From Oscillospiraceae bacterium (lineage in GTDB: Bacteria; Bacillota; Clostridia; Monoglobales; Monoglobaceae): a stretch of 64,000 nucleotides of DNA. The translations under genes were made by a program, and so were the position numbers. Under the pieces are notes generated by a model. That model did no database searches. It was not told the DNA's origin and saw nothing but the letters and a program-made list of their open reading frames with translations. This document shows, one piece after another, positions 1-64,000 of the stretch. How positions within the stretch are numbered: position 1 is the stretch's first letter; every line of letters starts with the position of its first letter. The stretch spans positions 1 to 64,000 of the forward strand of contig SVKC01000003.1 of assembly GCA_015068655.1 (NCBI GenBank), read 5' to 3'.

Positions 1-3
1 CAT

Positions 4-39
4 GAAAAAAGCGTACTGAAAATTCAGTACGCTTTTTTC
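4..39 (+). terminator. Terminator-like palindrome GAAAAAAGCGTACTGAAAATTCAGTACGCTTTTTTC
   Basis: Perfect stem with A-run and T-run; oriented with its adjacent repeat it is identical to the hairpin at 10441-10476. Confidence 0.8.
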
Positions 40-42
40 AAC

Positions 43-252
43 GATATAAATTCCTGACGGAATTTGCGATATACCTTCGGTACGATATATCCTGATGGAT
101 GCGATATGTTGCCTTGCGGCAACGAGAAAAAGGAATTTATATCATATCGCAACCGAATGAAATGAGGTTATATCGAATTTGCGAAGCAAATATATCGAAC
201 GAGCATGAGCGAGTATATCGCCAATAAAATAAAAATATCCTTATGGTTCGGC
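43..252 (+). repeat. Dispersed GATATA/hairpin repeat, copy 1 (core 43-143 plus extension to ~252)
   Basis: Core bounded by GATATAAATTCCT ... AGGAATTTATATC; related copies at 10338-10437, 57786-57995 and 58047-58145. Confidence 0.9.
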
Positions 253-378
253 TTTTTTGCATATCATTCCTGATATTAAGCTGTTCCTTTAAAGCGTTCT
301 GAAGGGTAAATGAAAAGTTAATATTTTCTCTCAAATTCTATACCAAGACATTATATCACAATGTTGAATAATAGACAT

Positions 379-1161
379 TTATAATGACTTCTTTTTGAAT
401 TTTGAAGGTGTTGTTTCTGTGACACTTCTGAAAACCTTTCTAAAGTGATTCTCGGAATTAAAGCCAACCAGTCTGCTTATGGTAGAAATAGAATAGTCAC
501 TACTTTCCAAATATTTTATAGCAATATTGATTTTGATGGAATTTAAAAAATTAACAGGTGTTTGCCCCAATTCTTTTTGAAACAAGTGGTAAAGAGTAGA
601 CTCACTAACACAACACTTTTTTGCTAAATCTACAATAGAAAAATCATTATTCCAATTGTCAGTAATAAATTCAATTGCCGTTTGCAAGGTTTTATTGTAT
701 GAAATATTTGAACGCACCATTTGAGGAAGTACTTTTTTAAGCAGTTTATAAAACAATGAATACGCTTCCAATTCCTTAATATAATCGATTGACAATAGAT
801 TGGCTATTTCTATTAGGTCATCCTTGGTTTTTTTATCGCAACAAATAATTTGAGGTTCATATCGCCACTGCTCATAGTGCATAAAACAACTCACATAAAG
901 TACTTCAATTTCAGGGTTTCCGTGCCACTCGGAATAACAATAAATATTCTCAGGTATAAATACCATGTCTCCTTCTTTCACATTGAGCTTTTTATTCAAA
1001 TAGATATAGGTTCCGCTACCTTTTATTATAACGCCAACTCGAGTTTTTCTTAGATTACTATTTCCGCGACAAAAATGATAATTATTAAATATATGCTTTG
1101 ATGTGGAAAGCTCCGAGACATATATTTTTCCAACTTGCATCTTTTTATACACCTCCGGCAA
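379..1161 (-). CDS. AraC family transcriptional regulator with N-terminal cupin-like domain
   Basis: C-terminal HTH: FSIVDLAKKCCVSESTLYHLFQKELGQTPVNFLNSIKINIAIKYLESSDYSISTISRLVGFNSENHFRKVFRSVTETTPSKFKK. Confidence 0.92.
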   Translation of the reverse strand: MPEVYKKMQVGKIYVSELSTSKHIFNNYHFCRGNSNLRKTRVGVIIKGSGTYIYLNKKLNVKEGDMVFIPENIYCYSEWHGNPEIEVLYVSCFMHYEQWRYEPQIICCDKKTKDDLIEIANLLSIDYIKELEAYSLFYKLLKKVLPQMVRSNISYNKTLQTAIEFITDNWNNDFSIVDLAKKCCVSESTLYHLFQKELGQTPVNFLNSIKINIAIKYLESSDYSISTISRLVGFNSENHFRKVFRSVTETTPSKFKKKSL

Positions 1162-1203
1162 AGTATAATTGCAGAATAGTTACTTTTTTTACAGTATACC
1201 ATA

Positions 1204-1557
1204 TTGAACAGATTTTTGCAAGATGATATAATAAAAAATACGGTTTTGGAAATTGCCTATGAACAACAACGAAGAGGTGCTGATATTGTTAAAATTGTAA
1301 CAGCGGCAAATTCTGACGAAGAGCAAATTGAGAATTTAAGAATAACTACGTTGCTGAAAAAAGAGTTAAAGATTCCGTTTTTGTTCTTATCCGGCGGTAC
1401 ACATTCTAAAATCCATAGAATGATTGGTCCCCAGCTTGGCTGTGTGACTTACCTTGCGGTGAGAGAGCATGATGAACGTGCTGTTCCCACTCAGCCTACA
1501 ATAAAAGCGGCAAAGGCTGTGCGGGATAATCTTGATTATTTGCCGGATGTAATTTAG
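1204..1557 (+). pseudogene. Truncated type I 3-dehydroquinate dehydratase (C-terminal half only)
   Basis: 117 aa ORF resembling the AroD C-terminal region (GADIVKIVTAANSDEEQIENL...IPFLFLSGGTHSKIHRMIGPQLGC); N-terminal half absent, only 42 bp separates it from the divergent araC gene. Confidence 0.65.
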
Positions 1558-1573
1558 AAAGGATGATAGAAAT

Positions 1574-2569
1574 ATGAAAAAGATAAAAGTTGCACAAATC
1601 GGTACGAGTGAAAACAGCCACGGAAATAACATTTGGGGGAGTATAACAAAACAAAAGGACATTTTTGATGTTGTCGGATATGCATTTCCTGAAAATGAAA
1701 GAGAAAAATTTCCGAATCGTGCGAAGGATTTTGATGGCTACAATGAAATGACGGTTGATGAAATTTTAAACAATCCGGAAATTGAAGCGGTTGTAGTTGA
1801 AACGGAGGAAATATATCTCACAAAATATGCCCTTATGGTTGCAAATGCCGGTAAGCATCTGCATATGGAAAAACCCGGTGGTGTTGATCTTGCCGACTTT
1901 GAAAAGCTTGTTGAAACACTAAAGTCTAAAAATTTAGCTTTTTCAACAGGATATATGTATCGCTTCAATCCGAAAATTCAAGAGGCTCTTAAAAAAGTAA
2001 AAAATGGTGAGCTTGGTGAAATATATTCAGTTGAAGCACATATGGACTGCAAGCATCCTGTAGGCGTCAGACAATGGCTTCAAAATTTCCCCGGCGGAAT
2101 GATGTTTTTTTTGGGATGTCATTTAACTGATTTGATATATCAAATTCAGGGAGAACCGGAAGAAGTCATTCCTTTTAATTGCTCAACCGGATATGACGAG
2201 GCTACAGCCAATGATTACGGAATGGTCGTATTTAAATACAAAAACGGCGTATCCTTTGCCAAAACCTGCGCCAACGAAAATGGTGGCTTTTTGAGAAGAC
2301 AGCTTGTAATTTGCGGTGAAAAGGGTACGATAGAAATAAAACCCCTCGAGGTTTATACGGAAGGCGGACTGTATACCGTCATGAACGAAGCATATAGCAC
2401 TGAGTGGTGCAAAGAGTGGGATACAAGTAAATCAGAAGTGTATGACCGTTATGATGATATGATGCGTAATTTTGCTGAAATGGTGAGAGGAAAAGAAAAC
2501 AGATATTCTTATGATTACGAGCTTGGTCTTTATAAGTTAATACTTAGAGCTTGCGGAAAGGAAGTGTAA
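1574..2569 (+). CDS. Gfo/Idh/MocA family oxidoreductase
   Basis: Motif GKHLHMEKPGGVDLADFEKLVETLKSKNLAFSTGYMYRFNPKIQEA. Confidence 0.9.
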   Translation: MKKIKVAQIGTSENSHGNNIWGSITKQKDIFDVVGYAFPENEREKFPNRAKDFDGYNEMTVDEILNNPEIEAVVVETEEIYLTKYALMVANAGKHLHMEKPGGVDLADFEKLVETLKSKNLAFSTGYMYRFNPKIQEALKKVKNGELGEIYSVEAHMDCKHPVGVRQWLQNFPGGMMFFLGCHLTDLIYQIQGEPEEVIPFNCSTGYDEATANDYGMVVFKYKNGVSFAKTCANENGGFLRRQLVICGEKGTIEIKPLEVYTEGGLYTVMNEAYSTEWCKEWDTSKSEVYDRYDDMMRNFAEMVRGKENRYSYDYELGLYKLILRACGKEV

Positions 2570-2571
2570 AT

Positions 2572-3588
2572 ATGCAAACAAAACAAATTGTGTTTACTGC
2601 ACCTTGTGTTGCTGAGCTTCTTGATGCACCCTGTTTGCCGCCCAAGGAAAATGAGGTCACGGTAAGCTTGGAGTATTCTGCAATTAGTTCCGGAACAGAA
2701 AAGGCAAACTTTATTGGAGCAAGAAACGGAATAAACGTTGCCGAAGACGAAGAAGCTGTATTTCCAAGAACAGTTGGGTACAGTGCAGCAGGGGTTGTGT
2801 CTGAAATAGGTAGTGACATAACCGATCTTAAAATTGGCGACAAAGTCGTGGTATATTGGGGAAAGCATAAAAAGGATATAACTGTAAACAGAAATAATGT
2901 TATCAAAATTCCCGATGGGGTTTCCACAAAGGAAGCATCTATGGCGTTAATTTCCACCTTTCCGCTTGCGGCTATAAGAAAAACAAAGCTTGAAATCGGC
3001 GAGTCCGCAATGGTGATGGGGCTTGGAATTCTCGGCATTTTTGCTGTTCAGGAATTAAAGGTGGCAGGTGCATATCCGGTTATTGCGGTTGATCCTGTAA
3101 AGGAACGCAGAGAGTTTGCATTAAAACTGGGTGCAGATTATGCACTTGACCCCACAGATGACAATTTTGTCAAGGAGGTTATAGCTTTAAGTGATGGTGG
3201 AGTGAATGTCTGCATCGAGGTAACAGGTCTTGGAATCGGACTGATTCAGGCGCTTGATTGTATGAAACAAATGGGCAGAGTTGCACTTCTTGGGTGCACA
3301 CGCAGTTCTCATTTTGAAATTGATTATTACGGCAAGGTTCACGGCAGAGGAATATCGCTGATTGGTGCACACACAATGGCACGCCCTAAGATAGAATCGT
3401 CGGCAGGACTATGGACAGATGTGGACGATTTGAAAGCAATTTTAAACCTCGTTAAAGGAAACCGCCTCAATTTTAAGGATATGATTTGCGAAATTCATTC
3501 TCCAAAGGAAGCGAACGAGATTTATAACAGACTTGTAAACGAAAAGAGTTTTCCAATAGGAGTGCTATTTGATTGGAGGAATGTTTAA
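2572..3588 (+). CDS. Zinc-binding/threonine-dehydrogenase-like medium-chain alcohol dehydrogenase
   Basis: MDR family pattern SAISSGTEKANF...VGYSAAGVVSEIG, GLGILGIFAVQELKVAGAYPVIAVDP. Start MQTKQ at 2572 overlaps the upstream gene end by little or none. Confidence 0.88.
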   Translation: MQTKQIVFTAPCVAELLDAPCLPPKENEVTVSLEYSAISSGTEKANFIGARNGINVAEDEEAVFPRTVGYSAAGVVSEIGSDITDLKIGDKVVVYWGKHKKDITVNRNNVIKIPDGVSTKEASMALISTFPLAAIRKTKLEIGESAMVMGLGILGIFAVQELKVAGAYPVIAVDPVKERREFALKLGADYALDPTDDNFVKEVIALSDGGVNVCIEVTGLGIGLIQALDCMKQMGRVALLGCTRSSHFEIDYYGKVHGRGISLIGAHTMARPKIESSAGLWTDVDDLKAILNLVKGNRLNFKDMICEIHSPKEANEIYNRLVNEKSFPIGVLFDWRNV

Positions 3589-3589
3589 A

Positions 3590-4534
3590 ATGAAGAAAAT
3601 ACTTTTAATAGGCGGTGGCGGTACGTTAGGAACTTATACTGCCAAAGAATTACTAAGATTAGGTCACAAGGTTGATATAATTTGTCTTGAAGATAAGGCT
3701 TCTGATAATGAAAATCTTGCGTTTTATAAAGGTGAGGCAAGTCTCGAGTATTTAGAGGATTTTTTAAAAAATAAGAGTTATGACGGAATAGTCAATTTTA
3801 TTCATTATCCAAATGTGGAGGAATATCCACCTATTCATAGTCTCTTGATTTCACATACAAATCATCTTGTTGTTTTATCGTCTTATCGCGTTTATGCTGA
3901 CGAACAGCATCCTGTTACTGAAACAGCGCCTATGCTTCTTGATGTTTCTACTGACAAGGATTTTATCAAAACTGAAAAATATGCAATTTCAAAAGCTAAA
4001 TTGGAAAAGTACTTGCATAAAGAATGTGAAGGTCAAAATTGGACAATTGTTCGTCCTGTAATTTCTTTTTCAAAACTTCGTTTTGATTTGGTTACATATT
4101 TCGGTCATGATTTGCTTACAAAAATTAAAAACGGTGAAACTATACCGCTACCAATGAATGCTAAAAATCTTGCAGCAGGACTTGACTGGGCAGGAAACTC
4201 AGGAAAACTTATAGCAAATCTTTTATTTAAAGAGGAATGTTTCGGTGAAGCCTACACTGTTTCTTCAGCTCAAAATTTGACATGGGGTGAAGTGGCGGAA
4301 ATTTATACTGAACTAATGGGAGCAAAATTTGAGTGGGTAACACTTGAACAATACCTTAAAGCGACAAACAATTATAACTATTATGCGTTGCTTTATGATA
4401 GACTTTTTGACCGCCAAATTGATAATAGTAAAATACTTAAAGCAACCGGTCTTACTAAAAATGATTTTCTTTCTGTTAAGGAAGGGTTAAAAATTGAATT
4501 AGATAAGATTGAGCAAGAAGTAAATAAACTTTAA
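3590..4534 (+). CDS. NAD-dependent epimerase/dehydratase family protein
   Basis: N-terminal Rossmann motif MKKILLIGGGGTLGTYTAKELLRLGH; SYRVYAD...YAISKAKLEK; ORF track start 3569, likely start 3590. Confidence 0.85.
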   Translation: MKKILLIGGGGTLGTYTAKELLRLGHKVDIICLEDKASDNENLAFYKGEASLEYLEDFLKNKSYDGIVNFIHYPNVEEYPPIHSLLISHTNHLVVLSSYRVYADEQHPVTETAPMLLDVSTDKDFIKTEKYAISKAKLEKYLHKECEGQNWTIVRPVISFSKLRFDLVTYFGHDLLTKIKNGETIPLPMNAKNLAAGLDWAGNSGKLIANLLFKEECFGEAYTVSSAQNLTWGEVAEIYTELMGAKFEWVTLEQYLKATNNYNYYALLYDRLFDRQIDNSKILKATGLTKNDFLSVKEGLKIELDKIEQEVNKL

Positions 4535-4549
4535 AAAGGTGAATGTGAA

Positions 4550-5527
4550 ATGAAAGCAATACTTGTAAATGAAGATAAGAGTTTAAGATGGGATGAGGTT
4601 TTAAATCCTGTTCTTGCCGAAGATGAGGTTTTGATAAAGGTTGAATATGCGGCTCTGAATCGTGCAGACCTTATGCAAAGAGAGGGTGACTATCCTCCGC
4701 CGGATGGCTGTCCGGAATGGATGGGGCTTGAAGTTTCGGGCGAAATTGTTGAAATGACAGAGGGTGCAAAAGCAAAATCAAATTACAAAATCGGCGATAA
4801 AGTTTGTGCACTGCTTGGTGGTGGCGGTTATGCCGAATTTGTTTCTGTCAAATATGATATGTGTATGCCTGTGCCAAAGAATTGTACTATGGCGGAAGCT
4901 GCGGCAATTCCCGAAGCGTTTGCAACTGCATACTTGAAGCTATTTATTGAAGGTCATGCCAAAGCAGGAGATACTTTGCTTATGCAGGCAGGTGCGAGTG
5001 GACTTGCCAGCGTTATTATTCCTATGGCAAAAGCATTTGGTTTGCGTGTTATTACAACGGTCATAAGTGACCCTAAAGACATTCAGCATCTTGGTGCCGA
5101 CCTCGTAGTTGACACAAGAGAACAAAACCTGCCTGAAATACTCAAAAAAGAAGAAGCTGAAGGCAGGGCGGTTGATATTGCTATTGACTGCCTTGGCGGT
5201 CAAAATCTTGGTGATTGTCTGCCTTACGTAAAATATGGATGTCGTTGGATAGTAATTGCGGCTCTTGCCGGAGCAAATACAACAATTGACCTTAAAAATA
5301 TTTACAAAAAGAACATCAGAATTGTTGGCAGTACACTTCGTTCACGCACTCCCAAAATGAAAGCTGAAATTCTTTCCAAGCTTGTCAGTGAAGTTTGGGA
5401 AAAGGTAGCGAACGGCGAGATAAAGCCTACCGTATATAAGGTTCTCCCGATTACGGAAGCCGAAGAGGCACACGACATTCTTTATCGTGGTGAAAATATA
5501 GGCAAGGTAGTGCTAAAGGTACAATGA
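4550..5527 (+). CDS. NAD(P)H-quinone oxidoreductase, PIG3-like MDR family
   Basis: MKAILV...EVLIKVEYAALNRADLMQREGDYPPPDGCPEWMGLEVSGEIVE, typical of the PIG3/QOR family. Confidence 0.9.
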   Translation: MKAILVNEDKSLRWDEVLNPVLAEDEVLIKVEYAALNRADLMQREGDYPPPDGCPEWMGLEVSGEIVEMTEGAKAKSNYKIGDKVCALLGGGGYAEFVSVKYDMCMPVPKNCTMAEAAAIPEAFATAYLKLFIEGHAKAGDTLLMQAGASGLASVIIPMAKAFGLRVITTVISDPKDIQHLGADLVVDTREQNLPEILKKEEAEGRAVDIAIDCLGGQNLGDCLPYVKYGCRWIVIAALAGANTTIDLKNIYKKNIRIVGSTLRSRTPKMKAEILSKLVSEVWEKVANGEIKPTVYKVLPITEAEEAHDILYRGENIGKVVLKVQ

Positions 5528-5848
5528 AGCAGGATTATTTTCTTGTGATTTTTATAAGTATCCTTTCTGATGCAGAAAAGTATTCAAGGTCGTACCGATT
5601 TAATTGCGGTACGCCCTGAATTTTAGGTTGTAAAAACACCATTGCTTAGGACAAACAATGATGTTGATATATTGGGTGATTTATATTATATGTCAGCCCC
5701 TTTCAGCTAAATTTGCTGATGTGAGCTAAATTGTCATTTGGTCAGCTAAAAGCGAATTTAATTTAGCTTTGCAAAACATTGAATTATATGTGAATTTATG
5801 TTATAATATTATAACAATAGGAAACTTTTTTCAAAAAGGGGGAACTGT

Positions 5849-6721
5849 ATGAGACAACATATGAAAGAACTTAATCTGATGAATTTTCTTATACTCACTG
5901 TTGCGGGGTTTGTCAATGCTTTCGGTGTCACGGTTTTTCTTGCACCCGTGAAGCTGTATGACAGCGGTATTTCAGGAACATCAATGCTTCTCTCGCAACT
6001 GACGCCCGAATATCTCAGCCTTTCCTTTTTCCTGATTGTGCTGAATGTTCCGCTTTTTCTTTACGGACTGAAAAAACAGGGCTTTTCCTTTACGGTTTAT
6101 TCTCTTTACACCGTGGGGATTTATTCTCTGGGGGCGTGGCTGATTACAGATATTCTTCCAATTGATGTGAGTATGGCATCGCCGCTTGCGGGAAATGACC
6201 TTCTTCTTTGTGCAATCTTCGGCGGTCTTATTTCAGGTGTGGGAAGCGGTCTTACAATCCGTTACGGAGGTGCAATTGACGGCGTTGAGGTTATGGCTGT
6301 TGTATTTTCAAAGCGTCTTGGCATAACTGTCGGTACTTTTGTTATGATATACAACGTTATTCTTTATGTCCTTTGCGGATTTGCTATGAACAGCTGGATT
6401 TTGCCTCTTTATTCTATTGTGACATACGGCGCAGGACTGAAAACCATTGACTTTATTGTGGAAGGTCTTGACCGTTCCAAGGAGGTTATGATTGTTACGG
6501 AAAAACCAAGAGAAATATGCGCGGCACTCAGCGAAGCCTTCGAAAGCGGCACAACCTACATAAATGCCAGAGGGGGTTATTCGGATTCCGACAAGGCAAT
6601 TATTTATTTTGTTGTAAACCGTTTTCAGATTGCACGTATGCGTGATTTGGTTCACCGCCTTGACCCGAAGGCCTTTATGACAATCAGCGAAGTTGCAGAC
6701 GTTTTTAAAAGTCTTCATTAA
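5849..6721 (+). CDS. YitT family membrane protein (DUF2179 C-terminal domain)
   Basis: Multi-pass protein with ITYR-like core GLTIRYGGAIDGVEVMAVVFSKRLGITVG and C-terminal DUF2179 region. Confidence 0.9.
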   Translation: MRQHMKELNLMNFLILTVAGFVNAFGVTVFLAPVKLYDSGISGTSMLLSQLTPEYLSLSFFLIVLNVPLFLYGLKKQGFSFTVYSLYTVGIYSLGAWLITDILPIDVSMASPLAGNDLLLCAIFGGLISGVGSGLTIRYGGAIDGVEVMAVVFSKRLGITVGTFVMIYNVILYVLCGFAMNSWILPLYSIVTYGAGLKTIDFIVEGLDRSKEVMIVTEKPREICAALSEAFESGTTYINARGGYSDSDKAIIYFVVNRFQIARMRDLVHRLDPKAFMTISEVADVFKSLH

Positions 6722-6729
6722 TAAAACCA

Positions 6730-6776
6730 AAATCAACCTTTTTGAACAATGTTCAAGAAAAGGTTGATTTTTTTTT
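6730..6776 (+). terminator. Intrinsic terminator after yitT-like gene; loop contains TTGAACAATGTTCAA
   Basis: AAATCAACCTTTT...AAAAGGTTGATTTTTTTTT. Confidence 0.8.
6742..6756. promoter_or_regulatory. Putative TetR-family operator (15-bp near-palindrome TTGAACAATGTTCAA)
   Basis: 69 bp upstream of the tetR start at 6825; same 15-mer (or its reverse complement) at 58158-58172 and 63841-63855. Confidence 0.5.
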
Positions 6777-6824
6777 CTACTTATGATAACATAAAAGAAA
6801 ACAGACAAGGACGGGGGGAAATAT

Positions 6825-7415
6825 ATGGCGAGAAAAGCGGTAACAAGCGGAGGAACAAGGGATGAAATTCTCCGTGTTTCAAAACAGATGTTTTTTGAAA
6901 AAGGCTTTGATGGCGTTACAATACGCAACATTCAGCGTGAGGTTGGTTGCGAGGTTGGACTTTTTTATTATTATTTCAGTTCCAAGGACGAGGTTTTTGA
7001 TGTTGTTCTGAAGGATACAGAAAGTGAGTGGCGTGACGCCTTTGAAAAGATTATTGAGGAAAACGGAGAGGAGCCAAGAGCTTGTATCAGAAAGCTTTTT
7101 GAGTGTTTTTTCCGCTTGTCGGCAGAATATACGGCAGATGAAATTCTTCATTGTTCAATAATTTCTGATATTTGTGACAGAATGGAAAGTATAGCAGCGG
7201 AGTATATTGAAGAAATGCTGAAGAAAACAGGCGTTTCTTTGCGAATTTCAGAAAAAAGTCTTGCAGTAATTGTCGCAGGAGGTGTGGGCAAGCTGATTTT
7301 CGGCTGTAATGACAGAGATTTCCGAAGCTTTTCCGATGAGGCGGAAAGACTTCTGGACGCTGTGCTTCCCGAATACAGAAGCAGAAGCCGTGAAATCTCG
7401 GTGGAACTGCTTTGA
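6825..7415 (+). CDS. TetR/AcrR family transcriptional regulator
   Basis: N-terminal HTH GGTRDEILRVSKQMFFEKGFDGVTIRNIQREVGCEVGLFYYYFSSKDEVF. Confidence 0.95.
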   Translation: MARKAVTSGGTRDEILRVSKQMFFEKGFDGVTIRNIQREVGCEVGLFYYYFSSKDEVFDVVLKDTESEWRDAFEKIIEENGEEPRACIRKLFECFFRLSAEYTADEILHCSIISDICDRMESIAAEYIEEMLKKTGVSLRISEKSLAVIVAGGVGKLIFGCNDRDFRSFSDEAERLLDAVLPEYRSRSREISVELL

Positions 7416-7439
7416 GAAAAGTTTTGAAATTTTAGATAG

Positions 7440-8435
7440 GTGAGGGATATTATGAAATCTTCAAATCAAAAACTGAAGCTTCTTTATCTAATGAAAATTT
7501 TACTGGAAAAAACAGACGAGGAGCATACGCTGACAGTTGCTCAACTGATTGAAGAACTGGACCGTTATGGGGTTTCTGCTGAACGGAAGAGTATTTATGA
7601 CGATTTGGAGTGCCTGAGAACTTATGGACTGGATATTTGTTCCGTAAAGGCAAAAAGCTTTGGTTATTTTGTGGCAAGCCGTGACTTTGAGCTTCCTGAA
7701 CTGAAGCTTTTGGTGGACAGTGTTCAGGCGTCAAAGTTTATTACAAAGAAAAAAAGTCTGGAGCTTATTTCAAAGATTGAGGGGCTCACAAGCCACAATA
7801 ATGCCATAAAGCTCCGCCGTCAGGTTTTTGTTGCAAATCGTGTAAAAACGGTCAACGAAAAGATATACTATAATGTAGATATTATTCATGAGGCTATTTC
7901 TGAAAACTGCCAGATAACATTCAAGTATTTTGAATTGGATGTGGATAAGAAAAAGGTTTATCGGAAGAATGGCGGGCTTTATACCGAGTCACCTCTTGCT
8001 TTGAGCTGGGATGACGAGAATTATTATATGATTGTCTACAAGAAAAAGTACGGAAGCTTTGCTCATTATCGTGTGGACAAAATGGAGAGCATTTCTATTA
8101 TTGATGAAAAACGCCAGCTCCCGGAAGAAAGCTTTGACCTTTCGGAATACACAAAATCGGTGTTCTCTATGTTTGGCGGAAATGAGGTAAAGGTTTCGGT
8201 GAAATTCCACAACTCTTTGGCAGGGGTTGTTTTTGACCGTTTTGGTACGGAGGTACCTACCTTGAGGGTTGATGATGAGCATTTTCTTTGTAATATGAAT
8301 GTGGCGGTAAGTCCCGTTTTTCTTGGCTGGCTTGTGGGGCTTGGCGATAAAGCTGAAATAATCTCTCCTGATTCGGTAGTAAGTGAAATGAAGGAGCATC
8401 TCGAAAAGCTCAAGGCTCTTTATGATAAAAAATAA
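7440..8435 (+). CDS. WYL domain-containing transcriptional regulator
   Basis: N-terminal HTH plus ESPLALSWDDENYYMIVYKKKYGSFAHYRVDKMESI typical of WYL proteins. Confidence 0.9.
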   Translation: MRDIMKSSNQKLKLLYLMKILLEKTDEEHTLTVAQLIEELDRYGVSAERKSIYDDLECLRTYGLDICSVKAKSFGYFVASRDFELPELKLLVDSVQASKFITKKKSLELISKIEGLTSHNNAIKLRRQVFVANRVKTVNEKIYYNVDIIHEAISENCQITFKYFELDVDKKKVYRKNGGLYTESPLALSWDDENYYMIVYKKKYGSFAHYRVDKMESISIIDEKRQLPEESFDLSEYTKSVFSMFGGNEVKVSVKFHNSLAGVVFDRFGTEVPTLRVDDEHFLCNMNVAVSPVFLGWLVGLGDKAEIISPDSVVSEMKEHLEKLKALYDKK

Positions 8436-8642
8436 AAAATAAAACCTAAAATGAAAAACTAAACGCAAGTCGGGATAAGGATGGTTTAAGAAAGTTCTTA
8501 AATAATAGTGATTTTTTGCTCAAAATAGTGTATAATGACATTAAAACTGTTGGATATACACTGTTTCGAAGCATAGCAAACAAGCAATGGTCAAAATTTT
8601 TATAAAATTAAATGAGACCCTTGCCTGATTGTGAATATGGCG

Positions 8643-9999
8643 TAGCTGTCTGACCTTTTAAATGGTTACTTTTTACGTTTTAATAGCTTTGGCTTCAAAC
8701 ACACTTCATCGAGTGGGATCGGAGAAAGTGCGAGTGTTTCCAACAGTTTTTTCTGTTCGTCAGTTTGCATCAGGTCAAATGGAGTATTGTTTTCGAAAAG
8801 CTCCCGTACAACACTGTTTACATGACAAATTATGAGATGAATATCTTCATCTTCCAAGGTGTTGAAATTAAAGCCTTTAGGTAAAACTTGCCTGAGGATA
8901 ACATGATTTTTCTCAATGCGACCTTTTTGCCATGAGGCTTGCGGATCGCAGTAAAAAACGCGTGTTCTTCTCGCTCCGTTTTCGGTATATTCAAGATGAT
9001 GAGAGCCTTTAAATTCCACACCATTGTCTGTGAGAATAACCGGAAACAGTTTACGGAAAGTATCCAGTCCCAGGTGCAATGTAAGTTTATCAAATACATC
9101 TTTAACGCTCTTTTGTGTGCCGTCAGGCATAAGAAAAACAAGCATAAAGTTTGTTTGACGGAAAATCATTGTAAGTAGCACCTTATGGCTGCCTCTGGCA
9201 CCTTTTACGGTATCCATTTCAACTACAGGAAGATTGGGATTCTGTTCCATAAATGAAGTAAAGTCGGTATAAGTGCGACCTTTTCGATATTGATAATCCA
9301 TTTTCATAACAACATCGTGCGGATGCCTTTGTCGATAACGAACTTTCTTTGGTAAATCGATATTTTTGATATGAAACGCATTCATATCAATGTAGTTGTA
9401 AATTGTCTTTTCTGAAAGCCCGATTTCATCTGCATGAGATGCAAAAATATGATTGATGGACTGACCTTTGTTGATAAGCGGTGCTAAAATATCGTTGATT
9501 TCCATAAGTCTTTCGGGATTGGTGCGAATACCTTTTCGGGACGTGCTTAATTCCTTGATATATTCTGCGTGAGCTCTGTGTGCGGTGTAATATGCGTGAT
9601 TTCGCCTGCAGGTCTTTTCTTCTGGGCAACAAGTACACACATAGGGCGGATTATCTAATAAAGGACAATGCAATGACAGATAATCGTGGCACAAATCATG
9701 GCAGGAATATTCAGTACAGGTTTTGCAGCGAGAAAAGCAAGTATACTTGCTTTCTGTATCACAAAGGTTACGCCTTAAACAAGTACGATAGTTGGCACAA
9801 TCATTATTGGTATAGACATTACCATTTACGAAACAACGATGATTTTTGACTTCTCTTGATATGGTTGTAGCACTTCTGTTAAGGTGTCTTGCTATGTAAG
9901 CAAATGACACATCAAGAGCCAAATATTTTTCGATAATAGCTCTGTCGGATAGTGTAAGATGTTTACTCATAGGTCTGCTCCTTTCCGGTCAGACAGCTA
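8643..9999 (-). mobile_element. IS30-family insertion sequence (putative inverted repeats TAGCTGTCTGACC)
   Basis: 13-bp perfect inverted repeats at 8643-8655 and 9987-9999 flank the transposase ORF; true element ends may lie further out. Confidence 0.7.
8666..9970 (-). CDS. IS30 family transposase
   Basis: MSKHLTLSDRAIIEKYLALDVSFAYIARHLNRSATTISREVKNHR; DDE region VVEMDTVKGARG...LTDNGVEFKG...KGRIEKNH. Confidence 0.97.
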   Translation of the reverse strand: MSKHLTLSDRAIIEKYLALDVSFAYIARHLNRSATTISREVKNHRCFVNGNVYTNNDCANYRTCLRRNLCDTESKYTCFSRCKTCTEYSCHDLCHDYLSLHCPLLDNPPYVCTCCPEEKTCRRNHAYYTAHRAHAEYIKELSTSRKGIRTNPERLMEINDILAPLINKGQSINHIFASHADEIGLSEKTIYNYIDMNAFHIKNIDLPKKVRYRQRHPHDVVMKMDYQYRKGRTYTDFTSFMEQNPNLPVVEMDTVKGARGSHKVLLTMIFRQTNFMLVFLMPDGTQKSVKDVFDKLTLHLGLDTFRKLFPVILTDNGVEFKGSHHLEYTENGARRTRVFYCDPQASWQKGRIEKNHVILRQVLPKGFNFNTLEDEDIHLIICHVNSVVRELFENNTPFDLMQTDEQKKLLETLALSPIPLDEVCLKPKLLKRKK

Positions 10000-10190
10000 A
10001 GAGTATTATCACATAAATATATAAATTTGTAAAACTAAATGCACGATTGTAAAAGTAAAAGTCAGTAATTTCTGGCGTTTAATTTTACAATTAAGGATAA
10101 AAAATAAAAAAGTTCTGTCCGTATTTTTGGACAGAAAATGTATTATTCTTGTATCAAGACAAAGAAAAAAATGTTTTGGAGGTACTTGAT

Positions 10191-10304
10191 ATGAGAGTTT
10201 TGGGTGTTATACTGGCGATGTCGGTTTTTTCGGTTTATCCTGCACTTTGTTTTGCAATTTTGCTTGCAACGGCATTTTTCTCAAGGCCTGATATTGTGGA
10301 ATAG
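10191..10304 (+). CDS. Hypothetical 37-aa hydrophobic peptide MRVLGVILAMSVFSVYPALCFAILLATAFFSRPDIVE
   Basis: Read directly; SD TTGGAGG about 8 nt before ATG; below the ORF-track length cut-off. Confidence 0.5.
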   Translation: MRVLGVILAMSVFSVYPALCFAILLATAFFSRPDIVE

Positions 10305-10337
10305 AGGTAGTTTGAATTTGTTGCGTTGCGATATGAT

Positions 10338-10437
10338 GATATAAATTCCTTTATCTCGTTGCCGCAAGGCAACATATCGCATCGAAGATATATCGCGTAC
10401 GAAGTACATATAACAAATTCCGTCAGGAATTTATATC
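10338..10437 (-). repeat. Dispersed GATATA/hairpin repeat, copy 2 (inverted relative to copy 1)
   Basis: GATATAAATTCCT...AGGAATTTATATC; on the minus strand it follows a hairpin identical to that of copy 1. Confidence 0.9.
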
Positions 10438-10440
10438 GTT

Positions 10441-10476
10441 GAAAAAAGCGTACTGAATTTTCAGTACGCTTTTTTC
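10441..10476 (-). terminator. Terminator hairpin downstream of tRNA-Glu
   Basis: GAAAAAAGCGTACTGAATTTTCAGTACGCTTTTTTC immediately 3' of the tRNA. Confidence 0.88.
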
Positions 10477-10477
10477 A

Positions 10478-10552
10478 TGGTGACTCCTAGGGGATTCGAA
10501 CCCCTGTAGCCGCCGTGAGAGGGCGGAGTCTTAACCACTTGACCAAGGAGCC
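10478..10552 (-). tRNA. tRNA-Glu(CTC)
   Basis: Reverse complement GGCTCCTTGGTCAAGTGGTTAAGACTCCGCCCTCTCACGGCGGCTACAGGGGTTCGAATCCCCTAGGAGTCACCA folds as a cloverleaf; encoded CCA. Confidence 0.96.
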
Positions 10553-10578
10553 ATATAAAAGTTTTGTTTCCCTTGTGG

Positions 10579-10606
10579 AAAACCCGTGTTTTGGAACACG
10601 GGTTTT
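10579..10606 (-). terminator. Hairpin between tRNA-Met and tRNA-Glu
   Basis: AAAACCCGTGTTTTGGAACACGGGTTTT. Confidence 0.65.
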
Positions 10607-10611
10607 CAGGG

Positions 10612-10688
10612 TGGTAGCGGTAACTAGATTCGAACTAGTGACACTACGGGTATGAACCGTATGCTCTAGCCAACTGAGCTATACCGCC
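10612..10688 (-). tRNA. tRNA-Met(CAT)
   Basis: Reverse complement GGCGGTATAGCTCAGTTGGCTAGAGCATACGGTTCATACCCGTAGTGTCACTAGTTCGAATCTAGTTACCGCTACCA; elongator-type (no fMet/Ile-lysidine distinction tested). Confidence 0.95.
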
Positions 10689-10809
10689 ATATGCTTGTCC
10701 AAACGGACATATGATATAATAACATATTATTTCCCAAATGTCAATACCTGAATACAAAAATTTTCAAATATTTTTTGAGAATTTACGATATTTTTGGGGA
10801 TTATTTTAA

Positions 10810-10846
10810 AAATCCCCTTTGCGGAAAAATATCTGCAAAGGGGATT
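10810..10846 (-). terminator. Intrinsic terminator
   Basis: AATCCCCTTTGC...GCAAAGGGGATT, T-rich on minus strand, right after the stop of the 10863-12314 gene. Confidence 0.8.
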
Positions 10847-10862
10847 TGTGGTTCCAATAAAA

Positions 10863-12314
10863 TCAGAAGCTTTGAGTGTAGAAATCTACGTAATTCATTC
10901 CTGTCATAAGATCCTTCTGTGCGGAAGCAAGGCTCCAGCCGAATACCTGTTCGAAAAGGGAAGAACCTACATAGGTATATTCGCCCAGGAGAAGAACCTT
11001 TGATGCATTTTGCGGTGTGCCGTCCAGAAGAATTTCTGTTGAGTCAACTGTAAGGGTGAGAGTAGAGAAGCCCGGGAAATATTCGCTGTTTGCAACGATT
11101 ACGCCGTTGTCATAGCTTAAGGAAACCGAGTCATCATATGCACTTTCGAGAATTGCTCTCAGGGGAACATAAATTTCTCCGTCAATAATAGGAAGCGTTT
11201 CTGTCTCTGTCCATGCTGAAAAATAAGGATACGCGGGATAGGATTCTTCGTAGAAGCCGTTGTCGTCATAGGTTGGATAGAGGCCTTCCGGTGTAAAGGA
11301 GTTTTCCTCAGTAAGCTCAGGAATATCTACCTTTGTTTTGCCTATTTTGCTGAATGAAGCCTTTGAATTCATAGAAAAATCAAGAAGTCCCGGTGATTCA
11401 AGCTCCCATTCATCATCAAAGAGCTCGGTTGTTATCTTTTTGAGGTCAACGGAGATGTCTGCCGCCATATCTACGGTTGCAATTTTTCCGCCACGAAGAT
11501 TATATTCATAGCGGATTCCATTTTCGCCAAGAAGCTGCAAGCCGTCAAGGGGCGGAATGCTTTCAAGAGCTGATGTGAAATCAACAGGCGAACCTTCTTC
11601 GCCAAAGCTGTCATAGAGTATGTCGCCAAACTTTGTTACAAGAATGGGAATAAGTTCGTCAACCATAGAAACAAGGGCATTGTTGTCAATTTTCACAATA
11701 CAGCTTGATGCAGAAAACTTGATGTCTGCATATTTTTCAAGGAGTTCAAGGGAATATTCGCTTATGGAACCAACCACATCTTTTGAAAGGAGCGTTTCCA
11801 TATAAGTTGTATACTGCTGAGCTTCCTCTTCGGTTTCAAACATATCGTATAAGTCTATGACCAGATATTTGTTGAGAAGAGGAGCGGAATAGATTATCTT
11901 GTATACAGGTGTTTCTGAATTCAAATCATACTGCATCCACATTCCTGATTTTGAATCAACACTTACAGAAAGATTGGAGTTCACGTTGACGGTCTGCAGG
12001 GATGCAGAGGTCAGGGCAAATTCACCTTTGCGCAAATCATCGGACATATCCACCTGAAGCTTCATTGAGGAACTGTTTGAAAGAAGACTTTCGAGAAGTG
12101 ATTTCACATCAACAAAACAGTTGATTTCATCAGGCATTTCGATTTCCTTTAAAAGCTCCAGAACCTCGTCACAGTTGTCAAAGGTCATTGAAAAGCTGTA
12201 TTCAGCGGAGTAGTTGTTGTAGCTATCCCGCATAAAATCAGGAAGCTCGGCGCTGACAGAAAGAGATGACAGAATAAATGTCAATGCAAGTACAAGTGTA
12301 AGTAACTTTTTCAT
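10863..12314 (-). CDS. Secreted protein with C-terminal copper-amine-oxidase-N/stalk-like domain
   Basis: Signal peptide MKKLLTLVLALTFILSSLSVSA; C-terminal EIYVPLRAILESAYDDSVSLSYDNGVIVAN pattern. Confidence 0.75.
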   Translation of the reverse strand: MKKLLTLVLALTFILSSLSVSAELPDFMRDSYNNYSAEYSFSMTFDNCDEVLELLKEIEMPDEINCFVDVKSLLESLLSNSSSMKLQVDMSDDLRKGEFALTSASLQTVNVNSNLSVSVDSKSGMWMQYDLNSETPVYKIIYSAPLLNKYLVIDLYDMFETEEEAQQYTTYMETLLSKDVVGSISEYSLELLEKYADIKFSASSCIVKIDNNALVSMVDELIPILVTKFGDILYDSFGEEGSPVDFTSALESIPPLDGLQLLGENGIRYEYNLRGGKIATVDMAADISVDLKKITTELFDDEWELESPGLLDFSMNSKASFSKIGKTKVDIPELTEENSFTPEGLYPTYDDNGFYEESYPAYPYFSAWTETETLPIIDGEIYVPLRAILESAYDDSVSLSYDNGVIVANSEYFPGFSTLTLTVDSTEILLDGTPQNASKVLLLGEYTYVGSSLFEQVFGWSLASAQKDLMTGMNYVDFYTQSF

Positions 12315-12410
12315 AAGAAAATCCTCCTTATTTTATATGAGAAAACTTTTTTCTCAAGATATATATTAAGTATAGCACATATGGTATTTTTATGCAACAA
12401 AATTTGGTAT

Positions 12411-12440
12411 AAAAAATGCGACCATTTCGGTCGCATTTTT
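12411..12440 (-). terminator. Intrinsic terminator after fba
   Basis: AAAAAATGCGACCATTTCGGTCGCATTTTT. Confidence 0.85.
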
Positions 12441-12453
12441 AAGTTTGGTTTTT

Positions 12454-13317
12454 TTATGCTTTGCCAACAGAACCGAAGAGTTCCATTTTTTCCTTAACTG
12501 TTGCCTTGATAGCCTCAGTTCCGGGAGCAAGAAGCTTTCTGGGGTCGAAGCCCTTGCCTTCGAGATCCTTGCCGGCTTCGATATACTTTCTTGTTGCATC
12601 AGCAAAAGAAAGCTGACATTCTGTGTTAACGTTGATTTTGCTAACACCGAGAGAAATTGCTTTCTTAATCATATCCTCGGGAATACCTGTTCCGCCGTGG
12701 AGAACCAGTGGCATAGGAGATGTAGCCTTTTCGATTTCTGCAAGAACCTCAAAGTTGAGACCCTGCCAGTTTTCGGGGTATTTTCCGTGGATGTTGCCGA
12801 TACCTGCAGCAAGAATATCAACACCCAAATCCGCAATCATTTTGCATTCGTTGGGGTCTGCAACTTCGCCTGCACCTACAACGCCGTCTTCTTCGCCGCC
12901 GATTGAACCAACCTCTGCTTCAACAGAGATACCCTTTGAGTTTGCAAGAGCAACAAGCTCCTTTGTCTTTTCGATGTTTTCTTCGATTGAGTAGTGTGAA
13001 CCGTCAAACATAATTGATGAAAAACCTGCTTCCATTGCGTCAAGTGCGCCCTGATAGCTGCCGTGGTCAAGGTGGATTGCAACGGGAACAGTGATGTTCA
13101 GACCTTCAATCATACCCTTCACCATATTTACAACAGTTTTGTAGCCTGTCATATATTTTCCTGCACCTTCGGAAACACCCAGGATTACAGGTGAATTACA
13201 TTCCTGTGCTGTGAGGAGAATTGCCTTTGTCCATTCAAGGTTGTTGATGTTGAACTGACCTACGGCATATTTTCCTTCCTTTGCTTTTTTAAGCATTTCT
13301 GTAACAGATACCAACAT
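12454..13317 (-). CDS. fba: Class II fructose-bisphosphate aldolase
   Basis: PVAIHLDHGSYQGALDAMEAGFSSIMFDGSHYSIEENIEKTKE and PLVLHGGTGIPEDMIKKAISLGVSKINVNTE. Confidence 0.96.
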   Translation of the reverse strand: MLVSVTEMLKKAKEGKYAVGQFNINNLEWTKAILLTAQECNSPVILGVSEGAGKYMTGYKTVVNMVKGMIEGLNITVPVAIHLDHGSYQGALDAMEAGFSSIMFDGSHYSIEENIEKTKELVALANSKGISVEAEVGSIGGEEDGVVGAGEVADPNECKMIADLGVDILAAGIGNIHGKYPENWQGLNFEVLAEIEKATSPMPLVLHGGTGIPEDMIKKAISLGVSKINVNTECQLSFADATRKYIEAGKDLEGKGFDPRKLLAPGTEAIKATVKEKMELFGSVGKA

Positions 13318-13521
13318 TTTTGTTTCCTCCTAAGTTTAACTACTTTATATCCTTATATATGATACCATTTCACAAAAAATATGTCAAGAAAAATTGACAT
13401 TTATCTGACAAATTTTTCAAGATATTTTTAAACTGAGCATTGCATTTTTTGAGGATAAGTGTTAAACTATATTCCTGACAACATTTTGTGTTTATATTCA
13501 GAAATATCAGAGGTGGTTGTA

Positions 13522-15381
13522 TTGAAAGGGATATTAAAAGGCTTTATGGGCTTTTTCAGGGAGTATTGGGGCGGTATCTTTGCGGTTCTGGCACTTCTCA
13601 TTCCCGATTTGTTGCTGAGGTTTCTTGTGTGGCCAAAGGTAGATGACATTTTTTTTACAACGGTTGTTCCGACACTCTTTAATCTGGCGTGGATTGGACT
13701 TATTCTTTTTGGCTCGGCAGTTTTTCTGCCAAAGAAATGGGGTCGGCTTCTATATATTGTTATTGGCAGTGTTTTTATTGTTTTCGCTTTTGCTCAGTAT
13801 GTTTATTTCGGAATATTTGACCAGTTCTTCCGTCTCATAAGCATCGGTCTTGTGGGTGAGGGCGGAGATTATCTTGATTATGCACTTTCTCATATTGATG
13901 CAAAGCTTATTCTGAGCACTCTTGCCTCGATAGCCTGTCTTGTTTTGGGAGCGGTGAAATGGAAAACTCCCCAAAAAAATACTATAACCTTGAAGCTTTT
14001 TGCACTTGTGCCTGTAGCTGTGATTTCGGCATTGCATATCTTTATGCAGCCGTCCCTCTTTGGGGAGTCGGAAAGTGACTGGGACGCATGGAAAAAGCCC
14101 AGAGTTATTTATCAGGAGTTTGTGGCAGTGAACAAGAGTATGGATATTGCGGGGATTTATCATTTTGTGGCTCGAGACTTCTACAAAACATGGATTGACG
14201 ATGGAAATTACGGCAAAGAGGATTTTGCAAAGGTTGAAAATTTCTTTGAGAAAAAGGCTCAGACAACAAAGAAAAATGAATACACGGGAGCCCTTGAGGG
14301 AAAAAATGTTATTGCAGTTATGCTTGAAGGAATTGATGATTGGCAGATTGATGAAAAGTATACTCCTACCATAAAGTATATGATGAAAAACGGCATAAAT
14401 TTTGGAAATCACCATGCGCCCACCTTTGGAACGGGTTATACTCTGGGAACGGAATTTTGTTTCAACACGGGGTATTATACGCCGATTTCTGCCGTAAGTG
14501 CCGTGAATTATGTTTCCAACCGTTTTCCCGATGCTCTGCCGAAGCTATTCAAGGAAAAGGGGTACAAGGTAAACTCTTTCCATTACAACAATGCGGAGTT
14601 TTACAACAGAAGTGTTTTTCATCACAGTCTGGGTTATGAAAAGTACCATTCTTTTCAGGATTACGGGCTTCCGTTCTATGTTGCCCAGGCGGACAGCAAT
14701 ATTCTGAAAACCGAGGAAATTTATGAAGATATGGTGGCGGGAAAGCCGTTTTTCAGTTTTGTTATAACCTATTCAGGGCATATTCCGTACAGCTTTGAGG
14801 ATGCAAAGCTGGCACTTGCATCGGAAAATCATCCTGACCTTGTTGACCCCGAAATGGATACAGAGGAAAATGCCTGCCGTCTTCTTGCGAGGGATACGGA
14901 CGACTTTTTCCGTCAGCTTCTTGAAAGCCTTGAGCGGGACGGGCTTTTGGAGGATACCGTAATTGTTGTTTATACCGACCATTATGCATACGGCTTTTCG
15001 GACAGAGAAAGACTTCAGGAGCTGAATCGTGAAGTAGGTGATGAAATACTCTATCGTGTTCCGGCGTTTATTTATACTCCCGGTCTTGAAACTGTTGAAG
15101 TGACGAAGCCTACGGGCACGGCTGACCTTTTGCCTACCCTTATTAATCTCTTCGGTCTTGAAAACAGGCACAGCTATATCGGCTCGGACATCCTTTCGGC
15201 AGATTATGAAGGCTTTGTGTATTTTGAGGATGGTTCATGGATGATGGGGGATAAGCATTATGCACCATCGGAGGAACAGGATATATCCGATGAAGAATGG
15301 GTTCAGGAAGGAAACAGAAGAAAGGATGAGCTTTGCGAAATAAATGAAATTGTGATTATGGGAGATTATTTTTCACGGTAA
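13522..15381 (+). CDS. LTA synthase family sulfatase-domain membrane protein
   Basis: N-terminal TM segments then VIAVMLEGIDDWQI...HHAPTFGTGYTLGTEFCFNTGYY...FFSFVITYSGHIPY...VIVVYTDHYAYG; probable TTG start at 13522 (SD AGAGGTGG). Confidence 0.88.
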   Translation: MKGILKGFMGFFREYWGGIFAVLALLIPDLLLRFLVWPKVDDIFFTTVVPTLFNLAWIGLILFGSAVFLPKKWGRLLYIVIGSVFIVFAFAQYVYFGIFDQFFRLISIGLVGEGGDYLDYALSHIDAKLILSTLASIACLVLGAVKWKTPQKNTITLKLFALVPVAVISALHIFMQPSLFGESESDWDAWKKPRVIYQEFVAVNKSMDIAGIYHFVARDFYKTWIDDGNYGKEDFAKVENFFEKKAQTTKKNEYTGALEGKNVIAVMLEGIDDWQIDEKYTPTIKYMMKNGINFGNHHAPTFGTGYTLGTEFCFNTGYYTPISAVSAVNYVSNRFPDALPKLFKEKGYKVNSFHYNNAEFYNRSVFHHSLGYEKYHSFQDYGLPFYVAQADSNILKTEEIYEDMVAGKPFFSFVITYSGHIPYSFEDAKLALASENHPDLVDPEMDTEENACRLLARDTDDFFRQLLESLERDGLLEDTVIVVYTDHYAYGFSDRERLQELNREVGDEILYRVPAFIYTPGLETVEVTKPTGTADLLPTLINLFGLENRHSYIGSDILSADYEGFVYFEDGSWMMGDKHYAPSEEQDISDEEWVQEGNRRKDELCEINEIVIMGDYFSR

Positions 15382-15535
15382 GCAGTTGATGTGACAAGGA
15401 TTTTTTTCGTAGTAACATATTTGTAATAAAAAATTCAAAAAATATACTTGTTTTGACATAAGTTTTGTGCTACAATGTAACTACAGCTTTGAAAAATTCT
15501 TTGGCTGTAAATCTGTCCGATGGGAGGGATTGCGA

Positions 15536-15799
15536 ATGGATAGAACAAATCTTTCAAACACTGTGAAGTTGCGGATTGAGAAAGATAAACCCGACGCTAG
15601 GGAGCTCATTCTGAGTGTTCACGGTGCTTTGACCGAAAAGGGATATAATCCCATAAGTCAGATTGTCGGCTATATTATGTCCGGCGACCCTTCTTATATT
15701 ACTGCACATAAGGGCGCGCGTACACTTATTCAAAAGCTTGAAACCGACGAAATTCTCGAAGAGCTTGTGAGATTTTATGTTTCGGATGAAAACAAATAA
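15536..15799 (+). CDS. IreB family regulatory phosphoprotein
   Basis: NTVKLRIEKDKPDARELILSVHGALTEKGYNPISQIVGYIMSGDPSYITAHKGARTLIQKLETDEILEELVRFYV; start with SD GGGAGGG. Confidence 0.92.
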   Translation: MDRTNLSNTVKLRIEKDKPDARELILSVHGALTEKGYNPISQIVGYIMSGDPSYITAHKGARTLIQKLETDEILEELVRFYVSDENK

Positions 15800-15997
15800 C
15801 AGAAAAGGGCTGTTGCGTTGAGCGATAGTCCTTTTGAATTTTTACAAAATTTCTTCTGTGGGGAAATGTTTTGCGATTATACGATTTTATTCGACAAAAT
15901 GCGATAAAACCGCAATTTTTTTCTTTCGACAGAAGGAATTTTTTTATTTATTTTGTTGACAAAATTTCTCAAATCTGTTAAAATAAATAAAAAAGCG

Positions 15998-16020
15998 GAC
16001 AAAACGGACGATGTTTTGTC
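15998..16020. promoter_or_regulatory. Inverted repeat GACAAAACggacgatGTTTTGTC upstream of abrB-like gene
   Basis: 8-bp perfect arms, 40 bp upstream of the start codon at 16060; related GACAAAA half-sites at about 15893 and 15958. Confidence 0.45.
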
Positions 16021-16059
16021 AAACTACGATAAAATAATATGAAAAGGAGCAAATTAACT

Positions 16060-16473
16060 ATGAAATCAACCGGAATCGTAAGACACGTTGACTCGCTTGA
16101 CAGAATTGTTATACCAAAGGAGCTGTGCAAAACCTTGGGAATTGAGCCTAAGGGAGCATTGGAAATCTTTGTTGACGGAAACAATATTATTCTTGAAAAA
16201 CACGAAACTGCATCGGAGAATGGTTCAAAGGGAAACGCGGGAATCGTCAGACACGTAGATACAGTGGGCAGAATTGTTATTCCCAAGGAAATCTGCGGAA
16301 AGCTCGGAATTGAGCAGAAGGATTCGCTTGAGATTTTTGTTGAAGATACAAAAATTATTCTCGGAAAGTATGAGCCTGCCTGTATTTTTTGCAAGGAAGC
16401 ACAGGATACGGTGATGTACAAGAAAAAGCTTATTTGCGAAAAGTGCATCAGAAATCTGATAAACCTTATATAA
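16060..16473 (+). CDS. AbrB/SpoVT-family transcriptional regulator with two tandem AbrB domains and a C-terminal CxxC...CxxC segment
   Basis: STGIVRHVDSLDRIVIPKELCKTLGIEPKGALEIFVDGNNIILEKHE followed by AGIVRHVDTVGRIVIPKEICGKLGIEQKDSLEIFVEDTKIILGKYEPACIFCKEAQDTVMYKKKLICEKC. Confidence 0.93.
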   Translation: MKSTGIVRHVDSLDRIVIPKELCKTLGIEPKGALEIFVDGNNIILEKHETASENGSKGNAGIVRHVDTVGRIVIPKEICGKLGIEQKDSLEIFVEDTKIILGKYEPACIFCKEAQDTVMYKKKLICEKCIRNLINLI

Positions 16474-16492
16474 TAATTGAACAGCAGTATGT

Positions 16493-16529
16493 ACAAAACG
16501 CCTTCGTATTGATACGGGGCGTTTTTTGT
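16493..16529 (+). terminator. Intrinsic terminator after abrB-like gene
   Basis: ACAAAACGCCTTCGTATTGATACGGGGCGTTTTTTGT. Confidence 0.75.
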
Positions 16530-16587
16530 ATGGGGCTGTTGACGAAAAGTCTTTGTGGTGCTAAAATGTTTTCAAGAGGTGATATTT

Positions 16588-17025
16588 TTGAAGGTCGTAT
16601 TGCAAAGAGTTAAAGAGGCGTCGGTGAAGGTCAGCGGTGAAGTTGTAGGCGAAATCGGAAGAGGTTACGTTGTGCTTCTCGGCGTAGGAAATGAGGATAC
16701 AAAAGAAACAGCAGAAAAAATGGCAGACAAGGTGAAAAAGCTCAGGCTTTTTCCTGACAGTGAGGACAAGACCAATTTGTCCATTGAGGATATAGACGGT
16801 GAAGTGTTGGTTGTTTCCCAGTTCACTCTCTATGCTGATGCGAGAAAGGGCACAAGACCCAGCTTTGTGAATGCCGGTGCGCCTGCTCTTGCGAAGGAGC
16901 TGTATGAATATTTTCTGGAGCTTTGTGAGAGCAGGTTCAGGAAAACCGCTCACGGTTGCTTTGGAGAGCATATGGAGGTAAGCCTTGTGAACGACGGACC
17001 TTTTACCATATGTCTTGAGCTTTAA
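16588..17025 (+). CDS. dtd: D-aminoacyl-tRNA deacylase
   Basis: LKVVLQRVKEASVKVSGEVVGEIGRGYVVLLGVG...SQFTLYADARKGTRPSF; TTG start at 16588 inferred. Confidence 0.96.
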   Translation: MKVVLQRVKEASVKVSGEVVGEIGRGYVVLLGVGNEDTKETAEKMADKVKKLRLFPDSEDKTNLSIEDIDGEVLVVSQFTLYADARKGTRPSFVNAGAPALAKELYEYFLELCESRFRKTAHGCFGEHMEVSLVNDGPFTICLEL

Positions 17026-17053
17026 TAACTTATGATTTGAAAAGGAGAAAGAT

Positions 17054-17563
17054 ATGAAGGTACTTGTTGTTGTTGATATGCAGAATGATTTTATTGACGG
17101 AGCGCTAGGAAGTCCCGAAGCCATTGGGATTGTGGAAAAGGTGAAGAAAAAGCTTGAGGGCTTTGAGGGTGAAGTTCTCTTCACTCAGGATAATCACGGT
17201 GAGGATTATTTGGCTACGCAGGAGGGGAAAAAGCTCCCCGTGCCTCATTGTATCAGAAATACAAAGGGCTGGGAAATCTGCGGTGCGCTTCAACCGTATG
17301 TAAAAAATTGTATAACAAAGGAAACCTTTGGTTCGGTGGTTCTGCCTGAATGTCTTTTTGATTATTTTGGTGAAGAACCTGATGAAATTGAGCTTGTGGG
17401 ACTTTGCACCGATATTTGTGTAATTTCAAATGCAATGATACTCAAGGCGGCTTTTCCTGAAGCTGTTGTTGCAGTAGATTCCTCCTGCTGTGCGGGTGTC
17501 AGCCCTGAGTCGCATCAAAACGCTCTTTCGGCAATGGCGGCGGTTCAGATTGAGATAAGATGA
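17054..17563 (+). CDS. Isochorismatase/nicotinamidase family cysteine hydrolase
   Basis: VVVDMQNDFIDGALGSPEA...LFTQDNH...VELVGLCTDICVISNAMILKAAFPEA. Confidence 0.92.
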   Translation: MKVLVVVDMQNDFIDGALGSPEAIGIVEKVKKKLEGFEGEVLFTQDNHGEDYLATQEGKKLPVPHCIRNTKGWEICGALQPYVKNCITKETFGSVVLPECLFDYFGEEPDEIELVGLCTDICVISNAMILKAAFPEAVVAVDSSCCAGVSPESHQNALSAMAAVQIEIR

Positions 17564-18240
17564 GATACGACAGAGTGAAGGAAGGGGTTTTTCTGGAACG
17601 CCCCAACAGATTTGTGGCATTGGTCGAGGTTGAAGGGAAAGTGGAGGTCTGCCATGTGAAAAACACCGGACGTTGCAAGGAGCTTCTTGTTCCGGGAGCA
17701 AAGGTTTTTCTTGCGGAGTCCCAAAACCCCCAGCGAAAAACGAAATTTGACCTTGTTTCGGTATTCAAGGGCGACGTTCTTTTTAATATTGACAGTCAGG
17801 CACCCAACAAGGTTTTCGGGGAATGGCTGGAAAGTTCAGGTTATTTTGAGAATGTTACATTTGTGAAACCGGAATGCTTTTTCAAAAAATCCAGATTTGA
17901 TTTTTATTTTGAATACAGCGGAAGGAAGGCTTTTGCTGAAATAAAGGGTGTAACTTTAGAACATGACGGCATATTTCTTTTTCCCGATGCACCAACCGAA
18001 AGAGGTGTGCGCCACATTGAGGAGCTGATGCTGGCGGTAGAGGAGGGCTTTGATGCTTTTGCTGTGTTTGTACTGAAGGCAAAGGGGGCAAAGGTTTTTT
18101 CACCTAACCGCGAAAATCATCCTGAATTTGCAGAGACTTTGAAAGTCGCTAATGAAAAGGGAGTTCACATAATTGCTCTTTGGTGTGAGGTGACGGAAAA
18201 TTCTCTGGAAATAAAGGATTTTGTTCCTGTTGAGCTTTAA
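17560..18240 (+). CDS. sfsA: DNA/RNA nuclease SfsA
   Basis: GVFLERPNRFVALVEVEGKVEVCHVKNTGRCKELLVPGAKVFL and AEIKGVTLEHDGIFLFPDAPTERGVRHIEEL. Confidence 0.96.
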   Translation: MRYDRVKEGVFLERPNRFVALVEVEGKVEVCHVKNTGRCKELLVPGAKVFLAESQNPQRKTKFDLVSVFKGDVLFNIDSQAPNKVFGEWLESSGYFENVTFVKPECFFKKSRFDFYFEYSGRKAFAEIKGVTLEHDGIFLFPDAPTERGVRHIEELMLAVEEGFDAFAVFVLKAKGAKVFSPNRENHPEFAETLKVANEKGVHIIALWCEVTENSLEIKDFVPVEL

Positions 18241-18440
18241 ACAGACCCTTTGTTTGTTGTGTTTTTGATTTGTTTGATTGGTTGTTTTTTGTTAATTGTT
18301 GCCAAAAAGTTGAAAATATCAGGTAAAAGCCTTATACAACCTTGACGAGTGATGAGTTTTACAGTATAATAAATAAGTTACAATAAAGTGGATTTTTATG
18401 TGCAAAAAATAATAAATATATAGAAATTTGGTGAAATCGG

Positions 18441-19562
18441 ATGGCTGAAAGAATTTGGCTCTCAACTCCCACTATGCATGGTGAAGAGCAGGAGTATGTA
18501 AAGGAAGCTTTTGACACAAACTGGGTTGCTCCTCTTGGGAAGAATGTTGACGAATTTGAAAAAGGGATAGCTCAATATGTGGGCTGCAAGGCGGCAGCAG
18601 CAATGACCGCGGGAACACACGCACTTCACATGGCTGTGAAGCTTGCGGGGGTTGGTGAAGGGGACATTGTTCTTTGTTCTGATATGACTTTTGCGGCGAC
18701 GGTCAATCCCGTTACATACGAAAACGGTGTTCAGGTGTTTGTAGAGTCAGAACGTGAAACCTGGAACATTGACCCGAAGGCTCTTGAAATTGCTTTTGAA
18801 AAGTACAAAGGAAAAGTGAAGGCTGTTGTGCTTGCACATCTTTACGGAACGCCTGCAAAGCTGGATGAAATCTGTGACCTTTGTGAAAAATACGGAGTTA
18901 TTCTTATTGAAGATGCGGCAGAGTCTCTGGCTGCCACTTACAAGGGCAGACAGACAGGCTCCTTTGGAAAATATAATGCCGTCAGCTTCAACGGAAACAA
19001 GATTATTACTACATCAGGCGGCGGAATGTTTCTTTCGGATGATGAGGAAGCTGTGAAGAAAGTGAGATTTTATTCAACTCAGGCCCGTGATGCTGCTCCT
19101 CACTATCAGCACAGCGAAATTGGATATAATTACAGAATGAGCAACGTGGTTGCGGGAATCGGAAGAGGTCAGCTTCTTCACCTTGATGAACACAAGGAGC
19201 TGAAGAAAGCTATATATATGCGTTACAAAAAGGGCTTCGAGGGTCTTCCTGTGACAATGAACCCCTATCTCGATTGTTCAGAGCCAAATTTCTGGCTCAG
19301 CTGCTTTACTGTTGACGAGGATGCTGTGAATCGTGTTAATCCTGAGAAAATCAGACTTGCTCTGGCGGATGAAAACATTGAAGCACGACCTATTTGGAAG
19401 CCTATGCATATGCAGCCACTTTATGCCGATCGTGACTTTGTTACCGCAGGTGATAACGTGGGTGAGGACATTTTCGAGAGAGGTCTTTGCCTGCCTTCCG
19501 ATATAAAGATGACGGAAGAACAGCAGGAATGGGTAATAGGTATTATTAGGGGGCTGTTTTGA
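18441..19562 (+). CDS. DegT/DnrJ/EryC1/StrS (PglE-like) sugar aminotransferase
   Basis: RIWLSTPTMHGEEQEYVKEAFDTNWVAPLG...EDAAESLAATYKGRQTGSFGKYNAVSFNGNKIITTSGGG. Confidence 0.95.
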   Translation: MAERIWLSTPTMHGEEQEYVKEAFDTNWVAPLGKNVDEFEKGIAQYVGCKAAAAMTAGTHALHMAVKLAGVGEGDIVLCSDMTFAATVNPVTYENGVQVFVESERETWNIDPKALEIAFEKYKGKVKAVVLAHLYGTPAKLDEICDLCEKYGVILIEDAAESLAATYKGRQTGSFGKYNAVSFNGNKIITTSGGGMFLSDDEEAVKKVRFYSTQARDAAPHYQHSEIGYNYRMSNVVAGIGRGQLLHLDEHKELKKAIYMRYKKGFEGLPVTMNPYLDCSEPNFWLSCFTVDEDAVNRVNPEKIRLALADENIEARPIWKPMHMQPLYADRDFVTAGDNVGEDIFERGLCLPSDIKMTEEQQEWVIGIIRGLF

Positions 19563-19565
19563 TTT

Positions 19566-20177
19566 ATGAAGGATGAGAAGCAGATGCCCAAAGAGGTCGT
19601 AATTATCGGTGCAGGCGGACATGGAAGAGTTGTTGCGGATATAGTGAAAAGCTCAGGCGATATTGTGTTTGGATTTTTGGATGATGCAAAGACTTCAAAT
19701 GCCGCACTTTTGGGAAAAGTCGATGATTGTGTCAAGTACAAAGATAAATATTTCATTATTGCAATCGGCAACAATGCTATACGGCGCACAATTGCGGAGA
19801 AATATGAAGATTTGAATTATTATACAGCAATTCATCCAAGTGCAGTTACAGGAGCTGATACGGAAATAAGCGAAGGTACTTGCCTGATGCCGTATAGTGT
19901 TATCAACAGCGGTGCAGTTGTGGGGAAGCATTGTATTATCAATACACATTCAACGGTTGAACATGATTGCAAAATTGATGATTTTGTTCACGTCTCTCCC
20001 GGAGCGGTGCTGTGCGGAACTGTTTCGGTTGGAGCAAATACGCATATTGGTGCGGGTGCTGTCGTAAAAAACAACCTGAATATTTGTGAAAATGTTACGG
20101 TCGGAATTGGCGGAGCGGTAGTGAAATCCATTGATACACCCGGCATATATGTGGGAGTTCCTGCAAGACAAAAATGA
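19566..20177 (+). CDS. NeuD/PglD-like sugar O/N-acetyltransferase
   Basis: VVIIGAGGHGRVVADIVKSSG and left-handed beta helix INTHSTVEHDCKIDDFVHVSPGAVLCGTVSVGANTHIGAGAVV. Confidence 0.92.
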   Translation: MKDEKQMPKEVVIIGAGGHGRVVADIVKSSGDIVFGFLDDAKTSNAALLGKVDDCVKYKDKYFIIAIGNNAIRRTIAEKYEDLNYYTAIHPSAVTGADTEISEGTCLMPYSVINSGAVVGKHCIINTHSTVEHDCKIDDFVHVSPGAVLCGTVSVGANTHIGAGAVVKNNLNICENVTVGIGGAVVKSIDTPGIYVGVPARQK

Positions 20178-20196
20178 GTAATTTGGAGTAGAGAGT

Positions 20197-20865
20197 ATGA
20201 AGAGAATATTGGTTGTGGCACCACATCCCGATGATGAAATGATTGGTGTTGGCGGAACTATAATAAGAAATATTGACGAAGGAAACGAAGTATATGTTGC
20301 TGTTGTGACAAAAGGCTTTGACCCTTTGTTTGATGAGAATATTATCGAAAAAACAAGAGCAGAGGCGAGAAAATGTCATTCTGCAATTGGTATAAAGAAG
20401 ACTTTCTTTCTGGATTTTCCGTCCACTATGCTTGATACATTGCCAAAACACAAATTGAACGGAGCCTTAATGGAGGTTGTGAAGGAAATTAACCCTGATG
20501 AAGTATATATTCCCTATTCGGGAGATATGCATTTTGACCACGGTATTGTTGCGGAAGCGGCAATGGTGGCACTCAGACCCAAATATCCTTTTGCACCTGA
20601 GAAAATATATGTATATGAGACATTGTCGGAAACAGGCTGGAATTTCCCGCAGGTTAATTCGGGCTTCGCTCCCAATGTTTTTGTGGATATTTCTGCACAG
20701 CTTGATTCAAAGCTTGATGCCTTGTCTGTTTATGAAACCCAGTTTGAAGAATTTCCGGCAGCACGGTCTTTGCAATCGGTACGGGCTCTTGCTGAATACA
20801 GAGGTGCTTTGTCAAACTTCAAAGCGGCAGAAGCGTTTATGCTGGTAAGGAGTCTGGTGAAATGA
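20197..20865 (+). CDS. PIG-L family deacetylase
   Basis: ILVVAPHPDDEMIGVGGTI...DEVYIPYSGDMHFDHGIVAEAAMVALRP. Confidence 0.95.
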   Translation: MKRILVVAPHPDDEMIGVGGTIIRNIDEGNEVYVAVVTKGFDPLFDENIIEKTRAEARKCHSAIGIKKTFFLDFPSTMLDTLPKHKLNGALMEVVKEINPDEVYIPYSGDMHFDHGIVAEAAMVALRPKYPFAPEKIYVYETLSETGWNFPQVNSGFAPNVFVDISAQLDSKLDALSVYETQFEEFPAARSLQSVRALAEYRGALSNFKAAEAFMLVRSLVK

Positions 20866-21545
20866 ATAGATTTTTGAAAAGACTGATGGATATTGCGTGT
20901 TCTTCTTTTGCGCTTTTGGTGCTGTCTCCGCTCTTGATTGCTTCGGCAATAATTATAAAGCTGTCCAGCAAGGGTCCTGTATTTTACAAGGCCAGCCGAG
21001 CCGGAATTGACGGCAAGCCGTTTTATATGTACAAGTTCAGGTCAATGCACATTGAAAAAAATGCAGTAGAAAAAAGCTTTATTGCAGATAGCGACAGAAT
21101 TTTTGCATTTGGGGGCTTTATGCGAAAAAGCAAGATTGACGAGCTTCCGCAATTGATAAACATTCTGAAAGGCGATATGTCCATTGTTGGACCGAGACCC
21201 GCATCTACGGCAAACGTTGACGAGCTTTATGTGGGCGAATACAAGAATATCCAAAGGGTAAAGCCCGGACTTACAAGCTATGCCAGCTTGTTTGATTATA
21301 AGTTCGGTGAGCTTTTTATTTCTGATAACGACAGATACATACGGGAAATCCTTCCTGTAAGGCTTGATTTGGAGCTGTATTATACCCGTGTGTGGAATAT
21401 ATTCAAGGATATTGGTTTGATTGCAAATACGGTTGTTGTAATCTTGCAAATTGTTTTCGGTAAAAAAACATTCAGGTATACGGCTCTTGAAAGCAGGTTT
21501 GTTGAAGAGGCTGCTGCGAAAAAAGAATGCTTGGAGGTAGGCTGA
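20862..21545 (+). CDS. Sugar transferase (polyprenyl-phosphate phosphoglycosyl transferase, PglC/WcaJ type)
   Basis: NRFLKRLMDIACSSFALLVLSPLLIASAIIIKLSSKGPVFYKASRAGIDGKPFYMYKFRSMH...IVGPRPAS. Confidence 0.95.
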   Translation: MNRFLKRLMDIACSSFALLVLSPLLIASAIIIKLSSKGPVFYKASRAGIDGKPFYMYKFRSMHIEKNAVEKSFIADSDRIFAFGGFMRKSKIDELPQLINILKGDMSIVGPRPASTANVDELYVGEYKNIQRVKPGLTSYASLFDYKFGELFISDNDRYIREILPVRLDLELYYTRVWNIFKDIGLIANTVVVILQIVFGKKTFRYTALESRFVEEAAAKKECLEVG

Positions 21546-21547
21546 TA

Positions 21548-22702
21548 ATGAGTTTTGAGAATACCAGAGTGCTGGTGCTTGACGGCGGCGGCAGACAGGC
21601 TCTTCCTGTTTTGAAATGGCTTCATGATTTGAAATGTCATATTACTACGGTTAATTCTTCAAAGCTGGATATTGGATATGCCTCACGTTTTCCAAAAGGA
21701 AAGCTGTTGACACAGCATCCTATATATGATACAGAAGAAAAAGAAAATTTTATTGACAAGGAAATAAGGAGCGGAAAGTATGATGTTGTTATCCCCTTGT
21801 CTGACCTTTCCACTCAATATATTTCGAAGCATCTTGGTGAATACTCAAAGTATATAAGGACTTTTGTTCCTGAATATTCGGTTTTTATGAAGGCGTATGA
21901 CAAGCAACAAACAATGGAAATCTGTCAGGAGCATGATATTCCCTGTACACGTACGAAGGAATCGGACGAGGCATTTGAAGACTTTATAGAAAAGGTCGGA
22001 TATCCTATTGTTGTGAAGCCGAGAAGCGGTTGCGGTTCGGTAGGGTTCAGGTGCTTGCACAATGATGCTGAATGGAAAAAGTTTGTCGAAGAAAATGACA
22101 ATCCTGATGAGTATGTTGTTCAGGAATACGTAAATCAGGACGGAAGACAGTATAACGTTCATTTGTTTATGGATGGAGAGGAAAATGTGGTTTTTGCTGT
22201 TCCTACACAAAAATGCAGGTGGTTTCCTGTGGACGGGGGCGCCAGCTGTTTCTGCCGTACCGTGGACAGACCTGATTTGGTTGAACAATGCACAAGGCTT
22301 TTGAAGGCGGTGCATTGGAAGGGTTATTGCGAAATTGAAATGATAGAAGACGTTTCCACGGGAACGGAAAAAATAATTGAAATCAATGGAAGAACCTCGG
22401 CGAGCATAAAGATTTGTCAGCTTTATGGTGTGAACATTGGGAAAGGTATGCTGGCTCTCGCTTATGGCGAAAGACTTGAGCCGCAGCCCTTTGTTTACAG
22501 AGACGCACGTATGCGTTGTATTCATACGGACCTGTTGTGGTTTTTGAAATCAAATGAGCGTTTCAAAAGCTCTCCTTCATGGTTCAACAACAGGCATACA
22601 CGAGACCAGATTTTCTCACTGAGCGACCCTCTGCCGTTTTTTACGTTTTCGGTGCAATCTCTTGCGAAATACAAAAAAGAAATGAAGAAAAGGAGCAGAT
22701 AG
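21548..22702 (+). CDS. ATP-grasp domain-containing protein
   Basis: VLVLDGGGRQALPVLKWLHDLKCHITTVNSS...YPIVVKPRSGCGSVGFRCLHNDAEW...GYCEIEMIEDVSTGTEKIIEINGRTSASI. Confidence 0.9.
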   Translation: MSFENTRVLVLDGGGRQALPVLKWLHDLKCHITTVNSSKLDIGYASRFPKGKLLTQHPIYDTEEKENFIDKEIRSGKYDVVIPLSDLSTQYISKHLGEYSKYIRTFVPEYSVFMKAYDKQQTMEICQEHDIPCTRTKESDEAFEDFIEKVGYPIVVKPRSGCGSVGFRCLHNDAEWKKFVEENDNPDEYVVQEYVNQDGRQYNVHLFMDGEENVVFAVPTQKCRWFPVDGGASCFCRTVDRPDLVEQCTRLLKAVHWKGYCEIEMIEDVSTGTEKIIEINGRTSASIKICQLYGVNIGKGMLALAYGERLEPQPFVYRDARMRCIHTDLLWFLKSNERFKSSPSWFNNRHTRDQIFSLSDPLPFFTFSVQSLAKYKKEMKKRSR

Positions 22703-22704
22703 CA

Positions 22705-23823
22705 GTGTCGAAGAAATTAAAAATTGTCTTTTTTGCAGGAAAAACCTCTGCAATAATAAATTTTAACAGCGAACTGATAAAAAATATAGTTGACAATGGG
22801 CATGAGGTAATCTGTCTCGGTCCGGAAGATGATTGTAAGGAGAAAATTGAAAAATTAGGTGCCAAATATGCTAAAATTCAATTAAATCGAAATAGTACCA
22901 ATCCGCTGGTTGTTTTGAATGTGATTAAAAGACTGAAAAAGTATTTTCGTGATAATAAGTTTGATTTGTATTATGGATTTACAACTGTACCTGCTACGTA
23001 CGGCAGTATTGCTGCGAAATTAGCCGGAATAAAAAATATTTATGTTGCCATTACGGGTGCAGGAAAGATTGTTTTGCCCAAAAAGGGCATTTTCGAGAAA
23101 TTTGTGAGATTGGTGCTGATTTGTCTCTACAAAATAAGTCTTAGCGGTTGTAAAAAAGTGTTCTTTTTGAATAATCAAAATATGGAATTCTTTTTGAAAC
23201 ATAAGATTGCAAAGCAAACACAAGCTGTACGGGTTGGAGGCTCAGGAGTTAATTTGGAAAAGTTTACACCAAAGCCTCTGGGTGACAGGAATTCATTTCT
23301 TTTTGTGGGCAGTTTGTTAAAACTTAAGGGTATTATGGAATATATGGAAGCTGCAAGAATGGTCAAAAAAAAGTATCCGGATGCAGAATTTCATATTGTA
23401 GGTGAAATTGACGAAAGACTTTCCGCGATTTCACAGGATGAGCTGAATACGTATGTTTGTGACGGAACTGTGATATATCATGGTTACCAAACGGATGTAA
23501 GACCATATTTTGCGCAGTGCAGTTGCTTTGTACTTCCGTCTTACACAGAAGGAATTCCGACATGTGTTATTGAAGCTATGGCTACTCAGCGACCTATTAT
23601 CACAACTCATGCACCGGGGTGCAGTGAGACAATTGTTGATGGTGAAGATGGTTTTCTTGTTCCCGTTGGAGATGCAGAGGCACTTGCAGATAAGATGATA
23701 TATATGATAGAACATCGCAAAGATGCAGAGAAAATGGCTTTGTCTGCATTAGAACGTGTTAAACAGAATTTTGATGTAAGAAAAGTTAATGAAAAAATGA
23801 TAAAGACTATGAGTTTGGATTAA
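22705..23823 (+). CDS. Glycosyltransferase family 4 (PglA-like)
   Basis: GTG start; KKLKIVFFAGKTSAIINFNSELIKNIVDNGHEVICLGPEDDCKEKIEKLGAKY...PSYTEGIPTCVIEAMATQRPIITTHAPGCSETI. Confidence 0.93.
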   Translation: MSKKLKIVFFAGKTSAIINFNSELIKNIVDNGHEVICLGPEDDCKEKIEKLGAKYAKIQLNRNSTNPLVVLNVIKRLKKYFRDNKFDLYYGFTTVPATYGSIAAKLAGIKNIYVAITGAGKIVLPKKGIFEKFVRLVLICLYKISLSGCKKVFFLNNQNMEFFLKHKIAKQTQAVRVGGSGVNLEKFTPKPLGDRNSFLFVGSLLKLKGIMEYMEAARMVKKKYPDAEFHIVGEIDERLSAISQDELNTYVCDGTVIYHGYQTDVRPYFAQCSCFVLPSYTEGIPTCVIEAMATQRPIITTHAPGCSETIVDGEDGFLVPVGDAEALADKMIYMIEHRKDAEKMALSALERVKQNFDVRKVNEKMIKTMSLD

Positions 23824-23837
23824 AAGGAGACACGGCT

Positions 23838-24950
23838 ATGGGCTGTAAGCGGATTTTACAGGTTGTTTCTACTCTGAACAGAGGCGGAATAGAGAGTATG
23901 ATAATGAACCTCTACAGGAAGGTTGACCGAGAAAAAATTCAATTTGATTTTATTGTTCAGAGAGATCCAAACGGAGCTTTTTCGGATGAAATTAAAGCCC
24001 TCGGTGGAAGAATTTACAAGGCTCCTCATTATGATATAGTAAATGATTTTCAATATAAGAAATGGTGGAGAGAGTTTTTTCAAACCCACAAAGAGTATAA
24101 AGTTATTCATTCTCATTCATACACATTTGCATCTATACATCTGAAAATCGCCAACAGATACGGACTGAAAACAATTGTGCATAGCCACACAGCCGCTTTC
24201 CCAAAGGGATTGAAGGGTGTGATTCATTGGTTTTATCAGCGAAATGTTGCGGAAATTCCTGACTATTTGTTTTCTTGCTCGGACAAGGCAGGCAAGTGGC
24301 TTTATGGAAAAAATTGTAAAGAGAGAAAGAATTATATACTTTTAAAAAATGCTGTTGATACGGACAAGTATATTTATAATGAGAATACAAGACAACAACT
24401 GCGGAAAGAGTTTGGTATTGAAAATCGTTTTGTTGTAGGGCACATTGGAAGTTTCAGTGAGCCAAAGAACCACAGCTATCTTATTGAAGTGTTTAACAGT
24501 ATATCAAAAAACAGAAAAGATGCTGTTTTGTTGCTTGTGGGGGGCGGAGTTTTTGAAAAAAGAATTAAAGCACAGATAGATAGTTTGGGATTAGGAGAAA
24601 AAGTGATTTTTGCAGGAGTAAGAACGGATGTAAACAAGCTTTTGCAAGCGATAGATTGTTTTGTTTTTCCGTCACTTTATGAAGGCTTGCCGGTTTCTGT
24701 TATTGAGGCTCAGGCAGCGGGATTGCCGTGCTTTATTTCGGACAGAGTAACAGACGAGGTGTGTGTTACGGATTTGGTTGAAATGCTGTCAATTGACGAA
24801 GAACCGGCTGTGTGGAGCGAAAAAATCCTTGCCAAAGCAAACGGCTTTGTCAGAGAGAATATGAAAGAGCAGATTGCAAAATCAGGATATGATATTGAAA
24901 GCACAGCCAAGTGGCTTACGGAGTTTTATATTAATTGTGAGGGTGAATAA
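23838..24950 (+). CDS. Glycosyltransferase family 1/4
   Basis: RILQVVSTLNRGGIESMIMNLYRKVD...FPSLYEGLPVSVIEAQAAGLPCFISD. Confidence 0.94.
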   Translation: MGCKRILQVVSTLNRGGIESMIMNLYRKVDREKIQFDFIVQRDPNGAFSDEIKALGGRIYKAPHYDIVNDFQYKKWWREFFQTHKEYKVIHSHSYTFASIHLKIANRYGLKTIVHSHTAAFPKGLKGVIHWFYQRNVAEIPDYLFSCSDKAGKWLYGKNCKERKNYILLKNAVDTDKYIYNENTRQQLRKEFGIENRFVVGHIGSFSEPKNHSYLIEVFNSISKNRKDAVLLLVGGGVFEKRIKAQIDSLGLGEKVIFAGVRTDVNKLLQAIDCFVFPSLYEGLPVSVIEAQAAGLPCFISDRVTDEVCVTDLVEMLSIDEEPAVWSEKILAKANGFVRENMKEQIAKSGYDIESTAKWLTEFYINCEGE

Positions 24951-24951
24951 A

Positions 24952-25512
24952 ATGAAGGAATTAAAGAAGCTTATAAAGAGTGATTTGTACAGATATTATG
25001 GTGGAAAAAAGATTGATTTCATAAAAAAAAGCCAGCTTTTTGGCTATCGTTATACAAAGGTTTTGCGTTATGCCCATTATTGCAAAACCAGAAATAAGCT
25101 TTTGTATTTATTTTATTCCTTCAGGCTCAACAACCTTCAAACAAAATACGGTTATCAGATTTCTTCGTCTGCCACAATCGGAAAAGGCTTGTACATAGGA
25201 CATTTTGGACCTTTGATAGTGAACCCTGCGGCTGTTTTGGGTGATAATGTGAATTTGGCGGCAAATGTGGTAATCGGACAGCAAAACCGTGGGAAAAAGA
25301 AGGGTGCACCTACCATAGGCAGTCGTGTATGGATTGGTACAGGTGCCGTAGTTGTAGGAAAGATTACCATTGGAGATGATGTGATGATTGCTCCAAATGC
25401 GTATGTTAATTTTGATGTTCCGTCAAACAGTATTGTTGTAGGAAATCCCGGTGTTATACACTCAAGGGAAAATGCTACAGAGGGTTACATTCAAAATATG
25501 GTTCTGGATTAA
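24952..25512 (+). CDS. Serine-acetyltransferase-like hexapeptide acyltransferase
   Basis: GYQISSSATIGKGLYIGHFGPLIVNPAAVLGDNVNLAANVVIGQQNRGKKKGAPTIGSRVWIGTGAVVVGKITIGDDVMIAPNAYV. Confidence 0.92.
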   Translation: MKELKKLIKSDLYRYYGGKKIDFIKKSQLFGYRYTKVLRYAHYCKTRNKLLYLFYSFRLNNLQTKYGYQISSSATIGKGLYIGHFGPLIVNPAAVLGDNVNLAANVVIGQQNRGKKKGAPTIGSRVWIGTGAVVVGKITIGDDVMIAPNAYVNFDVPSNSIVVGNPGVIHSRENATEGYIQNMVLD

Positions 25513-25562
25513 TGTTGATTATATAAATTTACGTTTTATTTCGGGGATAGTGGAGGTATAGT

Positions 25563-26756
25563 ATGAAAGTTACAGTAGTTGGAATGGGATACGTCGGTCT
25601 TTCTTTGGCGGTCTTGCTTGCACAGAATAATGATGTTGTTGCTGTTGATATTCTGGAAGACAAGGTGAAAATGGTGAATAACGGTCAGTCTCCTATTGCG
25701 GACAAAGAAATTGAGACTTTTTTGGCAGAAGGAGGACTTGGTCTCACTGCTACAACCGATGCAGAGTCGGCTTACAGCGAGGCAGATTTTGTTATTATTT
25801 CTACTCCCACAAATTATGACCCCGAACAGAATTATTTTGACACGTCGGCTGTAGAAAAAGTTATCAAAGATGTTCTTCGAACAAGTGATAAGGCGGTTAT
25901 GGTTGTGAAATCCACAGTTCCTGTAGGATTTACCGAAGAAATGACAAAAAAGTACGGCTGTGAAAAGCTTATGTTTTCTCCCGAGTTTTTGAGAGAAGGA
26001 AAGGCACTTTATGACAATTTATACCCTTCACGTATCATTGTGGGTGCAAGCGAGGCTTTGAAGAAGGAAGCACAGACTTTTGCAAAGCTTCTTGCTGACG
26101 GCGCACGGGAAAAGGATGTCCCTGTTCTTTTTATGAAGCCTACTGAGGCAGAAGCGGTGAAGCTTTTTGCCAACACATATCTTGCACTGAGAGTTTCTTA
26201 TTTCAATGAGTTGGATACTTATGCAGAAATGAAAGGGCTTGACACAAAATCAATTATTGAAGGTGTGGGACTTGACCCGAGAATAGGAGCTCACTACAAC
26301 AATCCGTCCTTTGGATACGGAGGTTATTGCTTGCCAAAGGATACAAAGCAGCTTCTTGCAAATTACAGTGATGTTCCAAATGATATTATCGGTGCGATTG
26401 TTGCGGCAAACAAAACCCGAAAGGATTATATTGCAGGAAGAGTTCTTGAGCTTGCGGGCTTCGGGGTGAAAGAAAAGCCCGTTGTGGGTGTTTATCGCTT
26501 GATTATGAAGTCGGGAAGTGATAACTTCAGGCAAAGCTCCATTCAGGGCGTTGTGAATCGCATAAAAGAAAAAAACGTTGATGTGCTGATTTATGAGCCG
26601 ACTTTGAGGGAAAAGACCTTTCTTGGCTCGGAGGTAACAAATGACCTTGATATGTTCAAGAAAAGCTGTGATATTATTATTGCAAACAGGTACAGCAGCG
26701 ACATAGAAGATGTAATTGAAAAGGTTTATACCAGAGATTTGTTTTTCAGAGATTAG
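25563..26756 (+). CDS. Nucleotide sugar dehydrogenase (UDP-glucose 6-dehydrogenase type)
   Basis: [30 protein letters not shown]...[15 protein letters not shown]...[15 protein letters not shown]...[17 protein letters not shown]. Confidence 0.96.
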
Positions 26757-26769
26757 GAGGGAAAGTATT

Positions 26770-27921
26770 ATGCGGATAGGTACGGTTACTTATCACAGAT
26801 CGCACAATTACGGGGCTTTTTTGCAGGCATATGCTCTTGTTTCCTTCCTGAGAGAGGAAGTTGGGGTGGATGCTGAAATAATAGATTATAATATGAAAAT
26901 ATCAAAAAATAATTATATCTATCAGATTTTCAGACCTAATGTGTTCAAGTCTCTTGGTGGCTTGAAGCGTTATCGGATGTTCAACAGAGAGGTGAAAAAG
27001 CTTCCTGTGTCAAAGGGGACTTTGGTTAGTGACAGCATAGAAGAATTTACCGGCTTTGTCAAAGATAAATATGATATAATTATTACAGGCAGCGATGAGG
27101 TGTGGAGAATAGGAAACAGAGGCTTCCCAAATCCCTACTGGCTGTCAGAGGATTTGGGCTGCAAGAAAATTGCTTATGCTGTTTCTTCAAGAAGCAAGTT
27201 TGACAAAATAGATGATGAGAAAAAATTACTGCTGAAAAAGCTTGTCAGCGATTTTGATTATGTGGGTGTCAGAGATACTGCAACATATGAAATGGTTTTG
27301 GAGAATATTTCTGATGAAAAGAAGCTGCACAAGAATTGTGACCCCGTTTTCTTGTATGATTTCAAGCAGAATGCAGAAAAAGGGAAAAGACTTCTGAAAG
27401 AAAAGTTCAGAATTGATACCAAAAAACCTACTGTTGGATTGATGATAGGTCAAAAGGAGCTTGGCGTTAATCTGGCAAAGAATTTGAAAAAGCTGTACAA
27501 GGATAAATATAATTTTGTGTCGCTTTATTTTGACCATGCCGGACTACCTTTTTGTCCGGGCTTGACTCCTTTTGAGTGGGCGGATGTTGTTGCCGGTCTG
27601 GACTTTTTTGTGACAACGTATTTCCACGGAACTTGTTTTGCAATAAAATCGAATGTGCCGTTTTTCACTGTTGAATGCAGAAACGGTGAAGGGAATACGG
27701 GGAAAAGCTATGATTTGCTTGGAGAAATGGGATTGCTCGATTGTTATTCAACGAAAGGGGATAGTAGTCTTAATGAAAAGATAACTGCCGCTATAGAAGA
27801 AAAAATCGGGCAGAAAATGGATTATGAGCTGCTTTGCAGAAAGCAAAAGGAAAAAGCAGAATCTTTCGTAGCTGTGATATTGAGAGAGAAGGAGCAGACA
27901 GAAAATGAAAGGTGCAATTAA
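26770..27921 (+). CDS. Polysaccharide pyruvyl transferase family protein
   Basis: MRIGTVTYHRSHNYGAFLQAYAL...DIIITGSDEVWRIGNRGFPNPYWL...FFVTTYFHGTCFAIKSNVPFFTVE. Confidence 0.92.
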   Translation: MRIGTVTYHRSHNYGAFLQAYALVSFLREEVGVDAEIIDYNMKISKNNYIYQIFRPNVFKSLGGLKRYRMFNREVKKLPVSKGTLVSDSIEEFTGFVKDKYDIIITGSDEVWRIGNRGFPNPYWLSEDLGCKKIAYAVSSRSKFDKIDDEKKLLLKKLVSDFDYVGVRDTATYEMVLENISDEKKLHKNCDPVFLYDFKQNAEKGKRLLKEKFRIDTKKPTVGLMIGQKELGVNLAKNLKKLYKDKYNFVSLYFDHAGLPFCPGLTPFEWADVVAGLDFFVTTYFHGTCFAIKSNVPFFTVECRNGEGNTGKSYDLLGEMGLLDCYSTKGDSSLNEKITAAIEEKIGQKMDYELLCRKQKEKAESFVAVILREKEQTENERCN

Positions 27922-29188
27922 ATCATTGGTGAAAAATGATTATGTTGTTTCGGTAATCTGCAAAATACTGGGAGTAGTTGTAGCGGTTGCGTATTCTGCA
28001 CTGCTGGCAAGATATTTGGGCCCGTCGATTAAGGGTGAGATTGCCTACATAACCGGAATTGTAAGTATTTTTTCAATTGTGCTTACGATAGGTGTGCATC
28101 AGGCATATCCCTATTATAAAAAAAGGGATACCATTGGAGACGTGAAGCATTATTTTATGAACGCAGTGCTCCTTTTGTTTGGAATATACAGTATCATTTC
28201 TCTTGCAATATGCATTTTTTGTATAAAAAACAGTGTGCTGATAATATGCATTTTGCTTTCACTGATTTCGGCTTACAAAAGGATAGTCAGTTATGTATAT
28301 CTGGTTGAGGCAGGCGGAAAAAGAAATGTAACAATGCTTGTAATTCATATTGTTCAGGTTGTTTATATTTTGATTTTGTTTCTCACTACGGAAAGCAATT
28401 TCTTGTTGGGAATATCCGTCGTTGCATTTCAGGATGTGGTGCTGGCGGTTGTGTATACAAAAAAAATTCGTTTCAGATTCGGTATAAAATATCTGAAAGG
28501 GAATTTTCTTGTAAAACTGGTAGCTTATGGAATAGTTCCTATGATTTCACTGCTTGCATCGACACTCAATTACAGAATCGACATTCTTATGCTTCGGGGA
28601 TTTAATAATATAACCATAGCTTCGGTGGGAATATATTCCGTAGGTGTTGCTATTGCAGAGGAGGTTCTTCTGATTCCTGAAGCAATAAAAGAAATATTGT
28701 TGTCCAAGCTGGCAAAAGGGGCTAATGATGAAGCTGTTGCAACTGTTATGCGGTTGTGTTTTCCGATTTGCCTGCTGATGTTTGCGGGACTGGCTTGTTG
28801 TGGCTGGTGGCTGATAAACATTTTTTACGGAGAAGCTTATCTGGAGGCATATCCGGTTTTGGTAATTACAATGATTGGTGTTACAGCCATTATGTTCTAC
28901 AAGATGATTGCAACATATAATATTGTAAACAAAAAGCAAAACTTCAATCTGATAGTTTTGTTATCTTCGATTACTGTTAATGTAATAGCTAACTTTATTC
29001 TGATTCCAAGACTGAATATAGCGGGTGCAGCCATTGCGACAGTAATCTCATATATTTATTGTGCGGTTGTTTTTCTTATGTACTTTTCGCGGCGTAGCGG
29101 CATAAAAATCAGGAATATGGTTTTTATGACCAGACAGGATATTCTAACGTTGAAAAATTTATTTAGCAACAAGAAAAAGACGATTTAA
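27905..29188 (+). CDS. Oligosaccharide flippase / polysaccharide biosynthesis membrane protein
   Basis: Multi-pass; VVAVAYSALLARYLGPSIKGEIAYITGIVSIFSIVLTIGVHQAYPYYKKRD pattern typical of Wzx-like MATE proteins. Confidence 0.9.
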   Translation: MKGAIKSLVKNDYVVSVICKILGVVVAVAYSALLARYLGPSIKGEIAYITGIVSIFSIVLTIGVHQAYPYYKKRDTIGDVKHYFMNAVLLLFGIYSIISLAICIFCIKNSVLIICILLSLISAYKRIVSYVYLVEAGGKRNVTMLVIHIVQVVYILILFLTTESNFLLGISVVAFQDVVLAVVYTKKIRFRFGIKYLKGNFLVKLVAYGIVPMISLLASTLNYRIDILMLRGFNNITIASVGIYSVGVAIAEEVLLIPEAIKEILLSKLAKGANDEAVATVMRLCFPICLLMFAGLACCGWWLINIFYGEAYLEAYPVLVITMIGVTAIMFYKMIATYNIVNKKQNFNLIVLLSSITVNVIANFILIPRLNIAGAAIATVISYIYCAVVFLMYFSRRSGIKIRNMVFMTRQDILTLKNLFSNKKKTI

Positions 29189-29202
29189 AGGAGAATCTGA
29201 TT

Positions 29203-30117
29203 ATGAGCGGTATGTCTTTGGTATCGGTAATTATTCCTACCCATTCCGGAAGTGAAAATATTTGCAGAGCTGTTGACAGCATTCTTGCACAGACCTATGA
29301 GAATGTTGAAGCAATAGTTGTTGATGACAATGGAAGAGGCACTGAAGAACAGTTGAAAACTCAGAAAGAAATCGAGAAATACAAGGACGAACCAAAAGTG
29401 AAGTATATTATGCACGAGGTGAACAAAAACGGTTCTGCCGCAAGAAACACCGGTATTCGTGCATCACAGGGAGATTATATTGCTTTTTTGGATGATGATG
29501 ATGCTTTCCATCCTGATAATATTGAAAAACACCTGGCTCTTTTGACAAAGCTTCCGGAGGATTATGGACTTACGTACTGCGGATTTATAAATATTATCCC
29601 GGGTATGAAGGATGAAATTATTCACCCTTCTCAGGAGGGTGATGTCCTGTTTGATTTTCTGGTGAGGAAAATGAGAGTCGGAACCAGCCTGATTCTGATG
29701 AAGCGTGAAGTTATTGATTATGTAAAGGAATGGGACGAGTCCTTCCGCAGACATCAGGACTGGGAATTTCTTGCAAGAGTTCTTCAAAGGTACAAGATGG
29801 GACGAGTGGATAATGTTGGCATAAGCAAGTATATTACCGGACGGCATAATGCAAAACAACCCGATGTGTTTATGAAAAACCGTATTCATTTTCTTGAAAA
29901 AATGAAGCCCATAATTGAACAATTTGAGAAAAAGAAACAGAAAAAAATATATGATGTTCATTATTCACATATTGGTCTTGAATATTTCAAGGCAAAAAAA
30001 ATATTGAAAAGTATTCAATGGGCACTTAAAACCTCGAACCCATTTGGTGTTTTTTTGGGGTATTTTGTTTCGGGTTTGAATTATTTGAAAAAAAGAGTCA
30101 AAAGTGTGATAAAATAA
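29203..30117 (+). CDS. Glycosyltransferase family 2
   Basis: LVSVIIPTHSGSENICRAVDSILAQTYENVEAIVVDDNGRGTEEQ...NGSAARNTGIRASQGDYIAFLDDDD. Confidence 0.97.
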   Translation: MSGMSLVSVIIPTHSGSENICRAVDSILAQTYENVEAIVVDDNGRGTEEQLKTQKEIEKYKDEPKVKYIMHEVNKNGSAARNTGIRASQGDYIAFLDDDDAFHPDNIEKHLALLTKLPEDYGLTYCGFINIIPGMKDEIIHPSQEGDVLFDFLVRKMRVGTSLILMKREVIDYVKEWDESFRRHQDWEFLARVLQRYKMGRVDNVGISKYITGRHNAKQPDVFMKNRIHFLEKMKPIIEQFEKKKQKKIYDVHYSHIGLEYFKAKKILKSIQWALKTSNPFGVFLGYFVSGLNYLKKRVKSVIK

Positions 30118-30174
30118 CAAAAATACAGAAAGTGGTATTCCCTTTTCTGAATAAAAAAAGAGCGTGGAGAAAAT

Positions 30175-31428
30175 ATGCATAAACAGTTAAATGAACGTGA
30201 TAAAAGAAGAATAAGTTTAATATTTACACTTATCTTGGCAATGGACTTTATAAATTATATGATAGGTGAGTGGTTTGATACAGGCGGAATGATTTTCAGC
30301 CTTGCACTATTGGGTGCGGCAATGCTTTATAGCTACAAAACGATTATAAAGATAAAAATATCACCCCTTGCCTGGGCATTTATGATTTATGTTATATTGC
30401 TTTATGTGACTACCAGACAGGTTACCAGAACAACGCTTTTTGGAAGAGTTTTTATGTTTTCTTTTTTGGCGGTTTCAATTCTTGCGATGTATAAGTGTGA
30501 TACAGAAAAGCTTTTGAGGTATATGTCATATGTATCTCTTTTTCCCTGGTTGTTTTATAATGACATATTTGTGGAAATGACCTCCACTCAATATAACACG
30601 GGAGTTTCTCTGGGACTTTCATATGCAATATTTCCTTTGTTGGTTGCACCTATTTTTCATTTTTGTTTTTATCGCAAACAGGCAAAAAAATATATGTATA
30701 TACTATATGCCTTGGCTGTTTTTTTGCTTGTAAATCTGATGCTCAAGGGAAACCGTGGTATAATGGTGAGTGCTATAACAGCGGCGGCGCTGATATTTAT
30801 TCGCGGTGGCGGTGACAAAAGGCGCAGCGGTGCAAGTATGATTAGAATTGTTATTGTTGCGGTTGTTGCGATTATTTGTGTGGCAAATTTTTATGAAATT
30901 GTGGAATGGGCTTATGATTACTTAAACGAAAGAAATATAAATGCCAATTTTTTCAAGAAGATTCTGTCGCTTCAAAAACGAGGGGATATTTCCAATGGGC
31001 GCAACTTTATTTACGAATATACAATTAAGGAAATATTTGAAAAGCCTTTTTGGGGTCATGGAATTTCTACTATATTTGACAACTCAGGAGGCAGAATTGT
31101 ATATCCGCACAATCTGATTTTGCAGTTGTTTTATGACGGCGGAGCTGTACTTGCAATTCCTGTATCGCTTGTTATTTGCAGTGCTGTGGCTTACGCCTTT
31201 ATAGGCGAGGATAGAGAAGAAGCGCTTTTTAGTATGTTTTTGCTGGTCGTATGTTTACCACGTGCAATGTTTTCTGCGGATATATGGAGAACAGAGTCAT
31301 TGTGGCTTTTTGTTTTACATTCTATGAAGTATCATCAGATAAGGAAGGAACGAAAGACAAGACTGACGGCTGCTGATGCAGAACATATTGATGAAGAAAC
31401 GGCAATAACGGAAGGGGCAACCGAATAA
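30175..31428 (+). CDS. O-antigen polymerase/ligase-like (Wzy) membrane protein
   Basis: Multi-pass; GRNFIYEYTIKEIFEKPFWGHGISTIFDNSGGRIVYPHNLILQLFYDGG motif as in Wzy/O-antigen ligase families. Confidence 0.82.
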   Translation: MHKQLNERDKRRISLIFTLILAMDFINYMIGEWFDTGGMIFSLALLGAAMLYSYKTIIKIKISPLAWAFMIYVILLYVTTRQVTRTTLFGRVFMFSFLAVSILAMYKCDTEKLLRYMSYVSLFPWLFYNDIFVEMTSTQYNTGVSLGLSYAIFPLLVAPIFHFCFYRKQAKKYMYILYALAVFLLVNLMLKGNRGIMVSAITAAALIFIRGGGDKRRSGASMIRIVIVAVVAIICVANFYEIVEWAYDYLNERNINANFFKKILSLQKRGDISNGRNFIYEYTIKEIFEKPFWGHGISTIFDNSGGRIVYPHNLILQLFYDGGAVLAIPVSLVICSAVAYAFIGEDREEALFSMFLLVVCLPRAMFSADIWRTESLWLFVLHSMKYHQIRKERKTRLTAADAEHIDEETAITEGATE

Positions 31429-31429
31429 G

Positions 31430-32662
31430 ATGACAAATGAATTCAGAAGACTTGTTGAGCTTTTGAACCTTGCAGTTTTTGGAAGAACCAGCGAAGAAAA
31501 AACTGCGGCTGATATGGAAAAGGTATGTGAAGCTGCCCTGAGACAGGGAGTTCTTCCCCTTGTTTTCGGTGCCTTGGATGCTGATGCACGGAAGACGCTT
31601 AATCCCAAATGGGAACAGATGTTTTTTCGTGCAATGATGAAGAACGAGCAGAAAATGGCTGTGCTTTCGGGACTTGCGAAAAAGCTGGAGGAAGAAAAAA
31701 TTTCTTATTGTATATTGAAGGGCTGTACGGTGGCAAAGGACTATTATCTTTCCCAATGCAGGCTTTCTGGCGACATTGATTTGTATGTAATGCCCCAATA
31801 TGAGAAAAAAACCTCTGACTTGCTCAAAAGTCTTGGATTTGCCGTTGAGCCGCGTGCGGAGGGCAATCAGGATTTCAAAGCAAGCAGTCCTGCGGCAGGG
31901 CTTATTGAGGTTCATGTTCAGCTTTATGCGGAGGTTTTCAGCAATGCTGTTCTCAAAAATCAATTTGGTATAACCGAAGAATTTGTGGATATGCAAATAA
32001 ACGAATTCCTCACGGTAAAATCTCTCGGAAGCAATGATATGCTGGACTTTCTCACCACACACTTCATAAAACATTTTGTCAGGGAAGGCAGCGGCATAAG
32101 ACAGGTTACGGATTTACTTGCCTTTGTTGAAAAACACAAGAATGAAATAGATTTTGAACGCTATTTTGAAAAGCTGGAAAGGCTGAAGTTCAAGAAGCTT
32201 ATTTTGAACGTATTCGGAATCGGCGTGAAATATTTCGGGCTTGATTTGGAGGATTATTCTTTTGAACTTGAAGAAGAGCTTATGAAGGATATTGAAGCCG
32301 GAGAGAATTTTGGTGCAGGGGAAAAGGAACGTTTTGAGTTTTATCAGGAGTTTTTGAAGAAAAGAACAAAAGCTGATGACTCCGATACCAAAAGATTGGT
32401 AAGAAAGAGAAAAACATCATCCCTCAAGGCGGCGATTTTGCCCGGAAGGAAGGCTTTAATCAAAAAAGGATATTCGTATCTGGGGAAATCTGCATTATTG
32501 TATCCTGTTGCATATGCACATCGAGTTGTGGATATATTTGGTGCGCTTGCAAGGGGGAAAAAGAGCCTTGGCGGTACCATTTATGGTTCGAAAAAAGAGA
32601 ACAAAATAGTGAATGACAGACTAAAATTAATGAACGAATTGGACATTATTGATGAAGAGTAG
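31430..32662 (+). CDS. Nucleotidyltransferase family protein (putative)
   Basis: YCILKGCTVAKDYYLSQCRLSGDIDLYVMPQYEKKTSDLLKSLGF, resembles the uncharacterised nucleotidyltransferase family common in capsule loci. Confidence 0.8.
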   Translation: MTNEFRRLVELLNLAVFGRTSEEKTAADMEKVCEAALRQGVLPLVFGALDADARKTLNPKWEQMFFRAMMKNEQKMAVLSGLAKKLEEEKISYCILKGCTVAKDYYLSQCRLSGDIDLYVMPQYEKKTSDLLKSLGFAVEPRAEGNQDFKASSPAAGLIEVHVQLYAEVFSNAVLKNQFGITEEFVDMQINEFLTVKSLGSNDMLDFLTTHFIKHFVREGSGIRQVTDLLAFVEKHKNEIDFERYFEKLERLKFKKLILNVFGIGVKYFGLDLEDYSFELEEELMKDIEAGENFGAGEKERFEFYQEFLKKRTKADDSDTKRLVRKRKTSSLKAAILPGRKALIKKGYSYLGKSALLYPVAYAHRVVDIFGALARGKKSLGGTIYGSKKENKIVNDRLKLMNELDIIDEE

Positions 32663-32686
32663 TTGCACACAAAGGGGAGTATTTCT

Positions 32687-33739
32687 ATGAAAATATCGGT
32701 TATAACCTGTCACCGTGCTTATAATTACGGTGCGGTGCTTCAGGCATATGCCTTGCAGAAATATCTGACAGAGAATGGGCATAAGGCGGAGGTAATTGAT
32801 TATTATCCGTCTTATGTGAAAAGCGAAGGAAGTATTGTCAAGCGTATTGCGAAAAAGCTTCTCTTTTTCCCCAATCGCATAAGGTGTAAAAAGAGCTTTG
32901 GGACGTTTTTGAGACAAAGATTAAAGCTTTCCGAAAAAACTTATTCTTCTTTTGAAGAGCTGAAAAGCTTCCCCGGAAACTCGGATATGTATATTACCGG
33001 AAGTGACCAGGTTTGGAATATGAATATGCAAAACGGAAAGGACGATAGTTACTTTTTGGGTTTTGTTCCTGAAAAGGCGAAAAAAGTATCTTATGCTGCC
33101 AGCATTGCAATGGACGAGTTGAATTCTGAGCAGGCAGACAGAATGAAGAAAATGCTGAAAGATTTTGATGCTGTTTCTGTTCGTGAAAAATCCGGATGTG
33201 CTTTGCTTGAAGAGCTACATATACCTTGCAGTCAGGTATGTGACCCCGTATATCTTCCGGGAGCGGATGAATGGAAAAAGGTTGCCCGAAAAGTGACAGA
33301 TGAAAAGTATATTCTTGTATATGCATTTTACGGACAGAAGAATGTTTATGAATATGCAAGAGAGCTTGGAAAGAAAGAAAACTGCAAGGTGTATTCCGTG
33401 AACACAAGCTTTGTTGATGCTTTCAGAGGTATTGACAAGTATTTCTGGGCGGTTTCTCCTGAAGAATTTGTAGGTCTTGTTTCAGGTGCAAATATGGTTG
33501 TGACAAATTCATTTCACGGTTTTTCTTTTTCCTTGATTTTCAACAAGCCCGTCTGCCTTTTCAAAACAGACAAAAAAGGAAACAGCAGACTTCTGGATAT
33601 GGCAGAAAAAATCGGGGCAAACACGGAAAAAGAAAATAGTCAGTTGATTGCGGATATTTCAGATTATACCGAAATAAATAAAAAGCTTGAGGAATACCGA
33701 AAGAATTCTATGGAATTTCTGAAAAACTGCGGAGTTTGA
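32687..33739 (+). CDS. Polysaccharide pyruvyl transferase family protein (second copy)
   Basis: MKISVITCHRAYNYGAVLQAYALQKYLTENGHKAEVIDYYP...MYITGSDQVWN...VVTNSFHGFSFSLIFNKPVCLF. Confidence 0.93.
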   Translation: MKISVITCHRAYNYGAVLQAYALQKYLTENGHKAEVIDYYPSYVKSEGSIVKRIAKKLLFFPNRIRCKKSFGTFLRQRLKLSEKTYSSFEELKSFPGNSDMYITGSDQVWNMNMQNGKDDSYFLGFVPEKAKKVSYAASIAMDELNSEQADRMKKMLKDFDAVSVREKSGCALLEELHIPCSQVCDPVYLPGADEWKKVARKVTDEKYILVYAFYGQKNVYEYARELGKKENCKVYSVNTSFVDAFRGIDKYFWAVSPEEFVGLVSGANMVVTNSFHGFSFSLIFNKPVCLFKTDKKGNSRLLDMAEKIGANTEKENSQLIADISDYTEINKKLEEYRKNSMEFLKNCGV

Positions 33740-33754
33740 GAAGAGGGAAAGAAT

Positions 33755-34894
33755 ATGAAGCTTGTTGCTCAGGAAAAATGCACAGGCTGCGGAGCTTGCA
33801 TTAGCTTGTGTCCGCAACAGTGTATCGCTATGAAACAAAATGCACAGGGTTTTTTTGTCCCTGAAATAGACGAGAGCCGATGTGTAGATTGCGGAAAATG
33901 CAGAGCTGTTTGCCATGTATTGAAGGAACATAATGATGTGGTGGAAAACAGTAGCTTTTCAGCAGTTTGGGCAAAGGAAAAAGACCAGCGTTTTTCAGGT
34001 TCTTCGGGAGGCGTTTTCGGACTTCTTGCAGAAGCGGTATTGAATGAAGGAGGCATTGTTTTCGGTGCAGCCTTTTCGGATGATTACAAGAGCCTTGCCC
34101 ACCGGAGTACGGATAGTGTTTCGCTGGAAAAACTGAAAAAATCAAAGTATTTTGAGAGCGAAATGGGTAATACTGTGGCTGATATTCTTGCTGAACTGAA
34201 AAAAGACAGATGGGTTTTGTTTTGCGGTACACCCTGTCAGGCTATGGGACTTCGAAGTGCTTTCGGAGAAAAATATGACAAGTTGATTATCTGTGATTTT
34301 CTTTGTTATGGTGTCCCATCCCAGACTGCTTATCGAAAATATATTTCGGATATAGAGAAAAAGTATGACAAAAAGGTTAAGTCGGTCAGCTTTCGTTCAA
34401 AAAAACTGGGCTGGAAGACTTATTGTATGTATATTGAATTCGAAGGCGGCGGTGAGTATCTTAAAACAGCAAATGAAGACCCGTTCTTAAAACTGTTTTT
34501 TGGCAATGTTGCGATGCGTGATTGCTGTTATGAGTGCAAAAGAGCAGAAATGAGCGAAGCAGACATTACTCTTGGTGATTTCTGGGGCGTAACACGCCTG
34601 AAGGATTTCACCGATACAGATGAGGGCATTTCCCTTGTTGCGGTGCATAACGAAAAAGGGCAGAAATGGATGGAAAAAATCTCTGAAAAGCTTGCTGCAC
34701 AACCTTTGGAAAAAGAATGGGTTGAATATGCATACAACAAAAAAATGCCGCAAAAGCGCGGCGGTGACATAAACTTTTATACATTTGATTTTTTTGATAA
34801 TGATATATTGCCAAAAAATAATTTAAAGACAAAGCTTAAAAGCTTTTGCTTTAAAAACAAGTTCATAAGAAAACTGATATACAAAAAAGGATAA
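33755..34894 (+). CDS. Coenzyme F420 hydrogenase/dehydrogenase beta-subunit-like 4Fe-4S protein
   Basis: Two ferredoxin motifs CTGCGACISLCPQQC and CVDCGKCRAVCH, then FSGSSGGVFGLLAEAVL...FCGTPCQAMGLRSAFG. Confidence 0.93.
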   Translation: MKLVAQEKCTGCGACISLCPQQCIAMKQNAQGFFVPEIDESRCVDCGKCRAVCHVLKEHNDVVENSSFSAVWAKEKDQRFSGSSGGVFGLLAEAVLNEGGIVFGAAFSDDYKSLAHRSTDSVSLEKLKKSKYFESEMGNTVADILAELKKDRWVLFCGTPCQAMGLRSAFGEKYDKLIICDFLCYGVPSQTAYRKYISDIEKKYDKKVKSVSFRSKKLGWKTYCMYIEFEGGGEYLKTANEDPFLKLFFGNVAMRDCCYECKRAEMSEADITLGDFWGVTRLKDFTDTDEGISLVAVHNEKGQKWMEKISEKLAAQPLEKEWVEYAYNKKMPQKRGGDINFYTFDFFDNDILPKNNLKTKLKSFCFKNKFIRKLIYKKG

Positions 34895-34895
34895 C

Positions 34896-34932
34896 AAAAA
34901 TGCCCCGATGAAGAAAATCGGGGCATTTTTTT
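34896..34932 (+). terminator. Intrinsic terminator at end of polysaccharide locus
   Basis: AAAAATGCCCCGATGAAGAAAATCGGGGCATTTTTTT. Confidence 0.88.
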
Positions 34933-35029
34933 GCCAATAAGAAGGAATCCGCAAATTTTTGTCGAAGTAAAAAAGGAAGACCCTTTTTGGAATTTGGCTA
35001 AAAAGGAGAAAAAACGAGGTTTTAAAGCT

Positions 35030-37603
35030 ATGGCGAAAGAAAACAATCATGAGGGACTGTTCGATGTCTCCAAGCTGAACATTGTTCCTGTTGAAATTGA
35101 AAAAGAAATGAGAAAGTCATACATTGAGTATGCTATGTCTGTTATTGTGGGACGTGCGCTTCCTGATGTCCGTGACGGGTTGAAGCCTGTTCATAGACGT
35201 ATACTTTATGCAATGTATGAGGATAACCTTACTCCCGAAAGAGAGTACAGAAAGAGTGCGACTACCGTCGGTAACGTGCTTGGTAGATACCATCCTCACG
35301 GTGACGCATCGGTTTATGATGCAATGGTTCGTATGGCTCAGGATTTCTCAATGAGATACCCGACAGTTGACGGTCACGGTAACTTTGGTTCGGTGGACGG
35401 CGACCCTGCGGCTGCTTATCGTTATACTGAGGCAAGAATGTCGAAAATGGCTGTCCGTATGCTTACGGACATTGAAAAGGAAACGGTTGACTTTATGCCG
35501 AACTTCGACGAAAGCCGAAAGGAGCCTATTGTGCTTCCATCACGTTTTCCGCATCTTCTTGTCAACGGCTCCGATGGTATTGCTGTCGGTATGGCAACAA
35601 AAATTCCGCCCCATAATCTGACAGAGGTTATAGATGGAATTATTGCGGTTATTGACAATCCTGAAATTACAATAGATGAGCTTATGGAATACATCAAGGG
35701 TCCCGATTTCCCGACAGGTGCGCAGATTATGGGAACAAACGGAATCCGCTCGGCTTATCATACGGGACGAGGAAAGCTCCGTCTCAGGGCAAGAGCGGAA
35801 ATCGAAGAATACGGTGACAACCGCCAGAGAATTGTGTTCACGGAAATTCCTTATATGGTCAACAAGGCAAGACTTATTGAAAGCATCGCAAATCTGGTAC
35901 GTGACAAGCGATTGGAGGGCATTTCCGACCTTCGTGATGAGTCCGACCGTGATGGTATGAGAATTGTTGTCGAAGTGAAGAGAGATGCCAATGCAACAAT
36001 TGTACTTAATCAGCTTTACAAGTTCACTCAGCTTGAAGACACCTTTAGTGTTATTATGCTTGCTCTTGTGAACAGAGTTGAGCCGAAGGTTCTCAATCTT
36101 CGTGAAATTCTTGATGAGTATATTGCTTTCCAGAAGGATGTTATTGTCAGAAGATGTATCTTTGACAAGCGGAAGGCGGAGGCAAGAGCTCATATTCTTG
36201 AAGGTCTCAGAAAGGCTCTTGACAATATTGATGAAATTATCAGCATTATCAGAAACAGCTATAATGATGCGAAACCCAATTTGATGGAACGCTTTGATTT
36301 CACGGAGGTGCAGGCTCAGGCTATTCTTGATATGAGACTTGCACGTCTTCAGGGCTTGGAACGTGAAAAGCTTGATGCGGAATATGCTGAGCTTATGGCA
36401 TTCATCAAGGAGCTTGAAGAAATACTCGCAAGCGAACAGAGAGTTCTTGAGGTTATAAAGGAAGAGATTTCCGAAATCCGTGAAAAATTCGGCGATGAGA
36501 GAAGAACCTCCATTGAGCCTGTTGTGGATGACATTGACTACGAAGATCTTATTGAAGAGGAAGATAATGTTATCACAATGACGAAGCAGGGTTATATCAA
36601 GCGTCTTGCTGTTGATACCTACAAGAGTCAAAAACGTGGCGGCAAGGGTATAATAGGTATGCAGACAAAGGAAGAAGACTTTGTGAATACAATGTTTGTT
36701 GCGTCCACTCATGCATATATTCTCTTCTTCACCAACACGGGAAGAATGTACCGCATAAAGGCTTATGAAATTCCGGAGGCAGGTCGTCAGGCAAAGGGAA
36801 CTGCAATTGTAAACCTTCTTCAGCTTGAAACGGGAGAAAAGATTTCTGCAATGATTCCTGTGCGTGAGTATGTTGAAGGTGAATATCTGATTATGGCAAC
36901 ACGAAACGGTGTTATCAAGAAAACGGATATTATGGAATACGAAAACGCACCCAAGGGCGGAAAAATTGCTATTAACCTTGATGAGGGCGATGAGCTTATC
37001 AACGTAAAGAAGACTGGCGGCACATCTCATATCTTTATGGGAACACATGACGGAAAGATGATTCGCTTTGAAGAAAGCGATGTCAGAACTCTGGGTCGTG
37101 TGTCCAGAGGTGTACGCGGTATTATGCTGAAGGATGGCGACTATGTTGTAGGTATGGATGTAATGCGTGAGGGCTCAAGAGTTCTCGTAATAAGCGAAAA
37201 CGGTTACGGAAAGAAGACGGAGCTTGATGAATACAAGGTTCAGTCCCGTGGCGGTCAGGGAACCACAACCTACAAAATTTCCGAGGAAACCGGTGCTGTA
37301 TCAGGTTTTGGTCTTGTTAGTGACGAGGACGACATTATCATTATTACCTCCGAGGGTGTAATCATCAGAATTGACACAGCTGACATAAGCACTTTGAAGC
37401 GTGTAACCAAAGGCGTAAGGCTTATGCGTCTGGGTGAGGGTGTGAAGATTGTGTCTGCAGCGGCTGTTGCGCACGAAGAAGAAACAGAGGAAGAAGTGAC
37501 GGATGATACAACGCCTGAGAATGTTGATACACCTGTGGATAATTCCGACGAAAGTGTGGAAAACACGGACAATGCTGTGGATAACTCTGTGGATAATGTG
37601 TAA
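35030..37603 (+). CDS. gyrA: DNA gyrase subunit A
   Basis: [114 protein letters not shown]. Confidence 0.98.
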
Positions 37604-37736
37604 AACCCAGTGAAATCGGCACATACAAGGCTGTGGAAAACTTCTTTTGTTGTCGAAAAATGCGAATATGTGCATTTTGATGTAAAAAGATAGAAAAGTG
37701 CATAATTTTTTTGTTTAATGCACACAACGGTAATAC

Positions 37737-37781
37737 AAAACCCCGAAACCCCAGTAAAATCAAGGGTTTCGGGGTTTTTTT
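37737..37781 (+). terminator. Intrinsic terminator downstream of gyrA
   Basis: AAAACCCCGAAACCC...GGGTTTCGGGGTTTTTTT. Confidence 0.88.
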
Positions 37782-37910
37782 GTGCGAGGTTGTGCAATAT
37801 CAATAAAAGAAAATTTTAAATTTGTGCAATAAAGCTCTAACATTTTCTGAAAAAATGTGTTAGAATGAGTCTAAGATATAAAAGCTAACTATTTTGGGAG
37901 GTTATTATAA

Positions 37911-39023
37911 ATGGCAAGTTTAAGCTTAAAGCAGATTGGTAAAATTTATCAGGGCGGTGTTGTCGGTGCCAGAGACATCAACCTTGAAATTGAAGACAAA
38001 GAATTCATAATCCTCGTTGGTCCTTCAGGTTGTGGTAAGACAACAACTTTGAGAATGATTGCCGGTCTGGAAGAAATTTCAGAAGGTGAGCTCTACATCG
38101 ACGACAAGCTTGTTAACGATGTTGCTCCCAAGGACAGAGATATTGCGATGGTTTTCCAGAACTATGCTCTCTATCCCCATATGACAGTATTTGATAACAT
38201 GGCTTTCGGTCTCAAGCTCAGAAAAGTTCCCAAGGCAGTTATCAAAGAAAGAGTTGAAGCTGCTGCAAAGATTCTTGACATCGGTCATCTTCTTGACAGA
38301 AAGCCGAAGGCTCTCTCAGGCGGTCAGAGACAGCGTGTTGCTCTCGGTCGTGCTATCGTTCGTGAACCCAAGGTATTCCTTATGGACGAACCTCTTTCAA
38401 ACCTGGATGCAAAGCTCAGAGTTCAGATGAGAGCTGAAATCGGAAAGCTCCACAAGAGACTGGGTACAACAGTTATCTACGTTACACATGACCAGACAGA
38501 AGCTATGACAATGGGTACAAGAATCGTTGTTATGAAGGATGGTTACATGCAGCAGTGCGATACACCTGCAGCTCTTTATGACGAACCTGTAAATATGTTC
38601 GTTGCAGGCTTTATCGGAAGCCCCCAGATGAACTTCATTGATGTTAAGGTAGAAAAGAAGGATGACGGTGTTCATCTTGTTAATTCAAACTTCGACATCA
38701 AGCTTCCAGAAGGAAAGGGCAATCGTGAAGAACTCAACGACTACATCGGTAAGGAAGTTGTTATGGGTATCAGACCTGAATCAATTTATGAGGATGAAGC
38801 TCACATTGCTTCAATGGCTGACTGCGTTGTTAATGTTGAAGTTGACCTTACAGAAATGATGGGTGCAGAAACATATCTCTACCTCAAGGTTGGCGAAACA
38901 CCTATGGTTGCACGTGTAAACCGCCGTACAACTGCTCAGGCAGGCGAAACAATCAAGACTGTATTCGATACAAACAAGATTCATCTGTTTGACAAAGAAA
39001 CAGAGCTTGCAATTATTCACTAA
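37911..39023 (+). CDS. ABC transporter ATP-binding protein, UgpC/MsmK type
   Basis: FIILVGPSGCGKTTTLRMIAGLEEISEGELYIDDKLVNDVAPKDRDIAMVFQNYALYPHMTVFDNMAFGLK. Confidence 0.96.
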   Translation: MASLSLKQIGKIYQGGVVGARDINLEIEDKEFIILVGPSGCGKTTTLRMIAGLEEISEGELYIDDKLVNDVAPKDRDIAMVFQNYALYPHMTVFDNMAFGLKLRKVPKAVIKERVEAAAKILDIGHLLDRKPKALSGGQRQRVALGRAIVREPKVFLMDEPLSNLDAKLRVQMRAEIGKLHKRLGTTVIYVTHDQTEAMTMGTRIVVMKDGYMQQCDTPAALYDEPVNMFVAGFIGSPQMNFIDVKVEKKDDGVHLVNSNFDIKLPEGKGNREELNDYIGKEVVMGIRPESIYEDEAHIASMADCVVNVEVDLTEMMGAETYLYLKVGETPMVARVNRRTTAQAGETIKTVFDTNKIHLFDKETELAIIH

Positions 39024-39034
39024 GATAATTTTTC

Positions 39035-39067
39035 AACGGGCTGTGATTTCTCACAGCCCGTTGTTTT
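39035..39067 (+). terminator. Intrinsic terminator after ugpC-like gene
   Basis: AACGGGCTGTGATTTCTCACAGCCCGTTGTTTTT. Confidence 0.85.
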
Positions 39068-39106
39068 TGTGCTCATTATTTTATAAAGAATCTTGCGGAA
39101 AAAATC

Positions 39107-39239
39107 GGGGCTGCAGCAAAATGAAATTTTCGGGACGGGATGGAACCCGTCCCCTACATATATTGTGCACTTTTTTGTGACACAAATTGTAGGGTTCGGT
39201 TTCCACGCCAAACCGCTTTTTTTCATTTGCTACAGCCCT
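39107..39239. repeat. MITE-like repeat B, copy 1 (convergent gap ugpC-like/pckG)
   Basis: CTGCAGCAAAATGAAA...TTCATTTGCTACAG ends; internal GGGACGGGATGGAACCCGTCCC and GGTTCGGTTTCCACGCCAAACC; near-identical copy at 49278-49397. Confidence 0.85.
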
Positions 39240-39263
39240 ACTGCGTTATATTCAAGTGTAATT

Positions 39264-41036
39264 TTACTTGTTGAGGTTTGCTTCCAATGTATCCATACTG
39301 TCTTTGATTTCCTTGGGAAGCTTGTCGCCAAACTGAGCGAAGAATTCTCTCTGGTTGGCAAGGTCTTCTTTCCAAGCATCAATGTCGATTGAAAGAAGTT
39401 CATCAACAACCTCGTCGCTGAGGTCAAGTCCTTCGAGCTGAAGGTCTGCCTTGTTGGGAACATAACCGATTTCTGTTTCAACTGCATCAACCTTGTCTTC
39501 ACAACGATCAAGAATCCAGTTGAGGACACGCATATTGTCACCGAAGCCGGGCCACATAAAGTTGCCGTCCTTGTCAAGTCTGAACCAGTTTACATTGAAG
39601 ATTTTGGGAGGATTTGCAATCTTCTTGCCCATATCATACCAATGCTGGAAGTAGTCAGCCATATTGTAACCAACGAAGGGTCTCATTGCCATGGGGTCAC
39701 GTCTTACAACACCTACTGCACCAGCAGCAGCTGCTGTTGTTTCTGATGCCATTGTTGCACCAACGAATACACCATGATCCCAGTCACGAGCCTGGTATAC
39801 CAGCGGAGCAGTCTTTGCACGGCGGCCGCCGAATACAATTGCTGAAATCGGAACGCCCTGAGGATTCTCGAATTCAGAAGAAATGCAAGGACAGTTCTTT
39901 GCGGGAGCTGTAAATCTTGAGTTGGGATGTGCGAGCTTGTTGCCGTCAGCTGTGTATGCCTTGCCGTCAACCTTTGCGCCCTTCCATTCGATTGCATTGC
40001 TAGGAGGATTCTTGTCGAGACCTTCCCACCAAACTGTCATATCATCCTCGTTGATAGCAACGTTTGTGAAGATAGTACCCTTCTTTGTAGCTTCAAGAGC
40101 GTTGAAGTTTGACTTCTCGGATGTACCGGGAGCAACGCCAAAGAAACCTGCTTCGGGGTTGATTGCATAAAGTCTGCCGTCTTCGCCAACTCTGAGCCAT
40201 GCAATATCGTCACCAACTGTCCATACCTTGTAGCCCTTGTCCTTGAGGAACTTAGGAGGAATGAGCATAGCGAGATTTGTTTTTCCGCAAGCTGAGGGGA
40301 ATGCAGCACAGATGTACTTAACTTCGCCCTTGGGGTTTTCGAGACCGAGGATAAGCATATGCTCTGCCATCCAGCCTTCCTTCATACCCTGATAAGATGC
40401 AATACGGAGTGCGAAGCACTTCTTGCCGAGGAGAACGTTTCCGCCGTAAGCTGAGTTAACGGACATAATTGTGTTGTCCTGGGGGAAGTGAACGATGTAT
40501 CTTTCGTCAGGATTTACGTCCTTCTTTGCATGGAGACATTTTACGAAGTCGCCGTCTTCGCCGAGAGCGTCGATAACTGACTTGCCAACTCTTGTCATAA
40601 TATCCATATTGAGAACAACGTAGATACTGTCTGTAAGCTCAATACCAATCTTTGAGAAGGGTGAGCCAACGGGACCCATTGAGTAGGGAATAACGTACAT
40701 TGTACGACCGCTCATTGAACCGTCATAAAGAGCGTTGAGCTTTGCGTACATTTCAGCGGGTGCCATCCAGTTGTTGATGGGACCTGCCTCTTCTTCTGTT
40801 TCGGTACAGATGAATGTTCTGTCCTCAACACGTGCAACGTCGTTTTCGGCTGTTCTGTGATAGTAGCAACCGGGAAGCTTTTCCTGATTGAGCTTGATCA
40901 TTTCGCCGCTTGCAACCGCTTCTGCACGGAGAGCTTCGAGCTGTTCTTCTGAGCCGTCAATCCATACAACATTTGCGGGCTTACAAAGGGCTTTCATTTC
41001 TTCAAGCCAAGTGAGTACCTTTTTGTTTGTAGTCAT
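39264..41036 (-). CDS. pckG: Phosphoenolpyruvate carboxykinase (GTP)
   Basis: YVIPYSMGPVGSPFSKIGIELTDSIYVVLNMDIMTRVG; FPSACGKTNLAMLIPP; FGGRRAKTAPLVYQARDWDHGVFVGATMASETTAAA. Confidence 0.97.
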   Translation of the reverse strand: MTTNKKVLTWLEEMKALCKPANVVWIDGSEEQLEALRAEAVASGEMIKLNQEKLPGCYYHRTAENDVARVEDRTFICTETEEEAGPINNWMAPAEMYAKLNALYDGSMSGRTMYVIPYSMGPVGSPFSKIGIELTDSIYVVLNMDIMTRVGKSVIDALGEDGDFVKCLHAKKDVNPDERYIVHFPQDNTIMSVNSAYGGNVLLGKKCFALRIASYQGMKEGWMAEHMLILGLENPKGEVKYICAAFPSACGKTNLAMLIPPKFLKDKGYKVWTVGDDIAWLRVGEDGRLYAINPEAGFFGVAPGTSEKSNFNALEATKKGTIFTNVAINEDDMTVWWEGLDKNPPSNAIEWKGAKVDGKAYTADGNKLAHPNSRFTAPAKNCPCISSEFENPQGVPISAIVFGGRRAKTAPLVYQARDWDHGVFVGATMASETTAAAAGAVGVVRRDPMAMRPFVGYNMADYFQHWYDMGKKIANPPKIFNVNWFRLDKDGNFMWPGFGDNMRVLNWILDRCEDKVDAVETEIGYVPNKADLQLEGLDLSDEVVDELLSIDIDAWKEDLANQREFFAQFGDKLPKEIKDSMDTLEANLNK

Positions 41037-41210
41037 TTTTGTGACCTCCTTATATAAATACTATTAATTTAATACAAATACATATATGGAAGAATTTTCA
41101 ACTTCTCCCTTGTATAACATAATATCATAGTTTTTGCAAATTTTCAATAGCTTTCTGACAAAAGTTTAACGAAATTTCACATTTGAAAAAAGCTTTGGTT
41201 GTTGTTTTTG

Positions 41211-42005
41211 CTATTTCGAACCCACAAAAAGAGTTCCCACGGACTTGCCTTCAAAAATATCGTAAATCCTTTCGGGATATGCTCCGTTTGAGATTATCAT
41301 ATCAATGCCTTCTGGGTTGACAATTTCTGCTGCCTTCAGCTTTGTCACCATTCCGCCTGTACCTCTGCGGCTGCCGGCGCCTCCGGCAATGGCGTATACG
41401 GATTCGTCAATTTTTTCAACAACCTCAACAAGCCTTGCTTCGGGATTTACCTGTGGATTGCTGTCATAAAGTCCGTCTATATCCGAAAGTATAATGAGAA
41501 GCCCGGCATCCACAAGCTTTGCAATGTATGCGGACAAGGTGTCGTTGTCGCCGAATTCCAGCTCGTAGGTGGAGATTACGTCGTTTTCGTTCACAATGGG
41601 AATTACACCGTATTCGAACATTGTTTCAAAGGTGTTTTTGGTGTTGCGGTATCTTTCCTCATCGTCAAGAATAAATTTCGTCAGCAGAACCTGAGCCGAG
41701 GAATGACCGTATTCCGAGAAAAAGCGGTCGTACATTGAAACCAATGTTGCCTGACCGATTGCGGCAAGAGCTTGTTTTTTTATGGTTTCGGAAGGCTTTT
41801 CGGGAAGGTTGAGCTTTCCCACTCCCGCACCCACAGCACCACTGGATACAAGAACCACCTCAATGCCGCGGTTTCTCAAATCCGATACCACACGCACAAT
41901 GCTTTCGATTTTTTTTATGTTCAGTTTTCCCGTTTCGTAAGTCAGGGAGGAGGTGCCCACCTTGATTACTGCACGTTTTGTTTCTGTAAGTCTTTTGTAA
42001 TTCAT
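41211..42005 (-). CDS. proB: Glutamate 5-kinase (no PUA domain)
   Basis: RAVIKVGTSSLTYETGKLNIKKIESIVRVVSDLRNRGIEVVLVSSGAVGAGVGKL...VIPIVNENDVIST...GTGGMVTKLKAAEI. Confidence 0.96.
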   Translation of the reverse strand: MNYKRLTETKRAVIKVGTSSLTYETGKLNIKKIESIVRVVSDLRNRGIEVVLVSSGAVGAGVGKLNLPEKPSETIKKQALAAIGQATLVSMYDRFFSEYGHSSAQVLLTKFILDDEERYRNTKNTFETMFEYGVIPIVNENDVISTYELEFGDNDTLSAYIAKLVDAGLLIILSDIDGLYDSNPQVNPEARLVEVVEKIDESVYAIAGGAGSRRGTGGMVTKLKAAEIVNPEGIDMIISNGAYPERIYDIFEGKSVGTLFVGSK

Positions 42006-42175
42006 TTGATATTGCCCCGTTTGATGCAAATTATGAGAGAAATATATCAATTTTCCCCCATTTTGATATTTTACAACAATTATACCTTGAAATTACCTTG
42101 TTGTCAAGGTAAAACCATTGACAAAAGGCGGTTATTATAATAAAATAATGTAAGAATATTTGATATGGAAAGAAT

Positions 42176-43144
42176 ATGGATATGCTCAGAATAAAAAATC
42201 TTGAATTGAAGAATAATGTGTTTCTTGCGCCTATGGCGGGAGTTACGGACAAGGCGTTCCGAATGATAACAAAGCCCTTTGGACCTGCTCTTATGTACAC
42301 CGAGATGGTATCCGGAAAGGGGCTTTTTTACAAGAGCCAGAAGACCGCAGACCTTTTGGAGACGGAGGAGGCGGAAAAGCCTGTTGCTACACAGCTTTTC
42401 GGTCATGAGCCGGAGGTTCTTGCGGCAATTGCGGAAAAAGCTCTTGAGTATGGTGCGGAGCTTATTGACATAAATATGGGATGCCCCGCCCCCAAAATTA
42501 CGGGCAGCGGTGACGGCTCGGCACTTTCGAAAAATCCCCGACTTGCAGGAGAAATTGTGAAGGCAGTTGTGCGTGCTGTGGATGTTCCCGTAACGGTGAA
42601 AATCCGAAAGGGCTGGAATGAGGAATCGGTCAATGCTGTGGAAATGGCGAAAATTGCCGAGGAAAACGGTGCAGCCTTGGTAACTGTTCACGGACGTACC
42701 CGTGAGCAGTTTTACAGCGGAACGGCTGACCTTGAAATAATTAAGTCTGTGAAGGAGGCTGTTTCTGTTCCGGTTATCGGCAACGGGGACATTTTTGACG
42801 AGGAGAGCGCAAAAAGGATGCTTGACTTCACTGGCTGTGATGGTATTATGATAGGTCGCGGCGCACAGGGAAATCCTTGGATATTTGAGAGAGTTATTCA
42901 CTTTCTTGAAACGGGCGAAAAGCTGCCTGAGCCTACTATTTCGGAACGTGCACAGAAAATGAAGGAGCATCTTGAGCTTCTTGTGAAGTACAAGGGTGAC
43001 TATCGGGGTATTCAGGAGGCACGGAAGCATATGGCGTGGTATATAAAGGGCTGCAAGGGCGGTGCGAGACTTCGGGATGCCATTATGAAGGCTCATACAC
43101 GTGAAGAAATGCTGAAAATTATTGAGTTTGCAGGGCAAATTTAG
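42176..43144 (+). CDS. dusB: tRNA-dihydrouridine synthase
   Basis: LKNNVFLAPMAGVTDKAFRMITKPFGPALMYTEMVSGKGL...DINMGCPAPKI...GDGSAL...VTVHGRTREQFYSG...GCDGIMIGRGAQGNPWIF. Confidence 0.95.
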   Translation: MDMLRIKNLELKNNVFLAPMAGVTDKAFRMITKPFGPALMYTEMVSGKGLFYKSQKTADLLETEEAEKPVATQLFGHEPEVLAAIAEKALEYGAELIDINMGCPAPKITGSGDGSALSKNPRLAGEIVKAVVRAVDVPVTVKIRKGWNEESVNAVEMAKIAEENGAALVTVHGRTREQFYSGTADLEIIKSVKEAVSVPVIGNGDIFDEESAKRMLDFTGCDGIMIGRGAQGNPWIFERVIHFLETGEKLPEPTISERAQKMKEHLELLVKYKGDYRGIQEARKHMAWYIKGCKGGARLRDAIMKAHTREEMLKIIEFAGQI

Positions 43145-43158
43145 TGAATAAAATTGGC

Positions 43159-43187
43159 AAAAACTCCTTGACGGCAAGGAGTTTTTG
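43159..43187 (+). terminator. Intrinsic terminator after dus gene
   Basis: AAAAACTCCTTGACGGCAAGGAGTTTTTG. Confidence 0.85.
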
Positions 43188-43268
43188 TTGTATTATGTTA
43201 GTATCTGTATTTTTAAGCAAAAATGGTTTATAAAAATCTGAATATTTACAGAAAGGAACTGATAATAT

Positions 43269-44486
43269 ATGAAAATCGCAATTATGGGTTTTGGTGTTGT
43301 CGGCTCCGGCGTAGGTGAGGTTGTCACAAAAAATCAGGACATCCTCGTGAAAAAATGCGGCGAGCCTATTGAGATTGCACATATCCTTGACCTTCGCGAC
43401 TTTCCTGACAGCGAGTTCAGATGCTTCACAAAGGACTTCAATGATATTTTGAATGACCCTGAGGTTGGTATTGTTGTTGAAACAATGGGCGGTGTGAACC
43501 CTGCTTATGAATTTTCAAAAAAACTTCTTCTTGCAGGAAAGAGCGTTATTACTTCGAACAAGGAGCTTGTTGCGGCTCACGGAACCGAGCTTTTGCAGAT
43601 TGCAAGAGAGAGAAATCTCAATTATCTCTTTGAGGCATCTGTGGGCGGAGGTATTCCTATCATCAGACCGATGTTCTCATGCCTTACGGCAGGGGAAGCA
43701 ACAGACGTTTTCGGTATCCTCAACGGCACAACAAACTATATCCTGACTCAGATGTTCCAGAAGGGTGAAACCTTTGACAATGCACTTCGTGCCGCTCAGA
43801 AAAAGGGTTATGCCGAGGCTGACCCCACGGCTGACGTTGAAGGTCACGATACCTGCCGCAAGATTGCAATTCTTTCGGCTCTTGCTTTTGGAGATTCTGT
43901 TCTCACCGAACGTATTCCTACAGAGGGTATTACGAAAATTACTGCTGAGGATGTGGCTTATGCTGAAAAGCTTGGCTATTCCATAAAGCTTATCGGTCAT
44001 GCAACAAAGGCTGAAGACGGCGGAGTTTTTGCGGCTGTTTTCCCCGCTTTTGTTCCGAAAAGCAATCCTCTTGCCGGAATTAACGATGTGTTCAACGGCA
44101 TTATCGTGAAGGGCGAAGACCTTGGGGATGTTATGTTCTACGGCAGAGGCGCAGGAAAGCTTCCTACGGCAAACGCTGTTGTTGCTGACGTTGTTGATGC
44201 AATCAAGCACAAGGGCGTCAACATTATCATAAAATGGAATGAATACAAACCTGAAAACCAATCAGAGGGCAAGCTCCAGAAATATCCTTACTATGTAAGA
44301 TTCTCAGGCAAGGCTGTTTCGGGTCTTGAAGGCTGTCAGATTGTTACCTTTGACGAAGAGGAATACAAGAATGAGTTTGCTGTTATCACAAAACCCATGA
44401 CAGAAACAGCTCTCGGCGAGTTTGTTGCCGGTGTTGAAGGAATGGGCGGAAAGGCTCTCGGCAAGCTGAGACTGATTGGCGAGTGA
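43269..44486 (+). CDS. hom: Homoserine dehydrogenase
   Basis: IAIMGFGVVGSGVGEVV...SVGGGIPIIRPMFSCLTAGEATDVFGILNGTTNYILTQM...GYAEADPTADVEGHDTCRKIAILSALAFG. Confidence 0.97.
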   Translation: MKIAIMGFGVVGSGVGEVVTKNQDILVKKCGEPIEIAHILDLRDFPDSEFRCFTKDFNDILNDPEVGIVVETMGGVNPAYEFSKKLLLAGKSVITSNKELVAAHGTELLQIARERNLNYLFEASVGGGIPIIRPMFSCLTAGEATDVFGILNGTTNYILTQMFQKGETFDNALRAAQKKGYAEADPTADVEGHDTCRKIAILSALAFGDSVLTERIPTEGITKITAEDVAYAEKLGYSIKLIGHATKAEDGGVFAAVFPAFVPKSNPLAGINDVFNGIIVKGEDLGDVMFYGRGAGKLPTANAVVADVVDAIKHKGVNIIIKWNEYKPENQSEGKLQKYPYYVRFSGKAVSGLEGCQIVTFDEEEYKNEFAVITKPMTETALGEFVAGVEGMGGKALGKLRLIGE

Positions 44487-44582
44487 TAAGTAAGACAAAA
44501 AATGAAAAACAGGCGACCTGAGGTTCTCAAGTCTGACAGCTTCGGGGTCACTGAAATATAATATGTATCGGAGGTTTTTAAA

Positions 44583-45788
44583 ATGGCAATTATCGTTCAG
44601 AAATTCGGCGGCAGCTCTGTCGCTGATGCTGCCAAAGTAAACAACGTTGCAAGCCGTGTTGTTGATACCTACCGCGCAGGAAATTCTGTTGTAGTAGTTG
44701 TTTCGGCTCAGGGCGACACAACCGATGACCTTATTGAAAAGGCTCATGAAATCAATGCAAATCCTTCAAAGCGTGAAATGGATATGCTTCTTGCATCCGG
44801 TGAACAGATTTCAATTGCACTTCTTGCTATGGCAATTGAAAAAATCGGATGTCCCGTTATTTCTCTTACGGGCTGGCAGGCAGGCTTTTTGACCAATACA
44901 ACTGCAGGAAATGCACGTATTCACAAGGTTGATACCGAAAGAATTATGGCAGAGCTTGACCAGAAGAAGATTGTTATTGTGGCAGGCTTCCAGGGTCTTG
45001 ACAAGTATGACAACATCACAACTCTCGGACGCGGCGGCAGTGATACATCGGCTGTTGCAATAGCGGCAGCAATTCATGCTGACAAATGTGAAATCTATAC
45101 AGACGTTGACGGTGTTTATACCGCTGACCCCCGTATAGTAAAATCAGCGAAAAAGCTTGATGAAATTACTTATGATGAAATGCTCGACCTGGCAAGTCTC
45201 GGCGCAAATGTTCTTCACAACCGTTCGGTTGAAATGGCGAAGAAATACGGCGTTAAGCTTGAGGTTAAATCCAGTTTTGAAAAAATAGATGGAACAATTG
45301 TTAAGGAGGCGGTTTCCGTGGAAAAAATGTTAATCAGAGGTGTGGCACGCGATAATGATGTGGCACGTATTGCACTTATCGGTCTTGAAGATAAGCCCGG
45401 CATTGCGTTCAAGGTATTTTCACTTCTCGCAAAGCACAGTATCAACGTTGATGTAATTCTTCAGTCAATCGGCAGAGGCGGAAAGAAGGATATTTCATTT
45501 ACTGTTACAAAAAATAATCTGAACGAAGCCCTTGAGCTTCTGACAGCAGAAAAGGATGCTCTTTGCTATGAGGATATTTCGCATCGTGAAGACATCAGCA
45601 AGGTTTCAATTGTTGGGGCAGGTATGACAAACAATCCCGGCGTTGCGGCAAAAATGTTTGAAGCTCTTTATGATGCAGGAATCAATATCCATATGATTTC
45701 AACATCCGAAACAAAAATTTCTGTTCTTGTGAATGTTGCAAATGCAGAAAAGGCTGTTCAGGCAATTCACGACAAATTTCTTATATAA
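44583..45788 (+). CDS. lysC: Aspartate kinase
   Basis: IIVQKFGGSSVADAAKVNNVASRVVD...TTLGRGGSDTSAVAIAAAIHADKCEIYTDVDGVYTADPRIV; C-terminal ACT repeats. Confidence 0.97.
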   Translation: MAIIVQKFGGSSVADAAKVNNVASRVVDTYRAGNSVVVVVSAQGDTTDDLIEKAHEINANPSKREMDMLLASGEQISIALLAMAIEKIGCPVISLTGWQAGFLTNTTAGNARIHKVDTERIMAELDQKKIVIVAGFQGLDKYDNITTLGRGGSDTSAVAIAAAIHADKCEIYTDVDGVYTADPRIVKSAKKLDEITYDEMLDLASLGANVLHNRSVEMAKKYGVKLEVKSSFEKIDGTIVKEAVSVEKMLIRGVARDNDVARIALIGLEDKPGIAFKVFSLLAKHSINVDVILQSIGRGGKKDISFTVTKNNLNEALELLTAEKDALCYEDISHREDISKVSIVGAGMTNNPGVAAKMFEALYDAGINIHMISTSETKISVLVNVANAEKAVQAIHDKFLI

Positions 45789-45809
45789 TTTGTATAAAAA
45801 TGAAAAAGT

Positions 45810-45846
45810 GCGGTAAACTAACAACAGTTTACCGCATATTTTTTTT
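45810..45846 (+). terminator. Intrinsic terminator after lysC
   Basis: GCGGTAAACTAACAACAGTTTACCGCATATTTTTTTT. Confidence 0.85.
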
Positions 45847-45970
45847 ACTTTTCTTGCTGATGAACATAAGGCGATTCAGTGTTCACCACAAGAACTGGTG
45901 TGTATACGTTTTTCGAAAGTAATATTGCAAAAAATAATACAAAAAATGTTAAGCTTAGCTTTCTGCGCAT
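45845..45970 (-). CDS. Hypothetical 41-aa peptide MRRKLSLTFFVLFFAILLSKNVYTPVLVVNTESPYVHQQEK
   Basis: Read directly on the minus strand; upstream GGGAAAGGAGAAAGGAGTTATG; below the ORF-track length cut-off. Confidence 0.55.
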   Translation of the reverse strand: MRRKLSLTFFVLFFAILLSKNVYTPVLVVNTESPYVHQQEK

Positions 45971-46074
45971 AACTCCTTTCTCCTTTCCCTGTTAGTATCT
46001 GCTTTGTACCACGTACTCATACGGAAAAAAGAATGGGGCTTGTTGCAGTAAAAATATAATTTGTAAAAAATTTT

Positions 46075-46578
46075 TTAATATCCGAAAACGCCTTCAACAG
46101 ACTCATCATTTGTAACCCAGTCTTCAACATCCACAACAGTATATTCCGTGGGAGTGTTGCGGATGATTACCTGCTTTATGCCCGCATTGATAACCATACG
46201 CTTGCACATTGAACAACTGGATGTGTTTTCAACCAGCTCGCCCGTGTTGTAGTCTTTTCCAACCAGATAAAGGGTGGAATCAATCATATCACGGCGCTGT
46301 GCTGAAATTATGCAGTTTGCCTCTGCGTGAACGCTGCGACAAAGCTCGTATCTTTCACCTCTGGGAATTGCGAGTTTTTCGCGGATACATACTCCGAGAT
46401 TTGTGCAGTTCTTTCTTCCTCTGGGTGCTCCCGTGTAGCCTGTGGACACAATTTCATCATTTTTTACTATAATCGCACCGAAGTTGCGACGCAGGCAGGT
46501 TCCGCGTTCGATTACGGTTTCTGCTATGTCCAGATAATAATTGTGCTTATCAACTCTTTCTTTTGCCATTTTTTTCAT
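46075..46578 (-). CDS. Deoxycytidylate (dCMP) deaminase / ComE-like
   Basis: CLRRNFGAIIVKNDEIVSTGYTGAPRG...ELCRSVHAEANCIISAQR...SSCSMCKRMVINAGI. Confidence 0.94.
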   Translation of the reverse strand: MKKMAKERVDKHNYYLDIAETVIERGTCLRRNFGAIIVKNDEIVSTGYTGAPRGRKNCTNLGVCIREKLAIPRGERYELCRSVHAEANCIISAQRRDMIDSTLYLVGKDYNTGELVENTSSCSMCKRMVINAGIKQVIIRNTPTEYTVVDVEDWVTNDESVEGVFGY

Positions 46579-46734
46579 TACCTTTCCTGTGTAAAAATTT
46601 CTTCAAAGGTCAAAATCAAATGCGTTATGAACAGTATACAACATTTTTCGTCTTATTTCAATAGTTTTGTATTGACTTTACAATTAAATGCAGTTAAAAT
46701 AAATATATATACATTCAGGAAAGGAATCGGAGCT

Positions 46735-47166
46735 ATGAAAGTTTTTGAAAGCTGCAGCGAGGCAGAAACCCGAAGTATTGCAAAAAAATTTGCGGAAGCT
46801 CTTGAACCGGGAAGCATTATTGCTTTGCGTGGAGATTTGGGTGCCGGGAAAACTGCTTTTACAAAGGGAATTGCGGATTATTTCTGTATTGACAGCGATG
46901 TTTCAAGTCCGACCTTTACCATTGTGAATGAATACAACGGAAGCCTTGACCTTTATCATTTTGACGCTTATCGTCTGGAAAATGTTGACCCTGAGAGCTG
47001 TGACTGGATGGATGATTATTTTTTCGGTGACGGAGTTTGCATAATCGAGTGGGCACAGAACATTGAAGCTGTTCTCCCCAAGGGGTATTTTGATGTGAGG
47101 ATTGAAAAGAACCCTTCAAAGGGTGAGGATTACCGTGAAATTCTGATTGAAAAAACGGAGAGATAA
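46735..47166 (+). CDS. tsaE: tRNA threonylcarbamoyladenosine biosynthesis ATPase TsaE
   Basis: ALRGDLGAGKTAFTKGIADYFCIDSDVSSPTFTIVNEYNGSLDLYHFDAYRLE; start MKVFES at 46735 with SD GGAAAGGAATCGGAG. Confidence 0.96.
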   Translation: MKVFESCSEAETRSIAKKFAEALEPGSIIALRGDLGAGKTAFTKGIADYFCIDSDVSSPTFTIVNEYNGSLDLYHFDAYRLENVDPESCDWMDDYFFGDGVCIIEWAQNIEAVLPKGYFDVRIEKNPSKGEDYREILIEKTER

Positions 47167-47168
47167 AA

Positions 47169-47882
47169 ATGCTTGTTTTTGGTATAGATACTTGTTGTAT
47201 GGCGGCTACTGCGGCGATTATGGATGAAAAGCTGATGGTTGCCCAGACTGTTGTGAACAAAAATAAAACCCATTCCCAGATGATGATGCCTCTCGTTGAA
47301 CAAATGTTCACGGCGGCAGAGCTTGACCCTACGGAAATTGATGCCTTTGCGGCGGCGGTTGGACCGGGCTCCTTCACGGGTGTGAGAATTGGTGTTGCCA
47401 CAGCGAAGGCTATGGCTCAGGCGGCAAAGAAGCCTTGTATTGCTGTTTCTACTCTTGAGGCACTGGCGTTTTCTTCAAAATATTTTGACGGAATTATATC
47501 ACCTGTTCTTGATGCAAGGCGTGAACAGGTTTACAATGCTCTTTTCCATGGCGGAAGGGACGGACTTGTGAGAATTACAGAGGACAGAGCTCTCGCTCTT
47601 GATGAGCTTCTGGAGGAGCTGAAAAAAACGGAGAAGCCCGTTCTATTCATGGGAGATGGGACTCTGGTGTTTGAAGAAAAAATAAGGTCAGTTCTCGGTG
47701 ATGCGGCAGTTTTTGCACCAAAGCTTCTCAATCTGAATCTTGGGGGAGCTGTTGCGGAAATCGGGCTTGAAAAGCTGAAAAAAGGGGAAACTCTTCCTTA
47801 CGGAAAGCTGGTTCCCAGTTATGTCCGTCTCTCTCAGGCTGAACGGGAAAAGCTTGAAAGAGAAAAGTCTTCTGAAAAATAG
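47169..47882 (+). CDS. tsaB: tRNA threonylcarbamoyladenosine biosynthesis protein TsaB
   Basis: KTHSQMMMPLVEQMFTAAELDPTEIDAFAAAVGPGSFTGVRIGVATAKAMAQAAKKPCIAVSTLEAL. Confidence 0.96.
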   Translation: MLVFGIDTCCMAATAAIMDEKLMVAQTVVNKNKTHSQMMMPLVEQMFTAAELDPTEIDAFAAAVGPGSFTGVRIGVATAKAMAQAAKKPCIAVSTLEALAFSSKYFDGIISPVLDARREQVYNALFHGGRDGLVRITEDRALALDELLEELKKTEKPVLFMGDGTLVFEEKIRSVLGDAAVFAPKLLNLNLGGAVAEIGLEKLKKGETLPYGKLVPSYVRLSQAEREKLEREKSSEK

Positions 47883-47906
47883 TGTATTTACATATGGAGG
47901 ATAACA

Positions 47907-49262
47907 ATGAAAGAAAAGTTTTTTTCTGCAAATAAAAGCTGCTGCCGTATTTTGGCAATACTTTTGATGCTTGTGTGCCTGACGGGAATGGCATTGCCTG
48001 TATTCGGAGCTGCACCCAAGCTTTCGGCAACAGCGGCAATTCTGATTGATGGCAATACGGGAAATATTCTGTTCGAAAAAAATCCCGACAAGATTATGTA
48101 CCCCGCGAGCACAACGAAGATAATGACTGCCCTTGTGGCTCTTGAGGCCGTTGACAGGGGTGAAATAAGTCTCGAACAGCCTCTTGTTATGAGCCAGACG
48201 GCTTTTGATTCTCAGGATATTGACGGAAGCGGTATTTCTCTTGATGTAGGTGAAGAAATGAAGCTGAAAAATCTGCTGGAAGGTCTTCTTATTGCATCGG
48301 GAAATGATGCGGCATCCGTTATTGCAGAGGGTGTATCGGGAACAGAGAGTGCCTTTGTTGAAAAAATGAATCAACGTGCCGGGGAGCTTGGACTTTCCAA
48401 TACCCACTTCGTCAATCCTCATGGTCTTCATCACAAGGACCATTATACAACTGCACGTGATATGGCTATGCTTGCACGGGAAGCAATGAAAAACGAAACC
48501 TTCCGCAGTATTGTTGAGTGTGCGCATATTTATCTTCCGCCAACAAATATGTCCGAAAAAAGGTATTTTATAAATACAAACAACCTTGTTTCGAGAATGA
48601 GATATGCAGATTATTTTTATGAGTATGCAACGGGCATAAAGACGGGAACAACCTCCGAGGCGGGAAATTGTCTTGTGGCATCGGCAGAAAGCGGCGAGAA
48701 GTATATAATCAGTGTTATTTTTGATGCAGAAGAAATTTCGGTATCACACAACGAATCGAGAGACCTCCTTTCTCACGGTTTGAATGATTTCAAATCTCAG
48801 AGACTTGCAAAGCGTGACGACATTTTTGGAGAGGTAAAGGTGAAACAGGCTCTTGATGGCACTGACCATATACTATTGTCGGCGGAAAAGAATCTTGATT
48901 CTCTGTTCCCAAAGGACGGAGACCCCAAAAAGGTGGAAGTGAAAACCGAAATTCCCGAAAAGGTTTATGCACCCATATCTTCGGGGCAGGTTATCGGAAA
49001 GGCAATTTTCACATATGAAGGAAACAAGGTGGGTGAGGTTAATCTTGTTTCAACTGTTGAAATAAAAAGACATTTTCTCGGATTTCTTATGAGCTTTGGA
49101 GAATGGCTCTGGAGTCTTGCTGTAATCAGATATACGGTATATATTATTCTCGGCGTGGCGCTCGGTTTTGTTTTTGTGCTGGTGGCGGGCTTCGTAAGAG
49201 CTCTCAAAAAAACCAAAAGAAAAAAACGCAGAAACACAAGATACAGACCGCCGAGGTATTAA
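47907..49262 (+). CDS. D-alanyl-D-alanine carboxypeptidase (DacF type)
   Basis: Signal peptide; PASTTKIMTALVALE; LIASGNDAASVIAE; IKTGTTSEAGNCLVASAE. Confidence 0.95.
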   Translation: MKEKFFSANKSCCRILAILLMLVCLTGMALPVFGAAPKLSATAAILIDGNTGNILFEKNPDKIMYPASTTKIMTALVALEAVDRGEISLEQPLVMSQTAFDSQDIDGSGISLDVGEEMKLKNLLEGLLIASGNDAASVIAEGVSGTESAFVEKMNQRAGELGLSNTHFVNPHGLHHKDHYTTARDMAMLAREAMKNETFRSIVECAHIYLPPTNMSEKRYFINTNNLVSRMRYADYFYEYATGIKTGTTSEAGNCLVASAESGEKYIISVIFDAEEISVSHNESRDLLSHGLNDFKSQRLAKRDDIFGEVKVKQALDGTDHILLSAEKNLDSLFPKDGDPKKVEVKTEIPEKVYAPISSGQVIGKAIFTYEGNKVGEVNLVSTVEIKRHFLGFLMSFGEWLWSLAVIRYTVYIILGVALGFVFVLVAGFVRALKKTKRKKRRNTRYRPPRY

Positions 49263-49277
49263 AGGAAAACAAAAAAG

Positions 49278-49397
49278 ACCTGTAGCAAAATGAAATTTTC
49301 GGGACGGGATGGAACCCGTCCCCTACATAGTTTGTGTACTCTTTTTTGTGACACAGTTTGTAGGGTTCGGTTTCCACGCCGAACCGTTTTTTCATTT
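49278..49397. repeat. MITE-like repeat B, copy 2 (convergent gap dacF/nadA)
   Basis: CTGTAGCAAAATGAAATTTTCGGGACGGGATGGAACCCGTCCCCTACATA... and GTAGGGTTCGGTTTCCACGCCGAACCG; matches 39107-39239. Confidence 0.85.
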
Positions 49398-49416
49398 TAA
49401 ACAGCCCTTTTTTCAA

Positions 49417-50328
49417 TTATCGGAGCATTGCGTCTATGCAAATCCGTGCTTTTTTGATTGTTTCTTCGGAAAGAATTATTTCCTCACCTGCTGTGCCCTT
49501 GAGACAGTTGTATACATCACCCAAAGTGGTGAGTCTCATATCTGCACAGATACATTTCTTTGAAAGTGCAAAAAATTTCTTCCCGGGATAAGTGAACTGC
49601 AGATGCTGAACTATGCTGTTGTCCGTTCCGATAATAAAGCTGTCTGCCTCACTTTTTTCAACAAAAGCAAGAATGCCTGTTGTGCTTCCTGCGTAGTCTG
49701 CAAGGGCTGTAACCTCACTTTTGCATTCGGGATGCACCAGAAGAAGTGCTTCGGGATGTGCACATCTTGCTTTTTTGACATCCTCCGGAGTTATTCCCAT
49801 ATGTACGGGGCATCCGCCGTTTATGAAATAAAAGCGTTTTTCAGGGAGTTGTTTTTCAATCCATGAACCCAGATTGCAGTCAGGAATAAAAAGTATTTCT
49901 TTTTGCGGGAGACGCTTTACCACATCAAGAGCAGATGCAGATGTAACACAAACATCACAGAGGGTTTTGAGCTCGGCGGTTGTGTTTATGTAAGCAACAA
50001 CAGCACATTCGGGGTGAGCTTCCTTCAGCTTTTTCAGTTCCTCGGCTGAAAGCTGTTCTGCCATAGGACAGCCCGCATCAGGATGGGAGAGAATTACCTT
50101 TTTCTGCGGTGATAGGATTTTTGCTGTTTCTGCCATAAAGCGTACACCGCACATCAATACCGTTTCGCGGGAATCGGATGCCGCTTCCTTGCTGAGACCG
50201 TAAGAGTCACCCACAAAGTCAGCCACCTCAAGAATATCATGGGTCTGGTATGCGTGAGCAAGAATACACACATTTTTTTCTTTTTTCAGTTTGATTATTT
50301 CCTTTTGAAGCTCCTGAGTATTCAGCAT
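49417..50328 (-). CDS. nadA: Quinolinate synthase
   Basis: ILAHAYQTHDILEVADFVGDSYGLSKEAA...MCGVRFMAETAKILSPQKKVILSHPDAGCPMAEQ. Confidence 0.97.
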   Translation of the reverse strand: MLNTQELQKEIIKLKKEKNVCILAHAYQTHDILEVADFVGDSYGLSKEAASDSRETVLMCGVRFMAETAKILSPQKKVILSHPDAGCPMAEQLSAEELKKLKEAHPECAVVAYINTTAELKTLCDVCVTSASALDVVKRLPQKEILFIPDCNLGSWIEKQLPEKRFYFINGGCPVHMGITPEDVKKARCAHPEALLLVHPECKSEVTALADYAGSTTGILAFVEKSEADSFIIGTDNSIVQHLQFTYPGKKFFALSKKCICADMRLTTLGDVYNCLKGTAGEEIILSEETIKKARICIDAMLR

Positions 50329-50397
50329 AATTCCTCCGATGTAATGTAATATAATAACTTGAATATTATATCCGAAAAACTGTGCGTTGTCAACAAA

Positions 50398-50438
50398 GTT
50401 TACACAAAAAGTTTACATATGTCTTGAAATGTGTAAAC
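50398..50438. promoter_or_regulatory. Putative NiaR operator in nadA/nadB divergent promoter region
   Basis: GTTTACATA-TGTCTTGAAA-TGTGTAAAC inverted repeat (50411-50438) plus third half-site GTTTACACA at 50398; niaR-like gene ends the nadB operon. Confidence 0.65.
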
Positions 50439-50495
50439 TTTTGTGCTACAATATAGAAAAATTTTATCCGGACTGTGAGGTTTTTGGAGGAAAAT

Positions 50496-51785
50496 ATGAG
50501 AAAGACAGATGTAATTATTGTGGGGAGCGGCTGTTCCGGGCTGTATTGCGCTCTTCACCTGCCTGAGAATATGAATATTACGATTATAACAAAAGCTTCC
50601 GTGGAGGAAAGTGATTCATATTTGGCTCAGGGCGGAATTTGTGTTTTGAAAAATGACGAGGATTTTGATGCTTTTTTTGAGGACACCCTGAAGGCGGGAC
50701 ACTATGAAAATGACAGAGATAGTGTTGAAATTATGATAAGCTCGTCAAGGGATGTTATACAGGATTTGGTTGAGTATGGTGTTGAGTTCTCAAGAGACGG
50801 AGACGGAAATTTCAATTATACCCGTGAGGGGGCACATTCCGAAAGTCGTATACTTTTTCACCGTGATGTGACGGGAAAAGAGATTACAAGCAAGCTTTTC
50901 TGCGAGGCTCAAAAAAAGAAAAACATTACGATTCTTGAGAATACGACTATGCTCGATATAATTCCCCACAACGGAGAATGCTGTGGGATTGTAGCGGCTT
51001 TTCCTGACGGGAGCATTGATGCGGTATATGCTGATTATACAGTTCTTGCCTGCGGCGGTATCGGCGGACTTTTCAGGAACACCACCAATTTCCGTCATTT
51101 GACGGGAGATGCTGTTGCTGTTGCTCTTCTGCACGGCATCCAAACAATGAACCTTGATTACATACAGATTCATCCCACAACCCTTTATTCAGATAGGGCA
51201 GAGGAGCGGAGCTTCCTTATTTCGGAGTCTGTGAGAGGTGAGGGTGCGAAGCTTTATGACAAGAATATGAAGAGGTTTGTGGACGAGCTTCTTCCGAGAG
51301 ATGCTTTGACCGAGGCTATAAAAGCCCAAATGGAAAAGGATGGCACAGACTTTGTTCACGAGGATTTGAGTGTGATTTCGGAAGAAGAGCTTGATGAGCA
51401 TTTTCCCAATATTGTAAAGCATTGCTTTGAACAGGGCTATGACGTGAAGAAAGAATGTATTCCCGTTGTTCCTGCTCAGCACTACTTTATGGGCGGCATA
51501 AAGGTGGACCACAGCAGCAGAACGTCAATGAAACGGCTTTTTGCAGTAGGCGAAACTGCTTGCAACGGTGTTCACGGCAGAAATCGTCTTGCCAGCAATT
51601 CGCTGCTTGAAAGCCTTGTTTTTGCAAAGCGTGCCGCTTTTGAAATGAAAGAAAAGCCTGCCTTGGAAACCGATTTTCCGGAGGTTGATGTTTCGCATTA
51701 TGAGGACAGGGAAGCCCTTGCGGAAAGCTACAAAAAGCTTGTTCTTGATGAGATAGAAAGATTGAAAAAAGAAAAGAAAAATTAA
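50496..51785 (+). CDS. nadB: L-aspartate oxidase
   Basis: DVIIVGSGCSGLYCALHL...SYLAQGGICVLKNDEDFDAFFEDTLKAGHYEND...QHYFMGGIKVDHSSRTSMKRLFAVGETACNGVHGRNRLASNSLLE. Confidence 0.97.
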   Translation: MRKTDVIIVGSGCSGLYCALHLPENMNITIITKASVEESDSYLAQGGICVLKNDEDFDAFFEDTLKAGHYENDRDSVEIMISSSRDVIQDLVEYGVEFSRDGDGNFNYTREGAHSESRILFHRDVTGKEITSKLFCEAQKKKNITILENTTMLDIIPHNGECCGIVAAFPDGSIDAVYADYTVLACGGIGGLFRNTTNFRHLTGDAVAVALLHGIQTMNLDYIQIHPTTLYSDRAEERSFLISESVRGEGAKLYDKNMKRFVDELLPRDALTEAIKAQMEKDGTDFVHEDLSVISEEELDEHFPNIVKHCFEQGYDVKKECIPVVPAQHYFMGGIKVDHSSRTSMKRLFAVGETACNGVHGRNRLASNSLLESLVFAKRAAFEMKEKPALETDFPEVDVSHYEDREALAESYKKLVLDEIERLKKEKKN

Positions 51786-51816
51786 TTTGAACATTGATGA
51801 AAAGGAGATATATATT

Positions 51817-52671
51817 ATGTTTGATAATGCTACACTGAAGCTGAAGGTAGATCCGCTTATTCTGGGTGCTCTTGATGAGGATATTACGTCGGAGGACGTT
51901 TCTACAAACAGTGTTATGCCGGAAGGAAAGCTTGGGGAGGTTGAGCTGATATGCAAGGAGGATGGTATTCTTTGCGGCGCTCAGGTTTTTGAAAGGGTGT
52001 TCACTCTCATTGACCCTGAAACAAAGGTAAGTTTTTTTGTCGGGGACGGTGCTGCCATAAAAAAGGGTGAGCTTGTTGCAAAAATCAGAGGCGACATCAG
52101 GGTTCTTCTCTCGGGTGAGAGAACCGCGCTCAACTATCTTCAGCGAATGAGCGGAATTGCAACTTATACCTCAAAGGTTGCGGCACTTCTGGACGGAACG
52201 GGTACAACCCTTCTTGATACAAGAAAAACTACACCAAACAACCGCATTTTTGAAAAATACTCGGTTCGTGTGGGCGGCGGCTGTAATCACAGATACAACC
52301 TTTCGGACGGTGTTCTGCTGAAGGACAATCATATCGGTGCCGCAGGCGGTGTGAAAGAGGCTGTGAAAATGGCAAAGGAATATGCTCCCTTTGTGCGTAA
52401 AATCGAAGTTGAGGTTGAAACCTTTGAAATGGTGAAGGATGCTGTTGAGGCAGGAGCGGATATTATTATGCTGGACAATATGTCCCACGACGAAATAAAA
52501 ACAGCTATGGAATATATTGCGGGCAGAGCCGAAGTTGAGGTTTCAGGCAATGTTACAAAGGAGAACATTGCGGTACTTTCCGACCTTGGTGTTGATTATA
52601 TTTCGAGCGGTGCGCTGACACATTCTGCTCCCATTCTTGACCTTTCACTCAAAAATCTTCATGCTGTCTGA
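51817..52671 (+). CDS. nadC: Nicotinate-nucleotide diphosphorylase (carboxylating)
   Basis: ALDEDITSEDVSTNSV...SGERTALNYLQRMSGIATYTSKV...LLDTRKTTPNNRIFEKYSVRVGGGCNHRYNLSDGVLLKDNHI. Confidence 0.97.
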   Translation: MFDNATLKLKVDPLILGALDEDITSEDVSTNSVMPEGKLGEVELICKEDGILCGAQVFERVFTLIDPETKVSFFVGDGAAIKKGELVAKIRGDIRVLLSGERTALNYLQRMSGIATYTSKVAALLDGTGTTLLDTRKTTPNNRIFEKYSVRVGGGCNHRYNLSDGVLLKDNHIGAAGGVKEAVKMAKEYAPFVRKIEVEVETFEMVKDAVEAGADIIMLDNMSHDEIKTAMEYIAGRAEVEVSGNVTKENIAVLSDLGVDYISSGALTHSAPILDLSLKNLHAV

Positions 52672-52682
52672 GTGAGGTTCAT

Positions 52683-53228
52683 ATGAGAGGCGAAGAGAGA
52701 AGAGAAAAAATAAGAAAAATGCTCCTTCATGCGGAAAAACCCATTTCCGCAAGCTGTCTGGCAGAAAAATTTGGCGTCAGCCGTCAGATAATTGTCAAGG
52801 ACATAGCAAAACTCAGGGAGACGGGAGAGGAAATCATTTCTCTTTCCAGAGGTTATGTAATAAGGAAAAGTCAACTTTTTGAACGGGTTTTCAAGGTTAT
52901 TCATTCCGATGATGATACCGAAAAGGAGCTTAATCTTATGGTTGACCTTGGGGGAACGGTTGTTGACGTGTTTGTTTATCACAAGGTTTATGGCGTTGTG
53001 AGAGCGGATATGGGCATAAAATCCAGAAGTGATGTTTCGGATTTTCTCAGCGGTATAAAATCGGGAAAGTCAAGCCTTTTGAAAAATGTTACGTCAGGCT
53101 ATCATTATCATACGGTGACGGCAGAAAAAGCTGAAGCTCTTGAAGAGATAGAAAAAATGCTTACAAAAGAGGGCTTCCTTGCACCTCTTCAGGAGTTTGA
53201 ACCACCGAAGCTTTCGGGCAATATCTAG
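52683..53228 (+). CDS. niaR: NAD biosynthesis transcriptional repressor NiaR (HTH + 3H domain)
   Basis: REKIRKMLLHAEKPISASCLAEKFGVSRQIIVKDIAKLRETGEEIISLSRGYV, 3H-domain C-terminus, located after nadC. Confidence 0.92.
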   Translation: MRGEERREKIRKMLLHAEKPISASCLAEKFGVSRQIIVKDIAKLRETGEEIISLSRGYVIRKSQLFERVFKVIHSDDDTEKELNLMVDLGGTVVDVFVYHKVYGVVRADMGIKSRSDVSDFLSGIKSGKSSLLKNVTSGYHYHTVTAEKAEALEEIEKMLTKEGFLAPLQEFEPPKLSGNI

Positions 53229-53393
53229 GATTTGCGGCTGTGAGAAGAAAAGCAGATATGCTGTTTTGATTCTTGCGGTCGTTTTTGTACAACAGAAAAT
53301 TTGATGCAAAACCCTTGAAAAATTGTGAAATATATGTTAAAATAAAAGTTCAAAATTAATATGCCGTATTTTCGGCAGGTTGGAGGTAATATT

Positions 53394-54410
53394 ATGCATA
53401 TTTTGGTTACAGGCGGTGCAGGCTATATCGGAAGCCACACATGTGTTCAACTGCTTGATGCAGGTTATGAGGTTACGGTTGTTGACAACCTTTCAAACAG
53501 CAGTGAGGAATCACTGAACAGAGTGAAGAAGATTACGGGCAAAGACCTGAAATTTTATAAAACAGATATGGTAGACAAGGATGCGCTTGAGGTTGTTTTC
53601 AGAGAAAACAAGTTTGATGCGGCTATTCATTTTGCCGGACTCAAGGCTGTGGGTGAATCTGTTGCGATGCCTCTTGCTTATTATCACAACAATTTGTACA
53701 GCACCATCAATCTTTGTGAGCTTATGAGCAAGTATGGCTGCAAAAAGCTGGTGTTCAGTTCATCTGCTACGGTTTACGGAAAGCCTGCATCTGTCCCCAT
53801 TCGTGAGGATTTCCCCCTTTCATGTACAAATCCTTATGGCAGAACAAAGCTGATGATTGAAGAAATTCTCCGTGACCTTGCTGTTGCGGATGAGGAATGG
53901 GATATTGCTCTTCTCAGATATTTCAATCCCGTGGGTGCTCACGAAAGCGGCTTGATTGGCGAAGACCCTCAGGGTATTCCGAACAATCTGATGCCTTATA
54001 TTTCTCAGGTTGCCGTTGGCAAGCGTGATTATGTTCACGTTTTCGGCAATGACTATGATACTCCCGACGGCACGGGTGTGCGTGACTATATTCACGTTAT
54101 TGACCTTGCGGACGGACATCTTTGTGCTCTCAGGAAAATTGAAAATCACGTTGGCGTTGTGACCTACAATCTTGGAACAGGTCACGGTTACAGCGTTCTT
54201 GATATGATAAAGGCTTTCGGAAAGGCTTGCGGAAAAGACCTTGATTACAAGATTGAAGCAAGACGTCCCGGTGATATTGATGCTTGCTACGCTGACCCTC
54301 AAAAGGCGAAGGAAGAAATCGGTTTCGAAGCAAAGAAGAATCTTGAGGATATGTGTGCTGATACTTGGAGATGGCAGCAGAACAACCCCAACGGTTTTAA
54401 AAGTGAATAG
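53394..54410 (+). CDS. galE: UDP-glucose 4-epimerase
   Basis: [37 protein letters not shown]...[36 protein letters not shown]. Confidence 0.97.
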
Positions 54411-54463
54411 AGAAAAGGTGCAAAATGATTTGCATTTTGAATCTTTAAGAGGAATGATTTACA

Positions 54464-56269
54464 ATGAACGAATACCAGAACAACATACGCAATTTTTCAA
54501 TTATTGCACATATTGACCACGGAAAGTCTACCCTTGCAGACAGACTTCTTGAAAAGACAGGTGCTCTCACAAACCGTGAGATGCAGGATCAGGTGCTTGA
54601 CAATATGGATCTTGAAAAGGAAAGGGGTATCACCATCAAGGCACGTGCGGTACGTCTTTTGTATTCAGCACAAAATGGTGAGCAGTATGTTCTGAACCTT
54701 ATTGATACCCCCGGTCACGTTGACTTCAACTATGAGGTGTCACGAAGCCTTGCGGCCTGTGAGGGTGCGGTACTGATTGTTGATGCGGCTCAGGGAATAG
54801 AGGCACAGACTCTTGCCAATACCTATCTTGCTCTGGAACACGATTTGGAGCTTGTTCCTGTAATCAACAAAATAGACCTCCCTTCGGCTCAACCAGAGGT
54901 TGTGAAGCAGGAGATTGAAGACGTAATCGGTATCGAAGCTCAGAATGCGCCATGTATTTCTGCAAAAAACGGTATCAATATTGAGTCGGTGCTGGAACGG
55001 ATTGTTGATGCTGTTCCCCCCCCAAAGGGTGATGAAGGCTCACCGCTCAAGGCGTTGATTTTTGATTCATATTATGACAGCTACAAGGGTGTTATTGCTT
55101 ATGTCCGCGTTGTTGACGGAAAGGTGAAGACAGGCGACCTTATAAAAATGATGGCAACAGGAAGTACCTTTGATGTTGTTGAGGTAGGCTATCTCAATCC
55201 GCTGGGGATGCTACCTGCAAAGGAAATAAAGGCAGGCGAGGTTGGATACATTGCTGCGAGCATAAAAAATGTCCGCGAGGTTCGTGTGGGTGATACGGTT
55301 ACTACTGTTGAAAAGGGTGCGAGCGATGCACTGCCCGGTTACAAAGAGGTTCAGCCTATGGTTTATTCGGGTGTTTATCCTGCGGACGGCGCAAGATACA
55401 ATGACCTTCGTGATGCTCTCGAAAAGCTTCAGCTCAATGATGCTGCCCTTCAGTTTGAGGCAGAAACCTCTGTTGCTTTGGGCTTTGGATTCCGTTGCGG
55501 CTTTCTTGGTCTTCTTCATATGGAAATTATTCAGGAAAGATTGGAAAGAGAATATAACCTTGACCTTGTGACAACCGCTCCGTCTGTTGAATATGAGGTT
55601 TACAAAACTGACGGAACGAAATTGCTTATTTCCAATCCCACAAATCTTCCTGAACCTCAGGAGATTGACCATATGACAGAACCAATTGTTGCGGCAAACA
55701 TTATGACACCCAAGGAGTTTGTGGGAAGCATTATGGAGCTTTGTCAGGAGCGCCGTGGAGTTTATATTGATATGACATATCTTGATGCGAACCGTGTTAC
55801 TCTCAAATACGAGCTGCCGCTCAATGAAATTATTTATGACTTCTTTGATGCCCTGAAATCCAGAACAAGAGGTTATGCATCTTTTGATTATGAAATGAAA
55901 AACTATCAGAAATCCGACCTTGTGAAGCTTGACATTCTTCTTAACGGAGATATGGTGGATGCACTATCGTTCATTGTTCACAAGGACAGTGCATACACAA
56001 GAGGCAGAAGAATTGCCGAAAAGCTCAAGGAATCAATTCCGCGTCAGCTTTTTGAAATTCCCATTCAGGCGGCAATCGGAAACAAGATTATTGCCCGCGA
56101 AACCGTTCGTGCTATGAGAAAAGACGTTCTTGCGAAATGTTACGGCGGTGACATTACCCGAAAGAAAAAGCTTCTTGAAAAGCAGAAAGAAGGCAAAAAG
56201 CGTATGCGTCAGGTTGGTACTGTTGAAGTGCCACAGGAAGCATTTATGTCGGTGCTCAAATTGGATTAG
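54464..56269 (+). CDS. lepA: Elongation factor 4 (LepA)
   Basis: [62 protein letters not shown]...[24 protein letters not shown]. Confidence 0.98.
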
Positions 56270-56317
56270 GTTCAAATCTGGCGAACTGTCAGTTTGGCTG
56301 ACAGAGGGAGTTTAAAT

Positions 56318-57436
56318 ATGAAAACATTGGGACTTTATATTCATATTCCGTTCTGCAAAGCGAAGTGCGGATACTGCGACTTTAATTCATATGCAGGCAA
56401 GGAATCATATATAGAGTCCTATTTTTCTGCCCTTTTGAGGGAGCTAGAAATAATGTCAGAAAAATTTCACGCAAAGGTTGATACCATTTATTTCGGCGGC
56501 GGAACGCCGACCTTTGTAGATACATGGTATCTGTGTAATGTGTTGGGAAAAGTCAAGGAATTGTTTGAGCAATGTTCAAATTGTGAAATTTCTGTTGAGT
56601 GCAATCCGGGAACAATTGGATATGAAGGCTTGAAAAAACTGCGGGACGCAGGCTTCAATCGTATCAGTATAGGACTTCAATCGGCGGACAACGGATGCCT
56701 CAAAGAATTGGGGAGAATTCACTCTTTCGAGGATTTTTCCTTGTGCTTTGAAAATGCGAGACGAGCGGGATTTGAAAATATATCTCTTGACCTTATGTAC
56801 GGACTTCCGAATCAGGGAATGGAGGAATGGAAGAGCACCATTGAAAAAGCTGTTGAGTTTGGTACGGAGCATATTTCCTGCTATTCCTTGAAAATAGAGG
56901 AAGGTACACCCTTCGCAAAGAAAGAGCTGATTCTTCCTGATGAGGACACTGTTGCGGATATGTATGAATGGGCTGTTGACTATCTTGGAGAAAGGGGCTA
57001 TGACCGTTATGAAATATCAAATTTTTCAAAGCACGGAAAGGAATCCCTCCATAATTTGAAATACTGGCTTTGTAATGATTTTCTCGGTCTTGGTGCAGGA
57101 GCTTTTTCCTGTGTTGAGGACGTGAGATTTTCCAACACTGCTACACTTGAAAAATACATTGAAGATATAGAAAAATACGGTGATGCCCGTGAAACAGAAG
57201 AAAAGCTTTCGGAATTTGACAAAATGAGTGAGTTTGTGTTCCTTGGTCTCAGGCTGAAAGAGGGAATTTCAGAAAAAGAGTTTGAAAAACGGTTTAATCT
57301 GAATATAGACAAAATTTTTGGAAAACAGCTTGAAAAATACACAAATATGGGATTTTTTATCCGAGAGGGAGGAAAAATAAGGTTTTCAGATAAAGGTTTT
57401 TTTGTGAGCAATACAATTCTTTCAGATTTTGTATAA
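56318..57436 (+). CDS. hemW: Radical SAM family heme chaperone HemW
   Basis: LGLYIHIPFCKAKCGYCDFNSYAG...DTIYFGGGTPTFV...NRISIGLQSADNGCLKELGRIHS. Confidence 0.97.
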   Translation: MKTLGLYIHIPFCKAKCGYCDFNSYAGKESYIESYFSALLRELEIMSEKFHAKVDTIYFGGGTPTFVDTWYLCNVLGKVKELFEQCSNCEISVECNPGTIGYEGLKKLRDAGFNRISIGLQSADNGCLKELGRIHSFEDFSLCFENARRAGFENISLDLMYGLPNQGMEEWKSTIEKAVEFGTEHISCYSLKIEEGTPFAKKELILPDEDTVADMYEWAVDYLGERGYDRYEISNFSKHGKESLHNLKYWLCNDFLGLGAGAFSCVEDVRFSNTATLEKYIEDIEKYGDARETEEKLSEFDKMSEFVFLGLRLKEGISEKEFEKRFNLNIDKIFGKQLEKYTNMGFFIREGGKIRFSDKGFFVSNTILSDFV

Positions 57437-57443
57437 AAAATGC

Positions 57444-57472
57444 TTGCAGAATTTTATTTGATGTGTTATACT
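57444..57472 (+). promoter_or_regulatory. Putative sigma-A promoter TTGCAG-17-TATACT
   Basis: Good -10 and 17-nt spacer; about 20 nt upstream of the truncated tRNA half. Confidence 0.5.
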
Positions 57473-57482
57473 CTTTTAGTAG

Positions 57483-57515
57483 TAAATATATGCCTACATA
57501 GTTAAATGGATATAA
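57483..57515 (+). repeat. Duplicated 5' part of tRNA-Arg (33-nt exact direct repeat of 57657-57689)
   Basis: TAAATATATGCCTACATAGTTAAATGGATATAA at both positions; covers upstream 9 nt and tRNA nucleotides 1-24. Confidence 0.93.
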
Positions 57516-57590
57516 GAACCGCACGCCGTTAGCAAAATCGAAGATTTTGACGGCTGAGCGAACCTTGTTATTCGCTGACGCTCATAATAT

Positions 57591-57621
57591 ACAAGCCCTT
57601 TTATCTTAGGAGGGGCTTGTT
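57591..57621 (+). repeat. Hairpin ACAAGCCC...GGGCTTGT whose 3' arm is an inverted copy of the tRNA-Arg anticodon arm
   Basis: 57605-57621 CTTAGGAGGGGCTTGTT is the reverse complement of AACAAGCCCCTCCTAAG inside the tRNA. Confidence 0.85.
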
Positions 57622-57665
57622 CAAAAACGATATTATAGTCTGATAGCTGTATAAATTAAATATAT

Positions 57666-57740
57666 GCCTACATAGTTAAATGGATATAACAAGCCCCTCC
57701 TAAGGGCTAGTTGTAGGTTCGATTCCTACTGTGGGTGCCA
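57666..57740 (+). tRNA. tRNA-Arg(CCT)
   Basis: GCCTACATAGTTAAATGGATATAACAAGCCCCTCCTAAGGGCTAGTTGTAGGTTCGATTCCTACTGTGGGTGCCA; anticodon loop CTCCTAA; encoded CCA. Confidence 0.93.
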
Positions 57741-57782
57741 GAAAAAAAGACATTTTTCATTATTGAAAAATGTCTTTTTTTC
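57741..57782 (+). terminator. Terminator after tRNA-Arg
   Basis: GAAAAAAAGACATTTTTCATTATTGAAAAATGTCTTTTTTTC directly abuts CCA. Confidence 0.85.
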
Positions 57783-57785
57783 AAC

Positions 57786-57995
57786 GATATAAATTCCTGA
57801 CGGAATTTGCGATATACCTTCGGTACGATATATCCTGACGGATGCAATATGTTGCCTTACGGCAACGAGATTAAGGAATTTATATCATATCGCAACCGAA
57901 TGAAATGAGGTTATATCGAATTTGCGAAGCGAATATATCGCACGAGCGTGAGCGAGTATATCGCCAATAAAACTAAAATATCTTTATGGTTCTGC
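57786..57995 (+). repeat. Dispersed GATATA/hairpin repeat, copy 3 (core 57786-57886 plus extension)
   Basis: Near-identical to 43-252 including the extension through CTTTATGGTTC. Confidence 0.92.
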
Positions 57996-58002
57996 GTTCT
58001 TA

Positions 58003-58043
58003 GAAAAAAGACATTTTTCAATAATGAAAAATGTCTTTTTTTC
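58003..58043 (+). repeat. Second copy of the tRNA-Arg terminator hairpin, inverted
   Basis: Loop AATAAT here versus ATTATT at 57741-57782; otherwise same stem. Confidence 0.85.
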
Positions 58044-58046
58044 AAC

Positions 58047-58145
58047 GATATAAATTCCTGACGGAATTTGCGATATACCTTCGGTACGATATATCCTGAC
58101 GGATGCGATATGTTGCCTTACGGCAACGAGATTAAGGAATTTATA
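58047..58145 (+). repeat. Dispersed GATATA/hairpin repeat, copy 4 (core only, 3' end truncated)
   Basis: GATATAAATTCCTGACGGAATTTGCGATATACC...ATTAAGGAATTTATA. Confidence 0.92.
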
Positions 58146-58157
58146 ACATTTTGAGTT

Positions 58158-58172
58158 TTGAACAATGTTCAA
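58158..58172. promoter_or_regulatory. 15-bp near-palindrome TTGAACAATGTTCAA (second copy)
   Basis: Identical to 6742-6756; lies just 3' of the nif3 gene, so function here is uncertain. Confidence 0.3.
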
Positions 58173-58178
58173 TTTATG

Positions 58179-58982
58179 TTATATTCTTGAATAAAAGGGA
58201 GTCGCTTCGGAGGTTACAACCTCAAGCTCGGGGAAACGGGCGGCAAAAAAGCTTGCAAGAAAATCACAGATGAGATTCTCTGTTTCAAAGTGCCCTGCAT
58301 CAATAATATTCAGACCCAGCTCATATGCGGAGCGAGCGTGCTCGTGGCTCAAATCTGCTGTTACATACGCATCTGCACCCGAGTGAAATGCGGAATATAT
58401 TCCTTCCTTTCCGCCACTTCCCGAACAGAGCGCAACTGTCTGGACAGGCTCAGAAAGGTCGCCTGAGTATTTGAGTGCTGCACAGCCCAGAGCTTCTCTT
58501 GTTTGATGAATGAAGTCTTCCAGAGACATAGGATATTCAAGCATACCCACACGACCTATGCCTGAGAAGGGGTTGCCGTTTCCGTCCACACATTCTTCTT
58601 CAGTAAATGACCGTATGTTTTCAAGTCCCAGTTGATGTGCAAGAAGGTCGTTCATACCGCCTTCCGCCTTGTCAAAATTTGTGTGCATACTGAAAACGGA
58701 AATATTGTTTTTGATGACGCTTCTTATCATACTGCCGATAGGGTCGCTTTCGGTTACAGAATAGATTGGCTTGAAAATCAGCGGATGATGGGAAACAATC
58801 AAATCGGCATTTGCCTCAATTGCGGCGGCAACATTTTCGGTTGTCAAATCAAGACACACAAAAACCCGTTCAATTTTCTGGGTTGCATCCCCCACCATTA
58901 GTCCCACATTGTCCCAGGGCTCTTTGAGCTCGGGTGGAGCTATGCCATTCAGTTCTTCGATAATCTCGGATAATCTTGTCAT
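58179..58982 (-). CDS. Nif3-like dinuclear metal center hexameric protein
   Basis: PWDNVGLMVGD...DLIVSHHPLIFKPI...FSMHTNFDKAEGGMNDLLA...ADLSHEHARSAYELGLNIIDAGHFETE. Confidence 0.96.
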   Translation of the reverse strand: MTRLSEIIEELNGIAPPELKEPWDNVGLMVGDATQKIERVFVCLDLTTENVAAAIEANADLIVSHHPLIFKPIYSVTESDPIGSMIRSVIKNNISVFSMHTNFDKAEGGMNDLLAHQLGLENIRSFTEEECVDGNGNPFSGIGRVGMLEYPMSLEDFIHQTREALGCAALKYSGDLSEPVQTVALCSGSGGKEGIYSAFHSGADAYVTADLSHEHARSAYELGLNIIDAGHFETENLICDFLASFFAARFPELEVVTSEATPFYSRI

Positions 58983-58988
58983 TTGTTT

Positions 58989-59681
58989 TCACCTCGTATT
59001 TATTGCTTTCAGTATTTTTTCAATTTCAAAAAGTGCTGCTTTGCTTTCTTCTGTTTCGGACTTTCGCAGTCCATCAGCTCTGCGGTTGAGCTTTGTGAGC
59101 ACAGCATCTTTGTATCTCGGAAACAGCTCAGGAGAGCTTTCGGAAAGATTCTTCCCCAGATAAAGCTCCGAAAGGGTATAATCAGTTTTTCCGCCCGAGT
59201 GTGCCACAATTATGTTGTAAAGCTTGTCTTCTTCGGCTTCAAGATATTCTCCCGGCACGGTATATCCCTTTTCCGAAAGATAAGCTCTCAGCTCGGGAAC
59301 AGCTGTCATTGGCTGGAGAACAAGGAGCTTTGCGGAGTTGGTTACTGAACGGGATGCTTCGAGAATGTCGGATATAAGGATACCGCCCATTCCTGCAATA
59401 ATAATGACTTCCGCATCACCGGGAGCAAGGGTTTCAAGACCTGCTCCGAGCCGTGTTTCAATAATGTCCGAAAGACCGTGTTTTTTTATGTTCGCTTCTG
59501 CTCTTGCCAGAGGACCCTTTTTTATGTCCGAGGCAATTGCCTTTGGGCATATACCTTTTTCTGCAAGAACAATGGGAATATATGCGTGGTCGGTACCTAT
59601 GTCTGCAGTACAACTGTTTGCCGGCACAAGGTCAGCTATTTTTTTCAGCCTTGGGTTAAGGTTGATAGTATTTCTGCTCAT
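58989..59681 (-). CDS. trmK: tRNA (adenine(22)-N1)-methyltransferase
   Basis: LNPRLKKIADLVPANSCTADIGTDHAYIPIVLAEKGICPKAIASDIKKGPLARAEANI...IIIAGMGGILISDIL. Confidence 0.95.
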   Translation of the reverse strand: MSRNTINLNPRLKKIADLVPANSCTADIGTDHAYIPIVLAEKGICPKAIASDIKKGPLARAEANIKKHGLSDIIETRLGAGLETLAPGDAEVIIIAGMGGILISDILEASRSVTNSAKLLVLQPMTAVPELRAYLSEKGYTVPGEYLEAEEDKLYNIIVAHSGGKTDYTLSELYLGKNLSESSPELFPRYKDAVLTKLNRRADGLRKSETEESKAALFEIEKILKAINTR

Positions 59682-59818
59682 AATTTTTCTCCATTATAGT
59701 TTTTCTTCTATATATTATACAAAGATATAAATTGTTTTGTCAATAAAAAAGAGGAATTTTGCAAGAAATGCAGAAAATTATCTTGTATGCAAGAATAATG
59801 CAAAAAGCAGGTGTTACT

Positions 59819-60817
59819 ATGACAGTAAGGGAAAAAATTGAAAAAAGAGAAGAAAAAATGCTTAGTCCTTATGCTGTTTTGAGCAAGAATACCGCAGGAA
59901 GAGCCCACAGGGAAGAGCCTTGTGAGCTTCGTACCGAGTTCCAGCGTGACAGGGACAGAATTATTCACTCAAAGGCATTCAGGCGTCTCAAACACAAAAC
60001 TCAGGTCTTTCTGTCTCCCGAGGGGGACCATTACAGAACACGGCTTACTCACACTCTTGAGGTTGCCCAGATTGCAAGAACGGTGTCAAGGGCTTTGAAC
60101 CTGAACGAGGATTTGACGGAGGCAATAGCCTTGGGTCACGACCTGGGACATACACCTTTCGGTCATGGCGGAGAACGCACAATTGATGCTTTGTGTCCCG
60201 AAGGCTTCAGGCACAACGAGCAAAGTCTCAGGGTGGTAAATGTTTTGGAGCGCAAGGGCGGTCTTAACCTTACGGCAGAGGTGCGTGACGGTATACTCTG
60301 TCACACGGGTGACAAGCTTCCCCAGACATTGGAAGGGAAAATTATACGCTTTGCGGACAAAATTGCATACATAAATCACGATATTGATGATGCCGTAAGA
60401 GGCGGTGTTATTCAAAACAGCGATATTCCCAAAAAGTTTTCAAAGGTTCTCGGCTCTTCACATTCTGCACGGATTAACTCTATGATAAAGGGCATAATCT
60501 GCGCAAGTGACGGAAAAAATGATATTGAGATGGATGAAGAAGTACAGGAGGCAATGATGGGGCTTCGGAAATATATGTTTGAAAATGTCTATCTCAATGA
60601 TTATGCAAAGCACGAAGAAAAGAAAGCCTTCAACGTAATCAAAAGTCTTTTTGACTTGTTTTTGGAAAGCCCTGAGCTTATTCCCGAGGGGATTCGGGCA
60701 ATCAGCTGCAGTGAGGACAATATGATTGTCGTAAGAGATTATGTGGCCGGAATGACGGACAGGTATGCTCTAAGCCTTTATGACAAGTTTTTTGTTCCCA
60801 GAACCTGGCGGGGCTGA
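59819..60817 (+). CDS. dgt: Deoxyguanosinetriphosphate triphosphohydrolase-like protein
   Basis: [59 protein letters not shown]...ALGHDLGHTPFGHGGE. Confidence 0.96.
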   Translation: MTVREKIEKREEKMLSPYAVLSKNTAGRAHREEPCELRTEFQRDRDRIIHSKAFRRLKHKTQVFLSPEGDHYRTRLTHTLEVAQIARTVSRALNLNEDLTEAIALGHDLGHTPFGHGGERTIDALCPEGFRHNEQSLRVVNVLERKGGLNLTAEVRDGILCHTGDKLPQTLEGKIIRFADKIAYINHDIDDAVRGGVIQNSDIPKKFSKVLGSSHSARINSMIKGIICASDGKNDIEMDEEVQEAMMGLRKYMFENVYLNDYAKHEEKKAFNVIKSLFDLFLESPELIPEGIRAISCSEDNMIVVRDYVAGMTDRYALSLYDKFFVPRTWRG

Positions 60818-60886
60818 AAAAATTGAAAATTATCAAAGGAAACAATGATTCTTTGTCGAATATTAAGAAAGTAAGGTGGTGAGAGT

Positions 60887-62674
60887 TTGAATCAATCGGT
60901 GGATTTTCAGGATTTTATTGATGAAGTTATTCAGAAGAACGATATTGTTGATTTGATTTCAAGGTATGTTACCTTGAAACGTGTAGGAAACCGGTTTCAG
61001 GCTCTTTGTCCTCTGCATAACGACAAGAAAACACCTTCCTTCTCGGTTTCGCCGGACAAGCAGCTTTTTCATTGCTTTGGCTGCGGAGCAGGAGGAACGG
61101 TTATTCATTTTATAATGGCAAAGGAAAACCTTGACTTTATGGAAGCGGTGAAGCTTCTTGCGGAGCGTGCCGGTGTTCCCGTGCCTGACCAGAGAAGTGC
61201 CGCCGAAAAGAACAGAGCGGCGCAAATTCACGAAAAGAAAAAGCGGATGTACGCTATGAATGCGGAGGCTGCAAGGTTCTTTTTCAACAATCTCATTGCT
61301 ACCGAAAACAAGAAGGCGCTTGATTATCTCAAGAACAGAAAGCTTTCCAATGCTACAATAAAGAATTTCGGTCTGGGCTATGCTCCCGATTCGTGGTCAA
61401 CACTTATTGATTATATGAAGGAAAAGGGATACTCTGAGGAGGAGCTTGCGGAAGCCGGACTTGCGGTGAAACGTGAAAACGGAACCTTTTTTGACAAGTT
61501 TCGTGACAGGGTTATGTTTCCCATAATTGACCTTCGGGGAAATGTTATTGCCTTCGGCGGCAGAATTATTTCGGACAAGGAAAATGCACCGAAGTACCTG
61601 AACTCCCCTGAAACTCTGGTTTTCAAAAAGAAGGAAAACCTCTTTGCCATGAATATAGCAAAGAACTCAAAGGAAGGTCAGTTTCTTCTTATGGAAGGGT
61701 ATATGGATGTTATTTCCCTTCACCAGAACGGCTTTGACAATGCAGTAGCGTCTTTGGGAACAGCTTTCACTCCCCAACAGGCAGACCTTTTGAAAAGGTA
61801 TGCGGACAAGGCGGTGCTTTGTTATGACTCGGACGAGGCGGGACAGAAGGCAACCCAGAGAGCCGGTGAAATTCTCCGTGAGGCTGAAATAAAGACCAAG
61901 GTGCTGAAGCTCAATGAGGGCAAGGACCCTGACGAGTACATAAAGCTCAAAGGTCCTGAAATGTTCAGGTTTTCCCTTGACAATGCGGAAAGCTTTATTG
62001 AGTATAAAATACACAGTATTGAGAAAAAATATAATCTTGAAGATACTGTTGAAAAAATTGAGTTTATTGAGCAAATTGCAAAAGTGTTTGCCAATATAAA
62101 AAATGATGTCGAACGTGAGGTTTATATAAAGAAAATAGCCCGCGAGACAGATGTTTCGCCTGACAACATAAATGTGAGGGTCAGGGAAATTGCAAGAAAG
62201 AGCCAAAAGATTGAGGCAAGCCGGGAGTTGTCCCGTGAGAAACGGCAGTTTGAGGAAAGAACCGGCGGAAGGTCGGACCTTGAAAAAATGAAGCTTTACA
62301 ATGCTGAAAAGCTGCTTCTCAACCTTATCTGTGAAAAGGATGTTTTCAAGGCGGTGGGGAATCAGCTCTCCCCTGCGGATTTTTCAGAAGGGCTTCACAG
62401 ACGGTTGGCAGAAATAATTTTTGAAACTCTTGGCAAGGGTGAAAAAATTAATCCTGCGGCGGTTATATCCCTTTTTGAAAGCTCGGAGCTGGGGCTTGTT
62501 TCGGAAATTCTTTCGGACGACAAGAATGTGGACAACCGTCTGGAGGCTGTGAAAATGCCTCTTCGGATTGTTTTGGAGCACAAAAGAAAAATTGCTGACG
62601 AGGCTTCGGTGCAGGGCGGAGATGCTGCCAAGCTCCAGGAGATTATGGACAGACTGAAAAAGGAAAAAAAGTAG
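60887..62674 (+). CDS. dnaG: DNA primase
   Basis: [57 protein letters not shown] zinc-finger domain; [33 protein letters not shown]. Confidence 0.98.
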
Positions 62675-62688
62675 AAAGGCGTAGATTT

Positions 62689-63834
62689 ATGAGTAGTAAG
62701 AAAAAGACCGAAAAGGCAACAGAAACCAAAAAACCTGTTTCGAAGGATGTGCAGAAGCAGACAGTTCAGGAGCTTGTAGAGTTGGGAAAAAAGCAAGGTG
62801 AACTCACTTTGGGCGAAATTTCCGCAAAGCTTGAAGCTGTTGAAATGGATGCGGAGCAGATTGACAGAATCTATGATTTTCTGGAAAAGCAGGGCATTGA
62901 GATTATCGGAAACTTCGGTGACGATATTCCCGAGCTTGAGGCAGACGAGGATAACTTTGAAATCAGTGAGGACGAGCTTTCGGATCTTTCTGTTCCCGAC
63001 AGCGTAAGCATTGATGACCCCGTTCGTATGTATCTCAAGGAAATCGGAAAGGTTCCTCTTCTTTCAGGTCAGGAGGAGGCAGAGCTTGCCCAGAAAATGT
63101 CAGAAGGTGACCTTGATGCAAAACATCGCCTTGCGGAAGCAAACCTTCGTCTTGTTGTCAGCATTGCAAAAAGATATGTAGGAAGAGGTATGCTTTTCCT
63201 TGACCTTATTCAGGAAGGAAACCTCGGTCTCATCAAGGCTGTTGAAAAATTCGACTACACAAAGGGCTACAAGTTCAGTACTTATGCCACATGGTGGATT
63301 AGACAGGCGATTACCCGTGCTATTGCAGACCAGGCAAGAACAATCCGAATCCCTGTTCATATGGTTGAAACCATCAACAAGTTCATAAGAGTTACCCGTC
63401 AGTTGGTTCAGGAGCTGGGTCGTGACCCTCTTCCTGAAGAGATTGCAAAGGAACTCAATATGCCCATTGACAAGGTAGGCGAAATAATGAAAATTGCTCA
63501 GGAGCCCGTGTCTTTGGAAACTCCTATTGGCGAAGAGGAGGACAGCTCCCTTCAGGACTTTATTCAGGACAACGAAACTCCTGCACCTCAGGATGCGGCA
63601 ACCTTCAGACTTTTGAAGGAACAGCTTGTGGATGTGCTGAGTACCCTGACACCCCGTGAGGAAAAGGTTCTTCGTCTCCGTTTCGGACTTGACAACGGCA
63701 GAGCAAGAACTCTTGAAGAAGTGGGCAAGGAGTTCAATGTTACCCGTGAAAGAATCCGCCAGATTGAAGCAAAGGCTCTCAGAAAACTCCGTCATCCCAG
63801 CAGAAGCAAAAAGCTCAAGGATTATCTTGAATAA
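62689..63834 (+). CDS. rpoD: RNA polymerase primary sigma factor
   Basis: [79 protein letters not shown]; region 4 [39 protein letters not shown]. Confidence 0.98.
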
Positions 63835-63840
63835 TATAAA

Positions 63841-63855
63841 TTGAACATTGTTCAA
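63841..63855. promoter_or_regulatory. 15-bp near-palindrome TTGAACATTGTTCAA upstream of ABC exporter
   Basis: Reverse complement of the 6742-6756 site; 17 bp before the ABC transporter ATG. Confidence 0.5.
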
Positions 63856-63871
63856 AGTATGGAAGGTTATA

Positions 63872-64000
63872 ATGAAAGACAGGTCAACATTAAAATGGAT
63901 TTATAATCAATCAAAGGCACAGCTTCCCGTGATTGTACTGCTTGCTGTTTTCAGATGCACCATAACCGTATTGGGCGTTGTTTTTGCTCTTTATTCCAAG
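63872..64000 (+). CDS. ABC transporter permease/ATP-binding exporter, N-terminus (runs off window)
   Basis: MKDRSTLKWIYNQSKAQLPVIVLLAVFRCTITVLGVVFALYSK..., typical first TM helix of MdlB-like exporters; SD GGAAGG. Confidence 0.7.
   Translation, partial: MKDRSTLKWIYNQSKAQLPVIVLLAVFRCTITVLGVVFALYSK

Follow-up and report, generated by a model that had tools for sequence, protein, structure and literature searches.

How has a short palindromic repeat, built of consecutive hairpins, come to be dispersed through a clostridial genome, and what moves it? The question is raised by the first bases of the 64,000-nucleotide stretch of DNA analysed here (the window). The preliminary description of this locus proposed a dispersed palindromic element, a reading that is supported here. 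Every feature it listed was recovered in position, namely the inverted repeats, the four short-loop hairpins, a TATATC half with the hairpin AATTTGC-gaa-GCAAAT, and the hairpin variants of a copy at 10338-10437. The window repeats are probably gene-less copies of a small mobile element that depends on a protein of the IVP/S23 family.

Anatomy and distribution of the hairpin arrays

The plus-strand array at 43-222 consists of four hairpins with GATATA spacers followed by three with TATATC spacers. TATATC is the reverse complement of GATATA, and the two halves of the array can pair with one another, as they do in the predicted fold. The left half of this copy (copy A) runs GATATA, AAATTCC-tgac-GGAATTT, GATATA, ACC-ttc-GGT, GATATA, ATCC-tgat-GGAT, GATATG, GTTGCC-ttgc-GGCAAC, AGGAATTTATATC. 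Four copies are present in the window, at 43-222 (+), 10338-10437 (-), 57786-57965 (+) and 58047-58145 (+), with only the left half at 10338-10437 and 58047-58145 (Table 1). A covariance model built from 32 cores recovers exactly these four in the window at E < 1e-17; on the opposite strand it gives weak matches at the same four places and otherwise noise. In addition to the array, the left hairpin (bases 4-39) and a tail (about 235-258) belong to the element, which corrects the first description.

The source genome (G000) is a rumen- or gut-type Clostridia metagenome-assembled genome (MAG) of 1.78 Mb in 70 contigs, 82% complete. It contains 17-18 copies (18 places by BLAST), several of them at contig ends. 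Window positions 1-127 are an assembly junction, with an exact overlap of 127 bases with the end of contig C8 and of 126 bases with the start of C57; the repeat breaks the assembly here, at the left edge of the window. The window also contains an IS30-type transposase gene (identified by eye; 8666-9970, minus strand) with imperfect end repeats near 8445 and 10096. It was considered as a mobiliser and rejected, since its ends do not match the element.

Table 1. Coordinates of array copies and adjoining host genes in the window.
Feature	Position	Strand	Remark
Copy A, H5 (5' hairpin), terminator-like AAAAAAGCGTACTGAA..TTCAGTACGCTTTTTT	4-39	+	Same H5 before the tRNA-Ser, tRNA-Glu and other genome copies
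Copy A, left half: four hairpins, spacers GATATA/GATATG	43-143	+	Inner inverted repeat GATATAAATTCCT (43-55) / AGGAATTTATATC (131-143)
Copy A, right half, TATATC between hairpins	144-222	+	
Copy A, 3' tail ATATCCTTATGGTTCGGCTTTTTT	235-258 (start and end approximate)	+	T-form tail
Copy B, right-half remnant ATCATATCGCAAC	10322-10337	-	Remainder missing; direct reading
Copy B, left half	10338-10437	-	Variant hairpins GTAC-ttc-GTAC and ATC-ttc-GAT
Copy B, H5 hairpin	10441-10476	-	Directly after tRNA-Glu
tRNA-Glu, host gene outside the element	10481-10552	-	Copy B inserted at its 3' end
tRNA-Arg, host gene	57666-57737	+	Copies C and D inserted at its 3' end
Copy C, H5, terminator-like hairpin	57741-57782	+	Directly after CCA
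Copy C, left array half	57786-57886	+	
Copy C, right array half	57887-57965	+	
Copy C, tail ATATCTTTATGGTTCTGCGTTCTTA	57977-58002	+	
Copy D (tandem), H5 hairpin	58003-58043	+	
Copy D, left half only	58047-58145	+	

Folding and paired changes in the hairpin arms

The 196-nt stretch folds as RNA about 4 SD below dinucleotide shuffles on either strand, and as DNA 5.8 SD below, which excludes a chance origin of the hairpin array. In every left-half hairpin tested, paired changes among the copies are more frequent than in shuffles. Across 31 copies, stems formed with an arm's own partner are longer than those formed with re-dealt partners at all four left-half hairpins (means of 6.3, 3.4, 3.6 and 5.1 versus 2.6, 0.9, 1.2 and 2.9 for hairpins 1-4; p <= 0.0005 each), in a test whose split point, picked for the best stem, somewhat favours the observed pairing. 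Alignment of the whole core with MAFFT misplaces hairpins 2-4, and covariation there was therefore tested hairpin by hairpin. Hairpin 1 has 16 cells with a change on both sides versus 3.9 in shuffles, and the inverted repeat GATATAAATTCC/GGAATTTATATC has 17 versus 3.9. The 5' arm of hairpin 1 has two alternative partners, and all three segments shift jointly (AAATTCC to AAATCTC, with GAGATTT twice).

The earlier claim that both arms change together thus holds beyond shuffles, but the example offered for it, the GTAC and ATC hairpins of the 10338 copy, looks different on comparison. These variants recur exactly or nearly in other species (L022, L040), and so look like swapped-in hairpins rather than a substitution pair that arose within G000. 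In L039 hairpins 2 and 3 stand in swapped order, and whole hairpins thus appear to be exchanged. The paired arm changes may stem from selection acting on the folded form or from template-switch repair at palindromes. The stems contain no significant surplus of G-T pairs relative to A-C mismatches (57 versus 48, p = 0.44, in a noisy test where most counted mismatches look like chance), and RNA as the selected form is therefore not supported.

Association with IVP/S23 genes

In several relatives the array leads straight into a small PF05635 gene, encoding the 23S rRNA-intervening-sequence protein (IVP/S23), alias four helix bundle protein TIGR02436. This orphan family has been known for decades from 23S rRNA intervening sequences, and IVP is not known to have catalytic activity. 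The window copies are without an IVP gene, and the sole PF05635 gene of G000 (C23:34132-34428; 81 bits versus a cut-off of 33.8) lies directly behind the array copy at C23:34536-34633. Survey of PF05635 genes in 20 genomes shows arrays upstream of nearly all, with spacer motifs that differ (GATATA, GCTAAATT, GTGATATT, TGAAAT, ATGAATT, CATAACT and a TTCACT type).

When named genomes were scanned with an IVP protein alignment, 80 loci emerged, ranked by similarity to the IVP of G000; nearly all carry the label Clostridia, Oscillospiraceae or close kin, and most come from MAGs. An array signature, defined as two or more occurrences of a motif followed by two or more of its reverse complement in the 400 nt before the gene, occurs just upstream of 74 of the 78 IVP genes with enough upstream sequence (95%). 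The corresponding figure is 12.5% for the 136 control stretches and 1.3% for shuffles. This linkage applies to IVPs near that of G000 and not to PF05635 overall. Reading by eye finds an array at 99 of 100 loci, L178 being the exception. Spacer motif and IVP protein family have diverged together: ten motifs mapped onto a tree of 93 IVPs require 9 changes, the minimum possible, versus a shuffled mean of 56.4. The array directly precedes the IVP start codon, and an additional role as an autoregulatory RNA leader is possible at this position.

Arrays outnumber their partner gene, with 17 per single IVP gene in G000 and 14 per one in G008. Among 38 genomes of the bacterial family, the GATATA array and an IVP gene occur together in nine, the array only in two, IVP only in six and neither in 21; G001 and G006, both incomplete MAGs, have arrays without any IVP. 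As for the protein itself, the relatives 2RLD and 2GSC were deposited with five chains, the homologous structures being uncharacterised, and a pentameric ring has been reported for a Xanthomonas member of the family (PMC4990558). An IVP protein also appears among the new associations of CRISPR adaptation modules in a large CRISPR survey (PMC10910872).

Several loci show further genes or repeats around IVP. Putative cargo genes lie directly behind it in L104, L105, L107, L108, L109, L110 and L123, encoding small membrane-like proteins, a kinase-like protein in L123 and, in L105, a product without a Pfam match. The human-gut phage record MT835815.1 (L225) includes a tRNA gene, a terminator, a GTGATATT array and an IVP gene. 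On a Treponema saccharophilum plasmid (L223), long runs of GGTGAAAGTGGAAAG-like repeats precede IVP, with CTCTCCGCTCTCC repeats on both flanks. A cyanobacterial IVP gene on Nostoc plasmid NZ_CP091914.1 (L224) is flanked by inverted repeats some 36 bp long, CAATGGACTAACGTCCCGCTCCGCTAACGCAATTCGCA, a case that may extend the association of IVP with inverted repeats to other phyla.

Insertion sites and element ends

Nearly every complete copy opens with the H5 hairpin, followed by AGC, GTC, ATC or AAC and then the array. Three classes of site are used, the CCA end of tRNA or tmRNA genes, the 3' end of rlmCD and the -10 box of sigma-70 promoters, and both H5 and tail vary with the target class. In the first class a terminator-like H5 begins within a few bases of CCA. 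Such copies lie in G000 behind tRNA-Arg (two), tRNA-Ser, tRNA-Thr, tRNA-Cys and tRNA-Glu. The tRNA-Glu site is empty in G003, G006, G017 and G016, where the terminator follows at once, and is occupied, by four array subtypes, in G000, G002, G022, G005, G008, G009, G004 and G007. The empty site of G016 reads CACCA-GTTAATCCCCCCGCAATCC-ttac-GGATTGTGGGG; the occupied site in the genus-mate G041 reads CACCA-[H5-array-...GGTTCTTCCA]-AAGAATCCCCGCAAAC-atta-CGGTTTGCGGGG, with a terminator resembling that of the empty site now to the right of the tail. At the tmRNA site of L169 a 12-nt direct repeat is seen, the tmRNA end TCATCTCCACCA recurring at the right end of the element, before a terminator. This is the only clear target-site duplication seen, and most tRNA sites show just CCA. 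A 24-nt match at L121 was considered as a further target duplication and discarded, as it looks like a second tRNA-Arg copy.

At rlmCD, elements are present in G000 (contig C3) and in G008, and the gene is intact in G003 and others; in genomes of the same genus, tRNA sites and this site are both seen without an element. The 5' arm of H5 here consists of host codons, the equivalents of GAGTGCTGTGTG in G003, and the element supplies CACACAGCACTC in G008. At six other rlmCD loci the supplied 3' arm pairs over 14.2 bp with its own host's codons versus 4.9 bp with those of swapped hosts. The array in the rlmCD 3' end of G000 itself (C3:40084-40324; L018, L206) is degenerate, and a transporter-like gene occupies the IVP position.

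Promoter-class copies have H5 starting 1 nt after TATAAT (or TAGAAT/TACAAT). In 21 of 28 candidates a TTG lies exactly 17 nt upstream of the -10 box, and no candidate has one at a different spacing; four of the remaining candidates lie behind the TATAAT-like tail end of another element, and the others look like chance matches to the pattern. Because the stretch from -35 to -10 varies between copies and H5 does not, the promoter is probably the host's. A flank search gave no clean empty site for a promoter-class copy, the flanks being rearranged in relatives. Tails likewise differ: GGTTCTGCTTTCCCA-type tails are found in 8 of 10 array-only copies with a terminator H5, and tails ending in TATAAT or similar in 9 of 11 promoter copies versus 0 of 10 terminator-H5 copies (p = 0.0002). 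The TATAAT of the tail could be a fixed end of the element rather than a duplication.

Chains of elements, some of mixed subtype (an ATGAATT array next to a GATATA array), are seen in the upstream flank of L008 and in L025, L031 and L108, each element inserted behind the TATAAT-like tail end of the preceding one. TTCACT-type arrays at L083 (tRNA-Glu of G004) and L261 (G041) have an internal stretch resembling the neighbouring terminator; in L083 the reverse complement of GTGTACGGATTTTTGG reads as the tRNA CCA plus the 5' arm of the terminator, as if it were a stored copy of the target or a guide.

A putative IVP-dependent mobile element

Arrays and IVP together point to an undescribed family of small mobile elements. 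The full element would comprise H5, a symmetrical array (spacer S, then its reverse complement), the IVP gene, sometimes a cargo gene, and a short tail. IVP would recognise its own array through spacer and hairpins and be needed for movement, and array-only copies, such as those of the window, would move in trans. Insertion would be site-selective, after the CCA of a tRNA or tmRNA, at the rlmCD 3' end or one base past a sigma-70 -10 box, with an H5 and a tail suited to each class. IVP would bring the ends of the element together, and a host enzyme would join them at open or hairpin-prone DNA, for example a transcription bubble or a gene end. The anatomy, the linkage to IVP, the co-divergence of motif and protein, the copy numbers, the occupied and empty sites, and the site classes are direct observations. 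That IVP binds the array and is needed for movement is inferred from them. A chemical step carried out on DNA by a host enzyme has slightly less than an even chance in our estimation; a chemical step by an RNA route, with a reverse transcriptase acting in trans, is unlikely. A broader reading, in which IVP/S23 is the dedicated factor of an unrecognised superfamily whose clades each move their own array, and array-only copies in trans, to the starts and ends of transcription units, is tentative and on balance somewhat doubtful.

Other explanations share part of this evidence. The arrays might be a structured RNA, an autoregulatory leader of IVP and elsewhere a small RNA as in the Gut-1 annotation, whose copies are kept for an RNA function. 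The RNA fold is stable, promoter-class copies would be transcribed, given their start 1 nt past a -10 box and the -35 spaced at 17 nt, and Gut-1 was deemed a certain RNA by its discoverers (PMC2864571). However, most copies in G000 are not followed by an IVP gene and many come after a terminator-like hairpin, the stems show no G-U excess and fold equally well on both strands, and site occupancy differs among close relatives, all of which make an RNA function a decidedly unlikely reason for their retention. Ordinary MITE- or REP-like repeats moved in trans by an IS transposase (IS30, IS200/Y1 or other), with IVP as merely frequent cargo, would also be small, numerous and provided with inner inverted repeats, and an IS30-type transposase is at hand in the window. 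Its end repeats are, however, no better matched than shuffles (14/26 versus a mean of 14.4), and near-perfect co-divergence of spacer and IVP clade is unexpected for cargo. The TnpA_REP or Y1 enzyme suggested at the outset as a partner is not supported either: Y1 (PF01797) is represented in G000 by one broken fragment only and is absent from several array-rich relatives, none being found in G008, G009, G017 or G030. Mobilisation by an IS transposase is thus hardly credible.

The 3' ends of tRNA, tmRNA and conserved genes are classic integrase sites, and their use here, together with the 12-nt identity at the tmRNA site and tails that end in a short target-like sequence (CCA or TATAAT), would suit a site-specific cassette whose circular form is joined to its sites by a host or phage tyrosine recombinase, with IVP as an accessory architectural protein. 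No recombinase gene was recognised in the elements read, however, nor were conserved core-type inverted repeats around the junctions, and such a cassette is distinctly improbable. Movement via RNA, with an Avd-like role for IVP and a reverse transcriptase in trans, draws on the resemblance of PF05635 proteins to Avd, the accessory protein that diversity-generating retroelements (DGRs) require for retrohoming (PMC10053308), and on insertion at transcript starts and ends. Against this very unlikely route, a search for reverse transcriptase (PF00078) found none in G000 (82% complete) nor in most array-bearing relatives, the RT domain being absent from G000, G002, G005, G006, G008, G009, G017, G022 and G030, all incomplete MAGs. 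Within the limits of such assemblies, the absence of RT and of an intact Y1 argues against a retroelement or a REP/RAYT system, and movement dependent on IVP is the preferred reading.

Relation to Gut-1 and other known systems

The repeat was first described as belonging to no recognised family, and at the Rfam cut-offs, including the gathering score of 50 bits for Gut-1 (RF01706), the window copies indeed have no match. The arrays are nonetheless not without known relatives, as a sister subtype includes Gut-1 and the partner is an IVP/S23 gene. In 2010 Gut-1 was classed as a certain RNA, from human gut only and not cis-regulatory (PMC2864571). Sister copies of the window subtype score 24-37 bits against it, and TGAAAT-spaced arrays upstream of IVP pass the cut-off (L149, L152, L182, L185, L188, L199 and L201; 66-81 bits). 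The TGAAGT-spaced array L150 scores 52 bits, just above the cut-off of 50; L193 falls below it. The match covers the left array half; in L188 the right half matches too, on the other strand. By sequence comparison, Gut-1 is the left array half of the TGAAAT-spaced subtype. Both have hairpins parted by a fixed short spacer (three, with UGAAAU, in Gut-1), whereas the spacers of the window subtype are GATATA, and the Rfam model spans half an array and takes in neither the mirror half nor the IVP gene nor the insertion sites. This makes the window repeat a new subtype within a class catalogued so far as one half of one subtype, and as an RNA.

No paper connecting IVP genes with hairpin arrays, with Gut-1 or with insertion at tRNA ends or promoters was found in the open-access literature. 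Two orphans, the IVP/S23 family and the Gut-1 motif, are brought together in a single class of elements, one that is common in gut Clostridia. If true, the superfamily reading would explain orphan PF05635, orphan Gut-1 and the 23S rRNA intervening sequences together, and the elements would represent a route of transposition without a known transposase or reverse transcriptase of their own. Co-divergence of protein and motif makes the role of IVP testable by binding to matched and mismatched arrays, and the strict choice of tRNA ends and -10 boxes marks the elements as a possible source of new 5' leaders and terminators.

Among known systems, MITEs are likewise short, non-coding, multi-copy and palindromic, but the outer ends of the array elements, H5 and tail, do not form an inverted-repeat pair, and no end-matched transposase was found (the window IS30 being the one compared). 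DGRs provide Avd, which resembles PF05635 proteins (PMC10053308); they differ in that no reverse transcriptase was found in G000 and template and variable repeats were not noticed. REP/REPIN sequences with their RAYT enzymes are also dispersed palindromic repeats with a tag motif that matches the protein clade, and in both cases a dedicated protein would act in trans. The array partner, unlike RAYT, is a four-helix-bundle protein rather than a Y1 enzyme, and the array elements have many hairpins per copy and target tRNA ends and promoters. The nearest known kind is the 23S rRNA intervening sequence with an S23 ORF, long suspected of being selfish and for which mobility via the ORF product has been suggested (PMC4990558). 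The array elements insert at tRNA/tmRNA ends, rlmCD and promoters rather than inside 23S rRNA (the loci scanned gave no rRNA match that would indicate insertion in a 23S rRNA helix), and differ further in their multi-hairpin arrays and many gene-less copies. With the intervening sequences of Coxiella and Leptospira they nevertheless share the protein family, insertion at RNA genes or structured places, and complementary ends.

Follow-up and report, generated by a model that had tools for sequence, protein, structure and literature searches.

A tRNA-Arg(CCT) gene of the Monoglobaceae with a duplicated 5′ half and a captured hairpin repeat: a probable recent rearrangement

The sole tRNA-Arg(CCT) gene detected in an Oscillospiraceae bacterium of the family Monoglobaceae has probably undergone a recent, species-specific rearrangement, in which a dispersed hairpin-repeat module was captured, the 5′ half of the tRNA was duplicated and the gene was kept functional. 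The event was probably a recent accident of DNA, and probably neutral, rather than a conserved switch, because relatives lack the insertion. The gene lies in a stretch of 64,000 nucleotides (contig SVKC01000003.1, positions 1 to 64,000; hereafter the window), which carries lepA, hemW, tRNA-Arg(CCT), and Nif3-like and TrmK-like genes; the protein-coding names were read by eye from the open reading frames and are presumptive. The species is represented by one metagenome-assembled genome (70 contigs, 82% complete), on which the number and order of the events and any statement on strain-level conservation rest. The features of the locus are collected in Table 1.

Table 1. Features of the tRNA-Arg(CCT) locus, in positions of the window
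Feature	Position	Strand	Remarks
Native tRNA promoter, TTGCAG-17-TATACT, with extended -10 (TGT-TATACT)	57444-57472	+	Same architecture in G001, G002 and G007
Repeat copy 1: 9 nt of leader and tRNA nt 1-24, truncated	57483-57515	+	33/33 identical to 57657-57689
Dispersed hairpin-repeat module	57509-57590 (right end approximate)	+	R1, 77.6 bits, E 3e-18 (rough); R2, 67.9 bits over 57509-57601; blastn
Family hairpin, GCCGT-tag-CAAAATC-gaa-GATTTTG-ACGGC	57525-57554	+	As in the initial annotation
Second small hairpin of the module	about 57567-57588	+	
Palindrome, ACAAGCCC-TTTTATCTTAGGAG-GGGCTTGT	57591-57620	+	Arms 57591-57598 and 57613-57620; left arm weakly similar to forward tRNA sequence as far as nt 31, right arm inverted
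Exact inverted copy (17 nt) of the anticodon arm, with inverted anticodon loop	57605-57621	+	Complementary to 57688-57704
Insert tail	57622-57656	+	Ends in TATAAA, 10 nt 5′ of the intact tRNA
Repeat copy 2: leader and 5′ part of the intact tRNA	57657-57689	+	33/33 identical to copy 1
Intact tRNA-Arg(CCT)	57666-57740	+	ARAGORN; sole copy found in the assembly
tRNA terminator: perfect 19-bp hairpin and T-run, bidirectional in form	57741-57782	+	

The initial annotation, which was made from the letters of the DNA, had described an exact 33-nt direct repeat and a perfect 17-nt complement of the anticodon arm, and both are exact and lie where it placed them. The direct repeat extends to 36 nt if one mismatch is admitted. 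When the upstream region was dinucleotide-shuffled 2000 times, no direct match to the tRNA stretch was longer than 13 nt (33 observed) and no inverted match was longer than 12 nt (17 observed); the direct repeat and the inverted copy of the anticodon arm are far beyond chance. Part of the 17-nt complement is inherent in the gene, because the anticodon stem is self-complementary (AGCCC/GGGCT) and the tRNA sequences GGGCTAGTT and GGGCTTGTT are one base apart. What is surprising is that the loop of the anticodon arm is inverted (CTCCTAAG to CTTAGGAG) and its stem perfected. The intact tRNA downstream of these features is identical to that of the congener G007 over 75 of 75 nt, and a search of the genome's own assembly (82% complete) found no second full copy.

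The state of the locus before the insertion can be seen in relatives. The genus set comprised nine genomes, all incomplete, and besides the window's own genome three of them matched tRNA-Arg(CCT) at this locus (G001, G002 and G007). In all three, the order is hemW, a TTGCAn-17-TATACT promoter with an extended -10 (TGn), a leader of about 20 nt and the tRNA, with no insert. Thus, the promoter-like sequence that had been pointed out upstream of the truncated half, and which has the sequence and position then described, is the native promoter of the tRNA gene. It also follows that copy 1, the distance of which to the promoter matches that in the congeners, occupies the ancestral position of the tRNA, and that 174 nt have been added in this species between the promoter and the intact tRNA. 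The 9-nt leader within the repeat differs among the congeners and is not conserved even inside the genus, so copy 2 was derived from the genome's own sequence, not from an incoming element or an att site. In 28 further genomes of the order (one per species), the most central tRNA of each tRNA-Arg locus was tested for the duplicated 5′ half and the inverted arm, and none had either. The initial annotation had suggested looking for the arrangement in sister strains, and had named its absence from all relatives as the sign of a recent neutral rearrangement; within the limits set by one genome per species, absence is what the congener and order loci display. A search of genome contigs with the HemW protein returned mostly distant phyla, the best match being just 49% identical.

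On sequence similarity, the left half of the insert comes not from the tRNA but from a dispersed hairpin family, of which it is one copy. An insert of about 140 nt containing hairpins had been recognised between the two copies of the repeat, and its hairpin at 57525-57554 and its palindrome were borne out; the refinement is that its left half belongs to this family. Positions 57511-57571 have 81-86% blastn identity to copies in sister genera, with independent matches at E 1e-12. The covariance model R1, which was built from these copies, has the copy in the window as one of its 12 training rows and gives E-values that are rough, as are those of model R2, found the family (matches to 57509-57571) in 16 of the 51 genomes of the order; its weaker matches, e.g. 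in G048, may be the CAAAATC/GATTTTG core alone. With R2, the family was found in 7 of the 9 genus genomes, some of the matches being weak. The copy in the window has the covarying hairpin and the flanks TAA(G/T)AACC...GAAC(A/C)TT by which members are recognised, and carries a compensatory difference in its stem (GCCGT/ACGGC for GGCGT/ACGCC). In 31 distinct aligned copies, in an alignment that was fitted to the model and hence leans towards it, 11 of the 15 pairs have changed on both sides and 96.8% of the cells are paired, falling to 49% or less when the hairpin partners are slid by 1-3 columns. A search of Rfam gave no family for the insert, the tRNA being the only feature in the window to reach the gathering score, and none for the repeat at the related loci, where only a tRNA and, elsewhere, a glmS ribozyme were matched. 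No further copy of the insert was found in its own genome, where the copy in the window is single.

The window also contains two direct copies of another sequence (57743-57888 and 58004-58149, 97% identical over 146 nt), which comprise a bidirectional terminator hairpin and a GATATAAATTCC palindromic repeat. Both copies are sub-threshold matches to Gut-1 RNA (RF01706).

Loci of the hairpin family include L105-L118 and L125-L167 (genomes G002, G005, G009-G011 and G033-G036). Copies in the sister genera stand upstream of unrelated genes, which we take by eye to be ftsH, a MarR-like gene, a dihydroorotase-like gene and tRNA-Leu. These units lie directly 3′ of an extended -10 box, TGnTATAATAACC, and can occur in tandem, repeated about every 136 nt; of 22 sister-genus copies, some of which are orthologous and so not independent, 11 have a TTG-type -35 (at least 4 of 6 matches) exactly 17 nt upstream, against 16% at shifted positions. 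The module in the window follows the tRNA sequence GGATATAA, not TGnTATAATAACC, and the native -10 is about 45 nt upstream, so that it does not abut a -10 box. At other loci, the family shows gain, loss and tandem multiplication of its copies: the promoter of ftsH holds one copy in G033 and G036 and three in G035, whereas it has none in G034 and G037. Within the genus of the window, the module forms the centre of a MITE-like element that measures about 250 nt and is bounded by the terminal inverted repeats GTGTCAAGTC/GACTTGACAC (L187, L188 and L193; the same combination is seen at L199, the genomes being G004 and G002), and in G002 three modules with a period of 74 are placed in tandem inside one such element. 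The terminal inverted repeats were sought around 57516-57656 and are absent from the copy in the window. A different intergenic repeat (L014, L111 and L116, in G001 and G003) shares the GGCAAAATCGAAGATTTTGACGG hairpin and has CCCTCC/GGAGGG arms as flanks.

BOX elements have the modular organisation A-Bn-C, which the Monoglobales repeat resembles. Like BOX of Streptococcus pneumoniae and the MITEs Correia, RUP and ERIC (PMC10969869), the Monoglobales family consists of short, dispersed intergenic hairpin repeats, often near promoters, with a central module that can be repeated in tandem (the three units in G002) and with terminal inverted repeats in the congeners. The family has no match in Rfam, and the copy in the window differs from BOX in having the central module alone, inside a tRNA gene and without terminal repeats; the likeness is one of architecture.

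The right half of the insert has a different character. Positions 57587-57598 (ATATACAAGCCC) resemble the tRNA sequence ATATAACAAGCCC minus one base, a resemblance that is statistically not convincing (p 0.05-0.19). There follow TTTTATC, then TTAGGAG, which inverts the anticodon loop CTCCTAA exactly, and then the perfected stem GGGCTTGT. Template-switch mutations are described as leaving hairpin loops fully inverted and stems perfected (PMC8794818), and the segment here, being an exact, locally templated reverse-complement copy of neighbouring sequence beyond all 2000 shuffles, looks like such a mutation. It shares with the published cases the inverted loop and the perfected stem of an existing hairpin gene, and differs in that it does not replace part of the gene but forms an additional copy, carried by an insertion. 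The insert-free parent that a four-point switch would call for is seen in the congeners. For the tail (57622-57656), no homologue was found in the genome itself, in phages or in plasmids. The reading of the tail as a decayed 3′ half of the tRNA has no support (p 0.99). A phage or plasmid origin of the insert was likewise discarded, there being no match, and none in two exact-pattern scans of viral contigs. The -10-like TATAAA that ends the tail is without a clear -35, and was rejected as a new promoter for the intact tRNA; a promoter scan gave no site there, yet it missed the native promoter too and so carries no information.

These observations would fit the following series of steps. In the ancestor, the conserved promoter would have fed one tRNA directly. 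Template switching during replication, either on its own or after a small hairpin element had been inserted, would then have put the 174-nt segment into the region of the D-arm. This segment would consist of the hairpin module, joined through microhomologies, the inverted anticodon arm and a short tail, with the 33-nt leader and 5′ half re-copied last, regenerating an intact tRNA that was still functional. The 5′ edge of the module overlaps the tRNA sequence GGATATAA by microhomology, and the junctions share 4 nt (ATAA and ATAT), so that a short target duplication would be indistinguishable from the ends of the module. This may have been a single event. The suggestion in the initial annotation of a relic of integration or template switching gains support from the empty sites in G001, G002 and G007, the dispersed nature of the left half and the inverted form of the loop. 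Weighing against the rearrangement are the lack of a source for the tail and the unconvincing tRNA origin of ATATACAAGCCC.

A 5′ fragment that precedes an intact tRNA of the same orientation is the configuration of 5′-type tDNA islands, which make up 159 of 3919 islands (PMC4383910). A tyrosine-integrase element may have broken up the tRNA, with the 5′ fragment staying behind at the promoter and an intact tRNA being restored, and may later have been reduced to 141 nt by deletion. What looks like such a case is found in the related genome G038 (L228:376-535), in which a divergent 5′ fragment of tRNA-Arg(CCT) ends after CTCCTAAG, with an intact, divergent tRNA-Arg 42 nt downstream and an ORF beyond; judged from its layout, this is likely a 5′-type integrated element. 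The inverted arm in the window also ends after CTCCTAAG. We nevertheless regard a collapsed island as unlikely. Islander 5′-type islands (PMC4383910) share the displaced fragment and the regenerated tRNA, and differ in having an integrase and at least 2 kb between the two, where this locus has 141 nt with no ORF of that size; the neighbouring ORFs, read by eye, include no recognisable integrase. Furthermore, the block of identity spans a species-specific leader and stops at nt 24, short of the crossover in the anticodon loop, the regenerated copy is identical rather than divergent, and the remainder is largely a dispersed hairpin repeat.

The predicted folding of the transcript bears on a second alternative. 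Transcription from the old promoter would yield an RNA with a structured leader of about 190 nt, and this leader could be an attenuator-like switch, with the anti-arm (57605-57621) either on the tRNA, so that none is made, or in its own 12-bp hairpin, so that the tRNA is made. In silico, the full transcript has a minimum free energy of -76.9 kcal/mol, compared with -66.5 kcal/mol when the native tRNA is enforced (a gap of about 10 kcal/mol). In the former fold, the anticodon arm is bound by the anti-arm, there is competition between the first and the second acceptor half, and the probability of the native acceptor and anticodon stems is about 0. Removal of the anti-arm returns the anticodon stem to 0.95 and the acceptor stem to just 0.05, whereas a transcript starting after 57621 restores both to about 0.95. 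The leader fold has a z-score of -7.0, a value that includes the terminator and the trivially complementary arm, and three segments have mutually exclusive pairing. With the native tRNA enforced, the palindrome holds the anti-arm in a local hairpin of 12 pairs, which would form first during transcription and could shield the leader, so that mature tRNA could still be made.

Against such a switch, an inverted duplication brings this complementarity with it automatically, thermodynamic folding takes no account of co-transcriptional order, modification or RNase P, and no in silico signal of selection was seen. Conservation across relatives with covariation, by which a cis-regulatory leader is known, is wanting here, the structure being absent from all the other tRNA-Arg loci examined in the order. 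The earlier proposal of a leader controlling maturation is thermodynamically plausible and comparatively unsupported. A regulatory role is possible but unsupported, and we hold a switch of this kind to be quite unlikely. That the insertion was since co-opted, its anti-arm alternating between hairpin and nascent tRNA and so gating the sole detected tRNA-Arg(CCU), in a device that would include the repeat hairpin and the 5′-half decoy, is a model we consider very doubtful.

Ordinary transposition of the hairpin element (a MITE) with a 33-bp target-site duplication would be in keeping with a dispersed, mobile-like family, with the terminal inverted repeats of the congener copies and with the direct repeats that flank the insert. 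It is highly improbable: the copy in the window is without those terminal repeats, other copies show no 33-bp target duplication (the repeats flanking the sister-genus copies are -10 sequence only), and the inverted anticodon arm would be left unexplained. A chimeric join of two strain variants in assembly or binning, conceivable for a single-copy arrangement in a fragmented metagenome-assembled genome, is extremely improbable, as the insert matches a bona fide repeat family of the order and the order of hemW, promoter and tRNA on either side is that of the congeners.

The preferred reading, a probable recent rearrangement, makes the locus a snapshot of a single-copy tRNA gene that takes an insertion in its own body and stays intact because its 5′ half is re-copied. 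Such an insertion would accidentally give rise to three-way complementarity of the sort employed by regulatory leaders. The locus also exposes a dispersed, covarying hairpin repeat of the Monoglobales, without a match in Rfam and often adjoining the -10 boxes of promoters. This family may place structured 5′ ends on unrelated transcripts.
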